From Candidatus Gottesmanbacteria bacterium (lineage in GTDB: Bacteria > Patescibacteriota > Microgenomatia > UBA10105): DNA of 43,014 bases. This document shows positions 1 to 43,014 of the stretch, piece by piece (positions within the stretch are counted from its first letter, which is position 1; every line of letters begins with the position of its first letter). The notes under the pieces are model-generated. The model searched no databases and was not told where the DNA came from. It saw only the letters and a program-made list of their open reading frames with translations. The position numbers were made by a program, and so were the translations under genes. The DNA is taken from assembly GCA_023245415.1 (NCBI GenBank), contig JAHFKJ010000011.1, positions 1 through 43,014 of the forward strand, given 5' to 3'.

Positions 1-1933
1 CATTGTCTCCGGTAACATTGGCTCCGTTAAGAACAGGAGCGCTTCCTGGCTTTTGATCTGAACATTTGGGAGCTTCACCGGATGAGTTATGGTTGGTATT
101 GTCGTTGTTGTTTGAGTTATTGTTTGAACTGCAGTTGGCATTATCTGTCACCGTAACCGCTATTGATCCGGTGTATGATTGGCCGTTATACCAGATGGTG
201 ACATAGACATTGCCTGTTCCATTGTTCAAAGGCTTAAAACTGGCCTGATTACCATTGATATTCTCAAGTGTTCCGATTGAGTTCGTAGAACTCATACCCC
301 AGTCAATTTGAGTAATGCCTGAAGTGATTGGCTGGCCAGTCTGATCTAAGAGATTTGCTGTCATTGTGGTAGATGAGCAATTGAGTCCTGTGGTTATAGA
401 ACCTGGATCAATTATCACTTTGGTCGGAACAGGTGAAACTGATGGTGAAGGTATGACACTAGGACTAGGTTCAATGCTGGGACTTGGTGATATAGATGGA
501 GATGGTGATGGAACATCAGATGGACTTACTGATGGAGTTGCGCTTGGTAAGTCAGATGGTGATGGACTTGGACTGACACTCGGTGACGGTGTAGGAATAT
601 CACTTGGTGATGGACTTACTGATGGAGTCGGTGTAGGACTGTCAGTGGGTGATGGACTGACACTTGGTGTCGCACTGGGACTGACAGATGGAGAAACACT
701 TGGACTGACAGATGGAGAAACACTTGGTGTGGGACTGGGAATTACTTCCAGTTCAAATGCACCAATGTCGATGCCTGATCCTTGCGGTCTTGAAATACCA
801 CGTTGATCTGCTCCTGGTGCTCCAGCTGCAGTACCGGCATCAATGGCTGGACTACCGATATTTAAAGCATGAGTTGGGGTCAATCCGCCGTTATTGGCCA
901 AAGAACCAATGTTGGGATTTGTATTTGGTAAATCTCCACCTGCAGTTAGGTTGCAAGTACCATCAGATGAAAGATTGTTTCCCAAAGATATTATCGTACC
1001 AAAACAGTTATCGATTGAATTACCAGAAATGAGTGTATTTTTGATTTTGAAATTGGGAGATACTCCAACTGCATACAAATATATACCAGCACCATTGCCA
1101 CCGTTGCTGTTTTGGGCAATCGTTACGTTGGTAAATGTTGCAGCCGTATTAGCCCCTGAATCTACTTCGGAATCAATTCCTGCACCTCCATTTGTACTAC
1201 TCGTGTTTCCACTAAACGTCACATTTGTCAAATTGACACTCTCTGCATATATCGTTGATATTCCTCCACCAAATGTACCGGTGCTATTTCCGGTAATAGC
1301 ACTGTTGTTAATCGTAAGTTGAGAGGCATAATCAGAAATAATTCCTCCACCATTAAATACAGAAGAATTACCTGAAATTTGTGTATCGTTGAGAGTCAGT
1401 TGGCTATAAATGAAATTGTAAATACCTCCACCGCTTGAGGAAGTATTACCACCTGTAACCAGTAATCCAGTCATGGTGACTTGAGTCGGATTTGACCCGT
1501 CTAAAGGAGAAAGAATATCAAACACCCGATCTATAAAATTAGCATTGACCGTGCGCAGACCATTGAAACTGGGATCTTTATAGATATCTAGATCATCCGT
1601 GATATCCAGGTCACCGGTAGCAGCTGCATCTTCATTTAATCCAACAATCGTCAAAGTCACATCTGCATTCAAACCTATTTTCTGTTTTCCAGGCATTGCA
1701 TTTGCTTCCTGGATAGCTGCCCGAAGCGTACAAACTCCAGAAGCCGTGGCACAGACGCCGTTTCCAATATTGGCATCCACCTGATCTAAACTTGAGTTAA
1801 CAATGAAATCGGTTCCGGCTGGGAAGTTGGCTTTGGCTGGACGGGTCGCGATAAAAAGTGCCGCGGCTAAAACCGCGAAAATGAAGCTAAATGTTGCTAC
1901 GACGGGCCAAATGTTGTGTTTCATATGACTCAT
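1..1933 (-). CDS. Secreted CSLREA-type beta-helix protein with Pro/Ser linker and Ig-like region (3' end outside window)
   Basis: I read an open minus-strand frame of about 644 codons from ATG 1933 (or ATG 1924) to the left edge, so the C-terminus is missing. Residues about 4-30 form a hydrophobic export segment ending near KANFPAG. A CSLREA-like motif follows (GVCTLRAAIQEAN, around 1700-1750). Next come Asn/Ser/Thr/Gly-rich turns typical of right-handed beta-helix (pectate-lyase-like) proteins, closing with SPAIDAG and DIGAFE, the hallmark of choice-of-anchor-Q proteins. About 100 residues of PSPS/SVSP repeats (about 430-740) form an extended linker. An Ig-like stretch of about 100 residues and an Asn/Ser-rich tail follow. 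The likely role is a cell-surface adhesin or carbohydrate-interacting protein; no catalytic site is visible. Family assignment rests on motifs only. Confidence 0.85.
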   Translation of the reverse strand, partial: MSHMKHNIWPVVATFSFIFAVLAAALFIATRPAKANFPAGTDFIVNSSLDQVDANIGNGVCATASGVCTLRAAIQEANAMPGKQKIGLNADVTLTIVGLNEDAAATGDLDITDDLDIYKDPSFNGLRTVNANFIDRVFDILSPLDGSNPTQVTMTGLLVTGGNTSSSGGGIYNFIYSQLTLNDTQISGNSSVFNGGGIISDYASQLTINNSAITGNSTGTFGGGISTIYAESVNLTNVTFSGNTSSTNGGAGIDSEVDSGANTAATFTNVTIAQNSNGGNGAGIYLYAVGVSPNFKIKNTLISGNSIDNCFGTIISLGNNLSSDGTCNLTAGGDLPNTNPNIGSLANNGGLTPTHALNIGSPAIDAGTAAGAPGADQRGISRPQGSGIDIGAFELEVIPSPTPSVSPSVSPSVSPSVSPSATPSVSPSPTDSPTPTPSVSPSPSDIPTPSPSVSPSPSPSDLPSATPSVSPSDVPSPSPSISPSPSIEPSPSVIPSPSVSPVPTKVIIDPGSITTGLNCSSTTMTANLLDQTGQPITSGITQIDWGMSSTNSIGTLENINGNQASFKPLNNGTGNVYVTIWYNGQSYTGSIAVTVTDNANCSSNNNSNNNDNTNHNSSGEAPKCSDQKPGSAPVLNGANVTGDN

Positions 1934-2358
1934 AGTAAGAGTAACGGGGAATTATATATGAAGACCTATAACTTGTCAAGAGGTGTAAATGAAGCTCTTT
2001 TGGACAGGATTTTAATTTTTACCTGAGACCCTATAGGTAAATTTAAAAGGAAAATGATACATTTCAGGAGTTACGTACTTCGTCATTGCGAGGAGCTTAA
2101 GCGACGCGGCAATCTCAAATCGAGAAGATTGCTTCGCTGCATTTCATTCCGCTCGCAATGACGGGCTGTTTCATAATAAACTGCTTAACTCCCGACCTTT
2201 TAGAAATTAGCTGCTTCTCTATTACCGGGATTTAATCCATGAGTCGATGAACTGATTCTTAAGACACGTTGATTCTAAAGTTGTCTGAATACTAAACTTA
2301 AAGATTGGTTTTACGGTTTTATTAATTATACAGGGCCTTTATTGCATCAAACAGCGGA
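1934..2358. other. Intergenic region holding MITE-like repeat A, otherwise empty
   Basis: Between the beta-helix gene start and the small frame at 2359 I see repeat A at 2065-2193. I see no other gene, RNA or clear promoter. The rest is AT-rich without obvious structure. Confidence 0.5.
2065..2193. repeat. Palindromic MITE-like repeat A, copy 1 (degenerate right end)
   Basis: This ~129-bp sequence begins CAGGAGTTACGTAC and ends in a decayed version of the inverted terminus (CTTAACTCCC). Nested inverted repeats (GTCATTGCGAG with CTCGCAATGAC, and GCAATCT with AGATTGC) would fold it into one long hairpin. The reverse complement of the copy at 29628-29756 differs at only a few positions. No protein is encoded, so any movement would depend on a transposase elsewhere. 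Confidence 0.85.
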
Positions 2359-2571
2359 CTAGTAAAGGCTGCACTGGAAATACCCTGGGGGGGCAAGTAG
2401 CGTATCATCCCCGACCCACCGATTTATATGTGCCTGGACTATTTTAAATGCCTTCTTATTATCTACTAAAATTTGAGCTGCTTTATCGAGTACTTTTAAT
2501 GCATTCCGGGTATTAATTTTACCATCATTAACAAGTGAGGCATACGCGGCTGCCACATATAAAATAGACAT
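2359..2571 (-). CDS. Small hypothetical protein, possibly a gene remnant
   Basis: This 70-codon frame starts at ATG 2571 directly after an in-frame TAG. Its composition is protein-like: an Ala-rich start (MSILYVAAAYASLV) and a Lys/Ala-rich middle that would be helical. There is no signal peptide, no recognisable domain, no Shine-Dalgarno and no clear promoter. It stands alone between repeat A and a REP copy. It could be a real small gene or the surviving end of a larger one. Confidence 0.35.
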   Translation of the reverse strand: MSILYVAAAYASLVNDGKINTRNALKVLDKAAQILVDNKKAFKIVQAHINRWVGDDTLLAPPGYFQCSLY

Positions 2572-2945
2572 CTACCGAGTCGGCCGAAACGTGATCTAAT
2601 TAACCTCAACCAGATCGAACAGAATAATTAAGAGCCAATGTCCCTGTTAGCAATGCAGGCAAAAATCTAAAAGCGAATTCACGTCTGGATACTCCTTCGC
2701 CTATTTTCGGTCCTGGCATAATCGCTGATTTTACTTAACTCTTAGAGTCAGTGCAACCCAAGGTTAATCAATAACTTTGCCCGCCTGAAAGGTGGATTGG
2801 CTTGACGCCTGGGGAAATTTTCCACTTCCCGCTCGCGCCATAAAAATATAAAATTCAAAAATTTCATCATCTTTTTATCTTTTCCCAATTCTAATCTGAA
2901 TAATCTTTAGGAAAAAAAGTTAACAAATTGTGCTATGATTGCAGC
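2572..2945. other. Intergenic region with one REP-like copy
   Basis: Apart from the REP-like copy near 2781-2833 and an extended -10 box (TGCTATGAT, 2931-2939) just before the next gene, I see no gene or RNA here. Confidence 0.45.
2781..2833 (-). repeat. REP-like sequence (family B), long variant
   Basis: On the minus strand this reads AGCGGGAAGTGG ... CCCCAGGCGTCAAGCC followed by the hairpin CCACCTTTCAGG. The same ~53 bp occurs at 3772-3830, where it forms the 3' end of the PEP-domain gene. Translated in the matching frame the copy gives SGKWKISPGVKPIHLSGG, almost the same peptide as that protein's tail. It is either an independent REP insertion or the remnant of a duplicated gene end. Confidence 0.7.
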
Positions 2946-3113
2946 ATGAAACAAATTGATTTATATAGAAATATGAGTGGTGAGAAACGGCTGGAAATTG
3001 CGTTTCGATTATCTGATCTGGTCCGCGAGTTGGCAATTTTGAACATCAAATCCGACAATAAGAATTTGAGTCATAAAAAAGTTATTCATAAGTTAAACAA
3101 ACGATTGGAATAA
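2946..3113 (+). CDS. Small partner protein of a nucleotidyltransferase (antitoxin-like)
   Basis: This 55-residue basic protein has one likely amphipathic helix pair (LEIAFRLSDLVRELAIL). I chose ATG 2946 because an extended -10 (TGCTATGAT) ends six bases upstream, leaving a leaderless mRNA; a TTG at 2928 would lie inside the promoter. The stop is 7 bp before the nucleotidyltransferase-like gene, so the two form an operon. Small genes directly ahead of such nucleotidyltransferase genes are often their antitoxin or regulator. That role is inferred from position only. Confidence 0.6.
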   Translation: MKQIDLYRNMSGEKRLEIAFRLSDLVRELAILNIKSDNKNLSHKKVIHKLNKRLE

Positions 3114-3120
3114 CTTTCTT

Positions 3121-3684
3121 ATGGGACAACGGGAACTACTCTTATATCTGGTAATGTTACTTAACCGTTTTCATATTCCTTATTTGCTTACGGGTGGATT
3201 TGCGGTTTCTTTTTATGGAAAACCTCGTTCAACAAATGACATCGATTTTATCATTGAGGTTGTAGAAAAACAGCGATCAAATTTTGAACGCTTAATTGAT
3301 ACTCTTGATCCGGAATTTATATATCAAAAAAACAGTATCCTCAAGTTAGGCAATCAAGTGACTGAATTTAACTTCATGTATCTAAAAACTGCAATTAAGG
3401 TAGATTTTTGGGTCAGAAGTATTAACGAATTTCAAGAAAAGTATCAGCGCCGGCACATAATGCACATCGAAAATCAGATAGTCGACTTAGTTTCTGCGGA
3501 AGACTTGATTCTTACTAAACTGCGTTGGTGTAATGAAATTTTCAGCGACCGGCATTTCATTGATTGTGTGGGGATGTGGCAAATTCAAGGTCGGAAATTG
3601 GATAAAAATTTTCTTGAAACAGAAGCGATAAAACTTGGATTAAAGCAACTTTTGCATGAAGTGACAACATTTCCTACTGGGTAA
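3121..3684 (+). CDS. Nucleotidyltransferase-fold protein (AbiEii/DUF6036-like)
   Basis: The 187-residue protein has the polymerase-beta-type signature: LLTGGFAVSFYG (residues 22-33), then NDIDF with D40 and D42 as metal ligands. A later VSAEDLILTKLRW resembles the conserved helix of AbiEii and related nucleotidyltransferase-like toxins, where 'DL-x-x-K' follows the core. It would transfer a nucleotide to a protein or tRNA target in the cytoplasm, but the target cannot be read from sequence. It follows the small partner gene by 7 bp with no Shine-Dalgarno, which fits a two-gene toxin-antitoxin-like unit. A housekeeping or resistance nucleotidyltransferase is the alternative. Confidence 0.7.
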   Translation: MGQRELLLYLVMLLNRFHIPYLLTGGFAVSFYGKPRSTNDIDFIIEVVEKQRSNFERLIDTLDPEFIYQKNSILKLGNQVTEFNFMYLKTAIKVDFWVRSINEFQEKYQRRHIMHIENQIVDLVSAEDLILTKLRWCNEIFSDRHFIDCVGMWQIQGRKLDKNFLETEAIKLGLKQLLHEVTTFPTG

Positions 3685-3767
3685 AATTACTAAACCTTCA
3701 ACAGGTGGTATGGCATGGCCTTAGTTTGTCATAAATTTATTACTCAAACAGGAAGAGGGAAATAATT

Positions 3768-5132
3768 TCATCGTCCACCTGAAAGGTGGACTGGCTTGAC
3801 ACCTGGGGAAATATTCCACTTCCCGCTAACACCGTCAATCTCAATCAGTTTTCCATCAGGAATATTTTTAGCACGCACGTCCACAAGCGCCGGCACGCCA
3901 TATTCACGGGCTACAATCGCTCCATGAGACGTGGGCCCGCCTTGTAAAAAAATGATCCCCTTGCACCTCGGGAAAAGAATCGAAAACTCGGGGCTTGCCT
4001 GTGGAAAAATACAAATAACACCTGCAGGAATGATCGCTGTCACACTGCGGATTTGTTTAACTCTTCCTAATGCAATTCCTTTGGAAACTCCCGTACCTTC
4101 ACCGTTTTTGGGGAACGTATTTTCTTGATTAAGTTTTATATTAAATACATAAGGAGTCGTATCATCATGTAAATTTAATAATTGTTCCCGTAGTTTATAT
4201 TTAATATTAGTCTGACCTGCCTGTTTTAAAATCGACTGGCGTAAACTATTTATAAATATCAGTGCTTTACGCCGACTTTGGGTGCGAAAAATTTGCAGTC
4301 TAATAAGCGCGGTAATAAATTTATCCATTTTTTCTAAAACTTGAGGTTTCTCGATATCCACTCGCGGGGCCGGCATGCTTTGATCAATCCGTTTCTCAAT
4401 CTCTTGTGGTATCTCAAACCAACGCGGGCAGGTGAGTTCATAATCCTGATCTGCGCGCATTCCATAAATTAACAAATAGTTAGCAATCGTCATTTGACCG
4501 CTTTTGACCTGGAACTGATCTTTGACGGATAAAAAGAACCAGTCTTCCCGGGCAATTTGCTGGCTTAAAAAGTGCATTATTTTTTCATCTTTACATTCGC
4601 GCCTGACAAAGGTTGCAAAAAATTCTGCTAGAGTACCTATAGCAATTACATAGGTCCAGACTTGTTCGGTTAAAACGCGGTCAACTTGTTTTAAAGTCGT
4701 GGTTTGATCTGGTTCAGGTATTAAAGACTCTAACTTTTCGGCCAAAGTCACTACCGCTTCAGGTTTTGCTATCCAGATTGATTGTTTTTGCAGAAGTTTA
4801 AGAGTACCTAACCAGCTTGCCGGACGGATTATTTTTTGCCAGTTTAAGTGTAGACCCGGTACATCTGCAAATTGTTGCTGAGTAATGTATGAAAACAGCG
4901 TATTTTGATAAAGAGTCTTTTCCTCTTCAATTAAATTAACCATGAGCTGCCCGTTAACCAGAGCCACAACAGGTTCGTTTCTTTTCACATACGGCAAACC
5001 TAATAACTCCATTGCCAAACCTAAACTCGTACTGCCCGTAAACCAGTGTCGCACAAATGAAAAAGTGAGAGGTGAAGGACGGGCAACTATTTCTGCCAGT
5101 CCTCCGTTATAATAGTAAGAAGAATCAACCAT
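3768..5132 (-). CDS. PEP-utilising enzyme mobile-domain protein
   Basis: The 454-residue protein ends with the phosphohistidine swivelling domain of PEP synthase/PPDK-type enzymes. GGPTSHGAIVAREYGVPA (residues 398-415) carries the phospho-accepting His403. The N-terminal ~330 residues resemble the alpha-helical linker region seen in stand-alone PEP-utilising proteins. No complete ATP-grasp domain and no PEP-binding TIM barrel are present, so it is not a full PEP synthase. It may be a phosphotransfer or rifampicin-phosphotransferase-like derivative. The last ~17 residues (WNISPGVKPVHLSGGR) are encoded by a REP-like sequence that also supplies the stop. It is divergent from the next gene with only 16 bp between start codons. 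Confidence 0.75.
   Translation of the reverse strand: MVDSSYYYNGGLAEIVARPSPLTFSFVRHWFTGSTSLGLAMELLGLPYVKRNEPVVALVNGQLMVNLIEEEKTLYQNTLFSYITQQQFADVPGLHLNWQKIIRPASWLGTLKLLQKQSIWIAKPEAVVTLAEKLESLIPEPDQTTTLKQVDRVLTEQVWTYVIAIGTLAEFFATFVRRECKDEKIMHFLSQQIAREDWFFLSVKDQFQVKSGQMTIANYLLIYGMRADQDYELTCPRWFEIPQEIEKRIDQSMPAPRVDIEKPQVLEKMDKFITALIRLQIFRTQSRRKALIFINSLRQSILKQAGQTNIKYKLREQLLNLHDDTTPYVFNIKLNQENTFPKNGEGTGVSKGIALGRVKQIRSVTAIIPAGVICIFPQASPEFSILFPRCKGIIFLQGGPTSHGAIVAREYGVPALVDVRAKNIPDGKLIEIDGVSGKWNISPGVKPVHLSGGR
3772..3830 (-). repeat. REP-like sequence (family B) forming a gene 3' end
   Basis: Minus-strand order is AGCGGGAAGTGGAATATT, CCCCAGGTGTCAAGCCAG, then the hairpin TCCACCTTTCAGGTGGA. The core GGTGTCAAGC plus CCACC...GGTGG hairpin defines the REP family of this window. 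This copy lies inside the coding sequence of the PEP-domain protein. Confidence 0.75.
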
Positions 5133-5148
5133 AGCAGAATAAAAAATA

Positions 5149-5445
5149 ATGTTTAGCCATATTGTCTTAGTAATAATTTTGTGTACCTTGGCGTTATATC
5201 AACCCGCCGAGGTTCATGCGATCATCATATTACCGGCTCTAATTTTAATACCAATAGCCAAAGTCGTGGCCGTTATTATGGCAGCCCTTGGTTTACCAAG
5301 CCTAGGAATTGGTATTTTCCTGCACAAATTTTTTAATACGCCCTTTAAAAGAATTATGGTCTATATTCTGTTTGGTTTAATTTCTTTAGCCGGTGTACTG
5401 ATCCTGGTATTAAAACTAATCAATCCCCACCGACCGCTGTGGTAA
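5149..5445 (+). CDS. Small membrane protein of unknown function
   Basis: This 98-residue, strongly hydrophobic protein starts with a probable signal or first membrane helix (residues 4-20, ending near VHA). Two more hydrophobic segments follow, about 25-55 and 68-90, the last one ending in a short basic tail. The pattern of a leader plus two helices resembles small pilin-like or TrbC-like membrane proteins, but no motif proves it. It is transcribed divergently from the PEP-domain gene. I see no Shine-Dalgarno. Confidence 0.65.
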   Translation: MFSHIVLVIILCTLALYQPAEVHAIIILPALILIPIAKVVAVIMAALGLPSLGIGIFLHKFFNTPFKRIMVYILFGLISLAGVLILVLKLINPHRPLW

Positions 5446-5564
5446 TCGTCCTCTTTCACTAAGTCCCTAATTAACCTATTCCGCTTTTATTGCTTCCCAA
5501 ATGTCTTTACATATTAAAAAAATCGCTTCGGACGGATATCGTTACCCACATTACAAACGGAGCT

Positions 5565-6614
5565 TCATTTATGGATATATTCAATCAATCCAAATCCGTT
5601 CACTTTCTCCCCGTCCGCCAGCGTCACTACTGCCTCCACATTACCCATATACCATTCATATGCACCGCCTTCATTTTTATTTAGAGCATCCAGCCGATGA
5701 ATAGAAAGCGTGAGGTTAAGCGGATACCTTAAATTAAACGTATAGTTTTCTGGCGGGCTTACACTTAAATCAATTGAAGAAATTACGTCAAAAGTTTTCG
5801 TTACCTGATCATGCGGTGTTTCTACAATTGCTACCTGGTGCGTTTCATATATCGATGTCGGTTTATCGACGTGTGTCATATCAATATGATAAAAATTTCC
5901 CTGATCATCCCATAAAATCAGCCATGAGGTTGTAAGTCCAAAGGGTTCAGAATAAAACTGGATTTGCGAGGCATCTTGAGAATAAATGCGGCTGTACATA
6001 ATATAAGCCGGAGCTATAACTCCGTCGATACTTAACAAACCTGTTCCCCGTGACATAAGTTTTGTATATCCGGGCAGACTCCGTAAACTCATTTCATTGG
6101 ATAATTCACCGGTATCAAATTTTATACTCACGTTATCAACGACTATCTCACCCTGGGTTTTTTCTTTTAAAACCCGTGATTTATCAATCTGCGTCTCCCA
6201 TAATTTTATCAAGTTGCCTGGATGGATTTGGAAATCAACATAAGTATTCGCCGAAAATTTACGCTTCCAGGTTACGCCGTCAAAAAAGCTGACCCGACCG
6301 TTGTGGACAAATTGGGAATTAGTTTCATTTCGCGACAACGTCGCCACCAAAACTTTGCGCGGTAAACTTTTCGTTATTGCAATAACTGTATCATCAAAAT
6401 AACGCTTACCTGCCTGCAAAGGCATAGTGCTGGAAAGCGGCGTGTTACTCGAAGTTGGACTGCTACTTGGGTTTGGCTCAAGCGATGGCGGCAATAATGT
6501 TTTGGCCAAAATAAATCCGCCTGCAAAACAGCTCAAAAAACCAAAGCAGAGTAGTAAAAATAAACCGATATTTGATTTTGCCGAAACAGAAGCAGCTTTT
6601 TTTATTTCTTCCAT
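5565..6614 (-). CDS. Membrane-anchored extracellular protein of unknown function
   Basis: The 349-residue protein has a cytoplasmic N-terminus, a single membrane helix (about 16-38), a Pro/Ser linker (PSLEPNPSSSPTSS) and a ~290-residue beta-rich outer domain. The C-terminus (WYMGNVEAVVTLADGEKVNG, then GLIEYIHK) recalls the closing strands of AttH/CrtC-like lipocalin-fold proteins, a weak resemblance only. A TATACT box (6621-6626 on the minus strand) ends six bases before the ATG, fitting a leaderless promoter. Confidence 0.7.
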   Translation of the reverse strand: MEEIKKAASVSAKSNIGLFLLLCFGFLSCFAGGFILAKTLLPPSLEPNPSSSPTSSNTPLSSTMPLQAGKRYFDDTVIAITKSLPRKVLVATLSRNETNSQFVHNGRVSFFDGVTWKRKFSANTYVDFQIHPGNLIKLWETQIDKSRVLKEKTQGEIVVDNVSIKFDTGELSNEMSLRSLPGYTKLMSRGTGLLSIDGVIAPAYIMYSRIYSQDASQIQFYSEPFGLTTSWLILWDDQGNFYHIDMTHVDKPTSIYETHQVAIVETPHDQVTKTFDVISSIDLSVSPPENYTFNLRYPLNLTLSIHRLDALNKNEGGAYEWYMGNVEAVVTLADGEKVNGFGLIEYIHK

Positions 6615-6752
6615 AGTATCAGTATATACTCACGAGAACTCCAGGCAAAGTGTTGCGTTTAGTCAAAAAATGAGGAAATCAAGTTTTCGTCTCATCGATG
6701 TGCTATATTATTGGGGCAGAGATCGTATTGTTTTCTCCGATCAATTCACAAG

Positions 6753-7346
6753 ATGTTCTCTGCGCGTCGTTTTATGTTGAAAGACTTTAAATTCGGCTCT
6801 GAAGCGATCACTTATATTCGATCATGCCTTTCCGAAGGGGATACATTATCGAAGTACCTTCTTGATTCGGCACTTGGGCGTGGTCAGGTCAAGGCACATT
6901 TACCTGCAGATGCCGATCCCGGATATATCAAGAGATTTAGGTGGGGGGGAGTAACAACAAGAAACAATACGAGGCAATTTCTAACAACTTTCATTTCCGC
7001 CCACTTGATAAAAAAGGGAAAGCAATACGCCGTGTTTGAAACTCTATACCGACCGGGTGATATCTGCCTTTTGTCATCCAAGGAGCATTTCTTCACTCAT
7101 AAATTGGAGGTTTATTACTTTCTTAATTCACATGATATAGACTCAGATATAATTGTTAGCACAGTGCGGTTCGCCAGGTCGTATCCTTTCATTGGTGTTT
7201 TAACTTCCATTCCAGAAGAAGAGTCAGACATCCAAGCTGAACATGAGCTACCAATAGATAAATTGAAGAAATTTGTAGCGAGGACGGAATATATTCTGAT
7301 AGGTGCATATGACAATGAAGGGGTACTGATATGGAGTAAGAATTGA
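6753..7346 (+). CDS. Hypothetical cytoplasmic protein
   Basis: I read about 197 residues from ATG 6753; ATG 6774 (MLKDFKFGSEAI) is equally possible, and a TTG at 6711 abuts a -10-like TATATT and is unlikely. There is no signal peptide or membrane segment. The protein is mixed alpha/beta with a middle HLIKKGKQYAVFETLYRPGD and a C-terminal YILIGAYDNEGVLIW that looks like paired strands. No family is recognised. A hairpin terminator (7491-7507) lies about 145 bp downstream. Confidence 0.65.
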   Translation: MFSARRFMLKDFKFGSEAITYIRSCLSEGDTLSKYLLDSALGRGQVKAHLPADADPGYIKRFRWGGVTTRNNTRQFLTTFISAHLIKKGKQYAVFETLYRPGDICLLSSKEHFFTHKLEVYYFLNSHDIDSDIIVSTVRFARSYPFIGVLTSIPEEESDIQAEHELPIDKLKKFVARTEYILIGAYDNEGVLIWSKN

Positions 7347-7360
7347 TTTTAACTGTAGCT

Positions 7361-7442
7361 CCCACCCCCGGGGTGTGGTAGATTGACACCTAAGGTAATT
7401 TTGTGTATACCAAATAATATATAGCACCCCCCGGGGGTGGGT
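7361..7442. repeat. Composite REP (BIME-like) with embedded promoter-like sequence
   Basis: One hairpin (CCCACCCCCGGGGTGTGG, 7361-7378) is followed by GATTGACACCTAAGG and TATACC, then a second hairpin (CACCCCCCGGGGGTGGG, 7425-7441). The first 62 bp match 8436-8497 with one mismatch. The conserved REP core, read on this strand, contains TTGACA (7383-7388) and TATACC (7406-7411) 17 bp apart. Confidence 0.85.
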
Positions 7443-7490
7443 AAGAGTAAATTTGATTTTAGTTTACCTTGAGTCATACTAAACTGACGA

Positions 7491-7510
7491 AGGGTGGTAC
7501 CACCCTTTTT
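7491..7510 (+). terminator. Hairpin terminator
   Basis: The perfect inverted repeat AGGGTGG/CCACCCT (centre GTAC) is followed by TTTTT, a compact intrinsic terminator in the plus direction. It would end transcription from the 6753-7346 gene or from the promoter-like REP upstream. Confidence 0.6.
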
Positions 7511-7589
7511 CCCAAACCTGCGTTTTTAAAATAACGCAAAAATTCTGTATATGTCCTTTGTTCGGCTGAGCCAGATAAGAACTTTGCCT

Positions 7590-7781
7590 TTACAGAGCTA
7601 GGATTGATTCATTGATGTTTCTTACTTTCAGGCTATTATACAGCATTACAGCACCAGCCTGATTTTTTCGGAAACCGTCCAGATACCATTCGGTATCCGG
7701 GGATGCACCGACTGGTGCGTCCCTTAGGAGCTCGCGGAGGTTGGTATCGCAAAGCGATTTAATAACCTCCATCTCATTCAT
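7590..7781 (-). CDS. Small hypothetical protein, weakly supported
   Basis: This 63-codon frame starts at ATG 7781 (MNEMEVIKSLCDTNLREL). It has a plausible acidic/basic balance but no recognisable domain, signal or Shine-Dalgarno. Two inverted repeats overlap its 5' region: GGAGGTT/AACCTCC inside the frame and the strong hairpin at 7787-7810 just upstream. The stretch may instead be a structured non-coding or remnant sequence. Confidence 0.3.
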   Translation of the reverse strand: MNEMEVIKSLCDTNLRELLRDAPVGASPDTEWYLDGFRKNQAGAVMLYNSLKVRNINESILAL

Positions 7782-7786
7782 CGCCT

Positions 7787-7815
7787 GTCGGGTGCCTTCT
7801 GGTACCCGACTTTAT
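7787..7815 (+). terminator. Strong hairpin, possible terminator
   Basis: GTCGGGTGCC and GGTACCCGAC pair over ten positions (one G-T) around a TTCT loop and are followed by TTTAT. In the plus direction this resembles an intrinsic terminator with a short U tract. In the minus direction it would sit in the leader of the 63-codon frame. Confidence 0.4.
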
Positions 7816-7881
7816 ATTCAATAATCACTAATATATACCAAAGAAAAAAAGTTTGTCATACTTTTGTACAAGTCAAAGATT

Positions 7882-8295
7882 TCACTTTCCAGATCTAGGA
7901 ATGCATTTTATGTAATGCTGATGTGATAGCGTTATCTGAGGGGGTTTATTTGGATTAAAGGGTAAGAAGGGTAAGTCCATTTTTTTAATTATATCAGGTC
8001 TTATTGTACCAAATTCTTTCAGCCCTGGCTGAAATGCACATGCCCCAACTTCATGCCAATTCATCACATTTCCAAATAATTCAATGCCCACACCTGGATC
8101 GCGGGAAAGTAAAACAAAATGCAAGGGTTTTACAGCAAATGTTTCAATTTCATATCTGCTTAAAAGTTCATTGAGAAGCAAACAAAGAACCGGTAATGTA
8201 AGACCAGCGCCAATAAATAACTCTATAGTCCTTCGATCAGTCAAAAAAGGTTTTTGGCTATTTCTGACCAATCGTCCTTCTTGGTCAGGAGTCAT
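7882..8295 (-). CDS. Hypothetical protein
   Basis: The 137-residue protein starts at ATG 8295, seven bases after a TACACT -10 box (8303-8308), the leaderless spacing seen throughout this window. A hydrophobic stretch at about 26-45 (LFIGAGLTLPVLCLLLNEL) could be a membrane helix or a buried helix. The rest has short strands and several Pro residues (LPFLPFNPNKPPQ). No family is recognised. It stands alone, upstream of and divergent from the RAYT region. Confidence 0.55.
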   Translation of the reverse strand: MTPDQEGRLVRNSQKPFLTDRRTIELFIGAGLTLPVLCLLLNELLSRYEIETFAVKPLHFVLLSRDPGVGIELFGNVMNWHEVGACAFQPGLKEFGTIRPDIIKKMDLPFLPFNPNKPPQITLSHQHYIKCIPRSGK

Positions 8296-8435
8296 GAATC
8301 CTAGTGTATACCTTCTTTTTTAAAAATCAAATTTTTTTATAAAAATGATTAAAATGTTTTTTCAGTCGCTAGCCTCCTTACTTAATAAAAAGGCTTAATA
8401 CTGGGTTGAGGTGAAGCTAAACTAGGTTTATACTT

Positions 8436-8497
8436 CCCACCCCCGGGGTGTGGCAGATTGACACCTAAGGTAATTTTGTGTATACCAAATAATATAT
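8436..8497 (+). repeat. REP sequence (family B) immediately upstream of the RAYT gene
   Basis: The hairpin CCCACCCCCGGGGTGTGG is followed by the conserved core GATTGACACCTAAGG and an AT-rich end that runs into the RAYT start codon. It matches 7361-7422 with a single mismatch. An oppositely oriented copy lies just after the RAYT gene (9192-9222). Confidence 0.9.
8458..8486 (+). promoter_or_regulatory. Promoter embedded in the REP, driving the RAYT gene
   Basis: TTGACA (8458-8463) and TATACC (8481-8486) are separated by exactly 17 bp, and the ATG follows the -10 by nine bases. The -35 is the reverse complement of the conserved REP core GGTGTCAA, so the repeat itself supplies the promoter. Confidence 0.7.
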
Positions 8498-9170
8498 GCC
8501 TTATCGAACCATTCCTTTCGTCACTGGTGAAATATACCACGTCTTCAATCGCAGCATCGCCAGGCAACCCGTCTTTTTAAATCAGCGAGATTACCAGCGG
8601 GCATACCAACTAATTGATTATTATAGATTTTTTAAACTTAATCTGCGTTTCTCACACTACAACCGTCTTCCTCTGGAACTACGCATTGAATATTTAAACC
8701 GGTTATACTCAAGTCAACCAAAAATTATAGAAATTCTCGCATTTTGTCTCATGCCAAATCATTTTCATTTTCAAATTAAACAGCTGATTGACGGAGGAAT
8801 ATCGATGTTTATCAGCAATTGGCAAAATAGTTATGCAAAATATAAAAATACTAAAACTAATAGAACCGGAAGCTTGTTTCAGGCTATGTTTAAGTCTGCT
8901 CGGATGGAAACTGATGAACAGCTTATTCATGTCAATCGCTACATTCATCTCAATCCGCTCACTTCTTATGTTTTAAATAATAAACGTCTCTTAGCCTCTT
9001 ACCCTTGGTGTTCATTTATTGATTATCTTGGAAAACGAAGTACCACTTTTATTTCAACAGGTATTATCGACAACTATTTTTCATCGCCTAAGAAATACGT
9101 AACGTTTACTCTTGACCGGTTGGATTACCAAAGAGAGTTGGAATCCATAAAACATCTGGTGCATGAATAA
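8496..9170 (+). CDS. REP-associated tyrosine transposase (RAYT, Y1/HUH type)
   Basis: The 224-residue protein belongs to the IS200-like Y1 transposase family. The N-terminus has the typical EIYHVFNRSI (12-21). CLMPNHFHF (84-92) carries the HUH pair H89/H91. The catalytic tyrosine lies in SYAKYKN (Tyr113 or Tyr116). LFQAMFKSARM and RYIHLNPL (148-155) are RAYT hallmarks. Such enzymes cut and join single-stranded REP hairpins. REP sequences in opposite orientation flank this gene directly, and about eight more occur in the window, so it is probably the enzyme that spread them. All key residues appear intact. Confidence 0.93.
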   Translation: MPYRTIPFVTGEIYHVFNRSIARQPVFLNQRDYQRAYQLIDYYRFFKLNLRFSHYNRLPLELRIEYLNRLYSSQPKIIEILAFCLMPNHFHFQIKQLIDGGISMFISNWQNSYAKYKNTKTNRTGSLFQAMFKSARMETDEQLIHVNRYIHLNPLTSYVLNNKRLLASYPWCSFIDYLGKRSTTFISTGIIDNYFSSPKKYVTFTLDRLDYQRELESIKHLVHE

Positions 9171-9191
9171 CTACTGAAACGGTAAATCCTT

Positions 9192-9222
9192 ATGTGTCAA
9201 GCTACCACACCCCGGGGGTGTA
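9192..9222. repeat. REP sequence (family B) downstream of the RAYT gene
   Basis: TGTGTCAAGCTACCACACC then CCGGGGGTG is the core-plus-hairpin in inverted orientation to the copy at 8436. It ends five bases before the ATG of the next gene, and a GTG inside it (9194) could add 11 REP-encoded residues to that protein. Confidence 0.85.
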
Positions 9223-9226
9223 CAGA

Positions 9227-10504
9227 ATGAAACGAAAAATATTTATTATATTTGTTATAATATTTATAATTGGTGTTTTGGCTGGTGCCTGGTTTGGACT
9301 GGGCAGATTCAAATCAACCATTGTCACCTGTACTCAAAATTGCAGCACATCCCAAAATTCCGAGATTGATACGATTAGAGACCGCGTTCAACATTTGGTG
9401 AGTCTTACCAATAACCGGGATTTCGCAGCTATCTATGATAACTATTTTCCTCCTGCGGAAAAATCAACGCAAAATAAATTTATTATTCCCCTCTCCGAGC
9501 AAGCTACGGATACACGCGATTACTACAAATCTGACTACCTTGAAGCCGTAAAAATATATTATGCTAAAGGCCAAACCCGCAGGATCACGGTAGATATTCA
9601 AAATGTATCGCTTGATCAAACCCAAGCTCTCGTAAAACGGACTCTAAAAACCTGCTACGATGAAACATGTGTAAATAGCGTCTCTGACACGGGAACTTCT
9701 CATTGGAATAAATCTACCGACGGTGAGTGGTATACTCTTGACGAGTTTCCCCTCTGTCTCAATAGGTCTGATTCACACAGCACAATAAAAACAGTCGATC
9801 CGGCAACAGGCATTAAAATTATTTCAACTCTTGAATGTCACATGTTTCCCCTGTACTGGTACAAAGATCCCGTAAACATTTTGCCAACTCCCCTCAATGA
9901 ATCAGAAATAGAACGAACCGTTGCCGCAATTCAAAAAGCTTTGCACAAATATCCGGTGGCGTTCCTGAAACAAAATCTCAAGTCCGTTTATTTGCTCGAT
10001 CATTTAATTACGCTGGGCGTCAATTACGGATCAACTTACACTTATGACGCGGTATTTGTGACCAACAGCGGTGAAACCAATGGCTATACCGATACATACA
10101 TCGAACAGGAGTTTCATCACGAATTTTCGAGTATTTTACTTCAAAGGCATAGCGGGGAATACGACAAACATTTGCATGACTGGGCTAGCTCTACCTGGGC
10201 GCTTGTGAATCCACCCGGATTTAAATATGGATCTGGAGGCGCCGAAGCTTTAAAACTAAATCAAACCGGCAGAGAATTTGAACCAAAACTTTTAAACAAG
10301 GGAATAATTGACCAATATGGCTTATCGTCAATGGAAAATGATTTTAACGACATCAGCATGAACTTATTTAAAAGCAACCCTGGCTTCTGGCAGGTTGTAG
10401 ACAAATACCCCAAAATCAGGCGTAAGATCGATATTGCTATCGCCTTTTATCACCATCTGGATCCCCAGTTTACCGAAGAGTTTTTTCGGCAAATCAGTAA
10501 ATAG
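9227..10504 (+). CDS. Membrane-anchored metallopeptidase-like protein with degenerate zinc motif
   Basis: I chose ATG 9227 (MKRKIFIIFVIIFIIG); the in-frame GTG at 9194 lies in a REP. One N-terminal membrane helix (residues 4-27) precedes a ~390-residue outer domain with paired Cys. Around residues 293-308 the sequence reads YIEQEFHHEFSSILLQRH. The context resembles putative zinc metallopeptidases (Peptidase_Mx-like, normally HEFxH), but the second His of HExxH is Ser here. It may use another ligand or be an inactive homologue. It follows the RAYT by 56 bp on the same strand and could be read from the REP promoter. Confidence 0.7.
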   Translation: MKRKIFIIFVIIFIIGVLAGAWFGLGRFKSTIVTCTQNCSTSQNSEIDTIRDRVQHLVSLTNNRDFAAIYDNYFPPAEKSTQNKFIIPLSEQATDTRDYYKSDYLEAVKIYYAKGQTRRITVDIQNVSLDQTQALVKRTLKTCYDETCVNSVSDTGTSHWNKSTDGEWYTLDEFPLCLNRSDSHSTIKTVDPATGIKIISTLECHMFPLYWYKDPVNILPTPLNESEIERTVAAIQKALHKYPVAFLKQNLKSVYLLDHLITLGVNYGSTYTYDAVFVTNSGETNGYTDTYIEQEFHHEFSSILLQRHSGEYDKHLHDWASSTWALVNPPGFKYGSGGAEALKLNQTGREFEPKLLNKGIIDQYGLSSMENDFNDISMNLFKSNPGFWQVVDKYPKIRRKIDIAIAFYHHLDPQFTEEFFRQISK

Positions 10505-10519
10505 TTTCAAAGATCTCAT

Positions 10520-10548
10520 TTGCATCACGGATCGGGTTAGGCTATACT
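10520..10548 (+). promoter_or_regulatory. Promoter of the DUF1361 gene
   Basis: TTGCAT (10520-10525), 17 bp, TATACT (10543-10548). The ATG lies nine bases further on, implying a leaderless or nearly leaderless transcript. Confidence 0.65.
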
Positions 10549-10557
10549 AGCGTCTCC

Positions 10558-11223
10558 ATGGTACGACCGACTGTTGTCACCTTCGCCACGCTTCTTGCGA
10601 GCAGCTGCTTGTCTGTACTTCTGATCTTTTTCCGGCTGCACTACTCACCCTCTACTTTTTATATATTCCTGGTCTGGAACTTGTTTTTAGCCTGGATTCC
10701 CTATATCGTGTCACTTGCCCTATATCTAAGATATCAGCAAACACGGCGCTTAACAGTACTTATGCTTTTTGCATCCGGTGTGTGGCTGCTTTTTTACCCC
10801 AATGCTCCATATCTTTTGACAGATCTGATTCACCTGAAACAAAAGATAGGAGTACCGCTATGGTTTGACGTGCTGATGTTTTTTTCGTTTGTGTGGAATG
10901 GACTGCTTTTGGGTTTTCTTTCTCTTTATCAGATGCAGCATATCGTCAAAATGCGCCGGGGTCATCTAGTCGGCTGGATGTTTGTGGTAGCGTCGCTGAC
11001 CATAACCAGTCTAGGTGTATATTTAGGCAGATTTTTACGCTGGAATAGCTGGGATATTCTTTCAAATCCGGTAACTTTGGCCAAAGATGCCGTCCATCCA
11101 TTGATCCATCCTCTTGCTTATAGCAGTACGCTCAAAATCACTTCCATATACACAGTATTTTTTATACTCGCCTACCTCATGTTTTACGCTTTCACCCATC
11201 TCCACAGCGACTCGAAAAATTAG
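10558..11223 (+). CDS. DUF1361 family integral membrane protein
   Basis: The 221-residue protein has about six membrane helices and the DUF1361 hallmarks. These are WNLFLAWIPY (40-49), the motif LLFYPNAPYLLTDLIHL (77-93), a FFSFVWNG helix and GVYLGRFLRWNSWD (153-166). Members occur in Firmicutes, Bacteroidetes and CPR; their function is unknown. Length is usual for the family. It has its own promoter. Confidence 0.88.
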   Translation: MVRPTVVTFATLLASSCLSVLLIFFRLHYSPSTFYIFLVWNLFLAWIPYIVSLALYLRYQQTRRLTVLMLFASGVWLLFYPNAPYLLTDLIHLKQKIGVPLWFDVLMFFSFVWNGLLLGFLSLYQMQHIVKMRRGHLVGWMFVVASLTITSLGVYLGRFLRWNSWDILSNPVTLAKDAVHPLIHPLAYSSTLKITSIYTVFFILAYLMFYAFTHLHSDSKN

Positions 11224-11241
11224 TTAATCATGGAGTTTTGC

Positions 11242-11709
11242 TTATCTACGAAACAATTTTCCTCTAGAGCCAGTCTGCTTCTGCGATGGTCTATGATCGC
11301 TAATATCAAGAATTGTCTGAACCCGCCCTGCATCAGCCTCTGGAACTGGTCTTAAACTTTTGGCGACTCGATCAGGGTCGAACCCGGGCCCAGTTTGACT
11401 TACAAATTCGTTTATATAATTTACAAATCCAACGTCAATACCAGCCGATCTTAAACTTTCCATTGCTATTTTATTATCTAATTCTTGAAAATCCGGTATG
11501 CCGGATTCTCTTAATCTAATCCCCATATATATCTGTAGTAATATTCTCTGTTGATCAGGATTCAAGCCATTATATGGCTCACCTAAATAGTCTGCCAGTG
11601 CTGCAATCGGATTTTCTGGTGAACGATTTAAAGCCTCTTGTTTAAGCTGCTCTTCAACTGATCTCGCACATTGTTCCAATAATAATCTTCTTCTTTCAAT
11701 TAAATTCAT
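11242..11709 (-). CDS. Hypothetical soluble protein
   Basis: The 155-residue protein starts at ATG 11709 with a highly charged helix (MNLIERRRLLLEQCARSVEE) and is probably mostly helical. Its C-terminus is basic and disordered-looking (HRPSQKQTGSRGKLFRR). No family is recognised. It converges with the DUF1361 gene, whose stop is 18 bp from its own. There is no Shine-Dalgarno. Confidence 0.6.
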   Translation of the reverse strand: MNLIERRRLLLEQCARSVEEQLKQEALNRSPENPIAALADYLGEPYNGLNPDQQRILLQIYMGIRLRESGIPDFQELDNKIAMESLRSAGIDVGFVNYINEFVSQTGPGFDPDRVAKSLRPVPEADAGRVQTILDISDHRPSQKQTGSRGKLFRR

Positions 11710-11968
11710 AACTCTACAATTATTAACTTAATTTTATAATCTCCAATATATAACACAGTGATGGGTAAAAAGACAATACTGAAGATAAAAACTGGAATTT
11801 GCCGTGCAGTAGGCAAAACTGTCTCTTAAAGTCAATCAAGAATTTAGACACTTATCCCCTGAATAATTGTCTAGGTGAATTTAGCTATTTCTGCGACAAT
11901 TCAATTACAATATGCCAAATTAACTGTGCTGACTGGCAAAATGGTACAATAGCGTACGCATTTAACTT
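11710..11968. promoter_or_regulatory. Divergent intergenic region with a candidate -10 box
   Basis: This 259-bp AT-rich region separates divergent genes. On the plus strand TGGTACAAT (11942-11950) is the best -10 candidate for the 11969 gene, 18 bases before its ATG; I see no convincing -35. I see no RNA structure. Confidence 0.35.
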
Positions 11969-12994
11969 ATGCCAATAATTGAAACGCCGCGCTTAACGCC
12001 AGCTGCACAGGAACGAGTTTTGCGATTTCAACTTGAAGAACTTCAAAAACAAATTCGGCAGCATGAACGACGTGCTACAACCTATGGAACTGCTGCCGCG
12101 TATGAACTTGCAATGGCAACTTTTCTACTCTCATTAAGCCTGTTTACCATATCCACACAACTTTCTTTACCCAACTCTAACTTTGCTGAAGTTGCATTCT
12201 CAGCACAATTTGTAATCTCTGGCACTGCACCGCTACTTGCAGGGATGCTTTTTCGTGATTCCTTCAGATGGTATGAGCATACTCAAACAGCACAAACATT
12301 ACGCGGTCAATCTTTGAAAGCGGCTTTAGCTCACGGACTACTAGTGGACAAAGAAGGAAAACTTTTACCGCCCTTATCAAAAAAACAAATTGCAGCTCTC
12401 AATTTTATTGAGCGAATTTCGCGAAATCTAGAACTTAAAAAAACTTTAACTGTAGAAATAATATTTCTAACCTCAGCTTATGAACCGCAAATTCACAAGA
12501 ACATTGCAGTTGAACCTTTATCTCAGTTTCCTGTACCAGAAATTTCTGATGAAGATAAGGATAAAATTCCTACTGGGGAAACCCAACCTTATTTTTTAGT
12601 TGTCCTTTACACGGCGTATATAATGGAACCGGGCCATAAACCCAAAATGCTATCCCACAGGACAGCTACACAATTACAGACAAATCAAGATAGAGCTCCT
12701 GCACAAGTGCTGCAAAGTGCTGGAATTACTCTTAAACCGAAACAATGGATAGAATTTGTTGAAACAAGAATTGCTGAAACAGACGGAAGTGAACAACGAA
12801 TAGAAGATCCTGAAATATCAATTAATCTCGAAGTATATACTCAGCCGACATATTTGGTCGCAGATCAATTCCTAAGCGCTTCACATAAACCAACAAATAT
12901 TGGTAGGACTGATGTTTCCCAAACACTCTTATTATCCTATGACCCAGCCGTTTATGGCCAACCGCCATTTTTAGACGTGCCGCTAACTACTTAA
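11969..12994 (+). CDS. Hypothetical protein with two central membrane helices
   Basis: The 341-residue protein begins with a coiled-coil-like helix (residues 9-40, EERVLRF-type heptads). Two membrane segments follow (about 44-66 and 74-96). A charged cytoplasmic stretch and a ~170-residue beta-rich C-terminal domain come after. The layout of coiled coil plus hairpin membrane anchor plus soluble domain suggests an anchored sensor or scaffold, but no family is recognised. A REP hairpin lies just after the stop, between it and the convergent vapC. Confidence 0.65.
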   Translation: MPIIETPRLTPAAQERVLRFQLEELQKQIRQHERRATTYGTAAAYELAMATFLLSLSLFTISTQLSLPNSNFAEVAFSAQFVISGTAPLLAGMLFRDSFRWYEHTQTAQTLRGQSLKAALAHGLLVDKEGKLLPPLSKKQIAALNFIERISRNLELKKTLTVEIIFLTSAYEPQIHKNIAVEPLSQFPVPEISDEDKDKIPTGETQPYFLVVLYTAYIMEPGHKPKMLSHRTATQLQTNQDRAPAQVLQSAGITLKPKQWIEFVETRIAETDGSEQRIEDPEISINLEVYTQPTYLVADQFLSASHKPTNIGRTDVSQTLLLSYDPAVYGQPPFLDVPLTT

Positions 12995-13004
12995 GATCTC
13001 AGAG

Positions 13005-13024
13005 TTCCACCCGGCGGGTGGTAT
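13005..13024. repeat. Solitary REP hairpin between convergent genes
   Basis: TTCCACCCGGCGGGTGGTA forms a 7-bp stem and lacks the GGTGTCAAGC core. It may serve as a bidirectional terminator. Confidence 0.5.
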
Positions 13025-13054
13025 ATGGCTACGCCTACTCTAAGTGGAGATAAT

Positions 13055-13486
13055 TTAGCTTGACATTTTCCAATCCTTGAGCATGACTACCAGTTTACTT
13101 TTGATTTTGCCGTGGTGTTTATGATCATCACTTACCAATATCCCATTAACTGTGTGTGCTAACGCCAGATAGAGGGCGTCATATATAGTAATACCATGTT
13201 TCCGAGCAAGATTCGTTGCAACATTTAATAATTTATCTTTCAACCCGACAAGTTTCCAATCCAAATTTGCTAAAAAGGATAGCGCTTCTGTGATTTTTTC
13301 TTCAGGCCAATTTTTATTTAAAGTCAAAATATTAGCTGTCTCAAGTAGTACCAATTCGGGTTCAAAAAGAGCAATCGTGCCTTTATGTAATACCTGCAAA
13401 ATTTGTTTTGCTTGAGTAATATTTTCTTCCGCTTCAGATTTGAACCACTTAAGCACTACTGACGCATCACAAATAAGGATCTTCAT
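13055..13486 (-). CDS. vapC: VapC-like PIN-domain toxin
   Basis: The 143-residue protein is a PIN-domain ribonuclease with the usual four acidic positions: D7 in LICDASVV, E49 in LVLLETAN, D103 in IYDALYLALA and D120/D121 in LVSDDH. It would cleave tRNA or other structured RNA in an Mg-dependent way when freed from its antitoxin. It overlaps the antitoxin gene by 20 bp, the classic vapBC arrangement, and is translated from the same leaderless transcript. Confidence 0.9.
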   Translation of the reverse strand: MKILICDASVVLKWFKSEAEENITQAKQILQVLHKGTIALFEPELVLLETANILTLNKNWPEEKITEALSFLANLDWKLVGLKDKLLNVATNLARKHGITIYDALYLALAHTVNGILVSDDHKHHGKIKSKLVVMLKDWKMSS

Positions 13487-13748
13487 ACCTTTTGTCCCGT
13501 TCTTTCATTAACATTTCAGTTAAATTCACTCCCTTATTGTACTTTGAAAAAGCTTGCATTTTTTCCCAAACTTTCGCAAAACTTTGCTTTTGACGAGATC
13601 TATTTTTCTTAACATAGGTATCAACCGCGCTATATAGTACGTTTTTTATACTCGTACGCTGGGCAACGGCCATGTGGCGCAGTTCCTGCATTAGATCAGA
13701 AGGCAATTCAACCGTAGTTCTGTCCGTAGATACATGTGCTTGATTCAT
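13467..13748 (-). CDS. vapB: VapB-like ribbon-helix-helix antitoxin
   Basis: The 93-residue protein has an N-terminal ribbon-helix-helix domain. TTVELPSDLMQELRHMA (11-27) gives the strand and first helix, and SIKNVLYSAVDTYVKK gives the second. The Lys/Glu-rich C-terminal half should wrap the PIN toxin. It would bind its own promoter as a dimer. An excellent promoter ends six bases before the ATG. Confidence 0.85.
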   Translation of the reverse strand: MNQAHVSTDRTTVELPSDLMQELRHMAVAQRTSIKNVLYSAVDTYVKKNRSRQKQSFAKVWEKMQAFSKYNKGVNLTEMLMKERDKRYEDPYL

Positions 13749-13754
13749 AAATAC

Positions 13755-13783
13755 ATATTAGCATAAAAACATAAAAGCGTCAA
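13755..13783 (-). promoter_or_regulatory. Leaderless promoter of vapBC
   Basis: On the minus strand TTGACG, 17 bp, TAATAT, then six bases to the vapB ATG, so transcription should start at or next to the start codon. Confidence 0.8.
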
Positions 13784-13829
13784 GTCTTACCTCTTTACAT
13801 CCACCGTAAGCACCCTTTATCTTTAATAT

Positions 13830-14786
13830 ATGAAAGCTTTTTTGGCGGGGCTGGGGATATTTTTATCATTAATCATTTCTATAGCAATTTATTTCATGCC
13901 GTCAAATCTTAATCAAACTTCAATTCACACCCAGGTTTTAGGTACTTCAATTGATTTAACAGAATATTTTAGTCAGAAAGGCCAGACGGCCATAAAACGT
14001 GAACAAACATTTGGCAAACTTCTCGCTACTTCACCAATCGCAACTCACTCAGCCAAACTTGCTTCAACGTCAGCTGAAATAATTTCCACAAGCTCTGGTG
14101 CCATTTTAAATGAAGGTGCCACCTTAAAAAGGTTGAAAAAAAATGCCTATACGATCGCGGTTTTGGGAGATTCGATGGTAGATACTTTAGGACCCGGAGT
14201 TCCCCATTTAGCAAGTAAATTAAAATCGATGTATCCGGGAGTTACATTTTCAATTCTGAATTATGGCGTGGGAGCAAGCAATATTGAATACGGTATCGAG
14301 CGACTGACCAATGACTACACCTATCTTAACGATCATAAACCCTCACTCCTTTCGCAAAATCCGGATGTCGTGGTCGTCGAATCATTCGCCTATAACCACT
14401 GGAACAACAGTAAAAGCGACCTGGACCGGCAGTGGCTCGCGATCAATAAGATCATTGAGACAATCAAATTAAATAATCCGCATACAAAAATTGTTCTCTC
14501 AGCTACAATTGCACCTTATTGCCCCACATATACCGACGGGTCTGCCAACCTTCCACCAGAACGCAAACAGATAGAATGCGACACGGTCAAAGCATACTTG
14601 CAGAATCTGGTCAATTTTGCGACCAGCCAGAAATATCCTTTGGCAGATGTCTATCATGCGAGTTTAAATGGGAGTGATGGAAATCCAAAATATATCAATT
14701 CCGGAGACCATATTCATCCGAGTGAAGCAGGTAAATCACTCTTTGCCCAACTAGTTACTTCTAAAATCGCCGGAGTTTTGGAGTAA
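13830..14786 (+). CDS. Membrane-anchored SGNH/GDSL-family hydrolase
   Basis: The 318-residue protein has an N-terminal signal or anchor helix (3-23), a ~80-residue Ser/Thr-rich stalk and an SGNH domain. Block I is VLGDSMVDTL with nucleophile S115. Block II Gly lies in NYGVGAS (144-150). The block III Asn is N189 in AYNHW. The block V dyad is D293 and H296 in GDHIHPSEAG. It should act outside the cell as an esterase on a polysaccharide or lipid, possibly as a deacetylase. All catalytic residues are present. Confidence 0.88.
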   Translation: MKAFLAGLGIFLSLIISIAIYFMPSNLNQTSIHTQVLGTSIDLTEYFSQKGQTAIKREQTFGKLLATSPIATHSAKLASTSAEIISTSSGAILNEGATLKRLKKNAYTIAVLGDSMVDTLGPGVPHLASKLKSMYPGVTFSILNYGVGASNIEYGIERLTNDYTYLNDHKPSLLSQNPDVVVVESFAYNHWNNSKSDLDRQWLAINKIIETIKLNNPHTKIVLSATIAPYCPTYTDGSANLPPERKQIECDTVKAYLQNLVNFATSQKYPLADVYHASLNGSDGNPKYINSGDHIHPSEAGKSLFAQLVTSKIAGVLE

Positions 14787-14811
14787 ATTGAACGGAATTT
14801 CCCAGATTAAT

Positions 14812-14986
14812 TAAGAGCCTGTTCGGAAAGTTTCTTTTGAGACAGAATTGTCCACGTTCGAGCGAAAACCATGAAGCATGAAGCGTGAGAAGCTGTATCC
14901 GAGGCGATACAGTGACGAGCGGTAAATGGTTTGCAGCTGAATGTGGGCAGTTATGACCAAATATGAACTTTCCAAACAGGCTCTAA
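14812..14986. mobile_element. 169-bp MITE with ~20-bp terminal inverted repeats
   Basis: The ends GAGCCTGTTCGGAAAGTTTC (from 14815) and GAACTTTCCAAACAGGCTC (to 14983) are inverted repeats with few mismatches, flanked by TAA on both sides (a 3-bp target duplication). Terminal GAGCCTGTT and a 3-bp TNA target resemble IS5-family elements. No transposase is encoded, so this is a non-autonomous derivative. It lies between an SGNH gene and the 3' end of a Tat lipoprotein gene. Confidence 0.85.
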
Positions 14987-14991
14987 GAGTG

Positions 14992-16446
14992 TCATTCCAT
15001 GATTCCCTTTTGTCTAAATTCCAAGTCACCTTGATCATTAACTGTGATCGTGAAATAAAGATCGTTCTGAAGAACCACACCATATACATCTCCCTTTACT
15101 GGTGTGAATTCAAATTCTGTTTTCACATCAGGAATTTCGATCGTCAGGCCGGTTGAATTGGTGATAATTGCGACGGGCTTAGCGCTACCATCTATTCGAT
15201 CAAACGTCAGAACTACATTGTTCCCTTTTCTTGCGGCATTTGTCTTGAAATTATCGCAATCATTTATATACTCATCTCCTGCTACTCCGTACTTTGCTTC
15301 AAACATAAGTCGAGTAAAACCGTCGCTCGAATCTGGAAGTTTGCCTGTTTCAACAGTCATTACACCCTTTAGCGTCGGACAAACTATCATATCAATTTCT
15401 GTTTGAACGGGGTTTGCCAGTCGCTCTGCTGTCAAATACCTGTTTCCCGGTGATTCTATAATTTTGCGTGAAATCCCGATAATTTGCGCCACCGGTAAAA
15501 GCGTCAGAATATTTACGGCCAGACTAGAGACACCTAAGAGATCATAAAGTTGTGAGAGGGTTATGCGTCCACCCGATATTACAGAAGCTTCAAACGCCCC
15601 GTATTTTAAAAGCCAATCAGTTAAACCTTTACCAAGATATTTTCCTAGAGGAGTTGAGACAGTCTCTAAGAATCCGTCGGTGATATTGACATGGCCAAAT
15701 GCATCTACTGCTGTGTTGTCGGCTGCTCCACCAGGTGCATAGATAATTTGATTTCCTTTAAATATTAACGGTTTAGCAATTTCCCGCGCCAAATCAACCC
15801 ATGTCTGTTCGGTTGGACTCCATTTTATTGAATCAAGCGGTACGCCCAGCGGTCGCCGAAATACGTAAACCATCGGTGTGTCACCTATCTGTACAGCTGA
15901 TATCGTCTCACCATCGGGAATAATTCCCGTCGGATCAGGTCTGCTCCTGATAAATTGTTGCGTATTTTCCGGTTTGCGGGTAACAGTATTATTGTGCACA
16001 CCTATATAATCTATTGCACTAGTTCGTAAATCCTGATGTATGCCTTGGGGTAATTTGCGTAAAAATGTCGCACCGCTGGGAAATTTGCCGGCTTTGATTT
16101 CGCTGGTATTTACAAGTAAAAAAACTGTCCGGTCATAATTGAGAGGAATCGGAGTAAGGCCAAGTAAAGGCTCAAGTTCTGTACCGGCAAATCCTACTGG
16201 TTGAGTTCCGGTTATTTTATCCCAATGAAGAGCTGTATTTCCCTTATAGGCTTGATATAAAATTCTGGCTGTGTCTGCCGGATTAAAAATGGGTGTTTCC
16301 CCGCCTGGTATCGGATCGCCACCGCAGGCAGTTAAAGTTGCAGCTACACTTGCTGCTAACCCGGGAAATAAATTTTCTAATGCCAATCCAAGACCTAATC
16401 TTCCTCCATCCCTTAATACCTGTCTGCGGGTTAAAGTTTCTCCCAT
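14992..16446 (-). CDS. Tat-exported lipoprotein of unknown function
   Basis: I chose ATG 16446 (MGETLTRRQVLRDGG), giving 484 residues. The longer open frame to 16659 runs through repeat element C and is not credible. R7/R8 form a twin-arginine motif, followed by a hydrophobic stretch and the lipobox LTAC with Cys41. The mature ~440 residues contain YRTVFLL-like strands and a Gly-rich APGGAADNTAVDAFGH (about 250-265). No family is recognised. The stop lies nine bases from the MITE. The protein would be folded in the cytoplasm, exported by Tat and lipid-anchored outside. Confidence 0.75.
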   Translation of the reverse strand: MGETLTRRQVLRDGGRLGLGLALENLFPGLAASVAATLTACGGDPIPGGETPIFNPADTARILYQAYKGNTALHWDKITGTQPVGFAGTELEPLLGLTPIPLNYDRTVFLLVNTSEIKAGKFPSGATFLRKLPQGIHQDLRTSAIDYIGVHNNTVTRKPENTQQFIRSRPDPTGIIPDGETISAVQIGDTPMVYVFRRPLGVPLDSIKWSPTEQTWVDLAREIAKPLIFKGNQIIYAPGGAADNTAVDAFGHVNITDGFLETVSTPLGKYLGKGLTDWLLKYGAFEASVISGGRITLSQLYDLLGVSSLAVNILTLLPVAQIIGISRKIIESPGNRYLTAERLANPVQTEIDMIVCPTLKGVMTVETGKLPDSSDGFTRLMFEAKYGVAGDEYINDCDNFKTNAARKGNNVVLTFDRIDGSAKPVAIITNSTGLTIEIPDVKTEFEFTPVKGDVYGVVLQNDLYFTITVNDQGDLEFRQKGIME

Positions 16447-16494
16447 AATAATATTTTTTAAATCGGAAACAGGTAGTATATCATAATTTATAAG

Positions 16495-16662
16495 ATGAAG
16501 CTCCCACAGGCTTAAGACCCGGGGTATCTTTTCGCTATCGCCAGTTGGGATCGAAATCCCTCGTGCCGCCGGCAAAGCCTTTGGCGACGCACGGCCGAAG
16601 CGAAAATTCTTCGTTTTCATCCTCGAACTTGAGGCTCGCGGTTTTTCACTGCTTCGCAATTC
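16495..16662 (+). repeat. Structured repeat element C, copy 1 (divergent)
   Basis: It begins ATGAAGCTCCCAC, continues GGGGTATCTTTTCGC and CGAAATCCCTCG, then GAAGCGAAAATTCTTCG and ends near GCTCGCGGTTTTTCAC. It shares this order of conserved blocks with 18734, 20202 and 36916. It carries an extra GC-rich hairpin (about 16560-16595) and lacks the nested GGTTCGAC palindrome. It lies in the 320-bp gap between the divergent Tat lipoprotein and cohesin genes. Confidence 0.7.
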
Positions 16663-16767
16663 AAACCGGAGTAAGATGAGTATAGAAAACTATTGACAAA
16701 CTGATTTTTTTTAATCACTATAAATAGAGACGAGTTTTTATCGTTAATTTAGATTCTTTTTTTGTTT

Positions 16768-17412
16768 ATGGAAAATAATCAGCCAAAATCAACAAATAGC
16801 TATCTCGTTATCATAGTGTTTGTTGCTGTATTGGCAGTTGTGGGATTGTTTCTAGTCTTAAGTCCCAAAAAAACACCCGTTTCAATACCGCTATCAAGTC
16901 CACACTCTGCTTTGACTGCTCCTTTACCGACGCCGCCAGCCAGAATCCTGACTACAGGAGAAGTTAACTTAAATATGGTTGCTAATCCTAAAATTATCAA
17001 AGTTGGCCAGGAATTTACTCTTGACCTCAATATAAATCCGGGGACGTTTGATGTGATTGGACTTGAAACTCACTTTACTTATAATCCCAGTATTATTTCG
17101 ATTACTAAAGTTGAGGCGGGAACATATTTAAAAAATGGTGTTATCCTGGTAAACCAAAACAATCCCCAAACTGGACGATTGGATTATGCGATAGCCAGCC
17201 AAACCAAAGCTCGAGGCACGGGAACGATTATTATCCTGCACGCTCTTGCGGTTGCTCCAGCGACGATGATAGACACGCCGAATCAATCCATAATTGTGTT
17301 CAACCCAAAAGGAACTAAAGTCGGACTTTCAAACCCGGTAAAAAATGAACGCCTGGGCGAAGAGCAAACAAAAGTCATCATAAAACAGGATGGATTTACG
17401 ATCACGCCATAA
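16768..17412 (+). CDS. Membrane-anchored cohesin-domain protein
   Basis: The 214-residue protein starts at ATG 16768 (MENNQPKSTNS). It has one membrane helix (about 13-32), a short Pro-rich linker and a single cohesin-like beta-sandwich. VGQEFTLDLNINPG, GLETHFTYNPSIISITKVEAG and TGTIIILHALAV are the typical cohesin strands. Cohesins bind dockerins in cellulosomes; in CPR bacteria such stand-alone domains probably mediate other surface contacts. A TTGACA (16693) and a TATAAA (16719) lie upstream with a long 20-bp spacing. It is followed after 21 bp by the second cohesin gene. Confidence 0.8.
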   Translation: MENNQPKSTNSYLVIIVFVAVLAVVGLFLVLSPKKTPVSIPLSSPHSALTAPLPTPPARILTTGEVNLNMVANPKIIKVGQEFTLDLNINPGTFDVIGLETHFTYNPSIISITKVEAGTYLKNGVILVNQNNPQTGRLDYAIASQTKARGTGTIIILHALAVAPATMIDTPNQSIIVFNPKGTKVGLSNPVKNERLGEEQTKVIIKQDGFTITP

Positions 17413-17433
17413 ATTTCAGACATATTTAAATTC

Positions 17434-18708
17434 ATGAAAAAAGCGCTTTTTATCATCCTATTTATACTCATCCTGATCGCTATTCCGGCTACAGTTTTTC
17501 TGGTGAAACAGCGCCAGGATCTGCGCCAGAGAGCTGCACCCGCCTCCCGGGTATACTTCGAACCGTCCTCGATCACGAAAAATGTAAATGAAAATATAAC
17601 ACTGAATGCGATGATCAATACCGATGTAAATATCGTGCAGGCAGTCCAGTTGCGCATCACTTATAACTCCACCAATCTGGAAGGCTTGACCCTGACCAAA
17701 GGGGCTGACTTTGATGAGGAACTGCTCGCCCCAACAATCAGTAATGGCGTCGCCACCATAACTGTAGGCTCCAGTACGGGATTTACCGGCACGGGAGTCA
17801 TCGGTGTCATCACGTTTAAAGCGCTGGCTGAAACCGCTAGTCCGATACAAGTTGCTTACAGCATTCTGTGCGATGATACTGTGACCGACAACTGTACTCA
17901 GGCAGCTGCGAAAAAAGAGGGTGGAACCAATGTGCTCATCGGGACTGAACCCGCGTTGATTACCATCACCCAGCCCGGAGGCAGTCCATCGCCATCGCCA
18001 TCAGCCTCTCCCGGAGGTCCTACTCCCACGCCTTCTGCCAGTCCATCAGGCGGACCATCAGCAACTCCCCAACCAAGCCCGTCAGGAACAGTCGCAAGCA
18101 CATCGCCTTCACCATCATCGTCAACTTTAACGCCGTCTCCATCATCAACTCCCGGTGGTCCAACCCCAACACCATCGCCTTCACCCAGCACCACCACACT
18201 GGCAACGACGATCATCCATCCTGCCAATGGTTCATCTACGAGCAATAAGCGTCCGGGAATTGACGGCACCAGCTTCAAAAATGCACTCATTATTTTAACT
18301 ATCAATTCCGCCACTCCGATCAACGACACATTCTATGCAAATGCATCTGGTATCTGGTCTTATGCACTCAGAGTTGATCTGCAGCCTGGAACGTATACAA
18401 TCTCGGTGACCGGTAATGATCCCGTCACGGATAAACTGGAAAATGCGAGTTCGACATTTACGGTCACTTCATCGGGCGGCACCGGTGGAACAGCTGTTGC
18501 TTCTCCAACAGCAACACCTCACCCGACAGCGACACCAGTTTCAGGCGGCGGGACAACTGGCACATCCACAGCAAACGCATCTCCGGTAGTTGCTTCCCAA
18601 GGCGCAGTTCCAATCACCGGCTCAGTCACGCCTACCTTTATTCTGTTTATTATCGCCTCCGGCCTCATCTTCCTGGGCTTCGCAACAACGCTTGGGAAAA
18701 AAGAGTAA
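17434..18708 (+). CDS. Cohesin-domain surface protein with Pro/Ser linker, Ig-like domain and C-terminal anchor
   Basis: The 424-residue protein has an N-terminal membrane helix with a basic stop (residues 3-30) and a cohesin-like domain (about 35-175, with VQAVQLRITYNSTNLEGL). A SPSPSASPGGPTPTPS-type linker (about 180-250) follows. An Ig-like domain (about 253-345, ATTIIHPANGSS to VTGNDPV), a second low-complexity stretch and a C-terminal membrane segment ending TTLGKKE complete it. It forms an operon with the upstream cohesin gene. Its last 33 codons are duplicated at 19979-20082. It is a probable adhesion or assembly scaffold at the cell surface. Confidence 0.85.
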   Translation: MKKALFIILFILILIAIPATVFLVKQRQDLRQRAAPASRVYFEPSSITKNVNENITLNAMINTDVNIVQAVQLRITYNSTNLEGLTLTKGADFDEELLAPTISNGVATITVGSSTGFTGTGVIGVITFKALAETASPIQVAYSILCDDTVTDNCTQAAAKKEGGTNVLIGTEPALITITQPGGSPSPSPSASPGGPTPTPSASPSGGPSATPQPSPSGTVASTSPSPSSSTLTPSPSSTPGGPTPTPSPSPSTTTLATTIIHPANGSSTSNKRPGIDGTSFKNALIILTINSATPINDTFYANASGIWSYALRVDLQPGTYTISVTGNDPVTDKLENASSTFTVTSSGGTGGTAVASPTATPHPTATPVSGGGTTGTSTANASPVVASQGAVPITGSVTPTFILFIIASGLIFLGFATTLGKKE

Positions 18709-18733
18709 GTACTTTTTCTTCAGAAACTTCACT

Positions 18734-18904
18734 ATGAAGCTCCCACGGGCTTACGCCCGGGGTATCTTTTCCCTTTCGCTTCGTCGGGAGCGAAATCCCT
18801 CCGAAGCGAAAATTCTTAGATTTCATCCTCGAGCCTATGGTTCGACAAGCTCACCATCCTAAACGTTGTCGAAGGACGCTCGCGGTTTTTCGCGAAGGGG
18901 GATA
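18734..18904 (+). repeat. Structured repeat element C, copy 2 (171 bp, with an empty-site paralogue)
   Basis: It begins ATGAAGCTCCCACGGGCTTA and ends TTTTTCGCGAAGGGGGATA. The stem TTTCGCTTCG/CGAAGCGAAA with inner GGGA/TCCC is clear. A palindrome GGTTCGACAAGCTCACC to GTCGAAGG is nested in the second half. The flanks CAGAAACTTC and AATACACTGGCAAG are contiguous in the duplicated segment at 20096-20130, so this copy is an insertion. It starts 26 bp after the cohesin gene stop. Confidence 0.85.
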
Positions 18905-18961
18905 ATACACTGGCAAGTCTTCATCAGCATTACGGGTAAATACAGAACTTGTGGCTGCAGC

Positions 18962-18990
18962 TTGACAAATATCCCCATATGTAATATTAT
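18962..18990 (+). promoter_or_regulatory. Leaderless consensus promoter
   Basis: TTGACA (18962-18967), 17 bp, TATTAT (18985-18990), then eight bases to the ATG at 18999. Confidence 0.8.
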
Positions 18991-18998
18991 AGGGTTAT

Positions 18999-19616
18999 AT
19001 GTATAGCATTATAAGTAATCTAGAAAGTATAATTGGTATACCTCCTGAAGCCAGATTACAACGTGCCGGCTATAAACCTGCACATTTAGATATATTTGAA
19101 GATCTTGGAACTTTTGCAGTTAAGCATAAAATTAAACTTAATTTTAATTTACAAAGTTTTCAACAATGTCTACCAATACCAAAAGATGCATATAAAAGTC
19201 GAAGTTATTTTGCGAATCAATCCAAAAAGAGAATAAGTGCTTCTAGGGCCAGAGAAGTAAAATATTTTTATTCTCCTAAAAGTTATATTTTAAGCGAATC
19301 TGCAAATAAGCAATTTTCTTTTCAAAGACTAATGATGAAGAATTATTTAGCCGAAGTTAAAAGACAATCTGCTATTGAAAGATTAGCTTTCACAACTGGA
19401 ACAGTAGTTGAACAGATTCAAATTATTAACGAAATTTTTCGCAATACAGGTATAAATCCACTTCAAAATGATCAACGTATTTTATGTAGACCAGCAGAAA
19501 TAGATTTTAGAGAATATTGCAGTTTAGGTTTTGACGGCGTTGATTTCACTATAGCAGCTTTATCCGAACACGGACCATTACCTGCTGTCGCTCCACTAAT
19601 CCGGGTACTACAATAA
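18999..19616 (+). CDS. Hypothetical protein
   Basis: The 205-residue protein is AT-rich and Lys/Arg-rich, without a signal peptide or membrane helix. A central basic segment (SKKRISASRAREVKYFY) is followed by a helical stretch (KNYLAEVKRQSAIERLAF) and a C-terminal part ending LPAVAPLIRVL. It sits between the two copies of the duplicated cohesin-gene end, and its strong consensus promoter and AT-rich codon use differ from the flanking surface genes. It may have arrived as an insertion. No function can be given. Confidence 0.65.
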   Translation: MYSIISNLESIIGIPPEARLQRAGYKPAHLDIFEDLGTFAVKHKIKLNFNLQSFQQCLPIPKDAYKSRSYFANQSKKRISASRAREVKYFYSPKSYILSESANKQFSFQRLMMKNYLAEVKRQSAIERLAFTTGTVVEQIQIINEIFRNTGINPLQNDQRILCRPAEIDFREYCSLGFDGVDFTIAALSEHGPLPAVAPLIRVLQ

Positions 19617-19707
19617 AAAAAGTGTACACAGCTTACTCCCGTTTGCAACAGCGAGGCAGGGAAAAACTGGTTAGAATATTTTAGTTCTAACAATGTTATG
19701 TAACTTC

Positions 19708-19977
19708 TTAACCGGCGCATAGTTTTCCCGAAAGAATTAAATAGGCTTGGTAATAGAAATTACTATCAGCTTCTGTAAAACCTGAGTCTGGTTTTCCAAA
19801 ACACTCCACCATTTGCCACATCTGGTTGGGATAGTTTGCCTCAACTCGTTGGACGGCTTTGACCCGTTTAAGATTTTCCCGAGTCAAGTTGACAGCTTAA
19901 AGAATTTTCCACTCTGCTACTTCAGTCACAGGAAGTTTTAAATCATCGCGAATGTTTCTAGTCCAGCAACAAAAGCC
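19708..19977 (-). pseudogene. Truncated gene remnant with an in-frame TAA
   Basis: On the minus strand the frame reads FCCWTRNIRDDLKLPVTEVA..., meets TAA at 19897-19899, then continues VNLTRENLKRVKAVQRVEA and NYPNQMWQMVECFGKPDSG to a stop at 19708. Codon use and composition are clearly protein-like on both sides of the TAA. The 5' part is cut off where the duplicated cohesin-gene end begins (19979), so a rearrangement probably destroyed it. I do not recognise the parent family. Confidence 0.6.
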
Positions 19978-19978
19978 G

Positions 19979-20082
19979 GGATACCTGTCACCGGCTCAGT
20001 CACGCCTACCTTTATTCTATTTATTATCGCCTCCGGCCTCATCTTCCTGGGTTTCGCGACAACGCTTGGGAAAAAAGAGTAA
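19979..20082 (+). pseudogene. Duplicated 3' end of the cohesin surface gene
   Basis: The segment encodes ITGSV-like TGSVTPTFILFIIASG and the rest of the C-terminal anchor ending TTLGKKE, nearly identical to codons 392-424 of the 17434 gene. Similarity continues about 25 bp past the stop. There is no start codon or upstream domain. It is a fragment left by duplication or recombination. Confidence 0.85.
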
Positions 20083-20201
20083 GTACTTTTTCGTCAGAAA
20101 CTTCGTTATAATACACTGATAAGTCTTTATCAGTTGTCCGGGCACCCAAAAAGTCATTTTGACTGTTGCATCGATGTAATTTTTTAGTATAATTCACATT
20201 T

Positions 20202-20372
20202 ATGAAGCTCCCACGGGTTTACGCCCGGGGTATCTTCTCCATGTAGCTTCGTCGGGAGCGAAATCCCTTCGAAGCGAAAATTCTTAGATTTCATCCTCGA
20301 GCCTATGGTTCGACATGCTCACCATCTTAAACGTTGTCGAAGGACGCTCGCGGTATTTCGCGAAGGAGGATA
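20202..20372 (+). repeat. Structured repeat element C, copy 3 (171 bp)
   Basis: It is the same length as copy 2 and differs at only a few positions. It begins ATGAAGCTCCCACGGGTTTA and ends TATTTCGCGAAGGAGGATA. The nested GGTTCGAC/GTCGAAGG palindrome is present. Its terminal GGAGGATA directly precedes the ATG at 20374 and would act as a Shine-Dalgarno there. Confidence 0.85.
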
Positions 20373-20373
20373 A

Positions 20374-20697
20374 ATGGAAAAATTACGTGCAATTGGCGTT
20401 TCAGCTCAAGGGTCAACTTTGGCTGCGATGTCAGATGTTAATTCAGGACAGCGAAGAAAACTCTCTGCAGTTAGCAAGGAAACAAAATTTCACCCAAGAT
20501 CAATAAAATCTGCAGTTGATCCTCTGCCATGTCTTAATATAGACGAAATTCCGGAAAATAATGCAGGGAAATCTAATACAGCCGAATTTGTATTAAAAAT
20601 ATTTGATCCGCGAAACAATCCAAGCGGAAAGAATATTTGTACGTCTGAATGCAGCTTTAAAAGTGCATGCTGTGTATACCAAGCCGCAACAACTTAA
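20374..20697 (+). CDS. Small Cys-rich-tailed hypothetical protein
   Basis: The 107-residue protein starts at ATG 20374, directly behind GGAGGATAA, one of the few Shine-Dalgarno-like sequences in the window; element C copy 3 contributes it. The N-terminal half is Ser/Lys-rich. The C-terminus carries four Cys in a short span (CTSECSFKSACC). No membrane helix or family is seen. It could be a metal-binding or disulfide-bonded small protein, or even a peptide precursor; the last idea is speculative. Confidence 0.5.
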   Translation: MEKLRAIGVSAQGSTLAAMSDVNSGQRRKLSAVSKETKFHPRSIKSAVDPLPCLNIDEIPENNAGKSNTAEFVLKIFDPRNNPSGKNICTSECSFKSACCVYQAATT

Positions 20698-20699
20698 CT

Positions 20700-20722
20700 A
20701 AGTCCCACCCCCCCGATGTGAT
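20700..20722. repeat. Degenerate REP hairpin
   Basis: GTCCCACCCCCCCGATGTGA is a decayed copy of the CCCACCCC...GGGGTGTGG hairpin, without a clear core. It lies between the Cys-tailed gene and the Phd/RelE module. Confidence 0.35.
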
Positions 20723-20747
20723 ATTGCTGGGCAGATGAGAACTAGAT

Positions 20748-20772
20748 TACCAATAGTTACAAAAATCGCCAA
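20748..20772 (+). repeat. 25-bp direct repeat, left copy, flanking the Phd/RelE module
   Basis: The sequence starts TACCAATAGTTAC and is identical to 21327-21351. In the right copy its first nine bases are the last two codons and stop of the toxin gene. The left copy therefore looks like the tail of a second toxin gene whose body is gone. Confidence 0.85.
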
Positions 20773-20815
20773 CCCAATGTTGACAAAAATGTACAGAATC
20801 ATGTACCATTATACT

Positions 20816-21091
20816 GTGATTAAAACATTACCAATTACCAAAGCCCGCGAAGAATTGCCTACACTTGTGGATAAGGCTAGTAAATTATTGGATGAATATG
20901 TGATTACGGTGAATGGTATTCCTACAGCTATCCTCATGTCAGTTTCTGAATACGAATCCTGGAAAGAAACCATGGAAATTCTTTCTGACCCGCAACTGGT
21001 CTCCGCAATTCACGAAGGAGAAGAAGATTTAAAAAAAAAGAAAGTCTATGATTGGGAAAAGATCAAAAAAGATTTTCATTTAGATGTTTAA
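20816..21091 (+). CDS. Phd/YefM-family antitoxin
   Basis: From GTG 20816 the protein is 91 residues and begins IKTLPITKAREELPTLVDKA, the standard Phd/YefM N-terminus. Alternatives are ATG 20801 and an upstream GTG. VITVNGIPTAILMSVSEYESW is the DNA-binding core; the Lys/Glu-rich C-terminus should neutralise the toxin. A TTGACA (20780-20785) with TACCAT 18 bp later fits a start near 20816. The inverted sequence ATGTAC...GTACCAT over the promoter could be the operator. It overlaps the toxin gene by 8 bp. Confidence 0.85.
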   Translation: MIKTLPITKAREELPTLVDKASKLLDEYVITVNGIPTAILMSVSEYESWKETMEILSDPQLVSAIHEGEEDLKKKKVYDWEKIKKDFHLDV

Positions 21092-21335
21092 AATCAGGCT
21101 TACCCAAAAAGCTAGAAAAGAATTACAACAAATCTCTCGAGCCCATCAACTGGCGATCGGACGTATATTAGAAGATCTCCAAGATAATCCACATGAAGGT
21201 AAAGCGCTCACTCGCGAGTTGACTGGTCGCTTCTCCTATCGGGTAGGAATTTACAGAATCATCTACAAAGTGCAGGAAAAAGATAAGATTATCTATATAT
21301 TAACCGCGGGACATAGAAGTCGTGTGTACCAATAG
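21084..21335 (+). CDS. RelE/ParE-family toxin
   Basis: The 83-residue protein matches the RelE fold. KIRLTQKARKELQQI is the first strand and helix, and GRFSYRVGIYRIIYKV holds the conserved R-x-G-x-Y-R-x-x-Y core. It ends in IYILTAGHRSRVYQ, where the 'HR...VY' end is typical. It probably cleaves mRNA on the ribosome. It is coupled to the antitoxin by an 8-bp overlap. Its stop lies inside the right 25-bp direct repeat. Confidence 0.9.
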   Translation: MFKIRLTQKARKELQQISRAHQLAIGRILEDLQDNPHEGKALTRELTGRFSYRVGIYRIIYKVQEKDKIIYILTAGHRSRVYQ

Positions 21336-21351
21336 TTACAAAAATCGCCAA
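21327..21351 (+). repeat. 25-bp direct repeat, right copy
   Basis: Identical to 20748-20772; it contains the toxin stop codon and ends just before the rpmG promoter. Confidence 0.85.
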
Positions 21352-21353
21352 TC

Positions 21354-21382
21354 TTGTCAGTCTTGGCTAAATCCGCTATAAT
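21354..21382 (+). promoter_or_regulatory. Promoter of rpmG
   Basis: TTGTCA (21354-21359), 17 bp, TATAAT (21377-21382). The ATG is 38 bases downstream, so this housekeeping gene has a short leader. Confidence 0.75.
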
Positions 21383-21419
21383 TCATTGATTCTTAAATTA
21401 TAATTTTGAATTTACGGTT

Positions 21420-21593
21420 ATGGCTAAAAAGGGACAACGGATATTGATTGCGCTAAAATGTGCAACTTGCAAAGCGCAAAATTATATTTCGGAAAAAAAT
21501 AAGCTCAACACTAAAGATAAGATTGAGCTGAAGAAATGGTGCAAGTTTTGCAAGAAAGTCACGCAACACAAAGAAACAACGAAACTTGATTAG
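21420..21593 (+). CDS. rpmG: 50S ribosomal protein L33 (zinc-ribbon form)
   Basis: A 57-residue protein reads MAKKGQRILIALKCATCKAQ, then NYISEKNK and ends WCKFCKKVTQHKETTKLD. C14/C17 and C41/C44 form the zinc ribbon of C+ type L33, and the YISEKNK core is diagnostic. It is a component of the large ribosomal subunit near the E site. In many bacteria rpmG sits beside tRNA-Trp and secE-nusG; here neither secE nor nusG follows. It ends in TAG, showing that TAG is a normal stop in this genome. Confidence 0.95.
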   Translation: MAKKGQRILIALKCATCKAQNYISEKNKLNTKDKIELKKWCKFCKKVTQHKETTKLD

Positions 21594-21597
21594 CACT

Positions 21598-21683
21598 ATT
21601 AACTTAGAGATTAGAAGTTAGAGATTAGAGCTTAGAAATTAAAAAGGTTAAATTTAGCTCTTAGATGTTAGATATAATAAAGC
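21598..21683. repeat. Low-complexity TTAGA repeat upstream of the four-helix-bundle gene
   Basis: Irregular units of TTAGAGATTAGAAG and TTAGAGCTTAG are repeated every 7-8 bases. A reverse-complement version (CTAAGCTCTAAG type) lies just after the gene, so the gene is bracketed by an imprecise inverted repeat. Confidence 0.65.
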
Positions 21684-22052
21684 ATGTTCAATTTTGAAGA
21701 TTTAACTCTCTACCAAAAAAGCTTAAAGTTTAGCCTCGACATCTATACACTTACTAAAAAATTCCCCAAAGACGAATTGTTCCTTTTGACAAATCAATTA
21801 AGGCGTGCTGCAATTTCAATAGCACTTAATATTGCGGAAGGAAACGGAAGATCGACGAATGAATATAGGCATTTTTTGGATATAGCAAGAGGATCTGCAT
21901 TTGAATGTATTCCTATAATTCAACTTTCATTAAATCTAGGTTATCTATCTCACGATGAATTCTCCACTCTTTATCTAAGTATCGAAGAATTAGCTAAAAT
22001 GATCAATAGTTTACGCAGATCATTGCTTATGAGACAAAAATCTAATACCTAA
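21684..22052 (+). CDS. Four-helix-bundle protein of the 23S rRNA intervening-sequence (IVP/S23) family
   Basis: The 122-residue protein shows the family pattern: FEDLTLYQKSLKFSLDIYTL, then KFPKDELFLLTNQLRRAAIS, SIALNIAEGNGR and EYRHFLDIARGSAFEC. Members occur inside 23S rRNA insertions and, often in CPR genomes, as free-standing chromosomal genes. They form homopentamers and their function is uncertain. No rRNA is present here, so this is the free-standing type. The gene has no Shine-Dalgarno and is bracketed by TTAGA-type low-complexity repeats. Confidence 0.9.
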   Translation: MFNFEDLTLYQKSLKFSLDIYTLTKKFPKDELFLLTNQLRRAAISIALNIAEGNGRSTNEYRHFLDIARGSAFECIPIIQLSLNLGYLSHDEFSTLYLSIEELAKMINSLRRSLLMRQKSNT

Positions 22053-22110
22053 GCGCTAAGCACATAGTGCTAAATCCTAAGCTCTAAGAGCTAAGTTCTA
22101 AAATCTAATT
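22053..22110. repeat. Low-complexity CTAAG repeat downstream of the four-helix-bundle gene
   Basis: GCGCTAAGCAC and CCTAAGCTCTAAGAGCTAAG units form the inverted counterpart of the repeats at 21598-21683. CTTAG-rich hairpins could form a terminator-like structure. Confidence 0.6.
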
Positions 22111-22114
22111 TACT

Positions 22115-22603
22115 ATGCATCGGAATACCGCGGTTTTAATAGTAACTCTATCACTCGTGGCTACATTTTTGATTGGCATAAAAATCACCCGCAAAATTAC
22201 GGGAGATACGACAAGTACAGCTGCACCAAGTCAACCAACAGCTTCGGGGCAAATATCTAAAATATATACTAGTAGCCATTGCGGCGTGACATTTGAAATT
22301 GATCCCCAGTTTACTGTAAATGAGGCTTCGGACGCAGCCAGTTTGGTAAATACGAAATCCGGCGAAAAGATTGAATTTGCCTGCGTCCGCAGTTTTCCCG
22401 ATCGACCTCCGCTTCCGCCCGACAAAATCGAATCAGCTACAATCGCCGGCCAACTGGCGACAATTTATCATGATAAAACTCAAGCGGATCAAAAATCGAT
22501 AGATTTAGTGATTTTGCAGCATCCGACCACAAAACTGGATCTTATATTTTTAGGATTTGGCAATGCCTTTAAAGCATTGTTAAACTCGATCAAACTACAG
22601 TAA
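22115..22603 (+). CDS. Membrane-anchored hypothetical protein
   Basis: The 162-residue protein has an N-terminal membrane helix (about 6-22), a Thr/Ser/Pro-rich spacer and a ~110-residue outer domain with two Cys (SSHCGVTF and EFACVRSF) that could form a disulfide. The domain resembles small PsbP/lipoprotein-like beta sheets only in general pattern. No family is recognised. It lies 27 bp ahead of the quinoprotein-like gene, so the two may form an operon. Confidence 0.65.
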   Translation: MHRNTAVLIVTLSLVATFLIGIKITRKITGDTTSTAAPSQPTASGQISKIYTSSHCGVTFEIDPQFTVNEASDAASLVNTKSGEKIEFACVRSFPDRPPLPPDKIESATIAGQLATIYHDKTQADQKSIDLVILQHPTTKLDLIFLGFGNAFKALLNSIKLQ

Positions 22604-22630
22604 GCCAAACTAGGGTTGAACCCTAATTTA

Positions 22631-23848
22631 ATGAAAAATGTCCTGATCGTATCATTTATATTGGTACTCGGTTTCACACTTTTTTTTAAGCTTTTCTTCG
22701 TTCAGCCTTTTTCTTCACCACTTCCGAGATCAAATCCAGTCATTTTTGCTTCGGTTCAACCTGCATCGACAACATTTCCCCAAGTCAGTACAATAAATAA
22801 TTTAGGCTTGCATGTACCCCAAAATTTTCGCATCGGCATTTTTGCCAAAAATTTGCATAACCCACGCGATCTTGAGTTTACTCAAGGTGGCACCTTGTTA
22901 GTATCTATACCCTCACAGGGAAAAATAGTAGCTCTGCCTGACGAAAATAAAGACGGCGCGGCTGATAAACAAGTTGAAGTATTGAGCCAGCTGAATAAAC
23001 CCCATGGTATCGCATTTTTTCAAAGTAAACTATATGTCGCAGAACTCACACGAGTCGTGCGCTACTCCTGGAATGAAACGACGTTAACCGCCACCCAAGA
23101 AAAGGTTTTATTAAATTTGCCATATAACGGCGGACATAACACCCGTTCTCTCGTGTTTAATTCGAAAGGTCAACTCTTCATCTCTTTGGGTTCCAGCTGT
23201 AATGTCTGTGTAGAAAAAGATCGCTGGCTGGCATCGGTAATTGTCACTGACACAGAAGGGAATAATCCGCGAGTGTTTGCTACAGGCCTGCGAAATAGTG
23301 TATTTTTAACAATTAATCCTAAAACGGATGAATTGTGGGCAGCAGATATGGGTCGGGATAACCTGGGTGATGATTTGCCGCCGGATGAAATAAATATTAT
23401 CAAAGACGTTAAAGATTACGGTTGGCCGATTTGTTTCGGCAAACAAATCCATGATGCTAATTTTGATAAAAATGTGTATTTCCGCGATCCTTGTCTCAAT
23501 ACTGGAGTACCGCTTTTTGAAATTCCAGCGCATTCCGCGCCTTTGGGTTTAACCTTTATAAATTCTGCGCAATTTCCCTCCAGTTGGCAGGGAGATTTAT
23601 TTGTTTCCTATCATGGCTCGTGGAACCGTTCAACGCCAACTGGCTACAAAGTAGTGCATTTAACTTACAAAAATAATCAAATTACAAGTAGCGAAGATTT
23701 CCTGACGGGATTTCTAGCGGCAACTGCCGCGAACGGTCCCGAATCTGCTCTGGGCCGGCCAGTAGATCTTATTTTTGACAAACCGGGCAGTTTATATTTA
23801 TCCGACGACAAAGCGGGAAAGCTGTACAAAATAATTCACGGATCCTAA
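22631..23848 (+). CDS. Anchored PQQ-dependent sugar dehydrogenase-like beta-propeller
   Basis: From ATG 22631 (MKNVLIVSFILVLGF) the protein is 405 residues with a membrane anchor (3-22). It has the soluble glucose/sorbosone dehydrogenase propeller pattern: NPRDLEFTQGGTLLVSI, NKPHGIAF, YNGGHNTRSLVF with the conserved His, and FATGLRNSVFLTINP. ELWAADMGRDNLGDDLPPDE and FVSYHGSWNRS continue it, with RPVDLIFDKPGSLYLSDD at the end. These enzymes oxidise sugars outside the membrane with PQQ. No PQQ biosynthesis genes are visible. It may use scavenged cofactor or be a non-enzymatic binder. Confidence 0.85.
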   Translation: MKNVLIVSFILVLGFTLFFKLFFVQPFSSPLPRSNPVIFASVQPASTTFPQVSTINNLGLHVPQNFRIGIFAKNLHNPRDLEFTQGGTLLVSIPSQGKIVALPDENKDGAADKQVEVLSQLNKPHGIAFFQSKLYVAELTRVVRYSWNETTLTATQEKVLLNLPYNGGHNTRSLVFNSKGQLFISLGSSCNVCVEKDRWLASVIVTDTEGNNPRVFATGLRNSVFLTINPKTDELWAADMGRDNLGDDLPPDEINIIKDVKDYGWPICFGKQIHDANFDKNVYFRDPCLNTGVPLFEIPAHSAPLGLTFINSAQFPSSWQGDLFVSYHGSWNRSTPTGYKVVHLTYKNNQITSSEDFLTGFLAATAANGPESALGRPVDLIFDKPGSLYLSDDKAGKLYKIIHGS

Positions 23849-23953
23849 ATTTAGTCTCAATTACAGAAATCGCTCAAATTAATTATTTTAAATTGACAGG
23901 CAGTTGTATAATATGAAAAATATTTAATCTCTCACTAATTTGGAGCTATATAA

Positions 23954-24328
23954 ATGTTTAATGAACTAGTTCGACTGATTCCAGAGAATATAACTGTTAC
24001 GCCGGGTTTGATTATTCCTAGAACATTAATTTTTGAAAGAAGAGGTTCATTCTATAGTAGATAGAATGTTGTAGCAGCACGAGACAGTGATGATAATAAC
24101 GTAGAATGGCTGGGAAACGTAGATTGTAATTCTAACGAAGAAGCAAATATAAAATATAGAAACTTAATGGGTCGTGTCGGTGGCACACATCCTGGTAAAA
24201 GTCTGGAAATCCTCGAATGGCAATTAAATTTAATCTATGCCTATCCGAGATCTGGACAAATCTTCAGTACTAAAATGAGAGAAGGCTCTCGAGCAGCGTC
24301 GTATTGGCTTCTAGTTCCGCCAAAATAA
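23954..24328 (+). pseudogene. Reading frame of 124 codons interrupted by one TAG
   Basis: ATG 23954 opens MFNELVRLIPENITVTPGL..., meets TAG at codon 37 (24062-24064), then continues in the same frame as NVVAARDSDDNNVEWLGNV and HPGKSLEILEWQLNLIYAY to TAA at 24326. The downstream part is convincingly protein-like, and no frame change is needed. A TATAAT box (around 23910) lies upstream. It is a decayed gene, a sequencing error or a recoded gene. No family is recognised. Confidence 0.6.
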
Positions 24329-24486
24329 CTTCTGTATAGAGCCAATCATTTCTCTAAAATTTAACGCTTAACACCTAATACTATGAAAAAGCTTTTCGCA
24401 TTCCGATAGAATAGTGTTATATATTTTTATAAGATAACGGGTGTAACCAACTATATAACTAGTCACAATTAGAACGTTAGAATAGT

Positions 24487-24726
24487 ATGAAACTTAAAAT
24501 ATACGAAATCCAATATATTGGAGACTATAATTACCACTTACGATTTACTGATTAGCGTGAGGGTACGGTGAATTTCCAATCATTTCTCTGGGGAGATGTC
24601 TTCGAACCTCTGAAAAACAAATATCTATTTAATAAAGCTGTCATTGATAAAACATCTGGTACCATAACATGGCCAAATGGTGCTGACATTTGTCCTGAAA
24701 CTGTTTACGATCAGATCACCTCTTAG
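24487..24726 (+). pseudogene. DUF2442-family gene interrupted by one TAG
   Basis: The frame reads MKLKIYEIQYIGDYNYHLRF-TD, TAG at 24553-24555, then REGTVNFQSFLWGDVFEPL and ends TWPNGADICPETVYDQITS. The GDVFEPLKN and WPNGADI.PETVY motifs are diagnostic of DUF2442, small proteins usually paired with a DUF4160 partner in toxin-antitoxin-like loci. The TAG falls where the family usually has Gly after F-x-D. The last 4 bp overlap the convergent FIMAH-like gene. Confidence 0.75.
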
Positions 24727-25202
24727 ACTCCGGCACCGATCTGTAACGAATCCTTAAGACAGGTGATATCATCTAAGAGAAAGACTGCGACATCTTTCGT
24801 AATACCTGCGTATTGATATATTAGATTTACCTGCTGTTTCAATTGTTCCAATATAATTTGGGCATTGGCAATATTTCCCAGGATATAACTGGCTTCAGCC
24901 TGCTGAATTTGGGTTAAGAAAAAAATATATATATTCTGGGTAAGTTTCCCCGCCGACAATAATGACTGCAGATCGGATTTAACTTTGGCGAATGTCACTC
25001 CGGTTTGAGTACAGACTCCAACCAGAGGCGCCGGTGTCGGACCTGGAGACCTGACAACTATCGGTGACGGCATCACCCGAAGTTGAGGCATGGGTAAGCG
25101 GCGATATGTGGGCAATTCCGTCGTCATGGCCCAGGAGATGCTCGCAGTGATCCCAAAGATTAGCAGTAATAATATGGCAAATACAAGATATAGTTTTTTC
25201 AT
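24723..25202 (-). CDS. Secreted FIMAH-like domain protein
   Basis: The 159-residue protein has a signal peptide (MKKLYLVFAILLLLIFGITA..., cleavage near WAM). A Pro-rich spacer (PSPIVVRSPGPTPAPL) leads to a helical domain: LLSAGKLTQNIYIFFLTQIQ followed by QAEASYILGNIANAQIILEQ. The helical part resembles the FIMAH domain (first described in firmicute metallo-hydrolases), a small helical bundle at the ends of secreted proteins. Two Cys could pair. It lies downstream of the Tat-exported HExxH gene with 58 bp between them and may be co-transcribed with it. Confidence 0.65.
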   Translation of the reverse strand: MKKLYLVFAILLLLIFGITASISWAMTTELPTYRRLPMPQLRVMPSPIVVRSPGPTPAPLVGVCTQTGVTFAKVKSDLQSLLSAGKLTQNIYIFFLTQIQQAEASYILGNIANAQIILEQLKQQVNLIYQYAGITKDVAVFLLDDITCLKDSLQIGAGV

Positions 25203-25260
25203 GAGTAGTGGATATTTATACGTTTTTCTGGACCAGAAGTCAACACAAAAAATGATTTAT

Positions 25261-26700
25261 TTAAACACTAGTTGCACTGACGGCAATTCGCAAGGATTCG
25301 GTAAAATCTTTCGGCAGCCCATGGCTAAACAACAAGCGGGAAAGAAACCCGACAGTAGGACTATTTGCAAAAAGTCTGCCGCGGATTTGTGACTGCGTAT
25401 CCTGAAAGATTTTTTGCATCTGGCTGTCTATTACATCGTAATCCCAGGCGACACTACATGAAGCATCTGAGTACGTACTAAAACTTTTAATGGTACTGTT
25501 AAACTTCTTCATACCATTATCGATTGCTGTAAACATATCGACAATATCATCTTCGGTGATCGTTTTATATCCCTGTCTGATTGCTGCCAGGCGATAAAGA
25601 TCAATCCAGGTAAGAAAATTGATTCGAGTCTGCCCTAAAGAATCTATGTCGGTTTCATTTGTGCGATTGGTCTGGCGAAAAAATTCCAGATATAATTGAA
25701 ATTCTTGATCAGTAAGTCCCACCCGTTGGTTTAAATCCTGTATCAGGCGGGCTCCATTATAATATCCCATAGTTTCAGTATTCACAGCTGTCAACCCCCA
25801 TTGTTTTTCAATCAGATACTGGTCATATGCTCTAATCGCTTCTTCGAAGTCATCAAATAAAACATAAGTTTTGTTAGTTTTTGCGTCAAAAAACTTCAGA
25901 GTCATTCCATCGCCACCGATAAAACTTAAACTTGGCCGGCCTATCCAGTCATCGTAAAAGGTCGTAGTGACCTTCTGATCAAATAATTGACTCATACGTT
26001 TTTTTTCATCTTCTGTATACTTTCCGAATCCCGACGTATGGTCAAGTTCATGAGCGATTGCAACTGAAATATGCATGCACACCAGACTGGGGATTATTTG
26101 ACCGGCTGCATCAGTAAAATTATTTTTTTGGGTCGCTTCGGAATAAATTTTCGAAAAATCCCCTATCTCCCAGACGATCCCGTCAGAATCGGTGAATTGA
26201 AAAGCCCAGGCTTTATTCCAGAGGTCTGTCCCATGACTTCTAAGTGCATCATCAGTTACACTACTATTTTTATGTAATTTTAAATAAGTTGATAAAAATT
26301 CTTCAAATCCGTTGGTGATCTTAAAATGTTCACGCTCCCAATTCTCATTCCGATTTCTTATACGGGAAATTTCCGGTACGATGCTGTCAAATGCGGCTGT
26401 CTGCACCTGGCTGACAAAATTTCTGACATCAGATCCATCCCACCATTCAGATGCGTATCCGCCCCGGCGTAAAAATACCGCCCGGTCTAAATCCGACATC
26501 TGGTTAAATACTGCCTCAGGAATCGGCTCAGCAGTTACGGGATCCATGACCGGGATAGCCTCCGCACAGACCCGGGGATCCATCACCCAATCAGGAAATT
26601 TTCGTCTTAAATAATAAGCTCCACCTCCAAGAGCACCTGCCGTCCCACTTACAGCTGCTAACTCCAATAATTTTCTTCGATTAATCTCTACTGCTGGCAT
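25261..26700 (-). CDS. Tat-exported zinc metallopeptidase-like protein
   Basis: I chose ATG 26700 (MPAVEINRRKLLELAAV), giving 479 residues; an upstream start would overlap the promoter. R8/R9 form a twin-arginine motif ahead of a Gly/Ala hydrophobic stretch (21-32). The core has VAIAHELDHTSGFGKY with HELDH at 217-221, a zincin HExxH motif. A downstream E (EEAIRAYDQY) could be the third ligand. About 250 further residues are helical. No named family is recognised. It would fold with zinc in the cytoplasm and act outside. A consensus promoter lies upstream. Confidence 0.75.
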   Translation of the reverse strand: MPAVEINRRKLLELAAVSGTAGALGGGAYYLRRKFPDWVMDPRVCAEAIPVMDPVTAEPIPEAVFNQMSDLDRAVFLRRGGYASEWWDGSDVRNFVSQVQTAAFDSIVPEISRIRNRNENWEREHFKITNGFEEFLSTYLKLHKNSSVTDDALRSHGTDLWNKAWAFQFTDSDGIVWEIGDFSKIYSEATQKNNFTDAAGQIIPSLVCMHISVAIAHELDHTSGFGKYTEDEKKRMSQLFDQKVTTTFYDDWIGRPSLSFIGGDGMTLKFFDAKTNKTYVLFDDFEEAIRAYDQYLIEKQWGLTAVNTETMGYYNGARLIQDLNQRVGLTDQEFQLYLEFFRQTNRTNETDIDSLGQTRINFLTWIDLYRLAAIRQGYKTITEDDIVDMFTAIDNGMKKFNSTIKSFSTYSDASCSVAWDYDVIDSQMQKIFQDTQSQIRGRLFANSPTVGFLSRLLFSHGLPKDFTESLRIAVSATSV

Positions 26701-26715
26701 ATTTAAAACAACCCC

Positions 26716-26744
26716 AACATACCACATGCTTAAAGGGCTGTCAA
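26716..26744 (-). promoter_or_regulatory. Promoter of the Tat-exported HExxH gene
   Basis: On the minus strand TTGACA (26739-26744), 17 bp, TATGTT (26716-26721). The expected transcript start is about eight bases before the ATG. Confidence 0.7.
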
Positions 26745-26761
26745 AACAAACTAAATCTCAA

Positions 26762-27904
26762 TTATAACCACACCCGGGAAGTATTAAAGTCGTGGATTAT
26801 TTGTGCCTTTTCTTGATCTTCAAGTAAATATGCCTGGCCGTAATCTTTGAGGCCTATGGGTATGATTTCAGTTTGATCCGGCACAATGTCAGTGTTATCT
26901 AAATGCAGTTTAATCAGTATTCCTCTTTTCGTTTCCGGACTCCATTCCTGATCAAACACTGTGTTTCCTAGAGCATAGAATATCGGTTTACCTTTATAGT
27001 ATTCCACTCCTTGAATCACATGCGGATGATTTCCATGCACCAAATCTGCCCCCCAATCAATAAATAAATGACCGAGTTCTTTGGGATCATCGCCGATGAT
27101 TCCTTCAGCAGTTGGTGCACGTACGTATTCTTTGCCCCAGTGGACTGAGATTACTAACACGTCAACCACTTTTCTTGCTATCTTTATTTCCTGTTCACAT
27201 AATTTGCGATTTACCAGCTGACCGACCGCATTATAGCCTAAAAACCCCACTTTTATACTTTTTACCTGCTTTATCACTAACCGGCTGCAATATGAATTCT
27301 TCACACAATTTTGTGCTATAATTTCGTTTTGTGTGAGGGGTGCCACAGATGGAAAAACTGAAGTCTTACCCATAAATCCCGTTGCCTCAATACCCGCGTC
27401 TTGTAGGTGTCTTTCGGTTTCTGCTACTGCCTCCCAGCCATAATTTAAACTATGATTATTGGCCAAGGACGCTACGTCAACTCCTGCCTTTGCCAGAGAT
27501 TGGGCAAAACGGGAATCACCGCAGAATTTAAAGCCTTCGTTCGTCATGGGACACACGTCCAAGAGTGGAGATTCCAGATTAATCACCGTCAAATCAGCAT
27601 CTTTAAGTATTCCTGAAATACTGGCTAGGGGCCACATAAAATCATTTTTAGCCACCATTTTTTGATTGACCACCCGGGCTGGAATCACATCTCCGGTCAG
27701 AAGCAGCGTCCAGGAAATGCGCGGTTTTATTTCAACTGAGGCTAACGGAGAAGAAATAGGATTAATCGTCGTAGATTTAGAGGCTCCTAACTTCCTTACT
27801 GGATTTTTGTTTTTTTCTCTCGTATTTAAGATAATAAATACCACAAGACAATCGATCAAAATAAATAATCCTATCAACCACCACCATAAGGCAAGTTTTT
27901 TCAC
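26762..27904 (-). CDS. CapA-family (poly-gamma-glutamate synthesis type) metallophosphatase-like protein
   Basis: The 380-residue protein starts at GTG 27904, six bases after a TACAAT box. It has a membrane anchor (5-27), a short spacer and the CapA calcineurin-like fold. The motifs are LLTGDVIPARVV (69-79), INLESPL (108-114), LANNHSLNYG (148-157), ISVHWGKEY (252-260), VHGNHPHVIQG (289-299) and YALGNTVFDQ. In Bacillus CapA takes part in poly-gamma-glutamate capsule anchoring. In CPR the substrate is unknown, but a surface polymer is likely. All metal-site motifs are present. Confidence 0.92.
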   Translation of the reverse strand: MKKLALWWWLIGLFILIDCLVVFIILNTREKNKNPVRKLGASKSTTINPISSPLASVEIKPRISWTLLLTGDVIPARVVNQKMVAKNDFMWPLASISGILKDADLTVINLESPLLDVCPMTNEGFKFCGDSRFAQSLAKAGVDVASLANNHSLNYGWEAVAETERHLQDAGIEATGFMGKTSVFPSVAPLTQNEIIAQNCVKNSYCSRLVIKQVKSIKVGFLGYNAVGQLVNRKLCEQEIKIARKVVDVLVISVHWGKEYVRAPTAEGIIGDDPKELGHLFIDWGADLVHGNHPHVIQGVEYYKGKPIFYALGNTVFDQEWSPETKRGILIKLHLDNTDIVPDQTEIIPIGLKDYGQAYLLEDQEKAQIIHDFNTSRVWL

Positions 27905-27940
27905 ACTATTATTGTAATAGAAATTCGTTTGCGAAGATAT

Positions 27941-28144
27941 TTAGGCAATCAGGGGATAGAGGTGAACCAGAAGGCCAACAACTGTGATTATCACTCCCCA
28001 TCTGATTGGATGCACCCCAACTATCGGATAAGTCATCAAAATTCCCAATCCTAAACCAATCATCATATGTGCGAACCCGTTGTAGCGGGGATGGGCTTTG
28101 AAATACTTCATCATTTTGGTTTCTGCTTTTATCAACTCTTTCAT
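27941..28144 (-). CDS. Small two-helix membrane protein
   Basis: From ATG 28144 (MKELIKAETKMMKYF) the protein is 67 residues with a charged N-terminal helix and two hydrophobic segments. These are HMMIGLGLGILMTYPIVG and WGVIITVVGLLVHLYPL. It resembles the many tiny membrane proteins of CPR genomes; no family is recognised. It lies between the HD-domain gene (57 bp upstream) and capA, same strand. Confidence 0.6.
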   Translation of the reverse strand: MKELIKAETKMMKYFKAHPRYNGFAHMMIGLGLGILMTYPIVGVHPIRWGVIITVVGLLVHLYPLIA

Positions 28145-28201
28145 AGTAATTTCAGTTTGTAACAAATTAATCCAGGTGTCAAGAAGAAGATGTATTTTTT
28201 C

Positions 28202-29584
28202 TCAAAGAATATATTCAAGTTCATTTATCGCCTGTGTGGCAACCAAATGCTGGATTGAATCAGCTGGATATTTATTAATTATCATTTTTAAAAAAAATTT
28301 ATTCGTGGCCGTTTGTTCAATTTGCACTGCACGAATGTAACGCAACCCTCTTGTAAAAGCCGATCTTTCTTCGGGCGTTAAAACCAATAATTTATTATAG
28401 AGCTGATCAAGCATCTCATCAGTCAGGGTCATCCCAGGTTTCCCAATTAAACCCCGGAGTAAAACTGCAAGTTCAATTTTCCCGCGATCAGTTGTAATTA
28501 ATTTATTTTCCGATTTTTTTGATTCCCTTAATATTTCTTGCCAAATATTTTCCGGTAATATTTTCTTGGAAGGCATAACTGCTAATTTTCTCCCTTGATC
28601 CCGAGCTATTTCAGGCGCAAATATAACCTTGCGGACTTTTTCCGGTACCCCCAAGTATAAAAATGTCCCGGCGATTACCTTACCGTCATGTGCCATCCGC
28701 TCACCCGTTTCACCATAGATTGGCCGCAAATTGCGGATACAAAACTCAATGATTTCAAAAATGCTTGTTTTGCCATCATTTTCTCCGAATGAATGCACCC
28801 GGGTAGAATTTAATTTTGCAGATAATGCAGAAAGTAAATATCCCAGTTCACCTCCCTCATGAGATATGACTCTTAAGATCAAATCTGCACCAGTTAAATC
28901 CGATCTGTCCGCGCTGACAGTCAAATTACTGATATCGTCTAAACTGAAATTTTCATCAGAAACTCCAGACGGAGATCCTGTATGGTTCAAAATCGCATGT
29001 AGCATCCGGTTTTTGATGGCCGGCTGAATTGGAAAAAACTTAAATAAGTGCCGAGCGAAATAAAAACTGATCGCAGCATGGTTTTTTCTTACTTCCTCAC
29101 CCAGTTCATTTCCTAATTTTTTATTTCGGCGTATAAGTGCTTCAGGACTGCGGCCGATATCATGAAGCAGTGAGGTGATTAATACGAGTTCCCGATAATC
29201 ATGGATATTTTCGCTATCTGTGATCTTCATCGCTCCGATCACGTCCTGCATGAAATGATGTATGTCGTGCCCGCCCAGAAGGTTATCTGAATATTTTGAA
29301 CAGAGGCTAATTATTCGCAATGTCTCTTTAGTAAGATCAAAAATCGTTTTTTTCCCCTGATCACTTGAACACCAACTATTCATCACATCAATTTGTTGCT
29401 GACCTTCTGTGTCGTCAAAGTGATATCTGTAACCCGTGGCAAATTGTCTACTATCTTCGCAAACTTCTGCAATAAAACTTCTTAAACCCTCTCCGTTTGC
29501 AAATCGGCCCTGCACGTGAAGGAAATCCTGATATTCCTTAAAAACAGGCAAGTTTATTGGCGCGCGTTCTGCATGAGAACTCAT
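28202..29584 (-). CDS. HD-domain phosphohydrolase-like protein
   Basis: From ATG 29584 (MSSHAERAPINLPVF) the protein has 460 residues. The HD-type metal site is visible: GGHDIHHFMQDVIGAM (104-119) gives an upstream His, and LITSLLHDIGRSPE carries H141/D142. Further His lie in KNHAAISFYFARH and HAILNHTGSPSG, a pattern like HD-GYP/YqeK-type phosphohydrolases. The C-terminal 200 residues are helical and unrecognised. It probably hydrolyses a nucleotide or phosphoester in the cytoplasm. MITE A copy 2 starts 44 bp upstream. Confidence 0.78.
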   Translation of the reverse strand: MSSHAERAPINLPVFKEYQDFLHVQGRFANGEGLRSFIAEVCEDSRQFATGYRYHFDDTEGQQQIDVMNSWCSSDQGKKTIFDLTKETLRIISLCSKYSDNLLGGHDIHHFMQDVIGAMKITDSENIHDYRELVLITSLLHDIGRSPEALIRRNKKLGNELGEEVRKNHAAISFYFARHLFKFFPIQPAIKNRMLHAILNHTGSPSGVSDENFSLDDISNLTVSADRSDLTGADLILRVISHEGGELGYLLSALSAKLNSTRVHSFGENDGKTSIFEIIEFCIRNLRPIYGETGERMAHDGKVIAGTFLYLGVPEKVRKVIFAPEIARDQGRKLAVMPSKKILPENIWQEILRESKKSENKLITTDRGKIELAVLLRGLIGKPGMTLTDEMLDQLYNKLLVLTPEERSAFTRGLRYIRAVQIEQTATNKFFLKMIINKYPADSIQHLVATQAINELEYIL

Positions 29585-29627
29585 AATGAACAAAATGTTA
29601 TTTTGGAGAAGAAAAGATTATATAACA

Positions 29628-29756
29628 CAGGAGTTACGCAGTTTATTATGAAACAGCCCGTCATTGCGAGCGGAATAAAATGCAGCGAAACAATCTTCTC
29701 GATTTGAGATTGCCGCGTCGCTACGCTCCTCGCAATGACGAAGTACGTAACTCCTG
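29628..29756. mobile_element. MITE-like element A, intact copy with 6-bp target duplication
   Basis: The 129-bp element has perfect 11-bp ends (CAGGAGTTACG and CGTAACTCCTG) and an internal long palindrome. ATAACA occurs immediately on both sides (29622-29627 and 29757-29762), a target-site duplication. The copy at 2065-2193 is in the opposite orientation. No transposase gene for it is present in the window. Confidence 0.9.
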
Positions 29757-29762
29757 ATAACA

Positions 29763-29907
29763 GTATTTGAAATATATCAATTACTATGGGTTCGTTTTAG
29801 CCGAATCCTATCTCAAGCCTGTCAAGTTCGGAAGTAGAATGGTATAATTAAATAGTTTAGAAATGTAGGTTAATGGCAGAACAAACATCTTAAGTCCCGG
29901 ATAGAGC
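29763..29907. other. Short region before tRNA-Trp with a candidate -10
   Basis: A TATAAT box (about 29853-29858) lies some 50 bases before the tRNA and is the best promoter candidate; the -35 is weak. I see no gene. Confidence 0.35.
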
Positions 29908-29978
29908 AGGGCCATGATGCAACGGTAGCATGAGGGTCTCCAAAACCCTTCATTCAGGTTCAAATCCTGATGGCCCTG
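29908..29978 (+). tRNA. tRNA-Trp (anticodon CCA)
   Basis: All arms fold. The acceptor is AGGGCCA/TGGCCCT, the D stem ATGC/GCAT with GG in the loop. The anticodon stem is AGGGT/ACCCT with loop CTCCAAA, and the T stem is TCAGG/CCTGA with loop TTCAAAT. The discriminator is G and CCA is not encoded. The flanks GAGC and GCTC extend the acceptor helix beyond the mature ends. UGG is therefore read by a normal CCA anticodon, in line with UGA as a stop. Confidence 0.95.
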
Positions 29979-30089
29979 CTCTGTCTCGGGAAGATATTTA
30001 GCGAGACTGCAAAATTTAATTCTGAAAAACATGCCCCGAAAACATGGGGCTTGGCGGTTACAAAAGATGAACAGCAGGCGGGTGGGCAT

Positions 30090-30127
30090 GGTTCGACTCT
30101 GCTCACCATCCTGAGCGAAGTCGAAGG
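30090..30127. repeat. Palindromic repeat D (GGTTCGAC...GTCGAAGG)
   Basis: GGTTCGACTCTGCTCACC and CCTGAGCGAAGTCGAAGG form an imperfect palindrome. Closely related sequences are nested inside element C copies 2 and 3. Similar short repeats are common in draft genomes of CPR and other bacteria; the family name is not known to me. Confidence 0.75.
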
Positions 30128-30142
30128 ATAACACATTCTATA

Positions 30143-30167
30143 TTGATCCCGATTAAATCGGGATCAA
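30143..30167. promoter_or_regulatory. Palindromic operator candidate upstream of the AbiE-like pair
   Basis: TTGATCCCGATT and AATCGGGATCAA form a perfect 25-bp palindrome (central A) that overlaps the -35 region. TACAAT (30180-30185) ends six bases before the ATG at 30192. It suits dimeric autoregulation by the first gene product, or it could be a hairpin terminator of upstream transcription. Confidence 0.6.
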
Positions 30168-30191
30168 GTAAGAATAGTATACAATAATCAT

Positions 30192-30458
30192 ATGTACAAC
30201 TGGTCACATATAGATGAAAAAGCGATGCAAAAAGCCGATCCGGAAAAATACCGGGTCTGGCGCCTGACTGCAATCATTGAATCTGATTTCGTCGACGAAA
30301 AACTAGCCAAAGAAGAAGTAAAAACATTCTGGCCAAAAATAAAAGATCAGATTGATCCGTGGACGCGTCGTGCATTAGAATACTTCTTATGGGGAAAACA
30401 ATACTCACTCCCAAGCAATCTTTCCTGGTGGAACAGGCAGCCAAAAACGACGAAATAA
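30192..30458 (+). CDS. Partner protein of an AbiEii-like nucleotidyltransferase (antitoxin-like)
   Basis: The 88-residue acidic/basic helical protein begins MYNWSHIDEKAMQKADPEKY. LTAIIESDFVDEKLAKEEVKTFW (split helix) is characteristic of small genes that precede AbiEii-type genes in CPR and other genomes. There is no wHTH domain as in classical AbiEi. The 3' end overlaps the toxin gene by 70 bp in another frame, so the two are translationally linked. A palindromic operator and a leaderless -10 lie upstream. Confidence 0.65.
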   Translation: MYNWSHIDEKAMQKADPEKYRVWRLTAIIESDFVDEKLAKEEVKTFWPKIKDQIDPWTRRALEYFLWGKQYSLPSNLSWWNRQPKTTK

Positions 30459-30895
30459 TACACTGGTATTATCTTACCGGGGGTACGGCTCTTGCAGAAT
30501 TTTATCTACAGCATAGGTTAAGTGAAGATGTAGATTTTAATGAATATGATTATCCTCAAATCGACCAGGGTCAAACATATGGCAAACTCAAAGTAGACAG
30601 TATATATGATATTGCGATTAACAAACTTGAAAGTATGTGTAACCGCACAAAAGCTCGCGACTATGTTGATTTATATCTGCTGATATCTCAAAATATATTT
30701 TCTATGGAACAAATAATGATGAGAGTTCCGGATAAGTTTGAACATCACTGGACAAACATGCAGTATATTCGCGCTTTTTTTGCCGTCCAGGAAGCAATTG
30801 ACTATCCCACGATGCTTGTGCCATTCAATAAAGAAGATATGATCGACTTTTATTTAGCTCAAGCGAAAAAACTCGAGCCCAAGATATTTAAATGA
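30389..30895 (+). CDS. AbiEii-family nucleotidyltransferase, internally shortened
   Basis: From ATG 30389 (MGKTILTPKQSFLVEQAA) the protein has 168 residues. YYLTGGTALAEFYLQHRLSE (27-46) with DVDF (D47, D49) is the AbiEii nucleotidyltransferase core. KVDSIYDIAINKLESM (68-83) and ARDYVDLYLLIS are the conserved C-terminal motifs. Normally 60-80 residues of beta-sheet separate DVDF from KVDSIYDIA; here only about 18 do, so an in-frame internal deletion is likely. The toxin may be inactive or a compact variant. AbiEii transfers GTP or other NMP to targets in phage defence; the target here is unknown. Confidence 0.8.
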   Translation: MGKTILTPKQSFLVEQAAKNDEIIHWYYLTGGTALAEFYLQHRLSEDVDFNEYDYPQIDQGQTYGKLKVDSIYDIAINKLESMCNRTKARDYVDLYLLISQNIFSMEQIMMRVPDKFEHHWTNMQYIRAFFAVQEAIDYPTMLVPFNKEDMIDFYLAQAKKLEPKIFK

Positions 30896-31292
30896 GCAAT
30901 AGACTTCGATACAAACTTTCGGTGGCGGTTTTTCTGTTTCTAAAAAATAAAATTCAACAGAAATTCTATTTTTGAGAGTATTTTTATGCTGGAGAAATGG
31001 CTTTTGATGATATAAAACAGACATATTATGACACAAAATATTCGCGTCATCGTCACACCTTCTCAAGTCGGACCGGCTATCGGTGTGCTTTCCCGTGAAC
31101 TTATTCTTGAACTAAAAGGCAGACTACGCAAAATATTTCAGTTGTAAAGTTTGACTACTACTGCGTATGAGTGAAACAGTCGAATTGGAATTGGAATATT
31201 ATGGCATTTGTTTTTTCTGCGAAAACACACAACAGAAAAATTTTACCAAGAAATTTTCCCTATGGTGATAACTTCAAGAAATTAACCGTCAT
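30896..31292. other. Intergenic region with two possible tiny genes
   Basis: Two short frames could be real but are weakly supported. One is 31028-31147, 39 codons, MTQNIRVIVTPSQVGPAIG..., behind an AT-rich TATAAA. The other is 31167-31268, 33 codons, MSETVELELEYYGICFFC..., with a CxxC. Neither has a Shine-Dalgarno. Otherwise nothing is seen. Confidence 0.3.
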
Positions 31293-32471
31293 ATGAAAAA
31301 TGTACCCCGTACCATTTTGTACCTTCTCATTCTTTTCTGTATATTGTTTATTCTCAGTCTGCCAAAAATTATAAGTACCCGCTCTCCACAAAACACCGTT
31401 AATGTCGAAACAAATAAAACTGCGCATCTGCTAATAATCTCTCCTTCTCCCACACCAAGTCCTTCACCCTCATCTTCACCAACTCCACACCCAACACCGA
31501 GTCCAGTACCAGCCATGAAACAAATCAAAGTTCTTTCGATCGCTTATTATCCTGTCAAAGATAACTATTTAGATAAAGGAGTCGTAAATAATTCATGGCA
31601 GGAATATGACATGTCACTCGATCAAGTAAGAGCAAAAGTAAAACGTCTTAATGATACAGTTTCTAGTTCGCTTACTATAGGAACGGCTTACAAAAAGTTT
31701 AAAAACAGTTTAGCTACGCCGTATATAAATTACACCGTTGTCAATCACATTGAGCTTTTGGAACCGATTCTTACTTCAAACAAAACTAATCCTTATGATA
31801 AAAAAAATAAACTGACTGACTACAACAAATTGTTTAACGATCATATAGGATGTAACTTAATCGATAAACAAGACATTCGTGAAATCTGGCTCTGGAGTTA
31901 TACAGGACTTAATCGCACCGGTTGGGAGTCAAACTTTTCAAGTCATGTCGGGGACGTAGGAAACAGTGATAAAGACACATCAGATTTACCTGTTTGCAAC
32001 CATAGTTATACCGTGTATGAATATAATTATGGACGCGAAACCCCCGAAGCAATTCATGACCACATACATCAGTTCGAAGGTATATTTCGATTTTTAAACC
32101 AAGATCTGTTTTGGAATCGGTTTGTCGGCTATTACCCAGGCAACAATTTAAGTCAAACTGGCACACCCAGTCTCAATCACCGCTGCGGATGGGCTCATTT
32201 TCCTCCCAACGCGACTAAAGATTATGATTGGGCAAATATGAATTCTGTTACGTCAGATTGTTCCAACTGGGATCCTCAAGGCGGCCCACAAGAATCACTT
32301 ACCTGTCAAACCTGGAACTGTGATCAATTGGGATTTTTTATCTATTGGATGCAAAACATTCCAAATGCGCAAAACAATCTCACCTATCAAGGGAGCAATC
32401 TACGCAATTGGTGGGATTTCGTGGTAGATTTTGATGCAGCTATAAGCGTCAAACAGGATTTAGTTTATTAA
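31293..32471 (+). CDS. Membrane-anchored surface protein with Pro/Ser linker, unknown outer domain
   Basis: The 392-residue protein has an N-terminal membrane helix (6-26), a SPSPTPSPSPSSSPTPHPTP linker (about 50-72) and a ~310-residue outer domain rich in Trp, Asn, Tyr and Cys. DIREIWLWSYTGLNRTGW, AIHDHIHQFEGIFRFLN and CGWAHFPPNATKDYDWAN are conserved-looking segments. The HDHIHQ cluster could bind metal. Five or six Cys may pair. No family is recognised; an enzyme acting on an extracellular polymer is plausible but unproven. Confidence 0.7.
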   Translation: MKNVPRTILYLLILFCILFILSLPKIISTRSPQNTVNVETNKTAHLLIISPSPTPSPSPSSSPTPHPTPSPVPAMKQIKVLSIAYYPVKDNYLDKGVVNNSWQEYDMSLDQVRAKVKRLNDTVSSSLTIGTAYKKFKNSLATPYINYTVVNHIELLEPILTSNKTNPYDKKNKLTDYNKLFNDHIGCNLIDKQDIREIWLWSYTGLNRTGWESNFSSHVGDVGNSDKDTSDLPVCNHSYTVYEYNYGRETPEAIHDHIHQFEGIFRFLNQDLFWNRFVGYYPGNNLSQTGTPSLNHRCGWAHFPPNATKDYDWANMNSVTSDCSNWDPQGGPQESLTCQTWNCDQLGFFIYWMQNIPNAQNNLTYQGSNLRNWWDFVVDFDAAISVKQDLVY

Positions 32472-32650
32472 ATTTTTTAAATCCACAGTATATCCAGAAT
32501 AGAAAGCCCGCCTTTTGACGTAAATAATCAAGGATCTATTTACAAAAAATTCTGTTTTTTTCTGGATGAGAGTTACCAGCAGTCTCTCATACGTAAAGCG
32601 TATCCTCAAAAATAGAAGTCGCACGTGAAGCAGTTAAAAGTTTTATTTAT

Positions 32651-33295
32651 CTATCGTGCCAGCTGGATAAATGAACGGGAGGTGATGTCGAACCAGTAGG
32701 ACGGTCCTTTTTGTCCATTGCCGTCTCTGGTCAGAATGATAAGCAGTGTTTCCGAGGCCCATCCGGTAGCATCATAAAGCGCGTATTCGGGTTTTTTCGC
32801 CGTAAATAATGTCCCGACATCTAAATATGCATCATCTTGAGTAAATTTTTCGCCGGTTGCTTTAAATACGAAAAAGTTGCGTTCTCCCTGTGCACTTTTT
32901 TCTTCCAAAAATAAATTTTTATTATCCGGTGACCAGGTATTTGGGGGAATCATCATCGATTCGGGTAGCTTTACAGACCTATTAAAAATAACTTTTGGGT
33001 TATTGCCTTTGATATCGGAAACCGTAAATGTCAAATTCTGAATGCCATTTTGATTTATCGTATGCATCACAAGGTTCATCTTGCCGTCACTTGAATGCAC
33101 CTGGGTAACGCTAGGTAAAGCTAAAATTGGTGATGCTAATATAATCCCTGGAGGCAGAGTTTTTTGACTCGATTTACTCCAAAGGTTCACGGCTTGGGGG
33201 ATCTGATGATAGTGCAAAAGTACAAGCGCCCCAACGATTAAACACCCGGCACAAAAAATCAACGCTAACGCTAATGAAAAATGAGGTTTATGCAT
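32651..33295 (-). CDS. Membrane-anchored protein with a small propeller-like outer domain
   Basis: The 214-residue protein has a membrane anchor (7-28) and an outer domain of repeated strands. SSDGKMNLVMHT, NTWSPDNKNLFLEE and ATGWASETLLIILTRDGNG look like blades of a TolB/WD40-type propeller, but only about three are present. A TATTCT box ends nine bases before the ATG (33305-33310 on the minus strand). The function is unknown; a partial propeller is one reading. Confidence 0.65.
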   Translation of the reverse strand: MHKPHFSLALALIFCAGCLIVGALVLLHYHQIPQAVNLWSKSSQKTLPPGIILASPILALPSVTQVHSSDGKMNLVMHTINQNGIQNLTFTVSDIKGNNPKVIFNRSVKLPESMMIPPNTWSPDNKNLFLEEKSAQGERNFFVFKATGEKFTQDDAYLDVGTLFTAKKPEYALYDATGWASETLLIILTRDGNGQKGPSYWFDITSRSFIQLAR

Positions 33296-33349
33296 CTTAG
33301 TATTAGAATACCACTAAAAATTCAGCTGAGTAAAGAGGGAAAAAGTTGT

Positions 33350-33505
33350 AAAGGATTGTCCACCTGTGAAAGATTGTCCACCTGTTAGGTGGAACAGCTT
33401 CGCACCTGCTGCAAAACCGTGATCTATATTATTTATTAAACGACATCCTTAGGTGTCAAGCCCTGCCTACCGGCAGGCAGGTGTTCCACCTCGGGGGTGG
33501 AATTA
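33350..33505. repeat. Composite REP (BIME-like) with nested GCCTGCC palindrome
   Basis: TTGTCCACCTGTTAGGTGGA, AGCTTCGCACCTGCTGC and, about 50 bp on, CCTTAGGTGTCAAGC are followed by a hairpin into which CCTGCCTACCGGCAGGCAGG is inserted before TGTTCCACCTCGGGGGTGGA. Two REP cores thus face each other. Related composites lie at 35493 and 37876. Confidence 0.8.
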
Positions 33506-34222
33506 GGTGGGTTTGGAAAATTTAAACACGACAAATCGCGGATAGCCGATATATTTTCCATATTTAGGATATATTTTAGCAAATTCAGCCGTAATGACAG
33601 CTTCTTTTTGTGCTTCCAAAATAAACCCTGCTTTAGTAAAGTGAGTAATAAATAATGACAGCGGTTCATAAAATCTGGTTAAAATGACTTTACCTTTCAA
33701 AAACCTTGTTTGAAATTTGAAGCGATTTGGTATATCTTTCAAAGAATTATACCTAGCGATGTCAAACCGGGGATGTTGTGTTGAAAAAAGTAACAGACAA
33801 TTTGGTTTTAAAATCCTATACAGCTCTTTGGCAATAGTTTCGATATCGGCTAGATAATGCATCACCATATTTGAAAAAATGAAATTAAATGACTCATCTG
33901 CAAAAGGCAGCAGTTCTTCAACATTAACTTTTTTGTAAACGATATTTGGCGCTGACCTTTTTTCCTGTGCAATTTTCAGCATATTAAGTGAATTGTCAAT
34001 CCCAGTGATCTGATCATATTTTTGGGCAAGTATTTTAGTCCAACGTCCGCTACCGCAGCCTAAGTCCAGTACCTGATGTTGTTTTACCAACCGTAACATG
34101 TCAGACAATATCGGATTTAGTAAATAATGATTGGGTAAATCCCCACTATCTCCCATCAATTCTTCATAGTAGGAAGCGATCGAATCGTATTGAGTTATAA
34201 TGTGTTTATATAATCTGCACAC
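33503..34222 (-). CDS. Class I SAM-dependent methyltransferase
   Basis: The 239-residue protein shows the Rossmann methyltransferase motifs. Motif I is QVLDLGCGSGRWTKILA (50-66), ITGIDNSLNMLKIAQ carries the acidic residue after strand 2, and FADESFNFIFSNMVMHYL is motif post-II/III. ELYRILKPNCLLLFST is motif IV-like. It resembles the UbiE/BioC-like Methyltransf_11/25 group; the substrate cannot be deduced. The only suitable start in frame is GTG 34222, which lies in a REP hairpin (GGGGTGTGC), so either the REP donated the start or the true N-terminus is lost. Confidence 0.88.
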   Translation of the reverse strand: MCRLYKHIITQYDSIASYYEELMGDSGDLPNHYLLNPILSDMLRLVKQHQVLDLGCGSGRWTKILAQKYDQITGIDNSLNMLKIAQEKRSAPNIVYKKVNVEELLPFADESFNFIFSNMVMHYLADIETIAKELYRILKPNCLLLFSTQHPRFDIARYNSLKDIPNRFKFQTRFLKGKVILTRFYEPLSLFITHFTKAGFILEAQKEAVITAEFAKIYPKYGKYIGYPRFVVFKFSKPT

Positions 34223-34265
34223 CCCGGGGTGGGTTGCCTGCCTGCCGGTAGGCAGGGCTAGACAC
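34217..34265. repeat. REP sequence with nested GCCTGCC palindrome, at a gene start
   Basis: CACACCCCGGGGTGGG is followed by GCCTGCCTGCCGGTAGGCAG and CTAGACACCTCTGG, a REP core on the opposite strand. The nested GGCAGGC palindrome interrupts the REP between hairpin and core. Confidence 0.75.
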
Positions 34266-34289
34266 CTCTGGTTAAATTTGCTTTAAACC

Positions 34290-34799
34290 TTACTTTTTTG
34301 CTTGCCAATTTTTAAATGCTTGATAGGCTGGCACCGGTGGTGACATATTTTCGCGTTCAATCATTCTTTCAGCCAACCACTGGAGCCACTCCATGGCTGT
34401 GTCGCGCTTGAGCTGACTCCGGAATTCCTTAATATACCTGCCTAACTTCTTCCATGTTTGGATGATCGGTCCACTAAACGCATCATCAACCAAATCTAAC
34501 TCAATTTCCCTTCGGTATACCAATACACCTAACCGCTCCCACGTCCCAACTACCATATAAATGGCTAAAAAATTCGCTTCCGGTAATGCTTCAAAGTCTT
34601 TTTTAGAGATATGATCCGGTAGGTTCAAAATCAAGAGCAATCCTTTTACAAATTCTGGCGTTTGAAATGAATTTAGCATCACAATGGCACTTTCGCGTTT
34701 GCGGCTGGCTTCATATTGCAGGATATTTTTAATTCCAAAAATAATCCCTACTACCATGATTCCTGTTGAAGTTAGTTGTAGAAAAAGAGAAATGTTCAT
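34290..34799 (-). CDS. DUF4760-like membrane protein
   Basis: The 169-residue protein has an N-terminal membrane helix (4-24) followed by a cytoplasmic helical domain. KRESAIVMLNSFQTPEFVKG, NFLAIYMVVGTWERLGVLVY and FSGPIIQTWKKLGRYIKE match the DUF4760 pattern of a four-helix domain of unknown function. A TAATAT box lies ten bases before the ATG. The function is unknown; such proteins are often solitary, as here. Confidence 0.7.
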   Translation of the reverse strand: MNISLFLQLTSTGIMVVGIIFGIKNILQYEASRKRESAIVMLNSFQTPEFVKGLLLILNLPDHISKKDFEALPEANFLAIYMVVGTWERLGVLVYRREIELDLVDDAFSGPIIQTWKKLGRYIKEFRSQLKRDTAMEWLQWLAERMIERENMSPPVPAYQAFKNWQAKK

Positions 34800-34884
34800 A
34801 ATTAATTAAATATTAGTTTAACCGATCGCATATTAAATTTACACATCATCAAGTAAGTTTTACGCATTGCCTAATGGTGCAATT

Positions 34885-34913
34885 TTGACAACAAGACTAT
34901 CCTGTAGTATACT
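34885..34913 (+). promoter_or_regulatory. Leaderless consensus promoter
   Basis: TTGACA (34885-34890), 17 bp, TATACT (34908-34913), then eight bases to the ATG at 34922. Confidence 0.82.
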
Positions 34914-34921
34914 ACAAACTG

Positions 34922-35485
34922 ATGTTATCTAACCGCGTTAAAGTCATAATTATTATCTCTATCTGTGTTGTAGCTGCGACATTTGGCGCCGTACTTATCC
35001 GCAAAAGCAGTGATTTTTCCTTATCGGTTTCACCCACCCCATCACCAGCTGAATTTTTACCTGAACTTAGCGCTTCTCAAAAACCATCTGCAACTGCGAT
35101 CGCTACACCGCGACCAGTCGCGACCTTAACTCCGACTCCGACACCGCAACCAACCCAAAATCCAACTCCTACTCCCCAACCAACTCCTCGGACGGCTAAT
35201 CCGCCAGTCATCGATATTACATTCCCTTCGGAAATGCAAACCGTGGAATTTACCAGTCCGGATCAGAAACTGTGTATTGTGGATGTTCCAAAAGGCGGCA
35301 ATACCGAAGGCGTACAGCGTAAACATACAATCAACGATGGCCCATGGAGCGGATATGTCGATCTATTTACTCTCTGCTTCGACCCACTTGTTGGCATTAA
35401 CCGCTTCAGCGTCCAGTATAAAAATAAATACGGCGATGAATCTCAAGTCTACACCCGCCAATTTGTGTTTAAGAAGAGTTACTAA
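34922..35485 (+). CDS. Membrane-anchored surface protein with Pro/Thr linker and Ig-like domain
   Basis: The 187-residue protein has a membrane helix (7-26), a ~60-residue linker (TPTPTPQPTQNPTPTPQPTP) and a C-terminal ~95-residue beta domain with paired Cys (KLCIVDVPKGG and LFTLCFDPLVG). VIDITFPSEMQTVEFTSP to VQYKNKYGDES is an Ig-like pattern, as in glucodextranase-type or Big domains. The anchor-stalk-sandwich layout suggests adhesion or presentation at the surface. A strong leaderless promoter lies upstream. Confidence 0.75.
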   Translation: MLSNRVKVIIIISICVVAATFGAVLIRKSSDFSLSVSPTPSPAEFLPELSASQKPSATAIATPRPVATLTPTPTPQPTQNPTPTPQPTPRTANPPVIDITFPSEMQTVEFTSPDQKLCIVDVPKGGNTEGVQRKHTINDGPWSGYVDLFTLCFDPLVGINRFSVQYKNKYGDESQVYTRQFVFKKSY

Positions 35486-35492
35486 GTTGTAA

Positions 35493-35606
35493 GGATTATC
35501 CACCTGTTAGGTGGAACAGCTTCGCACCTTCTGCAAAAACTTGATTCGCACATATTTATTAAGCATTTTCCTTAGGTGTCAAGCTGTCCCACCCCGGGGG
35601 TGGGTA
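35493..35606. repeat. Composite REP (BIME-like)
   Basis: ATCCACCTGTTAGGTGGA, AGCTTCGCACCTTCTGC, an AT-rich centre TTTATTAAGCATTTTCC, then TTAGGTGTCAAGCTGTCCCA and CCCCGGGGGTGGG. It is ~90% alike to 37895-38020. Its right half is translated as the C-terminal tail of the HExxH gene on the minus strand. Confidence 0.85.
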
Positions 35607-36839
35607 AGGGTGGGTAACGGGTAAGTGTAAATTTTGCAAATCAATCGTAAGTAAACGATCTGAGGTTCGCAGCAGAGGTTTAAGCTGCATTTGCATATTA
35701 CTTAAACCGCTCCCAATTTGTCCATTTTTTAAGTTTATAAGTTTATCCATCCATTTCACTTCTTCTAGTACACCGGCATTCACTAGACTTTCAGTCCATT
35801 GGCCAAGTGGAATCCGCATCAGAATCCAGGGCAATAAGTCAGCTTTTTGAGAAAATCCGAGATTACGATAAGTAGTTAAAATTTTATCAATGGTTGCAGT
35901 TTCCCTTAAAATTATTTTTTTATGTTCCTCCCACAATAGATTAGCCAAATCTGGAGGTAGAGCAGTAAATTCGCGACTGACATAATCATACAAACCATTT
36001 CTTTCTGTTAACCAGGTAGTAGGTTCTTGATTTGCTAAGCGAGTAATCAATTCGTCTTTTGACCAGGCAAATGTATACCCAAGAATATTTTTCCAGGGTG
36101 ATGTTGCTTTTAGTTTTTCAACATCTTTATCGGCAGTTGGATATTTTAGTCTAGTCCAGTTTTTTGTTAATTGTGACGACCATTCTGACCTCATAAATCG
36201 CAATCGTATATGATGAGATCCCCAGAGAGCAATTTTTTGTGATTTCCACAAAGTGGAATTCACAATATCCACAAATGCATGCCATGTCTCATGTGTTGTC
36301 GCTGATTGTAAATCATTTGCCATAAGATCAGACCGCAGTGCAATAAAAGGTACTGTTATCGGGTGTCTACTTCCAAATTTTATATGCTTGAGTCGTGCAT
36401 AGTGACCAGCAACATCGCGACTGTCTAGGCGTCCAAAATCTTCTTTACGAGTCATCAAATAAACTGCAAATGGCTCTGCAGGGTTACTAATATCTACCTG
36501 TCCCGCAGGCTCTTGACCTGATGGATCAGTGATTAATCGGTACAGGTATTGACCAGGGGTCATTTTTAATTTTGGCGCATCTTCCGCCAATGCTTGATGA
36601 ACATTAGCGACAATTTCACGTCTTTTTATCAATTCATTTACAAGAATAGAAATTTCACTTAAATTTGCAGGTTTTGATTCGCTACCTACAGCCTGGGCAA
36701 GTTCATCTTTTGAACAGCTGGGATGTGTTGCCATAAATTCAATTGCAAACTTGGTAATTTGAGCAGGACGACACAAAGCTTCATAAGCTACTTCCAGCGG
36801 GGTTGCAGATTCTAGTCGCATTTGTCCTAATTCACTCAT
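35559..36839 (-). CDS. HExxH metallopeptidase-like protein
   Basis: The 426-residue protein has no signal peptide. A helical N-terminal domain (1-90, with a winged-helix-like KDELAQAVGSE) precedes a central zincin motif: ATTHETWHAFVDIV with HETWH at 183-187, E184 being the presumed general base. The remainder is helical. It may be a cytoplasmic protease, or be released or exported in an unusual way. The last ~20 residues (HPYPPPGWDSLTPKENA) are encoded by a composite REP. A TACAAT box ends nine bases before the ATG. Confidence 0.68.
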   Translation of the reverse strand: MSELGQMRLESATPLEVAYEALCRPAQITKFAIEFMATHPSCSKDELAQAVGSESKPANLSEISILVNELIKRREIVANVHQALAEDAPKLKMTPGQYLYRLITDPSGQEPAGQVDISNPAEPFAVYLMTRKEDFGRLDSRDVAGHYARLKHIKFGSRHPITVPFIALRSDLMANDLQSATTHETWHAFVDIVNSTLWKSQKIALWGSHHIRLRFMRSEWSSQLTKNWTRLKYPTADKDVEKLKATSPWKNILGYTFAWSKDELITRLANQEPTTWLTERNGLYDYVSREFTALPPDLANLLWEEHKKIILRETATIDKILTTYRNLGFSQKADLLPWILMRIPLGQWTESLVNAGVLEEVKWMDKLINLKNGQIGSGLSNMQMQLKPLLRTSDRLLTIDLQNLHLPVTHPYPPPGWDSLTPKENA

Positions 36840-36915
36840 GTCTTACCGATTGTATCACTGAAAATATATTTGCAAAATGGAAAATCGGCGTAGCTTTTTA
36901 AAATTTTTCCTTTTG

Positions 36916-37049
36916 ATGAAGCTTCCACTAGATTGAAGCAGGGAATATATTCTCCTTCAATCGCTATTCGGGAACGAAATCCACCCGAAACGAAAATTCT
37001 TCTTTATTCTCCCCTAGTTTTCACTCGCGGTTTTTCACGCCAGGGGATG
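36916..37049 (+). repeat. Structured repeat element C, copy 4 (short, divergent)
   Basis: ATGAAGCTTCCAC, GAACGAAATCCACCCG, CGAAAATTCTTC and CACTCGCGGTTTTTCACGCC are the conserved blocks in order; the end is AGGGGAT. The nested repeat D is missing. A long open frame running through it (36933 onward) is an artefact. Confidence 0.7.
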
Positions 37050-37142
37050 ACTTTTTATGTATACCCCTCTTCCAACCTTTCCAGACAGTTCCAATCGTGT
37101 ATTGATTTTGTGGAGGATATAAGATTTAATAAATATATCATT

Positions 37143-37595
37143 ATGACTGCTCCGGCTGCTGACTATTTCACATTACTCAATCAGGCTTTCCTAGATATTG
37201 GGTTAAAAGAATCCGAAGTCAAGCGCATTCTACGTGATTATGCGATCCATACTGAAGGCGCGGTGATTGACGGTGTATTGGCAGCGCTAACACCGGCTGA
37301 AGCAGAAACGTTGAAAACTCGACTTGAGACAAGCGAAAAAAACGTTGCATCTTATACCAAGTGCATCCAGGATGCCTGCGCAAATTCGGTGAATAAAAAT
37401 AAAATAAACCTCGATAATATCGCCAATCAAGCCCGGTTTAATGCCGCTGTTAAATATACTAAAGAAATGAAAAATCAGCTCAACCAAAAACAAATTGATC
37501 AACTTAAGAACAAAATAAACCAGTATCTGGAAAATCACAATGCAAATACTAAATTACAAATGATTGGAAAAGGAGCTTATACATCTCATGGCTGA
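37143..37595 (+). CDS. Hypothetical helical protein (DUF5663-like)
   Basis: I chose ATG 37143 (MTAPAADYFTLLNQAFLD), giving 150 residues; the upstream open frame crosses element C and is not coding-like. FTLLNQAFLDIGLKESEVKR and LAALTPAEAETLKTRLE resemble DUF5663-type helical domains frequent in CPR. A long Lys/Asn/Gln-rich C-terminal helix (KNQLNQKQIDQLKNKINQYL) is likely a coiled coil. It overlaps the next gene by 8 bp, indicating translational coupling. Confidence 0.65.
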   Translation: MTAPAADYFTLLNQAFLDIGLKESEVKRILRDYAIHTEGAVIDGVLAALTPAEAETLKTRLETSEKNVASYTKCIQDACANSVNKNKINLDNIANQARFNAAVKYTKEMKNQLNQKQIDQLKNKINQYLENHNANTKLQMIGKGAYTSHG

Positions 37596-37878
37596 TGCAT
37601 CAATAGTTGAAACATTTTCAGATCCACATTTGACATGGGGTCAAACATTAAGGGCGGTTACCACGGGAGTAACAATCGTCGGCGGAGGAACTGTTGTAGC
37701 ATACCTTTATGGTGGTTTAGGTGATGCCATGATTGCAGCCACCGGAATAAGTTTTGGATTAACCGGCGTGATTGCATTGTCTAGTTTTATAAAAACAAAA
37801 GTCCGGCCGCTTTCCCAAAAGGAAATAGATGTATCTAGTTGGAATTCACTCGAAGATGAGATATATGGGGGTAAATAA
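37588..37878 (+). CDS. Small two-helix membrane protein, coupled to upstream gene
   Basis: From ATG 37588 (MADASIVETFSDPHLTW) the protein has 96 residues with two membrane helices (about 25-44 and 47-68). A charged C-terminal tail follows (KTKVRPLSQKEIDVSSW). The start overlaps the preceding stop (ATGGCTGA), so the two proteins are made together and may interact, the partner providing a coiled coil at the membrane. No family is recognised. Confidence 0.65.
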   Translation: MADASIVETFSDPHLTWGQTLRAVTTGVTIVGGGTVVAYLYGGLGDAMIAATGISFGLTGVIALSSFIKTKVRPLSQKEIDVSSWNSLEDEIYGGK

Positions 37879-38024
37879 TTGTCCACCTGAATAATTGTCC
37901 ACCTGTTAGGTGGAATACCTGCCGGTAGGCAGAGCTTCGCACCTGCTGCAAAAACTTGATTCACACAGATTTATTAAGCATTTTCCTTAGGTGTCAAGCT
38001 GTCCCACCCCGGGGGTGGGAGTGA
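37876..38024. repeat. Composite REP (BIME-like) with nested GCCTGCC-type palindrome
   Basis: TTGTCCACCTGTTAGGTGGA is followed by ATACCTGCCGGTAGGCAGAG, AGCTTCGCACCTGCTGC, the AT-rich centre, then TTAGGTGTCAAGCTGTCCCA and CCCCGGGGGTGGG. The nested palindrome separates hairpin and core in the left REP, unlike in the copy at 35493. Confidence 0.85.
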
Positions 38025-38031
38025 AATTACA

Positions 38032-38268
38032 TCACCCAAGCGTCCAGCGTATAACAAAACCAAGCGTGTTTGCAACCAGCCATTCTACCGGATCTATCCG
38101 ATAATCAAGATCAGGACCCTTAGCAACTGCCATTATCACCAGATCAATACAATAGCTTCTTCCCTTTCGAGGACGCATTAAGTTGCAATCTTCATAGGCT
38201 ATTTTGAGCAATGGTTTATTCCAGCCAAACGCAATTTTAAAATTCTGTTTTGATCGTTCTGCCGTCAT
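38032..38268 (-). CDS. Hypothetical small protein
   Basis: From ATG 38268 (MTAERSKQNFKIAFGWNKPL) the protein has 78 residues; ATG 38313 would add 15 hydrophobic residues. It is basic, with a C-terminal hydrophobic stretch (PVEWLVANTLGFVIRWTLG). A TAAATA-type box lies just upstream of 38268. No family is recognised. It converges with the coupled pair and is divergent from the cyclase gene. Confidence 0.5.
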   Translation of the reverse strand: MTAERSKQNFKIAFGWNKPLLKIAYEDCNLMRPRKGRSYCIDLVIMAVAKGPDLDYRIDPVEWLVANTLGFVIRWTLG

Positions 38269-38350
38269 AATATTTAGTAATTTAATCTGATCAAGACTCA
38301 GAAAGAGAATCATATTGCCCGGGAGTAATGTTTAATCGTATAATATCTCC

Positions 38351-39394
38351 ATGAAATTCTCGGTACGACTTCGTATCTTCATCCTCTTTTATGCATGCAT
38401 CCTTACCAGTCTTTTCACCGCGCTCAACTTCCACCTATTTGCCCAGGAAAGAACAGCCATGGAGCAATTTCTCATGCGCTTTATCCAGCTACCGATCGAG
38501 ACACCTGTCAGACTGGATATTCCAGTTCAACTGCTGATCGTTTGCCTGATATCACTCCTGCCGCACGTCTTTTTCCAGACGCAGCGCATTAAAACATCGG
38601 TCGCGATGATTGGTGTCACTATCGGACTTATTTTTGTCGGCGGCTACGCATCAGTTACATTCGCCCAAACATTACTGCCTCTTTTTGACATGATTGTAGC
38701 ACTTCTTGCGGGTACATTAGTCGCTGTCATATTAAAAATGATTTATTCCTCATCTGAGCAGCAGTTTTTGCGTACTGCATTTAGCCATTTTGTTTCTGAA
38801 GACATGCTCAAAGAACTGCTGCGCAATCCGGATAAATTAAGTCTTCAAGGCAAAGAAATGGCTGTCACCATCATGTTTATGGATATCCGTGGTTTTACCA
38901 CATTTTCTGAACGCATCAGTCCCCAACTGGTAGTGAACCGATTGAACGAACTCCTGGACATCGTCTCCCTGGTGATCGTCAAGCATGGCGGTCATGTCAA
39001 TAAATTTATCGGCGACTCGGTGATGGCGATGTGGGGGGCACCAAATCCGGATAAAAAACAGGCATCTCAGGCCTGTTTCGCAGCTTTGGAAATCAAGAAA
39101 AAAATTGAATCCCAAACCGAATTTCAAGTAGGTATCGGCGTCCACTTTGGCAAAGCAATTGTAGGCAATATCGGTTCACGCAAACGCTTCGACTATACGG
39201 CCATCGGCGATACGGTCAATACCTCATCCCGTCTCGAAACTGCCAGTAAAGAATTTAAGCAGACGATCATTATTTCTGCAGCAGTCGTGGCGAAGCTGAA
39301 AGAGGAACACACCAAAGTGGAAATTCTAGACTTGGGAACTACGTATCTTAAGGGCAAATTAGATGAGATTCATGCATATGCTTTAAAGGGGTAA
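38351..39394 (+). CDS. Membrane-bound class III adenylate/guanylate cyclase
   Basis: The 347-residue protein has four predicted membrane helices (about 8-30, 57-77, 85-105, 109-131) and a C-terminal class III cyclase domain. Metal ligands are D178 (MFMDIRGFTTFSE) and D222 (NKFIGDSVMAMWG). K218 lies at the usual base-recognition position. YTAIGDTVNTSSRLE (282-296) provides the transition-state Asn290 and Arg294. It should make cAMP (less likely cGMP) in the cytoplasm in response to a membrane signal. TATAAT ends six bases before the ATG. A Pro-rich gene follows after 2 bp. Confidence 0.9.
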   Translation: MKFSVRLRIFILFYACILTSLFTALNFHLFAQERTAMEQFLMRFIQLPIETPVRLDIPVQLLIVCLISLLPHVFFQTQRIKTSVAMIGVTIGLIFVGGYASVTFAQTLLPLFDMIVALLAGTLVAVILKMIYSSSEQQFLRTAFSHFVSEDMLKELLRNPDKLSLQGKEMAVTIMFMDIRGFTTFSERISPQLVVNRLNELLDIVSLVIVKHGGHVNKFIGDSVMAMWGAPNPDKKQASQACFAALEIKKKIESQTEFQVGIGVHFGKAIVGNIGSRKRFDYTAIGDTVNTSSRLETASKEFKQTIIISAAVVAKLKEEHTKVEILDLGTTYLKGKLDEIHAYALKG

Positions 39395-39396
39395 AT

Positions 39397-39624
39397 ATGA
39401 TCATAGTTGAAAACATTCCAACATCAGCTGATCCGCTACCGCCAACACCACCTTTACCACCGCCACCTGAACAAACAACTCCAACCCCTCCGCCTGAAAG
39501 TACTGCCGCCGATCCAACACCAGTTATCACAGGAACTGCCCCAGGCGAACTAATACCAGCTGATGTAATGAGCGATCCTGATCCTGATCTAACAACTGAT
39601 GATCCAAGTGACCCGTTTCCTTAA
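39397..39624 (+). CDS. Small Pro-rich acidic protein, operonic with the cyclase
   Basis: The 75-residue protein (MIIVENIPTSADPLPPTPPL...) is almost entirely Pro/Thr/Asp and certainly disordered, with an acidic C-terminus. Its ATG is 2 bp after the cyclase stop and is preceded by AAAGGGG. That tight coupling is the main reason to accept it. It has no signal peptide. It might be an interaction tail for the cyclase, or a degraded remnant of a linker. Confidence 0.5.
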   Translation: MIIVENIPTSADPLPPTPPLPPPPEQTTPTPPPESTAADPTPVITGTAPGELIPADVMSDPDPDLTTDDPSDPFP

Positions 39625-39691
39625 TTTAACTATGTCTAAACCCCGCTCCATCAGCTGAATATTATAATCAATATGTTGCACTTGAATCTGC

Positions 39692-39877
39692 ATGAAAATT
39701 AAAATGTACCGCCAATCGGGATTTTTGGAAATATTTGGGCTACTTATCGGTCTGGTTATAGTTTCAGGTCTCGCATTGATACTCATCTACCTTTTCGCCG
39801 GAGGCATGCCCACACTCAAATATATTTTTTCGGCAGGCACCTCTCCCCTCTCCCGAATCCTGACAAAAAGATCTTAA
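39692..39877 (+). CDS. Small single-pass membrane protein
   Basis: The 61-residue protein has a basic N-terminus (MKIKMYRQSGFLEIF), one strong membrane helix (14-36) and a short Ser/Arg tail. It precedes the Tat lipoprotein by 47 bp on the same strand. No family is recognised. Confidence 0.45.
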   Translation: MKIKMYRQSGFLEIFGLLIGLVIVSGLALILIYLFAGGMPTLKYIFSAGTSPLSRILTKRS

Positions 39878-39924
39878 ACTCCCCAGTAGTTTAGGATTTG
39901 ACCTAGAGGATATAATATTAAGTT

Positions 39925-40161
39925 ATGACTGACACTTTTAATAGTCCTTCCCACCCCGTTTCGCCTCCTGGAAGAGAAACAAGTGCATGCACTTATGCAT
40001 TAAATAATTTATCCAGACGAAATTTCTTGAGAGTTTTAGGCTTAGCAGCGGCAGCGGCAGGATTAACTGCCTGCAGTGGTGGTAGTCCACTTCCCTCTGC
40101 AGAAAACGCTCAAAGTTCAGAAATTTCAGCAATCCATTCCCTACAGACCATACACTCCTAA
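39925..40161 (+). CDS. Tat/lipoprotein signal region, split from the kinase-like gene by a frameshift
   Basis: The frame reads MTDTFNSPSHPVSPPGRETS, then LSRRNFLRVLGLAAAAAGLT with R31/R32, and the lipobox LTAC with Cys50. It ends after only 28 more residues at 40161. The following 673-codon frame starts in another reading frame and is open upstream to at least 40100 (LLISQEEIAGWPVIYKSVLA lies ahead of its first start). One-base insertion or deletion around 40140-40165 would join them. A TATAAT box ends eight bases before the ATG. Confidence 0.7.
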   Translation: MTDTFNSPSHPVSPPGRETSACTYALNNLSRRNFLRVLGLAAAAAGLTACSGGSPLPSAENAQSSEISAIHSLQTIHS

Positions 40162-40205
40162 TATCTCAAGAAGAAATTGCTGGATGGCCAGTCATTTATA
40201 AATCC

Positions 40206-42227
40206 GTGCTCGCAAAACCCATACCCGATCAAAGTATCGACCCTCGTATCGCCCTCTATTTTTCACAGGATAAACCGGCAAACTGGTCTCCAGTATCAGT
40301 ATCGCTAGACGCGAAAGGAGGTCAGGGTGTGGTATTGCTAATTAATGACACTGGAAAAGGACCATTCTATGCCAAAACGTATCTGGATCCCACGGCAATA
40401 TCATCTGGGGCAATAAATAACGAATATATATTGATGCGTTCATATTTGGATTATTTAGGTTATTCACCGGCACAAATTGACGCATACATCTGGCCGCCGC
40501 AAACCATACAAGGAAAAGTCTACCTGTTCACGAAAGATACGGGCATGAAATCTTTGCTGAGGCAGTCACTTATAGCCCGGGATGCTTCTCTTAAACCTGG
40601 CACAACAGAATACCTACCCTTCCCCGGAGCCCAACCTGAAGCGATAACTATCGCCACTGTCGCAGAATTGCAGACGTTTGAAGCGGTGCGAGAAGCAAAT
40701 ACCCAGGATTATGCGTATATGATCCGTCTGGTAACAAACGGCCTCGTAAAATGGCAGGAAAAAAACTCTAGTTTAATTAAAGATATTGCCGGACAAGGCC
40801 ATAAATTTTTTACAGATTTTCATCCGGACAACGTTCTCCTGAAAGAATTAAGCGAAGATGAAGCATTAAATATTTTAGGCAATGATGTTTTTAAAGAGAT
40901 GCAAACTAGTAGCTATAATTATATTAAAGGAATCATGCGGCTGCCCAATTCCGGGAAATTCGTTCAGATCATGTTTTTTGACCTGTATCCGGGATGTTTT
41001 TGCGAGGACTTAGAATTTACAGCTTCAGATATGGCCGGTTTTCTCAACCGGGATCATTATGAGTTAATACCTGCATGGGTAGAAAAAATGCCGCCGATAT
41101 TCCGCTATCCACCGGAACTTAGGATAATTCCTTCTTTTCTGTTTAAAGAATATGGCGTCGGAGTAAATGCTGATGCAGACCAACTTGCGGCAATGTTTGA
41201 TTTATCGCAAAAAATAAACAAATTCCGTAAGGATTCTTTTGCCCAGCTCGACTGGGCACGTACCCCTAGTGAACTTGCCGCCAGATTTAATGAGTTATTT
41301 ATCCTGGCATTTGTATTTTCTTTGGAGAATCAGCTCACTCATCCGCTTGCTTGGTCAGCTGCTATCACCACCGCTGATAGAATGAGCGATCCGGGTCTGG
41401 CAGTTGACCCCGATACGCTGCGCGCTTTAGAGAACTTGCATATTTTTATTGACACGACTTATACCACCAAACCCATAAGTCTTAGATTGCCAATTATCGC
41501 GGCAGCAGCCAACGACCAGTCAAAAAGTTATTTAACAAATTTATCCGCACCTCATAGCAGTTTTGGCCCGCTAACTCAAATCACGCAGGAACAGCTGGAT
41601 GACATATTTACCGTTGCCGGCCCAATCAGTCTCGAGACTACTATCCCCGGAGTTCAGAATGAATCACGCACCACCTTACCTATTCAACTGACTGCCGTCA
41701 CTAGTCCAGATGGAACAGCCAAATCCAGTGTCCGGCTGACGTTTTTAGCTTATGTAGACGGAAAAGCGTCTGAAATCCAGTTCCGGGATCTGGAGTTTTC
41801 TGTAGCCAATGACAATACAGTCGCCTTAATCAGCGGACATCCTGATGACATCCGAGCACTCAATGCAGGAGATTTGCGTACATATATCTACCCCCTAAGT
41901 AGACGGGACACGGATATCCTAAACAGTGATGATAATATAAGAAAACTCGCCAATTTTTTGCGTCCGACAATGGACCAGGATGCCCAAAATTCAGCGAAGA
42001 ATATCATCCTGAGCGCAGTCGCACCTGTCATTTATAAAATCATCCCTGATTTCCTCAATAAAAGAATAGTCTTGGTTCCAGTAGTGCCTTACAAATTTCC
42101 TCAGGAATTGATCAATTTCAGTTCTAGTCAATCTCATAGTTTTTCGCGACGTGATTTATTCTCTGTCATTCCTGCGCTTCCGGGACTTATTTTAAAATTA
42201 GCGTTCCCAGAAGATAATAAATTGTAA
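40206..42227 (+). CDS. Kinase-fold-like domain of a Tat-exported lipoprotein (frameshifted 5' end)
   Basis: The 673 residues from GTG 40206 lack their own signal; coding probably begins in the 39925 frame. Protein-kinase/APH-like elements appear in order: GGQGVVLLINDTGKG (38-52) as Gly loop, AKTYL with K57, NNEYILM with E73 as helix C, and VYLFTKDTGM as hinge. FFTDFHPDNVLL has D204 and N209, the D-x4-N spacing of the catalytic loop, and IMFFDLYPG has D259 as the metal Asp. About 350 further residues are beta-rich. The C-terminus ends FSRRDLFSVIPALPGLILKL. A kinase outside the cell would be unusual; the assignment is inferred from motifs. Confidence 0.65.
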   Translation: MLAKPIPDQSIDPRIALYFSQDKPANWSPVSVSLDAKGGQGVVLLINDTGKGPFYAKTYLDPTAISSGAINNEYILMRSYLDYLGYSPAQIDAYIWPPQTIQGKVYLFTKDTGMKSLLRQSLIARDASLKPGTTEYLPFPGAQPEAITIATVAELQTFEAVREANTQDYAYMIRLVTNGLVKWQEKNSSLIKDIAGQGHKFFTDFHPDNVLLKELSEDEALNILGNDVFKEMQTSSYNYIKGIMRLPNSGKFVQIMFFDLYPGCFCEDLEFTASDMAGFLNRDHYELIPAWVEKMPPIFRYPPELRIIPSFLFKEYGVGVNADADQLAAMFDLSQKINKFRKDSFAQLDWARTPSELAARFNELFILAFVFSLENQLTHPLAWSAAITTADRMSDPGLAVDPDTLRALENLHIFIDTTYTTKPISLRLPIIAAAANDQSKSYLTNLSAPHSSFGPLTQITQEQLDDIFTVAGPISLETTIPGVQNESRTTLPIQLTAVTSPDGTAKSSVRLTFLAYVDGKASEIQFRDLEFSVANDNTVALISGHPDDIRALNAGDLRTYIYPLSRRDTDILNSDDNIRKLANFLRPTMDQDAQNSAKNIILSAVAPVIYKIIPDFLNKRIVLVPVVPYKFPQELINFSSSQSHSFSRRDLFSVIPALPGLILKLAFPEDNKL

Positions 42228-42331
42228 ACTTCTCCGTTTATCCTACAGAGGTGCTTCCTGAATGTTGGAAATAACGAGCAACTTGACGGGATTGGCTGGA
42301 TCTGTTACTATAGGATATTGGATAGAGTTAT

Positions 42332-43014
42332 ATGGCGGAACAGGATTTACACTACAATCCAGGATTACCACGCAGGGATTTTTTACGAGTATTGGCATTG
42401 CTGCCATTTGCTTTAGCAGGCTGTGGAAGTTCTTCTGATATTGAAGCCTGGACTTCAAATAAAAAAGGCGTATTTAAATTTAAAAAAATTGACGGTCAAC
42501 TTACCATCACTTATATCACACCTCTGGGGGACAACGCACCTTCAAACGTCTTTGACGTCGTCACCGCTTACTGCGACGCGCAACAGATCAGCCAGGGAAC
42601 TGAAGCTGGAGAGTTCATGAACCAGGTTAACACTGGCGGTCCGGACACTACCGGGAATAAACAGAATGTAGAGAATGCAAAAATTCAATTAGCTGGAGAT
42701 ATAATCAACTTAAATTCAGAGATCTTTAATGAAAATGGATTTCTAAAAAATACAGATGACGGCAGACAGCAAGCTATCGCAATTCCAATACCAGAAACTA
42801 AAATAAAATACTCCAAAGCTGCAGCAGCAGATCTTGCTAAAACTTTAAATCTGGATCCGGTCAGCTATATATTTGCACCGGATGCACCGAAAAATATTTG
42901 GATACCTGCAGCTTTAGGTTTGCTTACTTTTCTGTTTTTTACATCACGAATTATGAGGATAAGAAGACCAGGAACAGGAGAGTATATATCGGACACACCC
43001 CCATCACCTAGTAA
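42332..43014 (+). CDS. Tat-exported lipoprotein with C-terminal membrane helix (3' end outside window)
   Basis: The frame opens at ATG 42332 and stays open for 227 codons to the window edge. MAEQDLHYNPGLPRRDFLRV shows R14/R15, and the lipobox LAGC gives Cys31. The mature part (SDIEAWTSNKKGVFKFKK...) is soluble and Gln/Asn/Asp-rich. A membrane helix (IWIPAALGLLTFLFF) lies near codon 195, with a basic stop RIMRIRRPG after it. A lipoprotein with a second C-terminal anchor is unusual. It follows the kinase-like gene by 104 bp, same strand, and may be co-transcribed with it. Confidence 0.75.
   Translation, partial: MAEQDLHYNPGLPRRDFLRVLALLPFALAGCGSSSDIEAWTSNKKGVFKFKKIDGQLTITYITPLGDNAPSNVFDVVTAYCDAQQISQGTEAGEFMNQVNTGGPDTTGNKQNVENAKIQLAGDIINLNSEIFNENGFLKNTDDGRQQAIAIPIPETKIKYSKAAAADLAKTLNLDPVSYIFAPDAPKNIWIPAALGLLTFLFFTSRIMRIRRPGTGEYISDTPPSPS

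Follow-up and report, generated by a model that had tools for sequence, protein, structure and literature searches.

Kinases and kinase-like enzymes that are secreted and have divergent motifs include the Fam20 family and CotH. ATP is low outside cells, which was counted here against an exported kinase. Other known systems close to the case described here are the APH/choline kinase-type phosphotransferases (PF01636), the ABC1/UbiB proteins (PF03109) and the Tat-exported lipoproteins. The gene examined here (39925-42227; positions refer to the window, i.e. the whole stretch of 43,014 nucleotides that was analysed) would encode a twin-arginine (RR) lipoprotein whose mature N-terminal half is a divergent APH/protein-kinase-like phosphotransferase domain. 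Its features and those of the adjacent genes are given in Table 1.

Table 1. Features of the gene and of its neighbourhood, sorted according to position in the window.
Positions	Strand	Feature	Basis
38351..39394	+	Membrane class III nucleotidyl cyclase, upstream on the same strand	Pfam PF00211, E=3e-27; PADLOC PycC, E=3.2e-30
39397..39624	+	Pro-rich ORF of 75 aa, starting 2 bases past the cyclase stop codon	ORF listing
39692..39877	+	ORF of 61 aa, one predicted membrane segment (by eye)	Not called coding by segmentation
39925..40161	+	5′ part of the gene: twin-arginine lipoprotein signal (L-S-R31-R32-N-F-L-R, lipobox L-T-A-C50) and low-complexity linker to the in-frame stop	Pfam TAT_signal; TIGR01409; codon log-odds
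40086..42227	+	Main open frame, 713 codons (673 aa from GTG 40206)	ORF listing; codon log-odds; segmentation
40110..40150	+	One-base change of the coding frame, best placed at 40137/40138	Codon log-odds per frame; 7-state segmentation
40308..40530	+	Kinase N-lobe-like stretch: GGQGVVLLI, K57 (YAKTYL), E73 (NNEY helix), VYLF strand	Alignments; weak secondary structure from a low-confidence model
40812..40841	+	Catalytic-loop-like TD204FHPDN209VLL	Motif statistics; octapeptide scan
40842..40970	+	Unusual insertion (about 35-40 residues) after the catalytic-loop Asn and before the DFG-like Asp	Residue spacing
40968..40994	+	DFG-like segment IMFFD259LYPG; further Asp, D275 (ASDMAGFL), 16 residues on	Sequence comparison
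41121..42227	+	C-terminal region, type not recognised; ends with S-F-S-R-R-D-L-F and a weakly hydrophobic stretch	No family match; hydropathy
42332..43012	+	Second RR lipoprotein (L-P-R-R-D-F-L-R...L-A-G-C), located downstream; C-terminal membrane segment; truncated at the contig end	TIGR01409 scan

Gene structure and frame change

The signal is carried by an ORF of 78 aa (39925-40161); the second ORF, of 673 aa, extends from GTG 40206 to 42227. The frame of the latter is open from 40086 onwards, and GTG 40206 is its first common start. Codon log-odds trained on other ORFs of the window prefer the signal frame as far as about 40110 and, from about 40140 on, the second frame; when the whole window is segmented with 7 states, the frame switches directly at 40137/40138, without any non-coding gap. 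The coding log-odds of the long ORF are +134 (-208 and -222 in the other forward frames). Since the coding signal is handed over between the frames at 40137/40138 without a gap, and upstream of the common start of the long ORF, 39925-42227 is best read as a single gene that a one-base shift interrupts near 40137. The frame change that the earlier note had placed between the signal ORF and the kinase-like ORF is thus confirmed by both codon analyses. The shift may be either an assembly error or a true mutation; no canonical programmed -1 frameshift site (in-phase X-XXY-YYZ heptamer) was seen by eye in 40086-40161.

Alternatively, the shift would be genuine and the kinase-like domain cytoplasmic, with a start at GTG 40206 or another codon and a signal ORF that is a relic or a separate small lipoprotein. 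The two ORFs are indeed in different frames, ATP is at hand for a kinase in the cytoplasm, and the Tat translocase was not detected (see below); however, the coding signal of the long frame starts about 65 bases upstream of GTG 40206, directly continuing the signal ORF, and no Shine-Dalgarno-like site is evident by eye before this codon. A cytoplasmic domain is unlikely on this evidence.

Elsewhere in the window, the codon segmentation gives other abrupt frame changes on the same strand, in 20372-21309 and 30151-30878. These are possible broken or decayed genes or assembly indels; the assembly may therefore hold further indels or decayed genes.

The signal ORF reads L-S-R31-R32-N-F-L-R...L-T-A-C50 and passes two family cut-offs, with 22.9 bits against 22.7 for Pfam TAT_signal and 24.9 bits against 16.7 for NCBIfam TIGR01409. 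It has the features of a Tat lipoprotein: a motif of the S/T-R-R-x-F-L-K type, a weakly hydrophobic h-region and a lipobox Cys. The twin-arginine lipoprotein signal proposed previously (R31/R32, Cys50) was recovered at its place, as was the large C-terminal domain of unrecognised type, which matches no family. In this assembly, the signal is out of frame with the mature protein due to the one-base shift (about 40137); the codon signal favours one gene. The end of the protein (42070-42227), with S-F-S-R-R-D-L-F and a weakly hydrophobic stretch, resembles the start of the RR signal of the next gene.

Kinase-like motifs and tests of the fold

The 673-aa frame carries GGQGVVLLINDTGKG, YAK57TYL, NNE73Y, TD204FHPDN209VLL and FFD259LYPG; every motif listed in the earlier note is present, with the residues K57, E73, D204, N209 and D259. 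As in the superfamily, the D-x4-N loop has flanking hydrophobic residues, and the beta3 Lys and the alphaC Glu are suitably spaced. The distance from K57 to D204 is 147 residues, versus 146 in E. coli SrkA (K55-D201) and 148 in YniA (K45-D193). N209 and D259 are 50 residues apart, versus about 11 in SrkA; in the superfamily, the DFG-like Asp is expected behind a beta strand and about 10-20 residues past the Asn. A Phe is found at D204-2, where the His of HRD-type loops is expected. This Phe, the long insertion before the DFG-like Asp and the scarcity of ATP outside would suit an exported pseudokinase, whose fold would be kept for binding, not for catalysis, on the outside of the cell; the presence of all five usual catalytic residues (K, E, D, N, D) argues against this reading, which is unlikely.

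Of 20,000 shuffled versions of the protein, 16 contain the generalised APH-type motif D-[LFIMVYW]-H-[PALTVSK]-x-N-[VILFA]-[LIVMF]. In a background set of 377 ORFs (134,599 aa), in which the query is counted twice (full and truncated copies), the motif was found only in the query and in E. coli UbiB and ThiK, both kinase-fold proteins. A scan of GTDB DNA (257 Gb) for DFHPDNV[L/F] gave 79 loci: 71 are long ORFs with H-x-DFHPDNV, mostly followed by a hydrophobic-IDW-type segment; the other 8 are short or unannotated frames. Ten varied octapeptide ORFs were scanned: nine match Pfam APH or APH_6_hur, and one (L105) has no match. Viral contigs were found to contain no octapeptide-encoding DNA. Judging from these sequences, the octapeptide DFHPDNVL is highly diagnostic of APH-type phosphotransferases and, in long coding ORFs, appears almost confined to them.

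In unforced MAFFT alignments with five E. coli kinase-fold proteins, K57, D204 and N209 are mostly placed on kinase columns, D259 in some settings only; at least three of these four residues were on kinase columns in 4 of 150 control shuffles. With hhalign, the strongest match to any E. coli kinase profile covers residues 182-213 (catalytic loop) and is above all 60 shuffles, but its score is not significant: the non-kinase MetE scores higher. When the octapeptide is masked, a profile of 71 APH sequences scores the query like a shuffle; UbiB and WaaP likewise escape this profile. The long ORF has no family match in Pfam or NCBIfam up to E=10, including the Pfam kinase families that the earlier note had suggested searching, nor in PHROGs or PADLOC up to E=1. 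AlphaFold models made without homologues (full length and residues 28-395) have pLDDT of 32-33, and Foldseek, uninformative on such a low-confidence model, found no kinase. Matches obtained with phmmer in the PDB (Toll-like receptor, repeat proteins) were rejected as due to chance. The kinase-like reading put forward previously thus stands at the level of motifs (octapeptide, K-D spacing, alignments) but gains nothing at the level of the fold (AlphaFold, Foldseek, Pfam).

The protein could also be an ordinary fast-evolving RR lipoprotein in which the kinase-like residues are a chance pattern. This would agree with the lack of profile or structural support beyond the octapeptide, with an hhalign score matched by a non-kinase and with the many RR-signal proteins of the genome, several of which belong to no family. 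It is rather unlikely, however, given the near confinement of the octapeptide to APH-type kinases among long coding ORFs, the right order of the other motif residues, the right K-to-D spacing and the rarity of the motif in shuffles. A divergent APH-type kinase-like domain is the best reading, and probably the correct one, on account of the motif residues, the diagnostic octapeptide and the K57-D204 spacing.

Twin-arginine signals, relatives and neighbouring genes

About ten good RR signals, several of them with lipoboxes, are found in the genome that carries the gene (60 contigs, 96% complete). No TatC was found in this genome by Pfam or by a class-specific alignment, which recovers the divergent TatC of a relative (G002), and no TatA was detected in it. 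Tat export of the protein, as claimed previously, is a possibility: the RR lipoprotein signal is upheld and other RR signals occur in the genome, but neither TatC nor TatA is detectable. TatA and TatC are both present in one of the two other genomes of the family (G002), where the tat genes are clustered in about 4 kb of one contig; both could thus be missing from the assembly studied here together with one unassembled stretch. On contig C65 of G002 (L037, L168), a divergent TatC (19-23% identity to the remaining TatC of the class) is accompanied by a Tat-signal protein and three TatA-like genes.

Among 351 genomes of the class, TatC was found in 44, an RR signal (E<=1e-3) in 73 and both in 11; the two are not associated (odds ratio 1.3, Fisher p=0.43). 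According to a published survey (PMC9166423), TatA and TatC occur in Microgenomatia, Paceibacteria and Saccharimonadia. Textbook RR signals are found in three single-contig genomes that are 94-99% complete, G144 (L052), G155 (L053) and G106 (L063), in which TatA and TatC were not found (G106: Pfam models only). Together with L011 and L013-L019 (G000), these three loci are canonical RR signals from genomes where neither TatA nor TatC is detectable. G101 was dropped from the genomes with RR signals and no Tat, as a TatA lies near a contig end. Proteins with RR signals in genomes without detectable Tat would use either Sec or an unrecognised translocase; the occurrence of canonical RR signals in many genomes of the class without findable TatA/TatC is a testable puzzle. 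For the protein described here, the RR signal is considered real from its sequence, while Tat export in this species is a possibility. The chances that the domain is kinase-like and also part of an exported lipoprotein are about even.

No homologue was found in the same genome beyond the gene itself, in the family (3 genomes), the order (27 genomes) or the class (374 genomes), in GTDB or viral contigs (pattern scan for close relatives), or in phage or plasmid records. Weak matches, e.g. L003 and L006, were dropped as unrelated ORFs or short frames. L069, the best of 180 RR-signal ORFs from the same genome and relatives, was also rejected: its score of 60 (4 of 2000 shuffles) corresponds to chance after multiple testing, and the alignment falls outside the kinase part. 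As far as these searches reach (class genomes, GTDB, viral contigs, phages, plasmids), the protein is a species-level ORFan.

The stretch 14992-16659 (-) encodes a further RR lipoprotein, of 555 aa (TRRQVLR...LTACGG), which belongs to no family. Zinc-protease-like HExxH motifs (HELDH, HETWH, HEFQH, HELTH) are found in ORFans that have an RR signal or are unassigned: 25261-26727 (-) and 35559-36839 (-) in the window, 1072-2364 and 67-1047 in L069. Such ORFans may represent a kind of surface protease that recurs in this family. An ORF at 8496-9170 resembles by eye a REP-associated (Y1-type) transposase (MPNHFHF motif).

The spacing of the genes around the lipoprotein (Table 1) suggests co-transcription; a scan of the neighbourhood for promoters and terminators remained at chance level. 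The cyclase (38351-39394) looks catalytically intact by eye, and its PADLOC match to Pycsar cyclases is probably due to the shared cyclase domain. That the lipoprotein is connected with cyclic-nucleotide signalling is no more than a suggestion.

Proposed activity and comparison with known systems

For fold, catalysis, export and substrate, we infer the following. Following export and acylation on Cys50, the protein would stay anchored to the membrane on its outer side. ATP would be held by K57 and E73 and metal bound by N209 and D259, with D204 as the catalytic base; about 40 inserted residues would lie after the catalytic loop and before the DFG-like Asp. A substrate on the outer face of the membrane would be phosphorylated or bound; modification of surface or host proteins, as proposed previously, is speculation. 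CPR membership is plausible, and genomes are small throughout the class sample. Read most boldly, the protein would be a kinase-like enzyme anchored at the surface of a bacterium with a small genome (probably CPR), exported by a Tat-type route in folded and perhaps ATP-loaded form, encoded beside a membrane nucleotidyl cyclase and another RR lipoprotein, and acting on extracellular or host targets; taken as a whole, this reading is unlikely. If the kinase-like reading is true, the protein would be an extremely divergent member of the APH/protein-kinase-like superfamily outside the cytoplasm of a small-genome bacterium, which raises the questions of the ATP source and of the modified target.

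Tat-exported lipoproteins have the same SRRxFLR motif and the same lipobox (LTAC); the case described here differs in that its genome has no detectable TatA/TatC. ABC1/UbiB proteins (AarF, PF03109) have a very similar loop (SFFHADMHPGNIF in UbiB, KFFTDFHPDNVLL in the query), but the query has no Pfam ABC1 match, and the N-terminal features specific to UbiB were not seen in it. APH/choline kinase-type proteins (PF01636; E. coli ThiK, SrkA and YniA, and Paenibacillus 'HGDFHPDNVL' proteins) have the same D-F-H-P-D-N-V-L loop, the same upstream Lys and Glu at APH-like spacing and the same downstream hydrophobic-Asp. In contrast to them, the query has no profile similarity beyond the octapeptide; it shows Phe in place of His at D-2, carries about 40 inserted residues ahead of the DFG-like Asp, and has an RR lipoprotein signal and a large unrecognised C-terminal half. 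No sequence relation was found with Fam20 or CotH, from which the query differs as a lipoprotein with an APH-like loop; if the reading is right, it would have in common with them a kinase-like fold outside the cytoplasm.
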